From positions 124,001 to 188,000 of the forward strand of contig JAQGEQ010000137.1 in the NCBI GenBank assembly GCA_034620365.1: a stretch of 64,000 nucleotides of DNA, written 5' to 3'. Under the pieces are notes generated by a model that saw nothing but the letters and a program-made list of their open reading frames with translations, made no database searches and was not told where the DNA came from. Position 1 is the first letter of the stretch. The number at the start of each line of letters is the position of its first letter. Position numbers and translations under genes: made by a program. The DNA is from Pegea sp. RAD2-039 (taxonomy: Eukaryota > Chordata > Thaliacea > Salpida > Salpidae). Below are positions 1 through 64,000 of the stretch, one piece after another.

Positions 1-1196
1 ATACATCAGTTGATGCCACAGTAAGATCAACAAAACTTCTCAAAGTTAAAATCTCATAAATGTATTAGCTTCCTAGTAGAGCTCTTGAATTCATCTTTGC
101 AAAAATGATATTTGATGCTGCTGGGAACGCAAGGTCACCTCCTGATACAATTTTACATGATCCCATATCTCCTCCGACAAGAATCGAATGGAATCTTGAT
201 AAACTTCAAATGGAGTCTTTTAATATTTATCAATCTCAGCATATGCAACAAGTAGTGACTAGCAGTTGTGTGTATCATCACCTACTTCTTATATTTCTTC
301 AAATTTTAGGCAAGTAATCTAGACCTGGTTGCTTTGAAGTTAAACTCTGGTAAAGGAGAGATAAAAAAGCTCCGAGTTAGTCCTGATAGTTTTGTTCAAA
401 TGGCTCTGCAGTTGGCTTTTTTTAAACTTCATCAAAGTACTCCAAAGACTTATGAAACTGCAATGACCAGGTAAAGATCATCACATAATCTTCTCACTTC
501 TAAGACTATATTTGAAGATTTTTCAAATTTGGAAGGACAGAAACTATCAGAACAGTTTCCAAACATTCAGTTCGTTTCACAAAAGTAAAATGATGGAACT
601 AAACTTCAAAATACTAACCAACTTTTCTTACAGAGTATGACAGATCCAACAAAGTCTAATGAAGAAAGACTGAAAGCTCTAAAAGACGCGATGAAGTATC
701 ATAATAACTACAAATTGGATGCTATGAGTGGGAGAGCATCTGACAGAACGTTGTTTGGATTAATGGCTGCCTCTAAACTAACTAATCTTGAAAAACAACC
801 AAAGTTATTTGACTTACCAGTAAGAATTATACTTTTTAATATATCTCTATCTGATTAAATATTCATCAAAAGGAGATTAAAAGTGGAGATCAGTTATCTA
901 CATCTCAGTCACCATTCGTTTTCGACCAAAAATTATCAAAACAAATGAAAGTGTACCCAGCTGGTGGTATTTTTTCACCTCAAACCACCGATGGGTATGG
1001 AGTCTATTACATATTTCTTGGTGAAAATAATAGTAAGTTGAAATTAAAGTTTGATATTTGGTAATTTGGAAGATTATTTGCAGTGAATATTCACATCAGT
1101 TCTTATCGATGTCATCCAGAAAGTAGCTCCGAAAAATTCGGGAAAGCTCTTCAAGACTCTATGGATGAAATCAAAGAATTACTGAGGAGCACTTAA
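1..1196 (+). CDS. Carnitine/choline acyltransferase family, C-terminal part (carnitine O-acetyltransferase-like)
   Basis: Transfers acyl groups between CoA and carnitine in mitochondria or peroxisomes. The gene is cut by the left edge. Visible exons are about 104-229 (start uncertain), 310-474, about 475-590 after a short intron, 634-819, 853-1033 and about 1082-1196, ending at TAA 1194-1196. The joined reading gives the family order: [18 protein letters not shown], then TYETAMTR, then FGRTETIRT (the conserved carnitine-binding T-E-T segment), an [11 protein letters not shown] region, the LSTSQ active-site neighbourhood (S-T-S), and DGYGVYY. The catalytic histidine lies upstream of the window. 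The tail EIKELLRST lacks a clear peroxisomal SKL signal. Whether it is CRAT, CROT or CPT-like cannot be decided from the C-terminus alone. Exon borders are approximate. Confidence 0.88.
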
Positions 1197-2288
1197 CTTT
1201 ATCATTTTCATCTTGGATGAAATCAATTATTTTTCTGAGTGAATTTTTTTAATTGCAAGCGTCTGGATCTGTCTATTGCATCACACTTTTAAGATGCCCT
1301 CTATCTTTGTAAAACTCATTTAATTTTCACTAAATTTGAAGCTAATCAATCTAAAGTTTGTATTTAATCTGAATTATATCAATAAACTTATAAAATTCAT
1401 CATAATTTGTAGCAATAAACACAAAGCTCTTGTGTTATTTTAGACAAACATATAGCAGTCAGATTTGATCAGTTGAATTTAATAACAAGTTAAAATTTAA
1501 AGAATTAAAATAGCTTCAAAAAAACTATGAATGAAAAGCTTATGAATAAAGATACTTTTTATAGAAATGATGTATTTAAATGAATGATGTTCAAACTATT
1601 TGTAGTATTAAAGTGATTTAAGATGTGAGTTAGAATACAATTTATTTCTAAATATCTAAATACATAAAACAATAGTAGTTTAAGATGCGAGCTGCCAACG
1701 CAAATTACAAAAACATAGCAACGCTAATAATAACAAGTTTTTAGACTAGTGAAAGGCGGAGTAAATGTTGTGAAGGATGTAGCTTGCAGAAACTACTGAA
1801 GGTTTTTGTCGGTTAATTAGTTGTGGTTTTGATCTTTTTAAAACCAGTTTAATAAAAAGTGGTTTAAGTATGATTGTCAGGAAAACCACAGAATCAATCT
1901 TTTAGATATTTGTTATCAAATACATCTCGACTTTCTATGTACTTGTTCATATATCATACAACAAGTATCCATTCTATGTTTGAATTAACCTATTCTAAAG
2001 TATTTATCATTTTACTAAAAGATTGTAAATAAATTAGAAATGATTTCCTGCAATTCACTAAAATGTTATTCATAGAAATTACAAATTGCTATTCTTGTTT
2101 TATTACATTAACTTGTCAATAGAGGTTACATATACAAAAGGGCATTTTGATGAAGAAAATCCACCACAGAATCCACAAGTTCATATAGGATCAGGTTTAT
2201 TTCTCATTTCTGAAAAATCATCGAATAAGAAAAGGAGGGTAAATACTCAAATTGATCTCACTTGATCTAAAAACTGCTCATCATTAAA
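1197..2288. other. Intergenic AT-rich spacer
   Basis: About 1.1 kb with no open frame of note and no recognisable RNA gene. It probably holds the 3' UTR of the acyltransferase gene on the left (for example an AATAAA near 1379) and the 3' UTR of the convergent minus-strand gene on the right. Confidence 0.6.
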
Positions 2289-2661
2289 TTAATTATCATC
2301 AACTTTATTGCTACTCTTTTGTTCATCTGTGTCATCTTCAAATAGTTCCAGATATTTACTATAGTCGTAAGGAGCACCATTTCGTCCGGGTAAGTTATTC
2401 TTGAATGCCTTGTACTTGGTTGGTGAGACAAATCGGTCCCAGTCCTTAATGATTTGTTTTGGATCAACTATAGATAAATCCCGAGTCTGAAATGTCGTAA
2501 AGTTTGAATAAAATAAGTGAAGAGTAATTTCAATTGCTCACCGCAGTTCTAACTTTGAAATGATACCTTTCCTTATTTGGAGGTAGAACATTTTTATTCA
2601 TTTCTAAACACTTGTCCATGTTCAGTTGACGTGCTGGTTTGGAATTATTTTCTTTGGCCAT
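2289..2661 (-). CDS. Small protein sharing a C-terminal module with its neighbour (unknown function)
   Basis: Two exons, about 2542-2661 and 2289-2488, encode roughly 105 residues. The start is the ATG at 2659-2661 and the intron donor follows KVRTA (GTGAGC). The C-terminal half reads KERYHFKVRTA, then DWDRFVSP, KYKAFKNNLPGRNGAPYDY and KYLELFE, and ends in an acidic tail. The same order (RYHLKVKTA, DWDAYVSP, KYKAHRNELPNRHGAPYDY, MYLEF), with an intron at the same KTA position, occurs in the next gene at 3001-5812, so the two are tandem paralogues. No signal peptide or membrane segment is seen. The small, basic, tyrosine-rich layout resembles that of axonemal or microtubule inner proteins, but I cannot place it in a named family and give no symbol. 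Confidence 0.7.
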
Positions 2662-3000
2662 TGTGATTAGTTTATATTAAAACAAAACAACACAAAACAA
2701 ACATTTAGATTAAAATCTGAAAATGCACAAAGTTGTCAATATAGGCTTTATGTTAATGAAGTACATGTAAATACAGTTTCTATTTGAAAGATACAAAATA
2801 TATGAAAATACAGCAGAATAGATTAAGGTACAGAAACGTATAGAAAAGTCAAAACTAAAAAAACATAAATTAATCCAAGTTTCACATCCAACAAACTTCT
2901 CCATGAAAATGTAGACAGCTAAAATTCATCCCACAATCTAAAGACATAAATGTAAATGTCATTCAGTTATTGATATCGAAATAAAAAGTATAAATTACTT

Positions 3001-5812
3001 CTAAACATATTCGATTGGATCAAATTCCAAATACATTCGGTAGTCATAAGGAGCACCATGCCTGTTAGGAAGCTCATTTCTATGTGCTTTGTATTTCTGT
3101 AGAAGCAAATATAAGTTTAGAGGAACAAAAGTCTTGATGCTGTTACTTACATATGGTGAGACGTAGGCATCCCAATCTCGTACACCAGAATGACCACCAA
3201 CTGCTGACATGTTATCCGTCTAAAACAAATATAGATAAAGTTCAGCAAAAATCAGAAGGAAAAATGAAATTATCATGACTACTTACAGCTGTTTTCACTT
3301 TTAGATGATATCTGGCCATTTCTGGAGGAATAAAACCCTGTTTTGTCAGCTTAACCTGGCGAGTTGGTCCATCGTAACTTATATTTCTAAATCCAGATTT
3401 ACGTGATGGCCTTAGTTTCCTGGTAGCCACAGCTGTGGAGCCTTTTCTCGATCCCTGAGAAGATCTTCTTCTTTCTTCTTCAGCTCGTGTAGCATTAGAA
3501 AATCTTCTTTCTTCTTCAGCTCGTGTAGCATTAGAAGCTCTTCTTTCTTCTTCAGCTCGTGTAGCATTAGAAGCTCTTCTTTCTTCTTCAGCTCGTGTAG
3601 CATTAGAAGCTCTTCTTTCTTCTTCAGCTCGTGAAGCATTAGAAAATCTTCTTTCTTCTTCAGCTCGTGTAGCATTAGAAGCTCTTCTTTCTTCTTCAGC
3701 TCGTGTAGCACTAGAAGCTCTTCTCTGTTCTTCAGCTCGTGTAGCATTAGAAGCTCTTCTTTCTTCTTCAGCTCGTGTAGCATTAGAAGCTCTTCTCTGT
3801 TCTTCAGCTCGTGTAGCATTAGAAGCTCTTCTTTCTTCTTCAGCTCGTGTAGCATTAGAAGATCTTCTTTCTTCTTCAGCTCGTGTAGCATTAGAAGCTC
3901 TTCTTTCTTCTTCAGCTCGTGAAGCATTAGAAGCTCTTCTTTCTTCTTCAGCTCGTGTAGCATTAGAAGCTCTTCTTTCTTCTTCAGCTCGTGAAGCATT
4001 AGAAGCTCTTCTTTCTTCTTCAGCTCGTGTAGCATTAGAAGCTCTTCTTTCTTCTTCAGCTCGTGTAGCATTAGAAGCTCTTCTTTCTTCTTCAGCTCGT
4101 GTAGCATTAGAAGATCTTCTTTGCTCTTCATGTGTATCATAACACGTTACTTCATTTTCTTCAACATTAGAACGCCTGGACCCTTTTCTTGACCCTTGAT
4201 TAGATCCAGCAGAAGCTCTTCTTTGATCTTCAGCTCGTGAAGCAGCAGATCCTCTTCTACTTTCTTCTTCGACTGCATGATGAGGTATTACTTCGTCTTC
4301 ATGGTGATTAGAACGCCCAGAACCCCTTCTTGATCCCTGATTAGATCCAGCAGAAGCTCTTCTTTGATCTTCAGCTCGTGAAGCAGCAGATCCTCTTCTA
4401 CTTTCTTCTTCGACTGCATGAAGAGGTACTACTTCGTCTTCATGGTGATTACAACGCCCAGAACCTCTTCTTGATCCCTGATTAGATCCAGCAGAAGCTC
4501 TTCTTTGATCTTCAGCTCGTGAAGCAGCAGATCCTCTTCTACTCTCTTCTCCGACTGCATGAAGAGGTATTACTTCGTCTTCATTGTGATTAGAGCGCCC
4601 AGAACCTCTTCTTGATCCCTGATTAGATCCAGCAGAAGCTCTTCTTTGATCTTCAGCTCGTGAAGCAGCAGATCCTCTTCTACTCTCTTCTTCGACTGCA
4701 TGATGAGGTATTACTTCGTCTTCATTGTGATTAGAACGCCCAGAACCTCTTCTTGATCCCTGATTAGATCCAGCAGAAGCTCTTCTTTGATCTTCAGCGC
4801 GTGAAGCAGCAGATCCTCTTCTACTTTCTTCTTCGACTGCATGAAGAGGTACTACTTCGTCTTCATGGTGATTAGAACGCCCAGAACCCCTTCTTGATCC
4901 CTGATTAGATCCAGCAGAAGCTCTTCTTTGATCTTCAGCGCGTGAAGCAGCAGATCCTCTTCTACTTTCTTCTTCGACTGCATGATGAGGTATTACTTCG
5001 TCTTCATGGTAATTAGAGCGCCCAGAACCTCTTCTAGACCCTTGATTAGATCCAGCAGAAGCTCTTCTTTGATCTTCAGCTCGTGAAGCAGCAGATCCTC
5101 TTCTACTTTCTTCTTCGACTGCATGAAGAGGTACTACTTCGTCTTCATGGTGATTAGAACGCCCAGAACCTCTTCTTGATCCCTGATTAGATCCAGCAGA
5201 AGCTCTTCTTTGATCTTCAGAGCGTGAACCAGCAGATCCTCTTCTACTTTCTTCTTCGACTGCATGAAGAGGTACTACTTCGTCTTCATGGTGATTAGAA
5301 CGCCCAGAACCTCTTCTTGATCCCTGATTAGATCCAGCAGAAGCTCTTCTTTGATCTTCAGCTCGTGAAGCAGCAGATCCTCTTCTACTTTCTTCTTCGA
5401 CTGCATGATGAGGTATTACTTCGTCTTCATGGTAATTAGAGCGCCCAGAACCTCTTCTAGACCCTTGATTAGATCCAGCAGAAGCTCTTCTTTGATCTTC
5501 AGCTCGTGAAGCAGCAGATCCTCTTCTACTCTCTTCTTCGACTGCATGATGAGGTATTACTTCGTCTTCATGGTAATTAGAGCGCCCAGAACCTCTTCTA
5601 GACCCTTGATTAGATCCAGCAGAAGCTCTTCTTTGATCTTCAGCGCGTGAAGCAGCAGATCCTCTTCTTAATCCTTGTTCAGAGTTAACAGAGGTTCTTC
5701 TACTTTCTTCAATAGCCGCTGTGGATGATTTAATTTCATTTTCTTTAAAATGAGATCTTTTTCGATTTTTTTCACTGCAATCAGCAGGTTGATCAAATTC
5801 TTTAACAGCCAT
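3001..5812 (-). CDS. Giant R-R-x-S repeat protein with the same C-terminal module
   Basis: The long first exon runs from the ATG at 5810-5812 to the donor after KVKTA near 3293. Exons about 3155-3219 and 3001-3095 follow, ending at TAG 3001-3003, for about 890 residues in total. After an N-terminus rich in K, E and S there are 11 copies of a 46-residue unit (RRGSAASRAEDQRRASAGS, then NQGSRRGSGRSN, then an acidic/His stretch EDEVIPHHAVEEES). These are followed by 18 copies of a 12-residue unit, RRASNATRAEEE. R-R-x-S is the consensus for PKA-type kinases, and it occurs more than 50 times. The C-terminal module matches the neighbouring gene at 2289-2661. The protein is predicted to be disordered, with alternating basic and acidic patches, and cytosolic. 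An acceptor-like T-rich stretch ending in AG lies 24 bases before the ATG. Function is unknown. A ciliary or cytoskeletal scaffold is a guess. Confidence 0.82.
3459..4127 (-). repeat. 36-base coding minisatellite, about 18 units
   Basis: Tandem 36-base units encode RRASNATRAEEE. They differ by point changes (NAT/NAS, EEE/EEQ, RAS/RSS/RFS). The homogeneity shows recent slippage or unequal exchange. The unit length is a multiple of three, so other frames also stay open. Confidence 0.95.
4165..5670 (-). repeat. 138-base coding minisatellite, 11 units
   Basis: Tandem 138-base units encode the 46-residue R-R-x-S module. Two alternating subtypes are visible (VIPHH and VVPLH, with YHED, HHED or HNED). 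The last unit, next to the 36-base array, is divergent. Near-identity between units indicates ongoing homogenisation. Confidence 0.95.
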
Positions 5813-6331
5813 TTTTAAGGACAGGTAAACAATTAACTAAAAAAATATAAACACAAATAACAAAGCTAACACCTGAAAAACAATACTTAATAGATTAAAC
5901 TGTAGAAATGGCGAAATATTTTTACTAGACAGAATTTGATTTAAAAACTTCAGTTATATTCGTAGTATAAAACAACAACAGATTTACTTAGTTGCACGTC
6001 AAATAAAAACACATAAATAATTACATACTGAATATGAAAAGGTGGATAACAGAGATATAGAATTGAACTTTATAAAAATGCTAAGTAAAAGAAAAATAGA
6101 ATCTCAATTCAAAAAATTGTAAAAAAATACGGTATGATTCTATTTTTCACATTTTATTGGCACAATACAAAGACTACACGATTTTACAAGTTCCAATCAA
6201 AACCAATTTGCTGCAAGTTCAAGAATCTAAAGATCATATCAATTAGTTAGACTCTGGACAACTCTGAAATTGAACAGTTAATCTGGCATAGAATCAATTG
6301 GACACACCTTCTGCTTGAACTGTCTAACCCA
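5813..6331. other. Intergenic spacer
   Basis: About 520 AT-rich bases holding the presumed 5' region of the repeat gene and the 3' UTR of the next minus-strand gene. I see no gene or RNA signature. Confidence 0.55.
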
Positions 6332-7228
6332 TTATGGGCGAAAATACTTATGATCATTGCGGTCTTGAGATTCCCTTCTAGGTACATAGAATCGATCAGG
6401 CTCACAATTTCTGCAAGCATTATACCCCTACAATTGAGGAAATTGATTTAAAGAGTTGAGTCATTGGATATGAACATACATGAGGATTGTGATGATCATA
6501 TTCCTTCTTACCACAACGTTTATGAACAGCAGAAAAATCCAATCTCTAAAATGAAGATACGATTTTATAATCTTATTATTAGCTGCTGGAAATATTTGGA
6601 CAGAATTCATTTGTGGCAACTGATTAATAAAGAAATAATTCCATAAAATTATTAAGTTGAGAATAAACTACAAAATAAAACGCTTTAAATCACCTCCACA
6701 AATTATTATCTTTTAAAAGTTTTAAGAAACAATATAAATAAATAAATTTGGAAAAACAAAAATTTCTAAAATAAATAATTTAGACTTACATTCATTAGTT
6801 ATATTTTGACATTAGCACAAACAAAAATTAATAATTAAGAAAACTGAAACTATATTTTGAAGTTTCCTCAAAGTTGTTGAGACTTTATATCAAAGCTAGT
6901 TGACTAGGAAAATTATCTACAAAAAACTCACTGATGTAGGTATTTTTTTTCCGTCTTTATCTATATTCATCGCAGACTGACAGCCCCAAATCTTTGAAAA
7001 CTCTTGAAAAGGTTCAGGATGAAATCTTTGAGAAAGAGCCACCTTTGGTAAGATTTGACTTACAGTGTAATGCGGTTTGGGATGCTGTGGATCATTTTGC
7101 TGACAATCAGCGTTCTCACAAGGAGGAGTTTCTTCTGTCAGTTGCTTTTTTAAGGCACTTAAACGCTTTTTATGTTCTGGGTTTGGTTGCTTTCCACTAG
7201 ATGATGAGTGGCCTGGTGTTTCATCCAT
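6332..7228 (-). CDS. Small cysteine/histidine-containing protein, unknown function
   Basis: I read four exons. The first (7228 to about 7064) runs from MDETPGHSSSSG through SALKKQLTEETPP to PENADC-like cysteines and KPHYT. The second lies near 6935-6980 (SAMNIDKDGKKIPTS). The third, about 6480-6545, encodes RLDFSAVHKRCGKKEYDHHN. The last, about 6332-6430, encodes GYNACRNCEPDRFYVPRRES and ends in DHKYFRP at TAA 6332-6334. The exons join in frame, but borders two and three are uncertain. The C-R-N-C pair and the H/D-rich stretch might bind metal. There is no signal peptide or membrane helix. It lies on the same strand as, and close to, the two module-sharing genes at 2289 and 3001, but does not clearly share their module. 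I do not recognise the family. Confidence 0.5.
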
Positions 7229-8971
7229 TGCAATTAATCATTTACACTTACAAACACAAAAATTTTTACACGACAAATTTTTTTTACAAATATTAATTTC
7301 TGTTGAGAGAAATTAGATTTAGATACTTCATTTTTGAAGGATAAGTCTGCATACACAGTATATCTCTAGTGAGCTAAATTAGTAAGTTAAATTTAGTGAG
7401 CTAAGTTAGTAAGATGAATTTAGTCAGCTAAAATTAAACCAAATCACCAAGCATAACTATAAGTTAAGACAATTTTATCTATAGATTAAATCAAATATTT
7501 TGATTATTTAATTAGTAAGCAACAAAAAACTGACAAAAACCCAGAAGAGAACTGTCCTCAGAGAGATTTTACATAAATGATGACAATAAACAAATTTGTG
7601 CATTTAAAATTGACTGCTATTATGACGTCATTCATTTTGTATAAGCCCTTGGAAACTTAAAAAATATTTTTGAATAAATCACTAGACATAATAAAGAAGT
7701 AATCAAACAAAAAGTAATTAAAAATAAAATGCAGTTAATATTTACTGCCTATCAAATTTAATTAAAATATTTTCAAGCTTAATGCTTTATAAAATAGTAA
7801 AAACAGCTTTACAGCATTTTCATTTATACATTACTTAATTTAAAACTTTAGTAAAGCTTGTAAGTATTAGTGAATATAAAGATTAATAAAAATTGGTAGG
7901 ATCTTTTTATGTAGAAAAGATAATATTTGCGTAATTTAAATGTATCATTTTATATTTAGGTGCTTATATTTCATTGTATAACTTGTTCACCATAAACTGT
8001 TTCAAGATAGAAATTCAAACAAAACGCTAAAATAATTCATTCTTTCAATTTAACAATTTAAAGTTATTATAAATATTTACTTAGTCAAATAAAGCTAACT
8101 CAAAAGCATTTTTATATTTAGATTTCCTTCTGTTTCAATAGGGTTCATTTACAAGTCCTAAAAACGTTGTCTAGTTTTGATAAGGTTTAGGCGATATCGG
8201 TAGGTGTACTAATGACAATATTTTCGAATCGAATCTACAAACTCATTTGAGTCTGCTACAACTGTTTTATTTCTAGTCGTCAGTTTATTAAAATTGAAGA
8301 ATTAAAAAAAAGAATATATAGATATATTTTAATATATATTTGTAAATAATAGATAGATCCCATAAATCTTTTCAAAAACTTCAGATAAGTCTGTAGCTGA
8401 TAGAGAAGCTTAGATCTAAACTGATAGTCAAGGGTTCTGAAGTAACATTCAGGGTGTATTATCATCCACAGATGAACCTTCTGTCACTTTTCACTACTTA
8501 AAAAGTTAATTTAATCTTATAATATTCAGTTTTACCCTCGTACATGAGAGTGTTATGGTTGATATGTGTTAAATGGTCGTTCTCGGCCGAAGCACATGTT
8601 ACTAATAAGTGTTAGCCAACAAAGTCCAGCTTTTTATAGATAAACAGAAATAATTATTTCTAGATTAAATTTTTTATATTAAATTGAAAGTTTTTTAAAA
8701 TTTAGAAATTAGAATCTCACAAATTTTGTTTTTATTCAACTACTTTTTTGTTAGGTTAAAAAAAACTGTAATGAAGCTCCAAGTTTAATTGATCAAATAA
8801 AAGATAAAAACCAAATTATCTAAATTCTGTTTTATTAGAGTAAATTGTGAGGAATAGAACTAAGAAAATAAATGTTTATTAGATGCTACATATAAGCTAG
8901 GTATTGCAAGGTCAACAGATAAATAACGAGTGAAAAAGATAATAAATACTAAAGCCATGATGACAGTTTTA
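7229..8971. other. Long AT-rich spacer
   Basis: About 1.7 kb, nearly all A and T, without convincing coding. A less AT-rich patch at about 8535-8640 might be a very old mobile-element scrap, but it cannot be assigned. Confidence 0.5.
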
Positions 8972-11536
8972 TTAGCTTGTGTAATTGTATCTTCCACCAG
9001 ATGAAAAACCACCTCTACCTTGCTGTCCACCAGAGAAAACACGGTCAAAATGTCCATCACCATAATGACTTCCACCACGACTCCACCGACTTTGACCTTC
9101 AAAAAGATTAAACTTTTCAAAAGTATTTAATAAAAGATTGATTGTCCAAATATTTGTATAATTTCAAAGTTGCAAATACCTCTGCCTCCTTGGGATTGGT
9201 TGTTGTATCCTCTGCCTCCTTGGGATTGGTTGTTGTATCCTCTACCTCCTTGGGATTGATTATTGTATCCTCTACCTCCTTGGGATTGATTATTGTATCC
9301 TCTACCTCCTTGGGATTGGTTATTGTATCCTCTACCTCCTTGGGATTGGTTATTGTATCCTCTACCTCCTTGGGATTGACTATTATATCCTCTACCTCCT
9401 TGGGATTGGTTATTGTATCCTCTACCTCCTCTGGATTGGTTGTATCCTGCAACAAAGAGGTCAAAATGAAATATTTTATTCAAGGGCACTTGACATGTCA
9501 ATTAGTACCAGTATTTTTACGACTTTGCCAACTTGGCATTTCAGGAGGCGGAGCATTCATCTCGTTAACTCTTCCTCCTCTATCAGGAACCTACAAGCAC
9601 AGAAATCAACGACTTGACACAATAGTGAGATCTTACTTTTCCCATTTTCACTTTATTGATCTTACACTTCTGAAGAGTGTCACCAGAAGAAGTTTTGGAC
9701 ATGTAAGCCAAATCTACAAGTTAAAAGATAACAGAAGTGATTTGTAGTTGAAACAACAACCTTCTCTTGCTGCTAACAAGTCAGCCATCTTCACTCCTGA
9801 CTCTACTTTCATCTGATGTCTCTTAGACTGATAGTTTGATGCAATTTCTTCAAAAGATTTCTGTACAAGTTTTACAAAGATTAAAAAATCAAGTTTGAAG
9901 CAATTAGCTGAAACCTTGGCTCGTTCAGACCAATTAAAAGAAGCAATCGTGACATCCAATCGTTTTAATAACATTTCTCGTCGAGCAGTATATTCTTGAG
10001 TCAAAGTTTTATGAATAATTTCAAGTTGTTTCCATTGATTTGTTGTTAATGGCTTTTTGATTATGGGGGCATTCCCTTTAGTAGGAGGAGGTAGATTTTC
10101 AGAAAGCTGAAATCAACAAAATGGTCAAATAATTTTTTGGATTCAAACTTTCTGGTGTTTTTCGAACCTTCTTTTTAAGAAAATGCAGATATGAATCGAC
10201 AGGTATGTTTGGAGGAGGTTCTTGCATATTTAAACTTATTCTGATTGAGTTTAAATACTCATAACAGTTACTTGTATCTTCATTATCTGAACTATCCTAG
10301 TTATGAAATATTTGAAATTATGATTGAAAAAGTGAAGTCTACTCACATACTTGAGAGTTTTTAAGATTTAAGTGTTTTGGATTTGAAGAAAAATATATTT
10401 TTGCGGCTTGAAGTTCAGTTGTAAGATAAACTGATAAAAACATTAAACAATTATCAAAAAAAAAACAATAAAAAATTCATACAGAGGAGTTTTAAACAAT
10501 CAAGTTTAGTTGATAATCTTTCATTTATATTTCCAGATTTTAGTGAATCATATGGACAACCATATTCTTGAAGAAAACCACTTAGTTCAAACTGGAAAGC
10601 TTCTAAATTATTTTCATCTAGATAAAGAAAAATGTTTATAAAGCAAGGTTTTTATTTGCAAGTAAACAAATAAATAATAAAATGTATGAAAGCTTTTACA
10701 AGTTTAACAGTTAATCAAGTTATAAAATAAAACTTATAAAAATCAAATAAAGTTTATATAAAGGTAAGTTCAAACCTGTAGATTGAACACAATCATCTAA
10801 ATTATAGAACAAAGCTAATTCAGTTGTTAAAACTGAAACAAGTTTTTTGAAATGATTAGATTTTATGCCTTCTTCTACAATTTTATCAAATGATTTGAAT
10901 ATAATGTTTGCTCCATCATACCTTAAAAGAAAGAGAAAAATTATGTTAATAATAATAATAGATATAAATAATATAAGGCAACTATCAAACTGTGTCAAGT
11001 TGTTAATAAATAAACACTTTAAAACATAGAAATTAAATTAACTCTAAAAAACTTCTCCAAGAAAATTAATATTTAAAAAAATATTTTTTTTAAATATTAC
11101 ATTGAGCAAAAAATCATGATTTTTATTAAATTGATAATTTGTTGATTTTAAATAAAACTATCAGTTGTAATAGCTTGAAATATTCATCAGCAATTTCTCA
11201 AATATTTCAGCTTAATTAAGATAAATACAAAATTTTATAACAGATTTATATAAAACCAAGAAAACTTTTTATAAACACAACTTTATAAAAAGTTCGGATT
11301 ATTATCAAGTTTACTGAATTGTTAACATTTATCAATTATAACACGCTAAAGATTTGATTACAAATTAGTTGATTCTAACAAACAATTTAAGTTTTAGCAT
11401 TTAAATTAAACTGGCAAAACATTTAATGGTTATAAAATAAGAATAAATCATGAAAATATATAAATCAAAATAGAGTTTACGAAACTTACTGAATATTTAA
11501 GTCTTCCAAAATATCTAAAATATCAAGTGAAGCCAT
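8972..11536 (-). CDS. FAM98: FAM98 family protein (tRNA-ligase-complex / RNA-binding, RGG tail)
   Basis: FAM98A/B are partners of the tRNA splicing ligase RTCB/DDX1 complex and bind RNA. The start is the ATG at 11534-11536 (MASLDILEDLNIQ). Later exons give YDGANIIFKSFDKIV, TTELALFYNLDDCVQST, FELSGFLQEYGCPYDSL and RLSTKLDCLKLL. Near 9930-10004 comes EYTARREMLLKRLDVTIASF with SWSERAK-like W-S-E-R-A-K, then YQSKRHQMK, ADLLAAREG, and PDRGGR...PPPEMPSWQ. All of these line up in order with animal FAM98. The C-terminus is a 10-residue repeat (GGRGYNNQSQ) followed by RGG-like glycine-rich sequence ending RYNYTS at TAA 8972-8974. Many introns are short. The segment between about 10000 and 10900 is read less securely. 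Confidence 0.92.
9178..9440 (-). repeat. 30-base coding repeat in the FAM98 tail
   Basis: Eight full 30-base units and one partial unit encode G-G-R-G-Y-N-N-Q-S-Q on the minus strand. The plus strand is also open by periodicity, but nothing supports coding there. Arg-Gly-Gly with Tyr and Gln is typical of RNA-binding, phase-separating tails in FAM98A. Confidence 0.93.
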
Positions 11537-11999
11537 AAAAAAGAAGCAGATAGATGAAAGATTATCAAAAATACTAAACTTAAGCAAGCAACATTTTTAA
11601 GACCATAATATATACAAGTCTGAGATTCGGTATTAGACAATTAAAAAGTAAAATCTAGATAAAAGTTTGTACACATACTATATTAAATTTTGCTTTTGTT
11701 TATTTTTGTGACTTTAAGAAAAAAGCTCTTACTTTATTTGAAAAATAAATTTAATATTATCTAATGTTATAGAAGCCATCCAATTTATATTTAGGACTAT
11801 ACTAACTATTGTAAATAGACTTTTCGTAGTTTTAACAATATAATAACTGTCACTTTCAAAGCTTACTTTACATTTCTTAAAAATCTTGTTTTGAAGATTA
11901 TGTTATTTAATGAAATTCAGTTATTGAAGTTGATAATTTGTTAAAATGAAACTTTATAAAAGAACAAAGTAAAATTATAAAACTGAAAATGACCCAATG

Positions 12000-12560
12000 C
12001 ACCAAAACAAATAAGTCTTCTTTCTTTTCTTTAAAGCTGTTTTTTCTTCTCTCTCCTTCAGTTGTTTGCAAAATAGAGAGCGCCATTCGGAGCGATCCGC
12101 TGCGATATCTTCCCAGTTGCTAGTATTGATGTTAAGCGATTTCATATCGCGCTTGCAGATATCGTTAAAACGTAGATAGGGATGACCGATGTTTTTCTTT
12201 TAAATAGCTCCTCGTACAACAGATCTTTTGGAACCCATCTCTCATCCATTCGACGGTCGTGTTCAAAGATTGGCCAGTAAAGCTTGCTTAGTATGATGAA
12301 CAGGCCAGTGCGCCTTAAGACTTCCTTGTTTGAGATATTTTTCTCCCACGTTAGGTGTAACGAAGGCAAGAGAGATGTGAGTTTCGTTAGCCTTCGACAA
12401 AGTCCAAGTTTTGCTGGCATACAATAGCTACTGCAGGCAAAGGATCTATAGATGGTAGCCTTAGTTTTGATAAATAACTTTGGATTACCTCAGACCCTGA
12501 AGGACTCAAACATGTCAGTTGGTTTGAGGATGCGTCTGTTGATCTCTGCTATTGATCTTG
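12000..12560 (-). mobile_element. Decayed non-LTR retrotransposon ORF2 C-terminus
   Basis: On the minus strand, broken frames give a typical LINE tail: an H-R/D-R-M-D-E-R segment followed by PKDLLYEEL, then a Y-L-R-F-N-D-I-C-K-R-D-M-K-S-L-N-I-like run, N-W-E-D-I-A-A-D-R-S-E-W-R and an E-G-E-K-K end. Frameshifts and stops show it is dead. The base composition is richer in G and C than the surroundings. The family looks different from the CR1-like copies further right. Confidence 0.72.
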
Positions 12561-12599
12561 GAATTTGAAACTATTTTAGATTTATCTACTAAAGTGCGA

Positions 12600-13785
12600 A
12601 TAATAATATATTGATTTTCTTTTTTAGAATTATTTAGCATAGGTAATAATTAATTTCATTTACATAAATTTGTTAAGTTATTTTACAAACTACAGAAAAT
12701 AACAAAATTATTATTTTGTTTATTAGATTATTTAACTTACGTGAATCTTAAAAGAATATTTTTTTAAATGAAATCTAATAATGAAGTGTCGATTATATTG
12801 GTAATTCCAAACAATTATCTTAGAAAAAAAGAACATTTCTCCTCAAGAAAATTGATTTTCTCCTCAACGCCTAGTATTTTGTAGTTTTAACTTAAATGAT
12901 AAAAATATAATCCTCTGAAAGAATAAAGTAATGAAAAAGATCTGTATAACGTAGGACTAGTATTAAGAAAAATCCTTTAAAATAAATCTTTTAAGTTTTT
13001 ATGAGTTGATATAAAACGTATTTCTTACTTCAAGAAACTTATGACTTGCTTCAATATAACACAAATTATTTTTAGCAATGAAGTAATCAATTTTTTTTTA
13101 ATATTTTATGAAATTATATCTTATGTAATTTTTTCGTAAATTAGAATATGCAAATTTAAATTGTAGTAATAAAGCAACAATTATAAATTACAAGTAAAAT
13201 AATTATATGGTAAACGTTATTTTTTTTATCAAATAACGAATAATAAAAATGAGGTTGAAGCTGCATATGGCTGAAAATAGAACTTATAAGTTTGGTTTTT
13301 TCAAGTTTCTTTCAAATGTTTGTAATATTTTTGTATAACTTTTGCTTGATGTTAGGCATGTTCTTACTGTTTTTATTTTTATTAAAAATCTAGTTCATAA
13401 ATATAAGTATACAGTTGTGTTTTCACAAAGAATTGTAAATTGCAAATGTATTCAAAGTACATTTATATTCTGATGAAGAAATCTGTAGAAGTTATTTAAA
13501 TCTATTTTTTACTTTCAATTTATTTTATGTTTTTCCAGTGTTTTGATGAATATAATATTTATTATAACTTTATAGTACTTCTAAAATAAGTTTTAAAAAT
13601 TTAAAATGATATATATAATTTTTTTAAATTATAGGTTTTATTATTAACTTTATATTAACATATTGATAACAGATTTAATAAAATAATTTATAATAATTTT
13701 GGACTTTTATAATATTAATAATATGATTAAAAATATATATTTTTAAGATAAAATATGTAAATAGCAAAATAATTATTTATTTTAA
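12600..13785. other. AT-rich spacer upstream of the CTR9 transcript
   Basis: Nearly pure A/T with no open frames of note. It ends in a pyrimidine-rich tract and AG at 13797-13798. Confidence 0.6.
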
Positions 13786-13798
13786 TTTCTTTAAACAG
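13783..13798 (+). promoter_or_regulatory. Splice acceptor before the dicistronic unit (possible trans-splice site)
   Basis: The tract TTTAATTTCTTTAAACAG ends 14 bases before the first ATG at 13813. No coding exon is visible upstream, so it is either a 5' UTR intron end or a spliced-leader addition site. Confidence 0.5.
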
Positions 13799-13812
13799 TG
13801 ATAGATAGATTA

Positions 13813-13980
13813 ATGGGTGAAATAAAAGATTATTGGAAAACTTTATCTCCTGCTAAAAAAATTGGTTACGTTTTTTCTGGCATTTTATTTACAAGTTATC
13901 TTTCACTATATTATTACAATCAGAGAAAATACTTTTACGATCCATCTAAAAAAAAGATCAGAGTCTCTAAGTGGGACTAA
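13813..13980 (+). CDS. 55-residue single-pass membrane protein, first ORF of a CTR9 dicistron
   Basis: The ATG at 13813 opens a 55-codon frame ending TAA at 13978-13980. A short polar N-terminus (MGEIKDYWKTLSPAKK) precedes one hydrophobic helix of about 20 residues (IGYVFSGILFTSYLSLYYY), then a basic tail with YDPSKKKIRVSKWD. CTR9 begins at 13990, with only 9 bases between and no acceptor between them. Both probably sit on one mRNA, so this is either a genuine small protein (the layout fits mitochondrial inner-membrane micropeptides) or a translated upstream ORF that controls CTR9. I do not recognise a family. A GTG 15 bases earlier is in frame, but ATG is preferred. Confidence 0.6.
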   Translation: MGEIKDYWKTLSPAKKIGYVFSGILFTSYLSLYYYNQRKYFYDPSKKKIRVSKWD

Positions 13981-13989
13981 TCAATCACC

Positions 13990-18700
<4,711 letters not shown>

Positions 18701-19299
18701 ACAATTGAAGAAAAAGTCCTGTAAAAATACCCGTTTCTTTTACCTATAAAAACGATTTTGATTTTATTACAAACTTGACTTATCTTATATCCCAATAAAA
18801 TCTTTGTTTTAGACTCGAGTTAGTTAACTCCAAGACAGTCACTTGAATCAATTTAACTCGACATCTTATACAAAATAATTCGAATTTGTTAAACAAATCT
18901 TCTGTTTTGTGTTCGAACCTCTAAAAAAATGATTTTTAATTTGAGTTTTAAAATGTAACTTGTGATAAAATTCAGGTTAGAGTAGAAATAGTCTGATAAT
19001 TTGTTGATAGTAAGACAAACGGTTGAGTAATCCAACAGATTCACGTAATTTATGGAGTTATTAGGTTTAAGAAAATGTTTCAAAAGTTTATTTTGTGATT
19101 TCAAATTTGATGTTTCATTAAAATCCGCTGTTTTTAATTTCAAAAAATGTCTAAAAATTAGAAAAAGTTACAGATGCTCCTACTTTCAAAAGATCAGAAG
19201 ATGATATAATCTAAAAATATACAACGAATGACCTAGACTTACTTTTAATAAGGGCGTGATGAACGTATCTTTCTTGAAATTTCTTCAGTAACGGCCCTG

Positions 19300-21050
19300 C
19301 TTTCCCTAGAAAAAGACCTTAAATTTCCGCTTTAATTCTTTTTTTGTCCTGCTACGTTTGTGAACGACCACATTTGTACATATACACCATATACTGTCAG
19401 GGCAGAAAGCTACGGACACTTAGTTGTTGCCCACTCAGCAGGACTCTACTCTCCATGGCAACAAGGAACAGAAGTAACCATTTTTTAGACAAGTGTATAT
19501 CGAATGAGAATAATAAAATGGGGTAGGCTGTGAATTGTGCGGCCCCAGAGGTGTACCAGTACTTGGAGAAGCAATTGGTAGAAGCCTTTGACCAAGTGAT
19601 GACACTTGAGGATGCCTGGTGAACAATCAACACTTCGGGACACATCGGTTGAAGCTGCAGAGGAAGCAGTGAATTCAACGGAACTCAAAGAGAAGGACAA
19701 AGTGGAGCTGACAGTAGCAGCCATGAAAATAGTTTTTAAGACTTATAAGAAGGTTGTGTTTGAGTTAGGAGGTCCAAACGAGGATTTAGTGGTAGACAAC
19801 AAAGATGAAACAAACACGAAATTGTCAAGTGGTTTAGATGTGGGCAGAGAGAGTATTATTGTTGAGCGTTTTCTAAATAAAAGTAATCCATAAAAGTTGT
19901 TGCAACCACGAAGGAAGTGAGGACAGTGAAATCGGGAAACACATCTTTTGTAGCGCGAAAACTTCTTTATATCTTCTTATTGTTGCATTCCGAGTTGTTC
20001 TTTTATTCAGAAAGCAAATCTTTACTCCGTACCACCCACAGTTCTGAAGTATGCCGGAGACACCAAAATGACCTTTGAACAAATTGTAGTATATGGAGTA
20101 GAAGAGAAAGAAGATTGAATAAAGCGTGATCAGGAGAGTTTGAAACTTCGGATGAATCTTCAGCCTCTTACAAATCCAGGTCGTTGCAGAGAGCGCAGGG
20201 ACTTTTGTGGCTCATGAAGATGAGTTTGTAGATTTTCGGATAAAATCCATTAACCTTCTTTGAGAGGAGACATGAGTTTGGTATGAAATGGGAACCACGA
20301 TGGAGATACGAAATGGGTTACTACGATGCAGATAGTAAGTACCTTGCTAGAGTTATCATTTCAAGATTAGATGAACTGTTGAAAAATTATTTTATTTTTC
20401 AAGTTAAAAGTGACTTTTTTAATCATAAGTTTCAATGAAGAGACTCTCTGTATGAGATGTTGGAAGCCGGAAGTTTACTCGGAAAACTATCATATATTTG
20501 ATCTTTGTTGTTGAAAGATCTGATCGAGATCGATTTGACGAAGCAAGAAGAGAGCTTCATACTATCACTCCAGAAGAAGAAAAGTTCCTGTCCTTGTTCT
20601 AGCCAATAAACAAGATGATGATGACGTAAAGAAGGTTGAACTGCTGGAAGCTAACCCGATGTACGCGCGAGTCCGCCATCCGGATGACAAGGAATCCAAC
20701 GTTTAAGGGGCCAGGTACCCAAATGCTGATAGCAGGACTTTGACGTTCATTCAGGACGAGGTAATAAAGAAGATAGTCCCCGACGGGTTTCAGCAAGTGA
20801 TATAAGGGAGAATACAGATGACACCCTGATGACGAGAGAGGAAGAAGATGAAGAGAGAGACGAATCTAGTGTGCAGGTTTCCAATGAGGAAAGGAACGAT
20901 GAGTTCTGATAGTTTGGGTACTAAGAGGGGGTAACGCCAGCTTGAAGAGCGAGAGAAATAGCGGCGTGGAGGTTCAGTGGCCCACCTGGTCATTTTAAAG
21001 GGGTCCATTTAAGGCACTAGAGACAACTTGTGGCCTTTACTGTTTGGCCC
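19300..21050. mobile_element. Degenerate GC-richer composite, probable mobile-element remains
   Basis: This 1.7 kb stretch is clearly richer in G and C than its flanks and is full of short broken frames. One is open for 95 codons at 19606-19893 (acidic, TSVEAAEEAVNSTELKEKDK), and a near frame just before it reads APEVYQYLEKQLVEAFDQVM. It contains a recognisable GTPase fragment (next entry). I cannot match the rest to a retroelement gene with confidence, so the element class is open. Confidence 0.45.
20492..20632 (+). pseudogene. ARF/ARL-type small GTPase fragment, frameshifted
   Basis: The frame reads IFVVERSDRDRFDEARRELH and continues TITPEEE; after a one-base shift it reads VPVLVLANKQDDDDVKK. 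This corresponds to the ARF family segment from the D-S-x-D-R-x-R-F helix to the guanine-binding NKQD motif. The P-loop and switch regions are absent, and the shift plus downstream stops exclude a working protein. It is either a processed pseudogene scrap or sequence carried by the surrounding element. Confidence 0.7.
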
Positions 21051-21070
21051 AATTATATGGAAAAATAGTA

Positions 21071-21469
21071 AAGTATTTTGCCGCTGATGTAAATGATACC
21101 GTTGTCATTCGATAAAAAATATCGAGATTATGTTCAAATTAAAAGAATAACTTTTCTCAATCTTTGTAAATGTGAAAAAGTTATGATAATAAATTGATGA
21201 CTATTTCATTAATAATTATGTTAATTGAAAATCCGTTTAAGTACAAAATCTTTCATAAAAAATTATTAAAAATAAGCATGACTGATTTTGTGCAATGGTG
21301 TTTCTATGAATATAAAAAATTGATATTAAAAACTTCTATAAAACGAAGCAATTGCTAGTTATATATAGATTAATTTAAATAAAAAGGCGACTAATACACC
21401 GATAAGTATATTAAGGATACACATTATCTACGATAAGTTGAACACATCTAAGTCAGCGGCAAAATACTT
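21071..21469. mobile_element. MITE-like element with 17-base terminal inverted repeats
   Basis: AAGTATTTTGCCGCTGA at 21071-21087 recurs as its exact reverse complement at 21453-21469, and a weaker match continues inward. The roughly 400-base interior is AT-rich and has no transposase, as in non-autonomous DNA transposons. A target-site duplication is not clear; the element lies between two other element remnants. Confidence 0.6.
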
Positions 21470-21479
21470 AACAATTATT

Positions 21480-22235
21480 TATTACAATAAACGCGAAGAA
21501 GGGTGCTTAAAAAGAGCACCTCTCGCTAACACACATTCTCACGAATAACATCTATTTAGTCAAAAATATAGAAAGCAAAAGATGTAACAAATGACATTTC
21601 AGTAGTCCTCAAAGCATATAACCGTGAACAATTACATAGAATGTTAATAATATAGAAAAGTGAAAAAATCACAGTTTAGAAATGACAATTGTGGTAATAT
21701 TAAAATGGTTCAACTTCTGCTTGAACAACACGAGTGATTCTGACATGACAATATCTGATGGCAGCTGGTTTCAAGTACCAATTGTGCGGTATGAGAACAA
21801 ATTTGCTCTGACCAATGTACCAGGTGATATAGGTGATAATATGTGTCGTCTGAGCTGATATAACTTGAGGGAAGGACTAATGAAAAAGAAATCATCAAAC
21901 TGAAGGTCAACTAACTTGTGGATAATTTTAAAAATACGAATTAAGTCGTATTTAATCCGTCGAATTTCCAAAGTATTTAAATTGAAGAGACTGAGACGAT
22001 GTTTATAACTATCATATTTAATATTAAGTTTCCAGCATACTAATCTTGTAAATGTAGCCTGAACAGATTCGATTTTTTTGATATCACTAACTTGATATGG
22101 CATCCATGCACTGACATTGTATTCAAGAATTGGACGTACGTACAATTTGAAAAGATTGATAAAAAAGCATGGGTCTTTAGAATTAAAGGTCTTTATAATA
22201 AAGTAGACAAGATTGATTGATTTTTTCAAAGATTT
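21480..22235 (-). mobile_element. CR1-like LINE 3' end: ORF2 C-terminus plus 3' UTR
   Basis: Reading leftwards, the minus strand encodes the end of a reverse-transcriptase polyprotein: FKLYVRPILEYNVSAWMPYQ, then DIKKIESVQATFTRLV, FNLNTLEIRRIKYDLIRIFK and QLRRHILSPISPGT. These are the thumb and C-terminal signatures of CR1/Jockey-type LINEs. A 3' UTR follows, ending at about 21485 in GAGGTGCTC...TTCTTCGCG. The same 3' UTR is found at 45936-46110. The copy is 5'-truncated. Confidence 0.88.
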
Positions 22236-22239
22236 TGGA

Positions 22240-23230
22240 AATATAATTCATTTAAAGTCAGATGATAGAGTAATGCCAAGGAAGATATTCGTTGGTTTAT
22301 AATTCCATTAATTGAGTATTCATAGTTATGAAAACATTAAAAATGTTTTTTTTTATTAAATTATATTATTAATAAATCCTTAAGCAAAAAAATTGAAAGT
22401 GAGTAAATAGAGAAAAGTTTTTAAACTGAATTAGTTTTAATATTTGTTAATTTGAAGGAAGTATACAAGAAATTAGCTATTATGATTAAAAGTTCACAGA
22501 AGTCCTTTACAAAGTCAGCCATCTGCTTGTCCTGTATATGAAATGAGAATATCAAGAAGCAAACACTTTAGCTAAAAGTAGTTTAAACTAAATAGTTCAT
22601 TAAAAGAATTCATTTAACTTACTAAATTCTTTCAATTTATTATTTAGCTCAAAGAGATGGTTTTAGCATGGAGAAAAGGGTATGTCGTATTTAAGGAAAG
22701 TTTTTTTGATAAATTTAAGTTTTAAAGAATACTTATCGGGATAAGGATTCATAAGAGTTAAAATATAACTGAAAGATAAATACAGTGAAGTCTTTATTAG
22801 TTAATTTGAATTGAAGAAACTGAACCTTGTGATTTAAGTTCATTTATAGATAATAAATTATTAAATTCAGTTTCTTTGTTGATATCAAATATTGATTTTT
22901 AAATTTTTGTCAACGGTTTCCTTTTCAAACTGATTTTTTCAAAACGTGACGAAATGAAACCACAAAATAAATGTGAAAACAATCACTTGTGTAGATTATT
23001 GACCAACCGCTTTCGCTTCTAACTACCTTCAACCTGTCCCAACTTGCCCTTTTTTTCTAATCAAAATTTAAACCTTTTTCTTTTCATTCACAAATTACTC
23101 TTCGAACAAATATTTTCGTTTTTGGAGTTTTAATTGTGAATAAAACAGTTTTACTAAAATTTCATAAAAAGCAAACAGTGGAGGACCAAAAAATTAAAAA
23201 AGCTTCAAAAATTTATGAAGAGTTTTTCGA
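22240..23230. other. Intergenic spacer
   Basis: About 1 kb of AT-rich sequence between the LINE remnant and the glycosyltransferase 3' end. No coding or RNA gene is recognised. Confidence 0.55.
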
Positions 23231-25183
23231 TTAGGAAAAATATTTTGTTTTCTTCAAGTTCTTCCACTCATCTAAAATCTCTTTTGTCACATTCACTTTC
23301 AAGTCTTTAATATCACCGCGTAGATGACGTAGGAACTCGTTGTGAAGGTTCACACGTCTCGTCCACAAGATATAGTTGGATAATTGGGACAAAGGCGCGG
23401 GCTATATAAAGTATTTAGTGGTCGGTGACAACAAAAAGACAAAAACTTACAAATATATTTTTATCGCCTGCTCCAAGCATCCTCCTCATCAATCCAGTGA
23501 TCCAGACATCGTCCAAGTTGATATAGAACGATTTCCGCGACACTTCGTACAACTGTGACGTCATACTGACTGGGATGACGTAAAGACCACCGCGGCAATG
23601 AGGTGGCCAGTAAGGGTGTGGATAAAGGTCTTTAGAAATAAACCATTTACTTGAAGGATCTCTCGATGGGATGTCACGTGGTTGGTAACTATAGAAACAA
23701 ATGATCGGGAAGTCCTCGTAACGAGGTGGGCTGATGACGTCATTGGAAGGTGTGATGTAGTTGGAATGGGAAAAGAGTTTGAGGTATGTGAAGATGTTGA
23801 AGGTATTGATAATGACGTCATCATCACACGAAGAGTATAACCAATTAAATTGTAGATATTCAGAAGCCCATTGCATGCCAGATAAGACTTTGAGAGGAAC
23901 GGTCCTAATGACAACAGAATTATTATCAATGAGTGAAAGATGCTGCTGAGAAGATCTTACTCCTTGTTGTCATAGAGATTGAATTGTAAGAGATCTCCGT
24001 GTTGGGAGCTTTCTTCTTCTATTTTCAACTGAATATCATCTCTTTCTGTCCTACCTACTATAAATACAACCTCTTGTCTATGTCCTTGAAACTCTCGAAT
24101 TTTAGACCAGCTCAAACGAATTGCATTTCTTCTTTCCACGTTTTTTATTGAACTTTTAATCAAATGAACCAGTACCAAGTTTTTACTAACTTCTATAAAT
24201 TGAAATCTTTGAGTAAAATGTAGATTTTTAAACTGATTGCTTTTCTCACTTACTAGCATCAACTCCAGCGAATGGTTTGTTTAAACGTTCGAGAACTTTT
24301 GTTGGTTGTAAATAAAAATGAAATTTTTCCCTCAAATTTGTCAACTTTGAAATTTCAGTATTGTCCTCAACTTTCAATTGTTCATTTTCTGAAATTGAAA
24401 TTAGGAAATTGTTTATTTTTTTCAACTTAATATTCCAAACTTTTCTAACAAAGCAAGCTGCATTTGAGACTATAAAATAGTAAAATAAATCTTAAGTTTT
24501 AGCATTTTGGAATAAAAAATTATTTCCAAGTGATTCAAAAAATAAAAATTAACAAAATCACCTATATTTGTTCGAGAAGGTTTTTTGTGAATAAATTAAG
24601 AAAAAATAAATCCAAAAGAAATGAAAAAACAGAAAACAATTTCTTTTTTATCATCGGAATAATTTATTTTGATTTAATTCTTAAATTTTATTTAATTTAT
24701 TAACTTTTAAAATTATTCATTTTCTTAAAATGAAATTAAAAATTGTTGGCGTCTTTTTATTGTCACAAGATTAGGAAAGTTACAAATATTCAAAAATTAG
24801 TTTTTAATTTATGAAGGAGTCAGATTATCTGAAATAATAAATCACAAAATTCAATTATTTAAAAAAATTTAAGATTTTAATAAGAAAATGTAAAACAAAA
24901 CCAAACAAATTTTATGCAAAACTTATTTCAATTTATTAATTATATAAAAACACAAATTTCAGTAACCTTTGATATTAAACTTTATGATTTGTTCGTCTAT
25001 ATGTAACTTCCAATTATTTTCAAGTATATCTAGGTTTATATCAAGAGGTTTTTTATTCCAGTTGAAAAAATAAACAGAAAAAAAAATACAAATTAACAGC
25101 AAGCAACAATAATGATATCTTTTGTTTTTCGACTGAAAAAACAAATTCAATTGTCGACGTAAAAACTTGACAAAATTTGCCAT
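23231..25183 (-). CDS. GT31 family beta-1,3-glycosyltransferase (beta3GalT-like), type II membrane protein
   Basis: A Golgi enzyme that adds a beta-1,3-linked sugar to glycoprotein or glycolipid acceptors. The start is the ATG at 25181-25183. Exon 1 gives a short basic N-terminus and one signal anchor (CCLLLICIFFSVYFF). Later exons give IEVSKNLVLVHLIKSS, ERRNAIRLSW, HRQEVVFIVG, ETVPLKVLSGMQW, SSCDDDVIINTFN (the metal-binding D-D-D), SSKWFISKDLYPHPYWPPHC, GGLYVIPVS and FYINLDDVWITGL, and a tail ending KYFS at TAA 23231-23233. The motif order is that of GT31. The conserved E-D-V is L-D-D-V here. Acceptor sugar cannot be predicted. An acceptor-like TTTCAG lies 7 bases before the ATG. The join between exon 1 and the stem region is uncertain. 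Confidence 0.9.
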
Positions 25184-27354
25184 TAAAATTCTGAAATGCC
25201 ATAAAAAGATATTAACTTTGGTTGGAATAGTATTTAGAATAATTACTTATTCAGGAAAAACTTACTTTTTGAACTTTTTCGTTGCTCAAGCAAAATTATT
25301 TACTGAAAATAAAATAATTTATTTATTATAAGATAATAACTTTTTTTACTTGTTTCGAAAACTTTTTTAAGAATCGATATGACAAAAGTATAATCTTTTT
25401 GAATAAACCTTATGTGCTAATTAAAAACGGTTTTCGATTATTTCACGAAAGTATCTAAATTGTTTAACTTCTTTTATTAATATTAGATATTATTTAAAAC
25501 AATATTCAACAATTTTTTTATATCTAAATATAATTTTGTTTTTAGCTACAAATTAGTTATTTTCAAATAAGGTTTTTGAAATTTAGAAAAAATTTAGGAT
25601 ATTTAAATTAACATTTAATAATTTAATTCTTTTTTTAATTATTTAAATTTAATAAGTAATTTAAATGATTTTTAAATAGTTATTTAGATTAAGAATAAAT
25701 GTTTTAAAGAAAAGCTTTGAATATATTTTCTTTTGTAAGAACTTTCAAAATATTTCTTGATGTTTTTTTAGCGTCAAAAATCAAATATTTTGTCAAAGTG
25801 AGAAAGAATCCTTGTTAAACTACGAAAAAATATTTAATCAAGTTTTTTAAAAATAAGAGAAAAGTTGAAAATATCATTTTAACTTTCTGTATTTTTGCGA
25901 GAAAACATTAAATCAATAAAAGAAAAACGAGATACAATAGTTCATCAGCAAAATGTAAAATAATTTTAAAACTGATGACCAAACAACAAAATTCACTTAT
26001 TTAAACCAAATCTATAAATGTAAACTGTAAACTAAAAAAACTTGTCAGTTACTTTTCACTAAAAGTAAGTTCATTCAGACTTTTCTAAAACTTTTCTTTA
26101 AAGCGTATCATGTGAAATTGAAGCTTGCTACAAAACTATTGTACAAAACTACACACAGTTTTCTAAAGAGTTGCTCTCGAAAAAACTTTAAAGTTGACAT
26201 GCGCTTTGTTTTTGCTTTTTTTTTGTTTTCTCATTAAATGGTATATCAAAACCTATACACAAAAGAACTAAGAAATAAGGTAGCTAACTTTGTAAAAATA
26301 TTTTGAATAATAATAGACGCTACTCATACAAATTTTAAAAATTCATTTCTTTCGTTTTGTTAAACACACGAGTGCTATTGAGGTTACTTTTATCTACAAA
26401 CAGCGGTAAAAATGAAATTCATAATTTTTCTAACAAATTGAAAATGTTAATTTGCCTCATAATAAAATAAAACCAACTGCTAACAACTAATAAACTGTTT
26501 TCTTTTCTTTAAACATATCTCACTACGACAAGTTTAATTTTTACTAGTTGTGTAAGTTTGATCTGAACTAAAGATATAATAAGCTCCATATAGTGTCGCT
26601 GTTGTTAAGGGTACTTTCGATATTTGATGTTAGTTGTTTAATCATGGCGTTTTAGTATGCTTTGTCTGTCTTATCATTGATATCTAGATTTAATGATTTT
26701 TTTTCAGAAACAACAATTTCTTTTTGTTTGTTAAAATCTGAAATATCATTTTATTGTATGTTCCTTACGTACAAGTTTTTTATGAACATTTTTGAATTTA
26801 AATTTATTAATCAGTTCTTTAAAAATAAATAAATAAAAAAAAAATCGATTTTGTTCTTTTTAACTCTTTAACAACAAAGATTATATTTTTATGTTATTTC
26901 TACACATACTTGTTAAGTTTTTTTAAAAAGCTCAAAAACGAACGGATAGAAGTCAATAATGAGTCTGCTTACTGCTAAATCAGATAAAAAAGCTAGAATA
27001 AAAAAAATAAGAAAGTTGTATGTTAATTTGCTAATCATTAAATAGATAAGTTAGTTACAGTTATTAAATAATGACGGCATTAGCTAGTGATGATGATTTC
27101 ATAGAAATTAAGAGGTGATGATGTCATAGGAGCTGGTTAGTTTTTCTTATCGAGTGTCGATGACGTGATAAAATAAAAACATTTCTAAACTGACTTTTAT
27201 ATACAAAATTGAAATTTGCAATAAATATTTTAAAAAAAGTTTCTTTTATATTTTGCGATAATTCAACTTCATTGGAGGCAAATTCTTATTCTTAGATATT
27301 AAAGATTTTACCAGATTCACTAGATAACACCAATTATATCGCTCATATTTCAAT
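25184..27354. other. Long AT-rich intergenic region
   Basis: About 2.2 kb with homopolymer-rich A/T sequence and no credible ORF. A small patch at 27075-27180 contains repeated GATGATGTCATAGGAG-type words of no known role. Confidence 0.6.
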
Positions 27355-30064
27355 TTAATCTATACATCGTTCCCTATAGAACCCGGCTGCAATCCTTTCT
27401 GCAAGTTCCAAAGCAGGGCAGTTTGAAAGGTTCATAAGTACACTAACTACAACACCACGAGTTTTGTTTTGGTTTGTACTCTCTTCTCCACACGTTGTTT
27501 TAGCATATGATTCGGAATCGACACCAGGAAACGGCCAAGTATTTGTTGGCTTATGAATCACAACTGCACTAGAAGCACCTGGTCCTTTTCCTTCAGCAGT
27601 TAATTTCATCAAATACTTTTCTTTTTGTTGTTCGTTTGGCTGAAATAAAGACATTTTTATAGCTTTTTTAACAACAAAATCTTTTGAAATATAATAATTA
27701 TAAATTTACCATTATCATTGTAATATCCCATCCACGAGAATGACTTTTCATATCTCCTAAATGAATCAGATCTCTGAACATATTCATTGTCTATAAAATA
27801 AAGAGGTTCAAAAAAGATAAGAAAATCCTTAAAAATGATTGAAAATAGCTTGCCTCAAAGCAGTTAAAGTAGGGGTAATTGATGTCGATGTCGCTAAACT
27901 ACAACAAACAAATAAAAGTTGATAAGGAAGCAATTAGTTAGTGATCTGCATTTTCTGAAAATGTATAAATACCTGCGAAGAATAGAGCATCTTATTACAG
28001 ATCTTAACTAGATCACGAGCACAAGAAACTATGCCAGCAGCTGGGAGACTAATTGAACTATTGATGTAAGGTTGGATCTTTATTGACAAACCATCTTCGG
28101 TTTTATATTCTTGGTAATATCTGTTTAAAAAGTAATTTTTTAATTTTAAATTCTTTAGAATCAACATTTCAACGAACACTTAGATTTAAATAAAATAAAC
28201 TTTTTGAATTTTTAAACAGCAAATAGCTTGCCTTGTAGCAAAAGTAATAACTCCTTTTTCTACTTCAGTCCCACATAACTTCATCGGGCCAAATACACGT
28301 TTAAAAAGAGTTTCATAACTAGTGTCGTTAAACTGTCTCTCTAAGCAAGCACCAGCAATTAAATAACCAACAATAGACTTTTGAAAATTAGGTTGCTCAA
28401 ACGCAGGTGTTACACCAAGATTATTATTGATCTCTGCTTTGTAATCTTTATCTTTAAAGTTTAACCAAAAGTCTTCTTCTAGTTGATCAACTATGCCAGA
28501 ATTATTGTCGAGCAGACTTTTTAAGGTATCAGTGGCATGTTGTATCTGTTCAAAATTGAACTTTTTATCAGATTTGTTGTTAAAGAAAAGTTTAAGGGAA
28601 AATTAGAAATAAATAAAACGCTGTAAAAAGTGAATATCAATTTAGTTGAGCTGAAACTAAGAGATACTTAGCTAAAAACTTGACAGAATGAAGAAAAGAA
28701 GATTACTTTTAAATTATTAAAGACAGCAATAATAAAAATAATTAATATTTAAAGATAAAAAATAATAAAGTATAAATCTAATCAACCTTTTCTTGATTAA
28801 CAAAGTTTGAAACTTTATCTTTCCAGCTATCATTTAGTTTAGTTGAATCCAATTTTAAAGCCATTAAAGCAGTTAAAGGCATTGAAATTTGGTCTATTCT
28901 CATGGTAGTATAACAATGACATTTATACTGGTTTTCAAGATCATAATAACCAAAAGCTGTACAAATAATAACAAAAATCTTACTACAAATTTTATACACA
29001 TCTAACTTCAATTAAAAGATGAATTTTACAGCTAAATAACTAATTATCATCTGGCTTTTTTAGTCACTCAAACTACAAATTTGTAAAAAATGGTTAACAA
29101 AAGTATTTTTTTTATTCTTTTATTAAACAGTTTAATCTTCTAAAACCTCCCTAAGTAAACTTTAAATGAACCTCTACTAAAAATAGTAATACAACTTAGA
29201 TAACCTCATAAAAACAATAAAAATATGAATGTAAAAGCATTGTATGAAGGAAATTATTAACGCCATAATCATATATTACTTTAACTTATGTACCTTCATT
29301 CCAGACAACTTTTCCATCAACACTGACAGCCAATTGTAGACCTGGTATTTTATGCTCATCCATAAAACTTCGACACATCTTTGTATAATTTACAATACGA
29401 TATCTACGATTCTCCTAAAATTAAATTTGATGTCAACTATATTTGTATCTCACAAATAATATTTTAATAAAATTAGCATTTTTTTAAATTTAATCTAAAT
29501 ATATCTATATAATATTAATTGGGTCATATAATAATAAATATCTTATAAAAAAATTAATTTATACTTATTCCATTAACTATAATTCATTCATTACAAAATG
29601 AAAAGCTTACATTTTAATAAAACTTATTGCTCTATTTGAAAATTAAAAATAGGTAATCAAGAATTAAATTATTATTTACTGCATTTTATAATGGAAATAT
29701 TTCAAATTTAGTTGAGCTAGCTGCAGAAATATTATTAGCTAATCAATCTAATTTCATAACTTTACACAAAATTATTAATTTAATGTGTATGGACTACATT
29801 AATTATTGAAAATATAGTTTAATAAAAATGCCAGACAAGATTTGTTTTCTTATTTATCATATATTAAAACTAAAAGTATAAATTACTAACTTTTTCCAGC
29901 CCGTCAGCTACATCTTCAATTGAATCTTGAGAAATGAGTCTCGATGAAACCGGCTGAAGATTGCTTATATCTACAACATGTTCATTATTATTAGCATGAC
30001 AAATTTTTTTAAATATATTCCTAGCAGTTAATCCAATCACTATTACAGCTTGCCTTGTAAACAT
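27355..30064 (-). CDS. LACTB-like serine beta-lactamase-fold protein with lost catalytic motifs
   Basis: LACTB is a filament-forming serine protease of the mitochondrial intermembrane space. Exons from 30064 read MFTRQAVIVIGLTARNIF, RYRIVNYTKMCRSF, KIPGLQLAVSVDGKVVW, FGYYDLENQYKCHCYTTMRI, FEQPNFQKSIVGYLIAG, YYQEYKTEDGLSIKIQPYIN, SCARDLVKICNKMLYSS, GPGASSAVVIHKP and RGVVVSVLMNLSN, ending RERCID at TAA 27355-27357. This is collinear with animal LACTB. The catalytic S-I-S-K after MRIA is Q-I-S-M here (nucleophile Ser to Gln, Lys to Met). The Y-S box is replaced by FQKS, and the H-T-G-G before GASS by E-G-K-G. Eight or more exons remain open, so it looks like an expressed pseudoenzyme rather than a decayed gene. 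A strong acceptor sits 46 bases before the ATG. Confidence 0.86.
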
Positions 30065-32343
30065 TTTAAGTTATTTCTTTACAAAAGGACCAGAATTTAG
30101 CAGAAAATTTCTGAAATAAAAGAAATAAATACACATTTAAAACGTAAGAACAAAAATAAAGGATAAAATGCAATTCAATAAAATAGGTTTTTTAAAATTA
30201 CCCCCTTTAAAGTTTTATAACAACAATAACTTTTTATGTTTTAAAGTTAAACCTAATCTGAGTTATTCTATTTTAAACTGTTCAGTAGTTTTTAAGCTTT
30301 TAAAATAATAATATTTTTTTAAAATTCATAAGATTATAAAACATAATTATATGAGAATTTACAGGAAGTGTAACTTTATTAGTCTTCTTTATTATTGAAA
30401 TTATAAGGTAACAGATCAATTGTAAGATAAGTAAAAAACTTAGATATAAATTTGGTGGTATTTTTCAATTTAAAGTCATGTTTTAGACATAATGTAAGGT
30501 ATAAGTTGTTAATTTGTAATTAAGTATACCAATTTCCACACAGAAATATATCTTACTAAATGTATCTTTCAAAAACTTTGAAACTTGAACAATTTATTTT
30601 GTTTTCCATGACAACTAAAACATGTATACAAATATTTACTCAAGCGTATCATTGTCTTTTACAAACCAAACTTTTAAAAATCGGTAAAAGTGATAAACTT
30701 AAAAACAATTGTTATTAATCTAACATACCAAAATTTACACAAAATATAGTTTACATATGCTGATATAGAAATTTTATTGAGTTAACTATTAGTTTAATAG
30801 TAGTTTTTTAGATAGCTAGATCGTTATCTATAGCTGTTTAATTAAAAATAATTATTAAAAATTATTATTATTAAATATCTTTAAAGTTATCAAAATTAAA
30901 TTTTTATAAGTTCATTTAAATATCATTGCTGCTTAATTTTTTACTTGATTATTTTCTAAGATATTTACGTAATATTTTGAAGATAGTTTATTTTTGCTGT
31001 TATTTTTTAAATTGTCCCAAAAACAAAGTATTAAGTTGTATTTATGTGTCAATTATCAATAAATATTTTTTATTCTAAACTATAGACGAAAATTCTGGCA
31101 ACTTTTTCAATTGTTTAAGCTGAAATAAACTATTTTTGATTATGTTTAATCTGTTATTGATTCATTAATTGATTCATTAAATGGTGCGCCTAAGACGACT
31201 AAGAGAATAAAACCAGCTTCAAGAAAAAAAACTCTAAAAACTTTTTCTTTTGCATTTCACTATGATTTAATTTTTTAGTTCTTTTGCATCTCACTTTGTT
31301 TCTAACACTCAAGCACATTCAGAATGGCCGTTCACGGCAAAAGCAGACCTTTGAATTATTATTATAATTATACAATTGTATTGCTTTTATGTATTGCAGA
31401 AGAAACACAAAACCTTCTGGTAGCCTAATTAACTTCTATTTAGTATATTAAATATTTTTATTGCTGAATATTGTTTACAGGATTTATAACTCTTAGTGTA
31501 AGCATAATAATCTATTTTAAGTTTTTATCCGTTTAATTTTTAGAAAAAAGCTCTTAGAGAAAAAAGAAGTAAATTAAACAATTTTTAAAATATATTTGAA
31601 CAAGTTAACCAATTTCATTTATCAGATTATCTTCTTTATTTTTTCAATTTGCGAATTATTTTCTAATAAAATATGTTACAATGGATATTCAGTTTTAAAA
31701 ATAGACATCTTCAGTAAAAATAATTTATTTAAAATAAAGTTTGAGTTTACTTTAAACATTTTAGAAACGTAACCATAAAAATGAATATTCAAAACTTGAA
31801 AAAATGTTTTAGATTGTTTAGATCTTTTATTTTAAGTCATTTTTTATTTGAATACAAACTAATTAAAATATAATGATAAACCAATATGACATTAAACATA
31901 TTTATAACAAATATAGTTACCACAAAGTTTGCATGCTAAATATTTGTTTTAAAACTCATTTTAAATAAGAATCCAAATTCTACCGCGCTGTATATGACTC
32001 AGAAATTTTATTCAGTTATATTATTTAGCACAACAACAATTTGTTTTTTCAGAACAAAAATATTTTTGAATAAATTTGAAGCTGGGTTATTTAATAACAA
32101 AAATAATTTTTATTTAAAAAAGAAATCTGGCTTTGGTTTTTAACTAGTTTCTGAAATCAGAGACAACCTATTAATAAGGAGTGTTTACTGAAAGAAAGTT
32201 TACAAAACAAATAATTAACTTCTTCTTATTTATCATCTATTTAAATTTGTTTTTATTAATTAATTTCACAAATTGAACTTGTCTCGCTAGAGATTACAAG
32301 ATTTTTTATGTTTCCAGCAGATATTTTTAAAATCCATTCAAAT
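30065..32343. other. Long AT-rich intergenic region
   Basis: About 2.3 kb. A patch at 31300-31360, slightly richer in G and C, might be a mobile-element scrap. Nothing else is seen. Confidence 0.6.
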
Positions 32344-32827
32344 ATGAAGAATAGAATTATCTTAATTTTAGTTTTTTTCTTGTTTATAAAAGTTGAAGCA
32401 AAAAGTAAGAATTGTTGTTTGCATTTTTCAATTACTTCAATTTTTTGTACCTTCAGTGTCTCGATCCGATATAAAGCAAGTGTATAATCGCGTGAGACAC
32501 AAATTAGTGAGTTGAAAAAACGCCATTTTAGTTGAAAATATTTTACTTTTTTTAGTTTCAGAGATGTAGTAGTTTTTGTGGTGCCACTATTCAGGGATAT
32601 TCTAAAAACTGTCGACTTTTACAACGAAACAAAAAAAGTTTAGTTTCAATTTACATCAAGCTAAAGAAGTTCAAATTATTATTTACAGAACGATGTCTGG
32701 TTTGTACAAAGGCAGTTTGTCCAAAAGTCCATTTTATCCGATTTCTTTGGTTAGTTTAATTTAACTAATTGCCAAAGTTGAATTGTTTGTTCTTTGCAGG
32801 CCTTCTGGCTATCGGAGGTTGCCATGA
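32344..32827 (+). CDS. Predicted small secreted six-cysteine protein
   Basis: An ATG at 32344 opens [19 protein letters not shown], a clear signal peptide with an A-x-A-like cleavage site. Introns with GT/AG borders (donors GTAAGA, GTGAGT, GTTTAG, GTTAGT; acceptors near 32457, 32556, 32689 and 32801) join in frame to give about 93 residues and stop TGA at 32825-32827. The mature part is basic, with six cysteines in the order C-x3-C, C, C-x2-C, C, and a K/R-rich stretch before the fourth cysteine. This is the layout of small secreted disulfide-rich peptides (signalling, antimicrobial or other effector). No family is recognised and no activity is claimed. The GTTTAG and GTTAGT introns are the weakest part: if the first is retained the frame still stays open. 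Confidence 0.5.
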
Positions 32828-33794
32828 CAAGATTCTACAGCGATTTAAACTTAATCTTTTGAAATTGTTAATGTTTATTTACCATAACAACAAATAATTT
32901 CATCACTGAAATATTTACCAATCAATTCAACAAAGTTACGAATATTTGTTTTTACAAAAATGATATTTTGGTCGTAAAAATAAAAGGTTTAACTTTAACC
33001 GGAACAGTTTATATTCTATTAAAGTTCTTTGAACATTTTTATCGAGATAGTTTATTTTCATTGTAACTTAATTATTCTATTAAAGTTCACAATTTGAACA
33101 TTGTTTATCAAGTTATAGTTTATTTTTGGATAACTTCTGAATTAACTAACTTATATTATTAACTTCCATTTAAAAACTGTTTGCACAATTAATTGAAATG
33201 ATTTTAGTTTATCGAGTTGTATAAACACTTAATAACAAAATCAATAAAGTTAAAAAACAAATTGTTCCTTTTGTGAGTTTTTGTTGCAAGAAGCTAAAAT
33301 ACCAAATCAACAAACTAATTGTTAATTAATTGGTTTAATTTTATAAAATAGATAAAAATAGATTCAACTTATAGCTATTTAAATAAAATAGAAATTTGAT
33401 TTTGAGTCATAACTTTTGACTTTTATAAATGAAAAATAATCTAAATCCTCTCGATCAAAATTAGAAAAATATTTTGAAGAAAATCAAATTATAACTAAGT
33501 TTCAACTGGGGCCAACAAGATGATTTTTCTAAAGTGTCTCTTAATGTTTGTATAATTTAGATTAGATTTTCAGATCATAACTTTACCAATAATCCTATTT
33601 TAGTTGATAAAAAAATTATTTGATTTATTGAATTTATTCTTTCTCAAAACTTAACAAACAGTCAAAGAAGTTTGATTTGAAGACTTCTCAAAAAGACAAA
33701 AAACTTCTTTTAAAGACATTTAAAAGAAAAATGAAACAAAAATTGAAGGTTTAGAAACATTAGAAGAATTAGAAGAACAGAACATACTTAGAAA

Positions 33795-33985
33795 TATTCA
33801 AAGTCATTCAACTCATTTAACAATTATTTTTCTATCTGGTAGCAAATAGCAGCAATTATTTTCCTGAGCTTTCTCTGAATATCTTAACTAGATCACAGAA
33901 TACTGACTTTGAAGTTATTCAAATTTGATTTTAGTTATTTAATTAATTATTTCGATTTAATTAATAAAACTAAATACAAATATCA
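33795..33985. repeat. Partial third copy of the GPCR duplication unit end
   Basis: About 190 bases match the right ends of both duplication units (36940-37072 and 45113-45300). The match to the second unit runs further, into the TTAATTAATTATTTCGATTTAA segment, than the match to the first. It lies about 400 bases left of unit A, as if an earlier tandem copy lost its gene. Confidence 0.85.
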
Positions 33986-34381
33986 AACACTATATTTTAA
34001 TTAGAGAAATTATGGCCAAAACAACTATTAGGGAAACCACCTAATTTGTGTTTGTTATCTATTTTAAATTTTTACAAACTGATAGATAAAGCACATTGTT
34101 TACTAAATATGCAAAATAGTTTCTTCTTATAAAAATAACTCATTATTTTGTACTTTACAAAGTTTTTAATAAACTTTTTACATCATTGATTTTTACTTAG
34201 AATTTTCTATTTTGTGATTTTTATAATCTTTCAACGATAAAGAAAAAGTGAAAATAAATTTTGAAACTGCTCAGGAAATATAATATTTCAATTCTATATC
34301 ATTTAAAAAATACATATAAAGTAAAATTCCAAATAATTAAAGAGTTTAATTAGATTTAAATGATATTAAATTAAGATAAGA

Positions 34382-37072
34382 TGCTACATTATAGCATCTT
34401 TCTCAACTTAGACACAAGCTTTAAAAACCAAACAATTTACCAACAAACAACTTTTATTGCAAAAATAATCAATTTGTAGATTTTAATCAAAACACTATAA
34501 AACTAAAACTATAAATCTGATTAGTAATATTCTTGTCGTCTTCTAATTGCCACTGAGTAAGTAAAGAGTATGGTTCTTAATTGTTATCATAATTACTCAA
34601 GCTACTACTGAGGCCATGAAACACTTCCTTAACGCGTTTCCGAAACAGCTTGTCACGGAATTGATAAATAAAAAAATTCCAAAAGCTGTTGTAACATAAG
34701 ATTATAAAGCAACAGTAACTTACATTAACAGCAATTCTTCCAGCATCTATATCCACCTCTTCTTTATCAAATCTATCTAAACTGCTTGATGAATACACCA
34801 CAAGACTAAAAATCGAAAGGGGCATCAAAGAAAACGTAAATGTTGCTGTCATTATCATTAAAGTTTTTGCAGCTTTTATTTCAACCGATCTTCTATTTTT
34901 CGGAGTTAACTTTTTCATCTTTTTTTGATGTTGTTTGATTTTTACCAATGTCGCAATACTTGATATCCATAAAAGACAAAAAGGTAAAGCCAAGAATAAA
35001 AACAGCATTAAGTATATATCTTGAGCAAAAAAACCTATAAAACTGCCGTACGCGACTTCGTATTCTACTTCATCACTTAGAATAGGGTATGCTGAGATCA
35101 AAATTGAACAAATCCAAACTAATGCACACAAACAAGTAGAAACTTTTACATTGAACCAAATGTGATACTTCAAAGGTTTACAAACAGCAACAAGACGATC
35201 AACACTTGCCATTAATAATGTATAAATGGAATTATCTAGACAAAATATGAGTAAGGATCCTGAGAAAACCATAAAGTCCTGTTTAAAAGGAAATTTTGGG
35301 CCCCTGCTGATTAGTGTACTAACTGAAATATTTGTAAAATTGTTGATAAAGAAGTTTTTGGCAAGATCGTCATTAAGATCATCAAACTGAAGATTTGCAA
35401 AAACATATTTTAACGATATCCAAATTGCAGTTGAAAATATAATAGTTCCTGATAGAAAATCCATGAAAGCTAAATTTGTTCTGTAGATATTCTGCATAGT
35501 TCTGAGTTTTGTAGATGTTAATATCACAACAATCACAAGCAAGTTAGGTAGAGATATTGCAAATATACTTATTCCATAAAACACATTCATGATAGTGTAA
35601 CTTGTTGAGCAACTGAAAATTGTATAATAATTATTCTATTATTCATATAATTACAAAATAATTTCAAATAAAACTTTATAATTTCAAAACACTAAATTAT
35701 GAATAACTTAAAAGCACTTTAAATAGATGATTAAATCATAAATTGAAATATAAATCCACAAAAAAGTAAATAAAACATTATTCAAATTTAATTTGATATT
35801 TAGAGTTGCACAAAATAAAAATTCCAATTTAGTTTATCAGATTTGTTGATAGTTAATTAAATTATTCTACTTATACCTGTCACTGGCGCAGAAAACAGGG
35901 GAAAGACGTTCTCGATGGTATCTATCAACACCACACCAAATTCCTCCACAAAAAGGTAAAAAAAAATCCTTCATTTCTTCAAACTCACCAAAACTATATC
36001 CTCTTTGAATAATGATATCATCATACAAAGCAACTTGGACACAAGGGTCTTTAAGATGAGTTTGAGACAAGTTGACGAGATCTGGAAGTAACAAGTCCCA
36101 ACTGGATTTGTTGGATTCTACTGATTCTTTAACTCTTTGAAAACACTTCTTAATAAGAAGATCTCTGTTACAAATCTGATCATAAATCAGTTCGGCGTAT
36201 TTTGTGTAAGAATAAGTTCGAAGTTGACACTCTTTCTGGAAATAGCGACAATCGAGTTTTTTTAAGATTTCTAAATAATTTGTGAGATAATAAGAACGAC
36301 GAAAGACTTTTTCACTGAATTCTTCCTCAACTTGTTGACAGAGATCTATTTTAAAACAATTCTATTTTCAAATAGAGTTTGAAAAGCTCAAAAATTAGAC
36401 AAAGTTTTTAAAACTACAATAAATAAAAGAATAGTTTAAGCTGAAATACTTTTATTTATAAATAAAACTTACCCGAGTTATTCAATCCTTCACAAACAGA
36501 AAAGTAACATAGAATGAAGATTAGAGATTTTATCAACATTTTTAAATGTAAGTGACCTGAAACTGTGAAAATAAAAGATGTTTTTGAAACTAAACTTTCA
36601 TCAAATATATGTCAGTCACAACATTAGATTTAAACGCGCAACTAAACCCGCTTATGAGTTGTAATATTTACAAAATTATTGATATTTATATGAAATCACT
36701 CAATAACTATTTCAATGTTTTATTAATTTTGATTTGGTGATTTAAAATCAACGTATTTACTGTAACGTATTTCCGCAAGTGATTAATAGTGAAGTTGTAC
36801 AAGTTTGCTGCAATCAAAGAGTTTCTGTGACTCGTTCATGATTACTAATCTTTGTATGCAGATAATCAACATAATCAAGTAATTTGTTTCACAAAAATGT
36901 TAATTTAAAGAGTTGTGATGTATGAAATAAGATAATGATTCAAAGTCAACTCATTTAACAATTATTTTTCTATCTGGTAGCAAATAGCAGCAATTATTTT
37001 CCTGAGTTTTCTCTGAATATCTTAACTAGATCACAGAATACTGGCTTTGAAGTTATTGAAATTTATTGTATG
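34382..37072. repeat. Segmental duplication unit A (holds GPCR A)
   Basis: Nearly identical, including introns and 5' flank, to 42559-45250, in the same orientation. The left edge is at a GCTACATTATAGC word that is flanked by a short palindrome here and by GC-richer unique sequence in the other copy. Confidence 0.95.
34577..36539 (-). CDS. Orphan class A GPCR with ten-cysteine ectodomain, copy A
   Basis: Exon 1 (about 36475-36539) encodes a signal peptide, MLIKSLIFILCYFSVCEG. Exon 2 (about 35870-36345) encodes an extracellular domain of about 160 residues. Exon 3 (34577 to about 35612) joins at phase 2 through SCSTSYTIMN to a seven-helix receptor; the ectodomain, counting this join, has ten cysteines. 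TM1 carries the N of SLPNLLVIVV; TM2 has LAFMDFLSG. After TM3 comes MASVDRLVAVCKPLKYH, so D-R-Y is D-R-L. TM7 has YNSFWNFFIY in place of NPxxY. A basic ICL3 (KKMKKLTPKNRR) and a short tail follow. The CWxP motif is absent. The ligand is unknown and G-protein coupling unproven. It differs from copy B mainly in TM3 and TM6-TM7. An acceptor-like TTTCAG lies 17 bases before the ATG. Confidence 0.88.
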
Positions 37073-37266
37073 AGTAGATAAATGATATTTATGTATAAAT
37101 ATGATTATTTACTCAAAGCATAGTTGCTTTTAAATAATTTACTAATGATAATAATAAATAATTATTACTAATATAAAATTTTTTTGTTTTTATTCATCAT
37201 TTTGAAACTTTTTATTTTGATTAAAATTCCATTTCGATATAAATAAAGTAATTGAAGAAAGTATTG

Positions 37267-40200
37267 ATGATGTTGTGCATTATACTTGTAGCTGGTAGAG
37301 GAACCCAACTAGAAAACGATATTAAGGTCACCTTAGTAAATATTTAAGTGAATCACTGATAAGCACAAGTCTGAAAAAAACCGCTTATCTTAAACTTTAA
37401 ATGATATTTAGATATTTTTTTGATAGAAAAGTGAAGATGTCGCACATCAAAAGCTGATTGGTATTCCAAAAGCACTTTTACCTGGATTAGGAAATAAAAG
37501 AATTCTGGATTATTGGTGGAGTGTTTTGAAGTTGTAAGAATCAATAGAAAGTTCAAATATTTTGTCAGAATATTGCTTTTTTACAGGAGGCATTTGTTTA
37601 GCGAAGTCTTTCTTGTGACAAACGCTGATAAGTAAGAAACATTTTAAAATCAATAAATCTGTAAAAAGTAGATTTGATTGACAAAACCTTCTAATTATTG
37701 AAATAAAATCATTTCTGCATCAGATACAAACATTTTGAAAGATGGGCTACCGCTAATGATTTTCTAGTAGAAAATATTATTAATGATGGAACAACAACAC
37801 ATTCTACTCGGCTAGGCGCTGTAGCTGATTTTGAATTAGCTCTTAGACATAAAAATATTAATGAAGATATTATGGTGGTAAGTTGAAAGTTTAATATTTG
37901 ACGTTTTATCAAAAGTAACTTGTCTGTTAGGTTGCTGGTGATATGTTATTTGAAGATCAAAATTTTGATATTTTACAAGTTATTCGTTATTTTCAGCACA
38001 AGGTATGATTTATTCCAAGTTTTGGTGTTCTTAGAAGTTTGATATTTTAGTGAATTTAGTTTTTCAAACTTACTTTTGATAATAACTTCTCTGTGATCTT
38101 ATAACTGCATGTAACTATTAATTAGAATGGAAATTTGGCTATTTATTACGAAATGGAGAACTTTGAAAATGCCAAAACACGTGGAATAGTGGAAGTAGAC
38201 CATGAAACCAACTTGTTTGTGATTTTTCATTTCGATTGAATTGTAGTTTTTCTGAACAACTTCTCTAACAGAAACACTCAAATATATCTGATCAGTTTTT
38301 TTTTATTTTCAGAATAACTCGTTTTATAGAAAAACCAGAAGCAGGTGAAACTACTTCCAGACTTGCTAGTGTTGTTTTCTATTGTTTTAAAAAAGAAACT
38401 TTGAAAACTGTTCATGAATATTTAAATGATCATTCTAAACTGGAAGAAAGAACATTTGGAAGATATATGGTTCGTTATCTTCAGTTAATGACTTCTTCAA
38501 CTTTATATCTTGTTCAGGATTGGTTGATTAGTGAGAGAAACTCTATTGTATATGGAATGAAGCTTCCAACAAGGTTCCAGCTGATTGGTCAAGTTGTAAG
38601 TCATCTTGCTTCAGTTCACAAAATTTTCAAATATTCTAAATATTTAAATTGAAACTAATTAATAAATTTTTCAAAGAATCTGTCGGATTACCTTCGATGG
38701 TTGGATTATTTTCGTGATAAACAAGAAAATCAGTCTGTAGATGAAGTTTATACACATCGAGCGTACGCCAGGTTGGTTGGAAGCCATTTTAGTTGGTTTC
38801 TTACATCAACTTTTCGAGTAGAGTTGGACTGATGGGAAATCCAAGTGACGGATTTTTTGGGAAAACTATTTCTCTTTCGATTGAGAATTTTTGGGCTGAA
38901 GTTTCTATCAAAGAATCTCAGGAATTGGTGAGAAAAAAATATCCTAGATATCATTAAACATCCATAAAATCAGGTTTTGTGTCCTCATCCTTTAAATGAT
39001 CCAACTACATTCGGAAGTTTACAAGATCTTCATGGAATCAGTAGGAAAGAAGGATACCTTGGAGGTCTGAGACTTCTTCAAGCAACCTGTAAAGGATTTT
39101 ATGAATATTGCGCTAAAAAAGGGTTTTAATTACTTCCTGATTAGCGAGGAAATCATTGAATTGTTCAACAGAATCGCGTTACATCGTCGTAATTTCACTT
39201 TACTCTATGATACCAACATTCCTCGTCAAGTAGGATTAGCTGGGAGTAGTGCAATTGTGACAGCAACTGTTGGTTGCCTCATGAAATTCTACAACTTATC
39301 TGAAACAGTAAGTTTCATTTGTTTATCTAGCAGCTTGCCAACTTGTTGTCATTCAGGATATGCCAAAAGCTTTAAGAGCAAGTTTTATTCTGAATGTAGA
39401 AACCAACGAACTTTATATAAATGCTGGACTTCAAGATAGAGTTGTTCAGGTGATTTATTGAATAAATTTCAGTTTGAAGTTAGTTATTATCAACTTAGGT
39501 TTACGAAGGACTCGTTTATATGGATTTTAACAAAGATATGATGCTATCAAAACATCATGGTTTGTATGAACATCTCCCTGTACATCTACTGCCTCCTCTT
39601 TGGTTAGCTTACTTATCCAATCCAAGTGATTCAGGTTTCCACGATTATTTAGTTTAATATTTAAGGAAGGATTTTCATTCGAAATGATGAAACTTGTGTC
39701 TTGTAGGTCGGATTCATAGTGATGTACGCAAGCGTTTCGAGATGGGAGAAGACACTGTAGTTGAAGCGATGAAGACGTTTGCAGATTACACTGATCTTGC
39801 AAAGTTAGTAAACTTGAAGTTATCAATTCATGAAAACTTTCAACTTTTACAGGAAAGCAATTCTCGATAAAGATTGGATTGAACTGAGTAATTTGATGAA
39901 TAAGAATTTTGATTTAAGAAGAAAAATTTACACAGATGAATGTATCGGTGAAAAGATATTAGAAGCAGTGGAAGTTGCTCGACGCTTCTCATCTTCATCT
40001 AAGCTCCCTGGTAGTGGAGGAGCTATTATTGGATTATGTTATGAACCAACAAAACTTGTGAGTTGTTCACATAAACATCTTTCCATCTCAGTAACTGTCA
40101 TTAATTTGTATTTATGTCAACGTGAACAAACTTCCATTTGTAAACAAGTAACCTTAGATTGAATCACAATCACATAATCTAATAAATCATAAAGAGATCC

Positions 40201-40463
40201 TTCACCAACAGCTCTAAACCAATGATAACTTGTCTTGCTAACAACTCTTACTGTGAAAATCTTTTAAGACTCACTGATCAACGTCTGTGAGAAATGATAA
40301 AAACATTTCTTCATGTTTAGCGAAATGTTTAATTTCTACATTTTTCAAAATCACTTCGTCTTCTAAACTGTTTCTTTCTTTTCAGTGTGAATTAAAAAAA
40401 GCTTTACAGTCATTAGGTTTTGTTGTGGTTGATCTAGTCGCCCGTAGAAATCAAGTCAATTAG
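37267..40463 (+). CDS. Fused sugar-1-phosphate nucleotidyltransferase and glucuronokinase
   Basis: The N-terminal half is a nucleotidyltransferase: MMLCIILVAGRGTQLENDIK (G-x-G-T signature with Q for the usual R), IGIPKALLPGLGNK, VFLVTNADKYKHFERW, IMVVAGDMLFEDQNF, RITRFIEKPEAGETTSR and VYGMKLPTRFQLIGQV. The C-terminal half is a GHMP kinase matching plant glucuronokinase: RAYARVGLMGNPSDGFFGKT, ISLSIENFWAEVSI, RNFTLLYDTNIPRQVGLAGS (ATP loop G-L-x-G-S-S-A), AGLQDRVVQVYEGLVYMDF, LAYLSNPSDSGRIHSDVRKR and SSKLPGSGGAIIGLC. It probably converts glucuronate to the 1-phosphate and then to UDP-glucuronate in one chain. Introns are 46-80 bases, with one apparent 22-base intron at 39122-39143. The stop is TAG 40461-40463. 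The N-half substrate is inferred only. Confidence 0.88.
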
Positions 40464-42280
40464 AATATTAACGTTTCAAAGAATTTCATTTTCTAATTAC
40501 TACTAATCTTCTATTTCTAATAAATTTATTTTCATTTCAAATTAATCAAAAAGTTATTTTTCTTTCTTCATATTATGTTTAAAACAATTTTCTAATATTT
40601 TTATGAACAAGAAAATCTCTATTTTTTTGCTTCTGTTAATAATTAGTGTTTAGATTAAATATTAATGATTAAAAGGGCTTCTTTTACAAGTGAGTAAAGA
40701 TTTTTTAAAGAAATTTAGATAAATTCAGTGACCAACATTGAAAAAATTTCACAACTTTTCTTTATATTAATGAACATTTTTACTTCGAATTAAAACGCAA
40801 CAATTTTTTTAAAAGCATCATTATTAAAATAATAGTTTTTATAATATTTTATTTATTTTAATGCAAATCAATATTAACGCTAAGCAAAGTTATTGATGAA
40901 GCTAAATAATAACTTTTTTACTAAATAAACAAAATCAATAAGTTCAAGTGCAAATTATATTATTATATTTAAAATTAAAAGATTACAAAAGCAGTTAGAA
41001 TACAAATTTATGTTCAAAAAATAAATTATTAAAATAAACTATAAATTTAAAATTATATATTATTATTTTTTAAAAATTAAAAATTTTTGAAAAAAAATAC
41101 CTAATAAAAAATTTTCTTAATAAAAATAATATTTTATTATTATATATATTATTCATAAAAATATAATATAAAAAAAACTATTCTATTTTTAATTTTTATA
41201 AACTCTAAATCGTTTAAAGAGTCTGGTCCTTGACTACCACATTTGGCGTGTTGCTGCATTTGAAGTTTCGCTCTAGTGACGATTAAAATTTGAACAATAT
41301 TAAAAATAAAACATTAAGTTTTATTATGATTGAATTATAAGACTTTTAAATATATTCAGAATAAATTTTAATAGAACATAGTTTAGTAAAACAAAAATGC
41401 ATGGAAATATAACTTATAGATCAAACAAACAAAAAATAAAGAGTTAATCTTGCAAATGGATATTAATACTAAGAAATATATTGCTATAAATGCACTACTT
41501 TACGAAATTTTGCTTTTTAGTTTTTTAGTCTTTCAATCATCTTTACATTATTTAGTTTGCTTTATTTCAGTAAAATTTAAATTATTTTGTTTCACTAAAA
41601 TAGTCTTTAAAGTTTCGAAAAGGTCGAAAGTATTATATTTGTAAAATTTCATGATGCTTTGTAACGTTGGTAAATGAAAAGAAATCATAAAATTTGCGAA
41701 AATAAATTTTTACAAGGTTGAAAAATGTAAAAAAACTGCTTTTAGTAAAACTTGACTGCAAAATTTAACCAGATATTAACAAAAAGATCTTTATAAAATA
41801 TATTTGTCTCAAAATTATCGAAAGTTAATAATTAAAGTTAAGTGATTCTAATCAAATCTTAAGGTTACTTCTTATAACACAATTTTAAAAGATTCTTTAT
41901 AAAAATTTGTCAACTAAAATGTTTTTAATGAGTTCTAACTTCAATCATTGCTTTTGTTTGTCTAAATAATTTTATTTTTATTTTCAAGAGTTTATTTAAT
42001 TATTCAATCTATTCAACACGAGTTACAAACACTACAACTCTCATAGCGAACAAGAATCAAGTATTATAAGCGAAGAGAGAATTGAATCGTTCTTGTCTTA
42101 GTTGTCACAAATTAAAACTAATACAGAAAAAATAGAACCACAGTAGAGACACAGGTAAAAAGTTAATTATCAATCAAAAATGTAATAAGAATAATTGAAG
42201 GAGAAAAACTTATTAAAGTTTTTAAATAATTGTTTCTTATTTTTAACAAAACTTTAAGATCTTTACTAACTATTCAATGA
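40464..42280. other. AT-rich spacer with one odd island
   Basis: About 1.8 kb, nearly all A/T. An island at 41215-41285 has ordinary base composition. Its minus strand reads RAKLQMQQHAKCGSQGPDSL, then D-L-E-F-I-K without a visible start, and might be an orphan exon or a scrap. Confidence 0.5.
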
Positions 42281-42556
42281 TTTTTGGCCTACTTCGATAT
42301 GAGGGCAGAAATTATGAATATCCAGAATTCCACTCTCCACGCTAACAAGTTTATGCAGCGTGACAGAAAGATCAATACAGTGGCTCCAACTCTGGCTTTA
42401 AATTTGGAGTTTTGCGTCTCCTAGAAGTGTTGTCATTAAACCCACTAACAATGTCCTTGTACCCGAGTTTTATAGACTTTTCCTGGTCGCAAATTGATGT
42501 CTGCCCGTACTCGAACCTGAAATCTTTCAAGTATGAGGGTGGACGTCAGTGCGGAC
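42281..42556. other. GC-richer unidentified segment abutting duplication unit B
   Basis: About 275 bases of much higher G+C than its flanks end exactly where unit B begins. Frames on both strands are broken. It may be the remains of a mobile element involved in the duplication, but I cannot name it. Confidence 0.4.
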
Positions 42557-42558
42557 CG

Positions 42559-45250
42559 CTACATTATAGCATCTTTCTCAACTTAGACACAAGCTTTAAA
42601 AACCAAACAATTTACCAACAAACAACTTTTATTGCAAAAATAATCAATTTGTAGATTTTAATCAAAACACTATAAAACTAAAACTATAAATCTGATTAGT
42701 AATATTCTTGTCGTCTTCTAATTGCCACTGAGTAAGTAAAGAGTATGGTTCTTAATTGTTATCATAATTACTCAAGCTACTACTGAGGCCATGAAACACT
42801 TCCTTAACGCGTTTCCGAAACAGCTTGTCACGGAATTGATAAATAAAAAAATTCCAAAAGCTGTTGTAACATACGATTATAAAGCAACAGTAACTTACAA
42901 TTAGAGCAATTTTTCCAGCATCTATATCCAAGTTTTCTTTATCAAATCTATCTAAACTGCTTGATGAATACACCACAAGACTGTTAATCGAAAACGGCAT
43001 CAAAGAAAACGTAAATGTTGCTGTCATTATCATTAAAGTTTTTGCAGCTTTTGTTTCAACCGATCTTCTATTTTTCGGAGTTAACTTTTTCATCTTTTTT
43101 TGATGTTGTTTGATTTTTACCAATGTCGCAATACTTGATATCCATAAAAGACAAAAAGGTAAAGCCAAGAATAAAAACAGCATTAAGTATACATCTTGAG
43201 CAAAAAAACCTATAAAACTGCCGTACCCGACTTCGTATTCTACTTCATCACTTAGAATAGGGTATGCTGAGATCAAAATTGAACAAATCCAAACTAATGC
43301 ACACAAACAAGTAGAAACTTTTACATTGAACCAAATGTGATACTTCAAAGGTTTACAAACAGCAACAAGACGATCAACACTTGCCATTAATAATGTATAA
43401 ATGGAATTAACTATACAAAATAGGAGTATGAATCCTGAGAAAACCATAAAGTCCTGTTTAAAAGGAAATTTTGGGCCCCTGCTGATTAGTGTACTAACTG
43501 AAATATTTGTAAAATTGTTGATAAAGAAGTTTTTGGCAAGATCGTCATTAAGATCATCAAACTGAAGATTTGCAAAAACATATTTTAACGATATCCAAAT
43601 TGCAGTTGAAAATATAATAGTTCCTGATAGAAAATCCATGAAAGCTAAATTTGTTCTGTAGATATTCTGCATAGTTCTGAGTTTTGTAGATGTTAATATC
43701 ACAACAATCACAAGCAAGTTAGGTAGAGATATTGCAAATATACTTATTCCATAAAACACATTCATGATAGTGTAACTTGTTGAGCAACTGAAAATTGTAT
43801 AATAATTATTCTATTATTCATATAATTACAAAATAATTTCAAATAAAACTTTATAATCTAAAAACACTAAATTATGAATAACTTAAAAGCACTTTAAATA
43901 GATGATTAATTCATAAATTGAAATATAGATCCACAAAAAAGTAAATAAAGTATTATTCAAATCTAATTTGATATTTAGAGTTGCACAAAAAATGAAAATT
44001 CCAATTTAGTTTATCAGATTTGTTGATAGTTAATTAAATTATTCTACTTATACCTGTCGCTGGCGCAGAAAACAGGGGAAAGACGTTCTCGATGGTATCT
44101 ATCAACACCACACCAAATTCCTCCACAAAAAGGTAAAAAAAAATCCTTCATTTCTTCAAACTCACCAAAACTATATCCTCTTTGAATAATGATATCATCA
44201 TACAAAGCAACTTGGACACAAGGGTCTTTAAGATGAGTTTGAGACAAGTTGACGAGATCTGGAAGTAACAAGTCCCAACTGGATTTGTTGGATTCTACTG
44301 ATTCTTTAACTCTTTGAAAACACTTCTTAATAAGAAGATCTCTGTTACAAATCTGATCATAAATCAGTTCGGCGTATTTTGTGTAAGAATAAGTTCGAAG
44401 TTGACACTCTTTCTGGAAATAGCGACAATCGAGTTTTTTTAAGATTTCTAAATAATTTGTGAGATAATAAGAACGACGAAAGACTTTTTCACTGAATTCT
44501 TCCTCAACTTGTTGACAGAGATCTATTTTAAAACAGTTCTATTTTCAAATAGAGTTTGAAAAGCTCAAAAATTAGACAAAGTTTTTTAAACTACAATAAA
44601 TAAACGAATAGTTTAAGCTGAAATACTTTTATTTATAAATAAAACTTACCCGAGTTATTCAATCCTTCACAAACAGAAAAGTAACATAGAATGAAGATTA
44701 GAGATTTTATCAACATTTTTAAATTTAAGTGACCTGAAACTGTGAAAATAAAAGATGTTCCTCAAACTAAACTTTCATCAAATATATGTCAGTCACAACA
44801 TTAGATTTAAACGCGCTACTAAACCCGCTTATGAGTTGTAATATTTACAAAATTATTGATATTTATATGAAATCACTCAATAACTATTTCAATGTTTTAT
44901 TAATTTTGATTTGGTGATTTAAAATCAACGTATTTACTGTAACGTATTTCCGCAAGTGATTAATAGTGAAGTTGTACAAGTTTGCTGCAATCAAAGAGTT
45001 TCTGTGACTCGTTCATGATTACTAATCTTTGTATGCAGATAATCAACATAATCAGGTAATTTGTTTCACAAAAATGTTAATTTAAAGAGTTGTGATGTAT
45101 GAAATAAGATAATGATTCAAAGTCAACTCATTTAACAATTATTTTTCTATCTGGTAGCAAATAGCAGCAATTATTTTCCTGAGCTTTCTCTGAATATCTT
45201 AACTAGATCACAGAATACTGGCTTTGAAGTTATTCAAATTTGATTTTAGT
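42559..45250. repeat. Segmental duplication unit B (holds GPCR B)
   Basis: Near-identical to 34382-37072, in direct orientation about 8.2 kb away. Differences are scattered single bases in introns and flanks, but clustered within two coding segments of the receptor. Confidence 0.95.
42752..44716 (-). CDS. Orphan class A GPCR with ten-cysteine ectodomain, copy B
   Basis: The exon plan is the same as copy A: signal peptide exon (start ATG 44714-44716), ectodomain exon (about 44045-44522) and seven-helix exon (42752 to about 43787). The aligned part of the ectodomain (75 C-terminal residues) is identical to copy A at protein level. The receptor exon differs at about 16 residues, most of them in two clusters: TM3 (SGFILLFCIVN here, SGSLLIFCLDN in A) and the end of TM6 through ECL3 to TM7 (PFSINSLV and NLDIDAGKIALIVS here, PLSIFSLV and EVDIDAGRIAVNVS in A). 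D-R-L and NSFWNFFIY are as in A. No stops or shifts are seen, so both copies look functional. Confidence 0.88.
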
Positions 45251-45929
45251 TGTTTCATTAATTATTTCGATTTAATTAATAAAACTAAATAGAAATTCCA
45301 AATAATTAAAAAAAGTGACTTTTGGTGTTTTCAACTTTCTAAATTTTGAGTTTTGTTGATTAGAATTAAAATTATAATAAATTCAATAAATAATATTAAA
45401 ATGGATTTTCTAATTCTGTAGAAAATTTCTTATTTGTTTATTTATTTTTGGAATTAGTTAAAATCTAATTTTAAATACTACTTGATACTTTTTATTTGAA
45501 AGTAAATTTATTTAATTTGTGTACTTTCATATTAGTTTTTTAAGATTATTGAAGTATGAATATAGAAGCAATATGGTAATCAGAATAACTCTTGTAGCAA
45601 TTTTCTAACCTAATGTTTTCACAATTTTAAGTTAACAATTTTTTAAAGTATGAATTACCAGATTGATGACGTTTTATTGCAACACCAAGCAATCGATTTC
45701 AAATTACGTCATACAAGTTTCCTTTTCAAATTCTGACATTGAATTACAAATCAGAAATATAAACAAATTTGCTATAAAATGATTTGATTAAATTAATATT
45801 TGAAATTCAGGTATGTTCTTAGAAGTTATTATTGCGTTATTCGAAATTAGTAGAAACTGTTATTGATGAACAGTAAGAAGTTTTTGTAACTCAGTTTATC
45901 TAATATTTTTATTTATTTATTTGAATAAA

Positions 45930-46795
45930 TGCAAAGGAGGGTGCCTGAAGAGAGCACCTCTCGCTAACACACATTCTCACAAATAATATCTATTAAGTTA
46001 GAAATGTAGAAAGTAAAAGATGTAACACATGACATTTCAGTAGTCCTCAAAACATATAACAGTGAACAATTACATAGAATGTTAATAATATAAAAAATCA
46101 CAGTTTAGAAATGGCAGTCTTGGCAAAATTATATGACAATGTCTGATTAGAATTAGATGAGGGAGCTGTTTTGTCCATGGTTCTACATATAATGCAGCAC
46201 CATTTAAATCTCATTTGCATCATCTGGTTTTTATCAAATATATCATAAATTTTCTTGCTCACATCACTACAGGTGAGATGAAAGCAGTAGAGGCATTTAA
46301 AGCATTCTATTGCCGGATCTTCCCCACAGCAAATTCAATTGTAGGATTGGTAATTGCAAGCTTGTTTTGAAGGATTTTTCTTTACATTTGAACGTAATGT
46401 CTTGTCAGCTTTATTTGGGTCCACCATAGTTTTCACAATATCGTCAATTCAATCAAGTGTTTACAATATAGTCTTTTTACTGTCACTTATTGAAATTACA
46501 TGAACTGAAACTTATTCAAATAGAATGAAGAAAAACAAATTCAAAAGAAAGAAAAAGTAAAATTATAAAATTAAAGTAAAGATTTAATTAATAAATTAAA
46601 TTTTGTTGATTAGATTTAAAAGTTTCAAATAATTTTGAATTCAATAACTAATAGTTAAATAATAGATAAATATATCTGAGGTTCATCATACGCCTTAAGA
46701 ATTTATAAAGACTACAAAAAACGAAAGTGGCAATACATCTTTTTAGAGAGGTACCCTCCTTCGCATTTATTGTAATAAATAAATTATATCGTTAA
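45930..46795. mobile_element. Composite LINE debris with opposed 3' ends
   Basis: The left part (45936-46110) is the same LINE 3' UTR as at 21485-21680, in the same orientation. Positions 46145-46430 hold, on the minus strand, a broken ORF1 start (MVDPNKADKTLRSNVKKNPS) and a PHD-like segment (AIECFKC, then FHLTCSDVSKKIYD), homologous to 54987-55350. At 46740-46790 the beginning of the same 3' UTR occurs inverted (ACCCTCCTTCGCATTTATTG). The arrangement gives a roughly 860-base unit with imperfect inverted ends. Confidence 0.75.
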
Positions 46796-47390
46796 AAGCG
46801 TAAAAATATATCTTAAGCTTTAAAGTATTATTTCGAAAATGTTTCTGTAACACTAAAGTAGAAAAAGGAATTTCTGCATCAACCTATAAGCTTATAAAAA
46901 TGTTTCTCAACTATTTCATTAAAGAAAATCTTATTTTAATGATGATTAATTTTGTATTTACTATATTATCGTCCACAATTTAGCTAATGACACTTTTTTG
47001 TAAATATTTACACAAATTTTGTGCTAACAACTCCTAACTAAATTGTTTTGTTAATTTAAATTGTGTTTAAAACAAGTATTTTAAAAAATTAAGTCAATCA
47101 ATTTTGCTGGTTAAAAAAAGCAGCCGGTCGTTTATTTTCTATAAATTTAAAATTATTTTTAATTAGAAGTTAAGCAAAAAGTCTGCTGAGTAGAAAGATA
47201 ACTAAAAACTGATTAAATAATTAGAAAAAAGTATTCATAAACTATCAACACTACTTTAACCAGATTAATAATTTATTTAATTTACAAATTAAAAACCTAC
47301 ATATAACACAATTTGTTTCAAATTTGACAATAAATTGAACAAGATTTTAGATAATTATTTACAGAGCTTCTTATTGATTATAGATAAGTT

Positions 47391-48023
47391 TTATTTTCCC
47401 CAATAAGCTAATGGTGAGAAAATAGGAAATGCTTTGAATTTAGAAGATCGTTTATATGTTCTGATTTGAGGTAAATCTTCATACGCTGTTTTATACTTCT
47501 TAATATTAGGAAGATTATGAAAGCAGCCAGGAAAACAAAGTTCAATTTGATCTAAAATTTCTGCCACTCCAAAATCAACATACGTCAAATCATCAGTCAT
47601 CCATTTTCGCTTTCCTAAAACATCTTCAAGACCTTTCAGTTTATTCGGAAGCTCTTTTAGAAATCCATCCTTCATTTTTTCAAACTCTGGATTATAACAA
47701 AGCAGCGCAAAAGCAACTCTTAAATCAACAAGAAGACCTTCTGCTATTTCAACCTCCTGTAACTGTTTCTCAGTTGTTGGTCCAAGTCTTTTATACTTAC
47801 GAGATAAATACTTCATTACAGCAAAGCTTTGAGCTAACTTCAATTCATCGTCTACAATATACGGTAGGTTATGAAGATCAATACCAATATTGTTTTTTTC
47901 TTTCAACCAATCTCCTATATTTGCTTTATATTTATTCTCATATTTAACTTCTAAATATTCTAGCATTTGTCGGATTGGTTCACCGAGACCGCGAATATTC
48001 CAGTAATGTAATTCAATCACCAT
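47391..48023 (-). CDS. Glutathione S-transferase, mu-class-like
   Basis: Conjugates glutathione to electrophiles in the cytosol. A single uninterrupted exon of 210 residues starts MVIELHYWNIRGLGEPIRQM, with the catalytic Tyr (Y7) and the mu-class RGLGEPIR segment. LPYIVDDELKLAQSFAVMKY follows (QS contacts glutathione). The helical domain includes EVEIAEGLLVDLR and a D-Y-V-D-F-like helix (LTYVDFGVAEILDQ), and the protein ends SPLAYWGK, like the A-x-W-G-N-K end of mu GSTs. The length is slightly below the usual 217-219. It has no introns, unlike its neighbours, so it may be an old retrocopy, though it is fully open. A TTTTCAG acceptor-like site lies 20 bases before the ATG. Confidence 0.93.
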   Translation of the reverse strand: MVIELHYWNIRGLGEPIRQMLEYLEVKYENKYKANIGDWLKEKNNIGIDLHNLPYIVDDELKLAQSFAVMKYLSRKYKRLGPTTEKQLQEVEIAEGLLVDLRVAFALLCYNPEFEKMKDGFLKELPNKLKGLEDVLGKRKWMTDDLTYVDFGVAEILDQIELCFPGCFHNLPNIKKYKTAYEDLPQIRTYKRSSKFKAFPIFSPLAYWGK

Positions 48024-48679
48024 TTTTATCGTTAAAATTAAATCTGAAAATGTTCAAAATAATCAACTGATAAATGAGTAGAAAACACTGAAAATTTTTC
48101 GATTGATTAATTCACAAACTCAGATATTATTTAAGCTTCAAACACTTCTTATCTAACTGAACTAATTTCAACAAAATAAACTAAAAGCTTAAATTGTAGC
48201 TGTTGAAAATATTCTTAATAAGTAACTTATTATCAAACTTAACTTTTAATAATTTATCAAATAAAAGAGAAAAGTTTGAAAATCTTTTTTTATATCGAAT
48301 AAATTTGAAAGGAAAGTTTTAAAAATGTTGGAAGTTTTTTGTAGAAAACTTTTTAAATGAAAAACTTTTTCATAATTATAGAGATTTATTCAAATAACTC
48401 AGATTTGAAACAATCATATTTGAATCTATTTGATGAGATGACCTTTCTTCCACTGTGTCAGGAGTTTGTAGGAAAACTTAACTAATAGTCGATATCTAAA
48501 AATTTGAAAAACTTGTTTTGATTTTTAACACCTTTAAATGAAATTGAAGTGAATCTTTTAAAACTAGAATTCAAGCAACTTACCATATTTGATAAAAGTA
48601 GTTTTACTGATTACTTAAAATTGTTCAAAATACATCAAACACACTTAAAAAATAACAAATCTTCATTACGTCTTTAATA

Positions 48680-50821
48680 TTACTGAAGTAATCGATGGAG
48701 AACAATAGCTGAAAGAAGTTTTTGGTTATTTATCAACAACGAAACTTCACAACCAGTACAGTGGTTGCTAACTTACCTGTAGCAGTTGAAACGTTCAAAC
48801 AAGACACTGCAGATTCATCATTAAGTGATTTGGTTCCTTTTATAGTTAGTATACGATCACAGAAACTTTTTAATTGATCGGACATACCACTAGCTTCATT
48901 TCCTGATGGTAGAAAAATCATTCAAAATGTAGAAGACATAATTTCGTAGAATTCATAAATTTAACTTGATTCTATTCTCTAAATAGATTTCAAGAAAAGA
49001 AAATTGAGTGAAAAACACAAACCTAGAATTAGTAGCGTTTTTCTATTAATAGATGTGTCTACTACATCTTGATATTTGTTGAAATTGATACAATCATTTG
49101 GTGCTGGTAAATCAGTACCCATAACTTCCCAATCATTCCTCTTTAAGAACTAAAATGATTTGTTTAAGATGTTGATGATGAAGTTAAGATAGATATCTTA
49201 AAAGATTTTATAAAAGATGAAAAATTATTCAAAGAAACTAAATATCTAATTTGAAAACCATTAAAAGAGTTTTTATTGAAATGTTCATTTATTGATGTAC
49301 TTCAAAAATAATTGTTTAAAACTTTTATATTAAACAGAAAATAACTTTAAAATTGTTTGTAAAAATCACTTGTAAGAAATCAACAGGAGATGCAACTTGG
49401 TAGAAATTCAGAAGCTCAGAGGCACCACTGCTTGCTTTACAAACAGAACCAGAGATAGCAGCACTGATGAAAGAGTTTTATTGTCGTTACGATGATCATT
49501 TTGTATTCAAATATAAACTAAAAGAAAATATAGGGTAGCAAAGATAGTTCTACATTTAAACTGTAAACAGAAGGCTACACAGCAGAAAAGTTTTAATAAT
49601 TTTTTAAACTTACCAATTTGAAGTTAAAAACATTGATTTGATTCCAAGAAACGAACAAGTTCTGATAATAGCTCCCATATTATGAGTATCAACAACATCA
49701 TTCAAAAGAATCCATAATTGTTCCCGATTTGTTTGAAGCAATTGATTTAAAATCAAATTATTAATTGGCAAAGCTGAAAGCCTACCAGCTTCAATACAAA
49801 CTCCCTATTTTCAAATTATTAGAAATTGTAATTATTGAAAGTCAGCTATTTTCACCTGGTGTGGTCGATTTTTAGTTAATTCTGATAATTCATTGGATGG
49901 AAGATAAGAAAATGGAATCAATCTTTCTTCTGCTAATTTAATAATCATTTCAACTCTTTCATCTTCAGATTTTTCTTTCAACCATCTTTTGTTTAATAAA
50001 ATTCTGCAACAAAAAATTAAGTGATTAAAAAAATTATATCTGCAAATATTATATAAAATTATTAAAAAATATTTTATTATTTACATCAAAAATAATAATT
50101 ACCGAAAAATTGGTCTTTTAGAGTATTTCAAAGCTATTTTACAAACATTTCTACCAAATAAAACATCATTTTCAGTCACAAACTTTTCTTTTCTTCTTAC
50201 AACTTTACCTAATATAATTTTTCAAGTAATAAAAAGGTATTTTGAATTACAAATTAATAAATTATGGTTATAAAACTTCTATTTATACATGTGACTTATT
50301 ATTTACAAATATTGATTATTTCTACTATATAGAAAATATAATTATCAAAATAAGCATTTTACAAACTTTTATTATAATGATGATAATTATGTCTTGTTAT
50401 GATTTTATGACTTTCATTATTTGATATGTTCTGAAAATCAAATAACAAAATCTATTAGAAATAAATACATTCTATAAATAATGCAAATTAAGAAAAAATA
50501 ACTTTTTACAAGAAATTTTTCAATGATAATATTTAAAAATTAAAAGTTAGTAAAAATATTGACTTATTTGAGGCTATATAGCTCTTATAGTAAATACAAA
50601 ACAATATAATTTCAGAAGATTAATAAAATAGTGTTAAGTATCTTAGTTAAAAATGAATAATATAGAAAAATATATCATTACTTGACTGAAGGTTTTTTTA
50701 TGGAGATAAAATTACATCAAATAATTTTTACTTGTGTCTTATTGGAAGAAAATCTTACCTGGAATGATAATCTACATTTGGTGGAACTTGAAACTCCAAT
50801 TCTTAAAAATTTAGAAAACAT
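48680..50821 (-). CDS. MRM1: Mitochondrial rRNA 2'-O-methyltransferase MRM1-like (SpoU family)
   Basis: MRM1 methylates a guanosine of the mitochondrial large rRNA using SAM. Exon 1 (50755-50821) is MFSKFLRIGVSSSTKCRLSF, a typical mitochondrial targeting sequence. Later exons read ENDVLFGRNVCKIALKYSK, RWLKEKSEDERVEMIIKLAE, HQGVCIEAGRLS, LWILLNDVVDTHNMGAIIRT (motif 1: N-x-G-A-x-x-R), a K-A-S-S-G-A-S-E segment, LKRNDWEVMGTDLPAP, TLLILGNEASGMSD (motif 2: G-N-E-x-x-G) and CLNVSTATAIVLHRL (motif 3: N-V-S). The stop is TAA 48680-48682. The order matches human MRM1. The first intron is long (about 530 bases). In motif 1 the usual D-P-x-N is D-T-H-N. Confidence 0.9.
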
Positions 50822-51300
50822 TTTTTAGTTGAACATTGATGTAAACTCATGTTGATGGTAATTACAAACAAAATAAACCTGTTTAGTGACTCCAATTTAA
50901 TATTTAGCCATTTTAGTACTAACTTCAGAAAATTAGTCGTTAAATTTTAAAAACATAATTTTGAGATTTATATTTAGGTTTTAATTGTAAGCTTACTTAT
51001 TAAAATAAAAGTATTTTCGTACTAATTAAATTTGTTTTGTCGAACCTATTTTCAGAAAACCCTTTTTTTAGTTGAAGCTGGCCTATAAGATCCACCATAT
51101 AACTTATACTTTCAATAAAACATACTAATCATCAAATAACTTTGTTTAAAACTTCTAAAGTCGAATTTCTTGATGATACAATAATTAGAATGAAAAAATT
51201 GATTATAAACAAAAGTTATATTTGTTATTTTTTATATTATTCTTATTCAATATTTCAAATAGTATAAACGCAGAAATAATAAGTTTGAAGATTATCAGAG
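50822..51300. other. Intergenic AT-rich spacer
   Basis: No gene or RNA signature is seen. This is the presumed promoter side of the MRM1 gene. Confidence 0.5.
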
Positions 51301-51559
51301 TTAATATAAGATGTTGTTGTAAATATAACTGGTGAGTCTAATAGACATGGATGTACATCCTAATCAGATAGTCAGGTAGAAAACGTAGCAATCTTTTTAA
51401 AAGAGCAGGAAAAACTTTTCAAATCTTCTTATGAATCTTAAAAACAAAGCGAATAATTCTTAAACTTTTTTAGTAATACTTACAAAATTCAGTTGACTTT
51501 CGCAGTTAGTTTTGAAACATCTTTTGAAAGTTATATAAGGACCAACATGTATGGCTATG

Positions 51560-51960
51560 TATGTTTTGGAGAAAGTTGTAATATTTCTAAACTTTTACGG
51601 ATTGGCTAACATCATCAATGGACGCCTCTTTGTCTTTACAGGAAGGGTCTAAAATAAACTAAAGGTTCTGCGCACGGGAAGCACTGAAAAGAAGACAACG
51701 GGCTGGTTCGAAAAAAACATCGGCACGTTGCTACCCCTCCCTGGTTGGAAGTGTCAAGTGCAACAACTAGTATGAACAACAGTTCGGAGCTATTTGTGCG
51801 TTTGAAGCTAGAAAGATATTTCATCAAACTGCAAGAAAACGAGTTTTGTGTTAACAAGGCTACAGCATCAAATCTTTTTATGGTGTTAGATGTACAACTG
51901 AACCTACAAATCGTCTTCCTTGCGATCTGCCACAGTATTGTTATTCTTTATCATTAGGGT
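51560..51960. other. GC-richer segment with broken frames, probable old mobile element
   Basis: About 400 bases with higher G+C than the flanks and a 70-codon plus-strand frame (MEVSSATTSMNNSSELFVRL onward) that resembles no family I know. Adjacent frames are broken by stops. It is most likely element debris. Confidence as a gene is very low. Confidence 0.3.
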
Positions 51961-52960
51961 TGGTAATAGTACCGCTCATTAGCTGTACATAAGAAAGCCC
52001 AAATATCTTTGAACTATTTTTATTAAAATTATAAAATCTTTAAAATCGTTAAGAAACTAAATCTTTAGTTTATAATGATGACTCTTCAACGAATATTTTT
52101 GGCTGTTTTACAAATAGCATCTTCAACGATAGTATTGCAGGTAGCTAATTGTAGGTTTCTTCCCAAAGTTTTTCTAAACTTGATTTCACCCAACTCATTC
52201 GATCATTTTTTTTTATTTTGAAATCATCCAGAAAATGATCGAAGTCCTAAAACAGCTTTCAGGAGGTTAAGCTTGAGAAAATTAATCGTTGCAAACATTC
52301 CGATAAGGTTTTCTGATTTTTCAGTCCTATCAACTTTTATGAAAATTAAATACTAAGTTAAGAGTCACGTAAAAATTCAAAAGTTGCTTTCTGTAAACAA
52401 ATATATCTTTCAAATTTACCTTCTACTAATATTTTAATGGCACAAATAAATTTGTATTAGGAGAAGCTATTTTTTCAAAATTATTTTTATTTTATTTTAG
52501 ATTTAACCGTTGGTGAACAATCGTAAGCCTAAAAATTGTTTATAAAAACATTTAATTATATCCCTCAAAATCTATGATTAAAAATTCTATACATTTATAT
52601 ACAGTTAAAAATGTCGGTATAATTTATAATAAGAGTTGGTAAAATTTTGTTTTAACTTGAATTCTAATCTAGGCTTATAGGTTAATTAATCCTAAGTTAT
52701 ACTAAAATGTAAAAGTTCTTTACTTTAATTCAAGATATAAATTATACAAAGATGTTTTTTTATTAAAAAGTTTATATTTTCTTAAATGCTAAAAATAAAT
52801 TTTATTATCTAATTTTTATTGTATTTAAAAAAGAAAGTTGATTTATTACAAAAAAATATTTTATAAATTTATTTAAAATTATTTTTTGGCAACACTACTT
52901 ATTAGGTTTAGTTTATTCACTTGTAGGCCTTCTTTCAGATCGTGGCAGAATAGAATCAGT
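51961..52960. other. AT-rich spacer before eL24
   Basis: About 1 kb without coding signal. It ends in CCTTCTTTCAG at 52928-52938, an acceptor-like tract 22 bases before the presumed eL24 start. Confidence 0.5.
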
Positions 52961-54554
52961 ATGTTGTAAGTTTTCTATTTACTCATTTATAGATTTAATT
53001 AGTTTTGTATTTATAGCTTTAGTATTATATCTCTAAATGTTTATTTACTATTCAATTTTTATTAAACAAATTAATTATAGTAAAATTTAGATTAGTTTTG
53101 ATTTTTTTTTCGATTAGAAAGAGATTTATATTTAAAAGTTTTCTTAAAAAAATATTTTTCGACAATTACATTAAGAATAATATTTTTTCAAATATCTAAA
53201 TAATTTATTTCTCTTCAATAAATTTTTATGAAAGTTTAAACTTCATAAATAGTTTTTTAATATAGTTTCCTATCTACTAAACTAATTTAATTTCTTTTTA
53301 TATTTAAACAAATCAAAGTTTTTGATTTTCAATTGATAGTAAAAAATGAAATTATTTTTAATAATATATTTAAATTTATTTTATGGTTATAGATGTTAGT
53401 TTACAATTTGAGATTAAATTAAATATTTTATTTAGGACAGAACTTTGTCAGTTCAGTGGGCTGAAAATTTACCCAGGCCATGGTAAGAGGTACACTCGTA
53501 TTGATACCAGAAGTTTTATGCTTCTAAATGGCAAATGTCAATCTTTGCATTTGGCCAAAAAGAACCCAAGGAAAATTTCCTGGACTGTTCTTTATAGAAG
53601 AAAGCACAAGAAAGGGCTTCAAGTAAGAATAAATCTCTTAATGTCTCAAAATTTACTAATTTTCTTCCCCAAAATATAATTTCATTTTTATTTTCTAAAT
53701 TTCTGCAATTAAATTTTTGACATAAGGTCATCTATATGGAGATAAACGCCCATATAGCTCTGACTGTGTGACGCTGGAGCACCTGACTTAGTGGTGTATA
53801 GTCTCAGTCACAATGTCATATAAAAAATGATTTTTTTGATCATCTATTGCATATTCCTATATCACTTTCGAGTCACTAGTTGATTGTGAAGATGGTGAAA
53901 AACCATGCAAAGGACATCTCTTATATATTTGAAATTTGAATAAACTTCTGATTCTTTTGAATTCATAAATACTTCACTTGGTTCTAAATTACTGATACTT
54001 GGTTTCAGGTTGAAGTATCGAAACGTCGTACTCGTCGTAACCTCAACAAGAATACAAGATCCTTCCAAGGTGCTTCTTGGGGAGAAATTCTTGCTAAAAG
54101 AAACCAAAAACCCGAAGTTAGAAAGGCTCAAAGAGAGCAAGCTGTCAAGTGAGTTTTCAGCACAAGTAGTTGACATAAAGTCATCTATATGGAGATAAAC
54201 GCCCATATAGCTCTGACTGTGTGACGCCGGAGCACCTGACTTTGTGGTGTATAGTCTCAGTCACGATGTCATAAAATAAAAAGAATCATTTTGATTCTAG
54301 TTTTTGTATATTCCTTGTTCATTGCTTAGTCACTAGTGGATGATGATAGCGGTGAATAACCATACAACAAACAATCTTCTAAATCAACTAAATCATCAAA
54401 TTTCTTAACTTGTTTCTTTTGTAGGGCAGCGAAAGAGAAGAAGCGCGCGAGTGAACAAGCTAAGAAGGCAACCAAGGCCTCCAAGTCACAAGCTAAGACT
54501 AAGGCTACCAAGAATGTGAGATCAAATGCTCCAAGAGTTGCTGTTCGACGTTAA
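52961..54554 (+). CDS. RPL24: Ribosomal protein eL24 (RPL24)
   Basis: Large-subunit ribosomal protein at the intersubunit bridge. I place the first exon at ATG-TT (52961-52965, donor GTAAGT); it is only a start codon and two bases, as in many ribosomal protein genes. Exon 2 is 53436-53622: [20 protein letters not shown], then [30 protein letters not shown]. Exon 3 is 54009-54148: [40 protein letters not shown]. Exon 4 is 54425-54554: a Lys/Ala-rich tail ending [10 protein letters not shown], stop TAA. The core is strongly conserved. The usual zinc-type C-x-F-S-G start is kept (C-Q-F-S-G). Introns 2 and 3 each carry one copy of a structured 101-base element. The first exon is the uncertain part. 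Confidence 0.94.
53718..53818 (+). ncRNA. Candidate structured intronic RNA, copy 1 (snoRNA-like)
   Basis: A 101-base element in eL24 intron 2 is closed by TGACAT/ATGTCA. It contains hairpin CTATATGG...CCATATAG (8 perfect pairs) and a second hairpin, TGACTG...CAGTCA, with an internal loop below GCACC/GGTGT. The internal-loop hairpin followed by CACA recalls H/ACA snoRNAs, which often lie in ribosomal protein introns, but a clean H box is not seen. Class unassigned; a small inverted-repeat element is the alternative. Confidence 0.5.
54171..54271 (+). ncRNA. Candidate structured intronic RNA, copy 2 (snoRNA-like)
   Basis: Same length as copy 1, with only four substitutions, all in predicted unpaired positions by my folding (for example ACA becomes ACG near the 3' end). 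All stems are preserved. Weaker similarity continues about 90 bases downstream of both copies (around AGTCACTAGT). Confidence 0.5.
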
Positions 54555-54986
54555 TTTCTAATAAAAGAGCTTCCAACTAAATGAGTGTTTTTGTGATTAA
54601 GTAGGGGATGTAGATTTTAGGGTCTTGAAACTGTTTGTCACGCCATCTTCGTTCCTTGATCTTAACATCAGTTTGAATTTCATGTTAAGATCAAGACGCG
54701 GAGATGATTTGGTAAAAACTTTCTTCTCGATAATCAGCAATTCGGCTTCAGTTTTCGGTTAATTATTTAGTTGCATCTTCACTAGAGTTTTGTTGATGAG
54801 TGTTCCTTATTTGAAAAAGATTAATAAATTATATTGGAGGTTTTTTAAAAGCTTCATTAAATATCTGGGCAAATGTGGCTAAATAAAAACGTGTGAATAT
54901 CTCAACGATGTTACCGTGAGTAAATAGTATTGATGTCTTCAGAAGAGTTGAGATCCATTCAACATCTGATAGAAACTTGTTAATTT
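54555..54986. other. Intergenic spacer
   Basis: eL24 3' UTR (AATAAA-like TAATAAAAG at about 54559) and otherwise nothing recognised. A 25-base near-palindrome, CTTGATCTTAACATCAG / CATGTTAAGATCAAG, at about 54654-54695 could fold as a hairpin. Confidence 0.5.
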
Positions 54987-55350
54987 TCAAGATAAAATTT
55001 CCTTGCCTTCTGTAAATTGATATCTTGGACCGGAAACATAATATTCACAATTGTGTTTTTCTATATTCATTGATTTAGACAAACTAGAAATTTTCTCGTT
55101 GATTTTGGTGACATCGTTGCCAATTTCAGATTTAAATTTGGCTAATTCAGCAGATTTGCTGATATCTGATAAAAGATTAGAATTAGATGAGGGAGCTGTT
55201 GTGTCCATGGTTCTACATTTAGTGCAGAACCATTTAAATCCCATTTGCTTCATCTGGTTGTTATCAAATTTATCATAAATTTTCTTGCTCACATCACTAC
55301 AGGTGAGATGAAACCAGGAAAGGCATTTAAAGCACTCTATTGCAAAACGA
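54987..55350 (-). mobile_element. CR1-like LINE ORF1 fragment with PHD finger and coiled coil
   Basis: The minus strand reads AIECFKC-L-S-WFHLTCSDVSKKIYD, then FKWFCTKCRTMDTT, a C-x2-C...H-x2-C...C-x2-C PHD-type zinc finger as found in ORF1 of many CR1/L2 LINEs. An acidic, coiled-coil-like stretch (ISKSAELAKFKSEIGNDVTK) and a stop near 54987 follow. A homologous piece lies at 46145-46430. The fragment is truncated at both ends. Confidence 0.82.
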
Positions 55351-56129
55351 ACTATTTTGTTAATTTCAAAAAATTCTTTTAGAAATAGATATTTATAGAA
55401 AGTAGCTACAGAAGAAAATGCGAAAAAGGTTCAGCTGTCACCTAGCAACCCTAAAAGTACATCTTGATTTTACACCAAGATGGTATTATTGCTACGACTT
55501 TGGAAATACCATCTGTTGTAATTTCATAAGTAAACTGAAAACAAATCTACTGAATATGATGTTTGCTTTAACAGATCTTTATCATTAATCGTTGAAAAGT
55601 GGTTACAGTCTCATCTCTCTTTGAGTCTTAACTTGTATTACCTTTTTACTAAATTAATCATACTGAAGACCTTTTAATATTCTCTACTTTTGCTATAAGA
55701 GTTATATAATTTGCAACAGAATGTTGACTAAAATAAAAAATTCAGTGACTTTAAGAGATATTTAAAAACAACTTTAGTTTTATGCAGGAAGATAAAAAGT
55801 GCCCTGAATCAAGTGAAAGACCTTTCTAGATTCTATCACGTGATTAGACTTCTCCGAAACTGGTAGATACTAACAAGTGAAGCAACTGAACAAACACTAA
55901 AAGCTCACAAGTTGAAGCAATAAACTTCTATCATCTTAAAACTAATCTCAAAATAAATTCTAAACTTTTATAAGATTCATCGAAAGTTTTGAGGTTTCAA
56001 ATTTCAAGTCTGATTTGGTTTCAAATAATATTTTTTTTGAAGATTTGACAGCAGTTGGAAAATAAATGATTTGGTAACGAGAAAGAAACATTTCAAGCAG
56101 AAAACGTAAACTGAAGAGAAAGCGACCAG
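55351..56129. other. Intergenic spacer
   Basis: About 780 bases. Nothing is recognised apart from the likely 3' UTR of RINT1 at the right. Confidence 0.5.
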
Positions 56130-59383
<3,254 letters not shown>

Positions 59384-59525
59384 TTTTAATTAATCATTAA
59401 AAGTTCTAAAAGAAGAAATTTTTTGACGAAAATAATTTAAAAACTTGTTTATAAAACAACTAGATAGATATTGATGAAGAAAAACAAATTGTTTTGATGA
59501 CAACATTGATCTATAAACGAATCTT

Positions 59526-61195
59526 CTAATATCTCAGCAAGGGACTTTCTGTAACTTTAATTGATTTTCCAGAATCTTCATCTTGAGACACTCCAAAAGA
59601 AGAAGATATTTTGATCTTAGGATGCTTTTCAAAGTCTATAATCTTTTCTTCAAAAACAGCATCAACTCCAATCTTATAAGTGATCCGTGGATCTTCCTGG
59701 AGCTCTTTCTTTCGGCTCTTCTCTTCAGCTTTTGCTCGTTTTTTAATCAGATTCATTTCTCTTTTAACAATTGTCTTCTGTAAGCTAGTCTTTCGTGACT
59801 CTTTCAACTGCTCTTTAAAAGTCATCTTTGGGGCGCCAGCATCCACTGGAAGAACTTCTCGTTCCTGTAGAAGAATGATCCCAAAAATAACTCGGATTTT
59901 TTCGAGAGTTTTTATTTGCTTACAGGAATATCTAAAGCTTTGATGACTGCTGGTGACATGAAAAGGACGGAACCTCCCGCAGTAATCGCGCTGTTGCAGA
60001 TCATATAGATCTGTATTGCTCCACATAGATGACCTGACACTAGAGGGAGTAAGATCATGGGAGCAATTGGTGCCAACTTCAGATATCTAAACAAATATAA
60101 AAATAAACAGAAATATTGAAATGAATCAAATAAACCTTGAATATCGTGATGAAGATATGGGGGTCCCAAACTTCATGGCAAAATGGATACCTAGACCAAC
60201 CACAGCACCTGTTGTCAGTGGCAACAGTCTGTATGGGTCACTAGCTGTTAGACTGTCCAGCCACAAAAAGGAAGAAGCTTCTAGTGAGGGTAGAGGAACG
60301 TTGCAAATGTGACGAAGAGCCACGAAGCAAGACATAAAAGTTCCCGCCATTACCAATGAAGGATAAGCTGAAGATGAAGAAGTTTGACTAAAATGGCTTT
60401 TTCATTATTTGGTTAAAAAAAAAAAATTTAAAAACAGATTTATGATTTAAACTTTTTAATCTTTTTTATAGAAGACTTACAATGAACAAATCCAGTTTTA
60501 GTTTCTTTCTGAAAAGTCCAATATTCTCTAGCTGCAGCTGACTTATAACCTTTTCCACGAATAGAACTTTTATTCATTTTTTCAAGTAGCTCCTAAAAAG
60601 TTATATTTTTAAATGAACAGTTTAAGCTGTGAGAGAATAAATAGCTTTCTAATCAAGATTATAATTTCTATATAAAATTATTTAATTAAAAAATCAATTA
60701 GTCAGAAAGATAAAGTTGTTTAAATAAATATAAAGATGATTTCACAAAAGTATTTCAAAAATATCAAATCACCTGATTTTTACGAGAATGATTCGAAGAC
60801 CTGATCGCGTACTTTTTCGAGTTTAAAAAAAGTGGAAAAGTTATAATACGAAGAAGAACTGTCCCCAAAGTAATAGTCCCCCACCAAGGCAGTCCAGCAA
60901 ATGAATGTAGATATTCTATACCACTTTCCACTAAACTATAAGGAGCCCACATTCCCCCTAAACCTATTTCAATAAAAGGTGGGTCCACAACAGTCTGGAC
61001 TGAAGTTTGAAGGTCTAAAGGACTCATCACTTCAGATGTAGTTGGAGGTAGCTGATCTAAGATTGGATTAACTTGAGATGAATTTGAAGATGCTGCTCTT
61101 ATATTATAATATTTTAAAGATGTGTTTTGGTGATGACATAACTGCTTTTGAAAAGTTGAAATTTTTGTAACATTTTTAAAAGAAAAACGAAACAT
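59526..61195 (-). CDS. OXA1L: OXA1L, mitochondrial inner-membrane insertase
   Basis: A YidC/Oxa1/Alb3 insertase that puts mitochondrially made proteins into the inner membrane. The start is ATG 61193-61195 (MFRFSFKNVTKISTFQKQLC, a basic presequence). A Pro/Ser-rich linker with QLPPTTSEVM and EIGLGGMWAPYSLVESGIEY follows. TM1 is LPWWGTITLGTVLLRIITFP, then come P-L-F-L-N-S-K-K, the MNKSSIRGKGYKSAAAREYW loop, TM segments PSLVMAGTFMSCFVALRHI, LLPLTTGAVVGLGIHFAM and YLKLAPIAPMILLPLVSGHL, and GGSVLFMSPAVIKALDIP. A basic C-terminal tail (ESRKTSLQKTIVKREMNLIK), as used for ribosome binding, ends ESPLLRY at TAG 59526-59528. Five or six exons. A TTGTTTCCAG acceptor-like site is about 52 bases before the ATG. 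The order and length fit animal OXA1L. Confidence 0.94.
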
Positions 61196-61249
61196 TTTAC
61201 AACTTGAAATTAATAATTTCAAATTTTTAATAAATAATTAGATAACCTG

Positions 61250-62840
61250 GAAACAAAAAATAATTTTTCAAAAGTTCAAAGTTTATAAAAGAATTATTTA
61301 AATGCTTCTTTCAAAGTCTTTAAAAAATTCTTCAAAAATAGAATATTTTATAAGTTTGTATAAAAAAATATTTAAAATATAAATTAAAACAATAATTTTA
61401 TCTTAACAAAAATATCAGATTCTATAAGCAAATATATAAATATTTTACAAATATATAATTATTACTATTTCTAATAAATAAAAAACTAAAAAATATAATA
61501 ATTTTATATTATTTAGTTTATTAAATATAACTTAAACTTAACATTATAAAAATAAGATTTAAAAAAACTAAATTTATTATAAAATAAATTAATTTAATCA
61601 GTTATAAAATCATAAATAGATTTAGTTTAATATTTTTTGAACTAGCTTTTAATAAGTTTATCTTTACAGAGTTTTATAAAACAAACAAATATTATATTAT
61701 TTTTACTTATCAATTATTAGGATAGATTATAATTATAGATATATATTATTAGGATATATATTTGAAAACAAATCATTATATATAAAAGAAGTATATTTTC
61801 AAGTTTATTCAACGAAACATAATAAATAGAAATAATTAAATTGATAAATACTTATATAATGATAGTTTTTTTTGAATATTTAATATCTTATTTAATGAAA
61901 ACTGTACAATAATAAATGATTAGAATAAAATCTTAATAATGTAATTAGAATTTGTTGTAACAATATATGCAAACGTGTTAATGATGAATACTGTTGATAA
62001 ATCTGCGACAAAATGTTGTCGAGGCAATTTGGGCACAATAATTATAATCATTTAAAGAAGATTTTATTTTTAAAAGACGAATCTATTAAAACATTTAGAA
62101 AAGTTTATAATTTTATTTTTAGTTATCTCGTATATTTACTTTTTTTATTTAATTTGTTTTTTGATTATTTTTATTCTTGGGTAAAGCAAGTTTATTTAAA
62201 TTCAGACTTGACTTGACTTAAAATATTGGTGATTAATTTTTTGAAGAAATGTACAATATTATTTGTATGTTCATCTTTATTTAAATTTCTATCGATTTAA
62301 ATTTATTCCATTATATATCAAACTTGTATTTATAAAATATTTACGAAAATACGTTCGAAAAATATTTACTAAAATTTGCTAAAATGAAAGTATTTAAGAA
62401 ACCAAGCTAACTAAACAATATTTCAATTAATCAAAAAAGGCTTTTAAAAGTAGTAAAGTTGATTCATCGATTTGACTTTGACTCATATTCAGTAATAAAC
62501 ACAAATTTTGAGAAAAAAAAAAACAATAAATAAAGAGACGTTTATAAATTTTGATTTTTAGATCATATTAAATGTAAAAATCTACACTATTACTACTAAC
62601 CAAGACTTGCTTTACAAATAAATAATTATATAAATATTCATATATATTTATTTGAAGGATAATTTATCCTCAATTAAACAAAATAATAAAATTAAACGAA
62701 AATGGATTTCATAAATAAGTTTACTCCACAATAATGCTAATTTACAAATTTGTTTTGCATTTAGAAAAAAAGAACAGTATCCATTCTCAAAATAAAAATC
62801 TTGCAGAAGATTCTATATATGAGATGATCTAGTTCTTAAA
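61250..62840. other. Very AT-rich intergenic region
   Basis: About 1.6 kb of almost pure A/T, including runs such as repeated TATATTATTAGGATAG words near 61720-61760. An isolated 67-codon plus frame at 62013 is hydrophobic, has no homology that I recognise, and is not called as a gene. Confidence 0.6.
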
Positions 62841-62843
62841 TCA

Positions 62844-63116
62844 TTAAAAAACAGTGATATCTTCATCCCAGTTATATTCATAATTGCTTTCATAATCATC
62901 AGTAGTAAATTCAGAGTCATAATCAGTATCATCTTCGGTGTCATCTTCAGTGTCAACATTATTACTGCAACTTTCATTTTGATCTTTATCTAAAAATGAC
63001 ACATTTTTGATCGTAATATTATCATCATATAATCAATCGTAAATGTTAGTTGTTTTCTCTTTATGTTTTAAAGTCGTTTTATTTTCTTTATGCTTATAAG
63101 TAAATTGAAAATTCAT
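62844..63116 (-). pseudogene. Acidic-tail ORF interrupted by one in-frame TGA
   Basis: From ATG 63114-63116 the minus strand gives 91 codons to TAA 62844-62846 with a single TGA at 63033-63035. The first part is basic (YKHKENKTTLKHKEKTT), the second strongly acidic (DTEDDTEDDTDYDSEF, then YNWDEDITVF). The single stop in an otherwise open, compositionally biased frame suggests a recent nonsense mutation or a missed intron. No family is recognised. Confidence 0.35.
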
Positions 63117-63204
63117 TCGAAATACCAACAATTGTTTTAAAGCTTATATCGACTTTTTTATAAACTTAAGCAGGACGAAAAATTCCAGGGCATCAGAGTA
63201 GCAC

Positions 63205-63366
63205 ATGATGTGTGAGGGTGATCGCGTAGAAAATAAGCGTCTTCTAAAAGAGGCGTACAGCCGAAATCAGAAAGAGCAACAAACTGATTTCAAATACAAA
63301 GTTCGAGGTCCACCATGGGCTTTAAAGATTGTGAAGGTCTTTTCAAAAAACGGAAGTGCAAAATAA
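63205..63366 (+). mobile_element. LINE ORF1 C-terminal end (CR1-like)
   Basis: A 53-residue frame ending LKEAYSRNQKEQQTDFKYKV, R-G-P-P-W-A-L-K-I-V-K resembles the conserved ORF1 end of CR1-type LINEs. An in-frame stop at 63199-63201 shows that the 5' part is lost, so the insertion junction is probably close to 63190. Confidence 0.75.
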
Positions 63367-63422
63367 CCACTGGACCCACATCACCCTTATTCAACCTCTC
63401 TTTGCACAAAATTATTAATACT

Positions 63423-64000
63423 ATGCTTCCAGCCCAAGATAACAGTACACAGAAGACTACCACCAAATCTTACAAGTGTCAAAAAGACAATTTTTCTTTT
63501 ATATTAGGTATGTTTTTCAACGCACGGTCAATTGTCAACAAAATTTTCGAATTGAAAGCTCTTTTGCTTTCTCAAGATTTTACATTTGTTTTCATTACCG
63601 AAACTTGGTTGAAACCCTTTTATCCTGACTCCTTTCTGGATGACAGTGATCTTTTTCGTGCTTTGCGCTGTGATAGACTGTTTGATAGAGGCGGCGGTGT
63701 TTGTGTAATCTATAAAACATCACTGGCACCCATGATTTCAAGAATTAAGATAAATACCATTGATTGCCCAGGATTTGAGATTATTACTTTCAATTTTCAT
63801 TACTCAAAGTCTAAGTTTTCCCGCTTTATATGTACCTACCTACCACCGTCTAAAGTTAACGATGAGGTTACTATTAAGGCCTTATTGAAGGTTCTGAAAA
63901 GCCTTGTTTGTCCTGAGATGTATATTCTCGGGGATTTTAATTTTAGTAGAATTGATTGGAATAACCCAAATTTAGCATTCAATGGAAAATTGTTTAATTT
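63423..64000 (+). mobile_element. LINE ORF2 endonuclease domain, open to the window edge
   Basis: The ATG at 63423 opens a 192-codon frame that is still open at the edge. Apurinic-type endonuclease motifs are in order: FFNARSIVNK, VFITETWL (catalytic E), DRGGGVCVIYK, YLPP and ILGDFNFSRIDWNN (GDFN). There is no stop or shift, so this is the least decayed element in the window and might be recently active. A reverse transcriptase should follow outside the window. Confidence 0.9.

Follow-up and report, generated by a model that had tools for sequence, protein, structure and literature searches.

Between positions 5812 and 3001 of the 64,000-nucleotide stretch of Pegea sp. RAD2-039 DNA analysed here (contig JAQGEQ010000137.1, positions 124,001 to 188,000; hereafter the window, to which all coordinates refer), two adjoining minisatellites encode a protein in which the basophilic-kinase consensus R-R-x-S (RRxS) recurs in almost every unit. 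The locus raises the question whether these sites serve to tune the charge of the chain by phosphorylation, or whether they were carried along by the expansion of a coding repeat.

Gene model and repeat units

The array gene lies on the minus strand (5812-3001) and has a well-supported structure of three exons, whose spliced product is 896 amino acids long. Exon 1 (5812-3287) extends from the ATG to a GTAAGT donor in phase 0 and encodes the N-terminal tail, both arrays and the start of a C-terminal module. Exon 2 (3219-3151), which is bounded by splice sites, encodes the middle of the module (TDNMSAVGG...YVSPY), and exon 3 (3096-3001) encodes its end (KYKAHRNELPNRHGAPYDY...EYV, then the stop). 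The related protein P0008 (see below) is co-linear with exon 1 and reads across both splice junctions with no intron in between, giving the same spliced reading across exon 2. When a more distant relative, P0003, was compared with the genome, it matched the exon 1 part at 3275-3403 (E 5e-6) and the exon 3 part at 3025-3117 (E 5e-8); the exon 2 part gave a weak match (3136-3222, E 0.156), which contains a stop and runs into the intron. A sequence-only reading of this DNA had assigned both arrays to one protein spanning 3242 to 5812. The single open frame from the ATG at 5812 through both arrays bears this out, and the high end of the span is correct. The low end is not: 3242 sits in intron 1, at the point where the open frame stops when the intron is read through.

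The N-terminal tail (aa 1-46, 5675-5812) contains one RRxS, at aa 38. It is followed by array 1 (4124-5674), which consists of 11 units of 47 aa (141 bp), holds 32 RRxS and is a moderately blocky polyampholyte with a His/acidic spacer, and by array 2 (3473-4120), which consists of 18 units of 12 aa (36 bp) with the consensus RRASNATRAEEE, holds 18 RRxS and is predicted to form a long single helix. The first part of the C-terminal module (SRKSGFRNISYDG...KVKTA) is encoded at 3287-3406; all these features are on the minus strand. The unit sizes first proposed were right for array 2 (18 x 12 residues) and one residue short for array 1, where 11 x 46 had been given. Two further frames of the 36-bp array are open as well, 3412-4146 on the minus strand (244 residues) and 3459-4142 on the plus strand (227 residues), because its unit length is a multiple of three and the unit is free of stops in those frames.

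The initial impression of more than 50 sites agrees with the count of 53 RRxS in the whole protein (25 RRAS, 21 RRGS, 3 RRSS, 2 RRFS, 1 RRTS and 1 RRRS), whereas 1000 shuffles of its residues averaged 4.1 such sites and never gave more than 12. The PKA substrate consensus R-R-x-S/T is thus present at 53 sites. The best PKA substrates typically have a hydrophobic residue at P+1. Such a residue occurs at 1 of the 53 sites of the window protein and 1 of the 11 sites of P0008, the P+1 position being mostly occupied by Ala, Asn or Gly, and this preference of PKA is not seen in the array.

The unit copies match at 95%, which indicates strong homogenisation; the eleventh (last) 47-aa unit is divergent and carries one RKGS. 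The 12-aa unit is similar to the first part of the 47-aa unit (RRGSAASRAEDQ), and the DNA of array 2 matches four stretches wholly inside array 1 at 66-68% identity. The RRxS sites are therefore mutually dependent. The high similarity of the copies and the kinship of the two arrays are consistent with a neutral coding minisatellite, in which a short unit that held RRxS from its founding multiplied in frame within a disordered tail that tolerated it, and recent homogenisation hides the decay. Two further in-frame minisatellites with units that are multiples of three, in open frames at 9179-9441 and 18436-18654, and the absence of the array from six members of the protein family (see below) point the same way, whereas neutral expansion accounts less well for a frame of about 2.2 kb in which there is no stop or frameshift. 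A DNA search with the 36-bp array beyond the array gene, in which simple repeats were skipped, gave one match, of 46 bases, on another contig. The array protein gave three weak matches to other contigs (L017, L018 and C1:623910), and on the strand read there was no open frame with at least two RRxS in L017 or L018.

An array-bearing relative and the retention of RRxS

P0008, recovered with a protein-collection query of a longer length class, is an array-bearing orthologue of 291 residues with 11 RRxS, encoded by a 1084-base contig that probably derives from spliced RNA. It starts with the same 20 residues as the window protein, and 39 of the 46 residues of the N-terminal tail are identical between the two. 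Both arrays are present in short form, with three 12-aa units; the copy number and the units themselves differ from those of the window protein. The shortness of the P0008 array could be due to assembly collapse.

Retention of the consensus was assessed by comparing units of both proteins. The 47-aa set comprised ten units of the window protein and two of P0008, the diverged eleventh window unit being left out; among these 12 units 14 positions vary, and none of them belongs to the nine R/R/S positions of RRxS (P 0.028). In the 12-aa set (18 units from the window protein, three from P0008) four positions vary, again none at the three R/R/S positions (P 0.25). Over all 33 units there are thus 18 variable positions with none on R, R or S, giving a product P of about 0.007, which is not independent and is optimistic because the units share common descent; as they are recent copies, few independent changes lie behind the test. 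The x position does vary, being A, G, S, F, T or R in the window protein and G, S, T, N or D in P0008.

The sparing of R, R and S at all variable positions in two proteins, and the preservation of array architecture and flanks in P0008, argue against neutral expansion. The silent changes show no clear excess specific to the coding frame, as neutral expansion would have it. In array 1, 7 of 19 changes are silent against 5.0 expected; without the first-unit boundary the figures are 7 of 15 against 3.9 (P 0.043), but an antisense frame of the same array gives 8 of 15 against 4.8 (P 0.045); in array 2 the count is 1 of 6, with 1.1 expected. With an antisense frame scoring equally well in array 1, the coding frame is not distinguished by this test. 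On the whole, we regard neutral expansion as a strong rival explanation of the arrays, if less likely than not.

A different use of the sites could be imagined from the residues that follow them. The motif of CK1 is pS-x-x-S/T, and that of CK2 is S/T-x-x-E. The residue at +3 after the RRxS serine is S or T at 51 of 53 sites in the window protein and 11 of 11 in P0008, counts that are not independent because every copy inherits the spacing; RRxSxx[ST]xx[DE] is found at 29 of 53 and 6 of 11 sites, respectively. In spacing, and in spacing only, this corresponds to the Ci/Gli type, in which a PKA site has a CK1 acceptor at +3. Such a pattern would suit a hierarchical phospho-site array, primed by a basophilic kinase and then phosphorylated at the +3 residue by CK1 or CK2, that acts as a degron or as a binding site of graded strength; in Ci, phosphorylation by PKA primes for GSK3 and CK1 (PMC8855225). 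However, Ser-rich repeats easily yield a +3 Ser, and the protein has no DSG motif, which makes a hierarchical array very unlikely. Zinc fingers like those of Gli were looked for, and at E up to 1 Pfam gave no match to a zinc-finger family.

The C-terminal module and its family

The module comprises the last 94 residues of the array protein. It had been described beforehand as small and conserved, and this proved to be so: it has kin in an adjacent paralogue, to which it is 45% identical in the alignment, and when aligned with the proteins P0001-P0006 it fits the family core TA...D[WF]DAYVSPxKYKAxxNxLPxxxGAPYD. The paralogue (2661-2289, minus strand; exon 1 2661-2542, exon 2 2486-2289) encodes 105 aa with the module and no array, and its first intron is at the same place as that of the array gene. 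Genome searches with three protein queries found the module only in these two adjacent genes. A possible small three-exon gene on the same strand, at 6331-7228 upstream of the array gene, ends in ...GYNACRNCEPDRFYVPRRESQDRNDHKYFRP; its splicing was read by eye, and Pfam gave no match for its first open frame.

Searches of protein collections yielded eight related proteins, P0001-P0008. P0001 is a close relative of the paralogue (93% identical over 82%). The six relatives P0001-P0006 are without an array, although the length limits of the searches would have hidden members with long arrays. P0007 (87 aa), a relative of the paralogue (E 1.4e-3), diverges straight after the conserved TA, which looks like intron read-through and thus suggests that the position of the intron is conserved. 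P0007 was dropped before an unrooted tree of nine sequences was built. In this tree the adjacent paralogue groups with P0001 and P0002 (support 0.995), and the array gene with P0008 (0.985); P0003-P0006 belong to neither group (supports 0.84). If the paralogue group is taken as outgroup, the other side holds P0003-P0006 together with the array gene and P0008. In five of these six proteins the stretch directly preceding the module has a Ser with a basic residue three positions before it, as in RRFSFDG, KKFSFDG, KKYSFDG, FRNISYDG and FKNISFDG; P0005 is without the stretch.

An HMM search of the module, which had been suggested as a check, was run against Pfam and gave no family above the cut-off for the module or its relatives. 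The matches below the cut-off belong to unrelated families, the best being HMUDK_HMUD1 for P0005 (E 0.0063), and a match of exon 1 to Plasmodium HRP (E 2.4e-4; 21.4 bits, cut-off 45.8) was judged to reflect low complexity. Sequence searches of the PDB with the module and its profile found no match at E up to 10; a designed helical repeat in the PDB was considered as a relative of the paralogue (E 0.35) and rejected. AlphaFold2, supplied with the alignment of six relatives, modelled the module with a pLDDT of 46.8, too low for structures to be compared by fold. We propose that a small protein with the conserved C-terminal module gained a tandem array N-terminal to it; the array would have grown and homogenised as a coding minisatellite, with the basophilic-kinase consensus kept in nearly every unit.

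Charge pattern, predicted helix and possible phosphorylation

The whole protein has 175 R/K and 158 D/E, and the array region 150 and 140, respectively, a net charge of +10 that would be -96 by computation if all 53 serines carried a phosphate of charge -2. The proposal of a repeating plus/minus polyampholyte with a switchable charge is thus supported as far as near-neutrality and the computed change of sign are concerned; as a description of one uniform chain it needs refining, since the two arrays differ in pattern. Charge patterning in array 1, which is Gly/Ser-rich, is blockier than chance (0.091 against 0.060 in shuffled sequences, sd 0.007), whereas array 2, a well-mixed E/R/A repeat, is more mixed than chance (0.032 against 0.075, sd 0.015). 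Acidic blocks between the sites are accordingly a property of array 1 and not of array 2. The abundance of Arg and Ser, with 39 SR and 15 RS dipeptides, might suggest an arginine-rich nucleic-acid-binding or RS-like protein, but the acidic residues balance the charge and there is no RRM or other Pfam domain above the cut-off, which renders this idea most improbable.

In array 2, 85 of the i+3/i+4 charge pairs are favourable and none is unfavourable; with the RRxS serines scored as acidic the numbers are 121 and 15. In charge pairing the 12-aa unit scores only marginally above shuffled units, of which 6% do as well (P 0.064). For array 1 the corresponding pairs are 84 favourable and 16 unfavourable. 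A single-sequence AlphaFold2 model of residues 505-842 alone (338 residues) has one helix, predicted for aa 560-783, i.e. 224 residues or about 34 nm if straight. The pLDDT is at least 90 at 173 of the 338 residues, and over model residues 71-250 its means for blocks of ten residues are 90-98; confidence is low for the included part of the module and for the last 47-aa unit, in which the model draws a questionable short helix. Charged repeats are easily drawn as helices by structure prediction. Since array 2 is well mixed and modelled as one helix, the 'switch' that had been envisaged may here mean tuning of a helix or of charge rather than a disordered kinase sponge. The 34-nm length is not conserved, because P0008 holds only three 12-aa units.

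SAH/ER domains, such as those of myosin VI and Drebrin, are long charged stretches with i+3/i+4 pairs (PMC12203971). Array 2 resembles them in both respects, including the predominance of favourable pairs, and it is plausible that the predicted helix would be held by E-R pairs in the same manner; it differs in its strict 12-residue repeat, in having a kinase consensus per unit and in that its helix is known from prediction alone. The charge pairing and the modelled helix, together with the scarcity of V, I, L, M, F, Y and W (45 of the 754 residues of the array region), would also suit a constitutive charged spacer or single alpha-helix, in which the role of Arg and Glu is to form salt bridges and provide length, and phosphorylation has no part. 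We consider this unlikely, as it leaves unexplained the retained Ser at P0 and S/T at +3, and likewise the Gly/Ser-rich array 1 with its unfavourable pairs.

The best reading of the locus, quite possible though short of probable, is a multi-site charged spacer or helix tuned by phosphorylation. It is favoured because the 12-aa unit repeats the geometry of the basophilic-kinase site of TACC3. The TACC3 study (PMC5897774) reports that phosphorylation of S558, an Aurora-A site flanked by Arg at P-3 and by a basic residue at P+4, extends a helix, that the P-3 Arg staples the helix after phosphorylation and that mutation of the P+4 Lys has a negligible effect; its authors expect such stabilisation to recur with basophilic kinases. 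A basic residue at +4 (RRxSxxx[RK]) is found at 30 of 53 sites in the window protein and 6 of 11 in P0008. In contrast to the many tandem sites with few hydrophobic residues seen here, TACC3 has one site and one helix, which shows hydrophobics to clathrin. A second point of comparison is provided by designed coiled coils with RRxS in helical peptides: PKA acts on these assemblies, and phosphorylation disassembles the helices instead of stabilising them (PMC10127268). As the TACC3 helix displays hydrophobics nearly absent from the array, and the designed coils disassemble, phosphorylation of the array could act in either direction. Also counting against the phosphorylation-tuned reading are the rarity of hydrophobic P+1 residues, the short array of P0008 and the two other minisatellites in open frames of the window.

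According to the phosphorylation-tuned reading, array 1 would be a flexible, near-neutral polyampholyte and array 2 a long single alpha-helix based on E-R pairs, the two acting as a spacer presumably anchored by the C-terminal module. A putative kinase, probably basophilic, that acts on RRxS could add up to 53 phosphates, so that a nearly neutral array became strongly acidic, and the phosphates might re-pair the array 2 helix through the Arg residues at P-3 and P+4. A more specific version, which we put forward as a rather improbable one, is a natural phospho-helix of variable copy number: tandem 12-residue RRxSxx[S/T]R units, carried by an undescribed small protein family, in which minisatellite copies would set the length and a basophilic kinase would set stiffness and charge site by site.

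Several known systems are similar in part. The neurofilament-H KSP tail is a long polyampholyte and contains tens of repeats that can be phosphorylated; the window protein, unlike it, has 0 KSP and no intermediate-filament domain in Pfam. The Ki-67 repeats shift their charge pattern on phosphorylation (PMC9106583), as may be the case here; they are hyperphosphorylated in mitosis, whereas the window protein has 1 [ST]P in all, and therefore no array of proline-directed sites. CotG and CotB of the Bacillus spore coat have serine-rich repeats phosphorylated by the kinase CotH (PMC7821199); they differ in their bacterial origin and in the kinase.

Phospho-controlled repeat tails and single alpha-helices are kinds already known, whereas a literature search limited to titles and abstract openings, with subscription journals mostly outside it, found no described tandem RRxS array of this size on such a module; within that scope the early claim that the layout belongs to no described family stands. 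If the array is phosphorylated, it would be a natural graded charge rheostat that arose when one kinase site was duplicated in tandem, and it would put to the test, in nature, the idea from TACC3 that phosphorylation by basophilic kinases can stabilise helices (PMC5897774). Since the family includes proteins with no array, a short array and a long array, the effect of the number of sites can be examined directly.

Some other features of the window were recorded. The minisatellite at 9179-9441 (minus strand) has a 30-bp unit and encodes RGG-like YNNQSQGGRG repeats in an open frame without a Pfam match, and that at 18436-18654 (plus strand) has an 18-bp unit and encodes an acidic Ser/Thr repeat of the (HSETEV)n type at the end of an open frame. 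An exon matching choline/carnitine acyltransferase is located near the array locus, at 589-855 (plus strand). Two duplicated segments about 8.2 kb apart, at 34383-36361 and 42558-44538, contain nearly identical frames for a rhodopsin-type GPCR (7tm_1; one copy was scanned).
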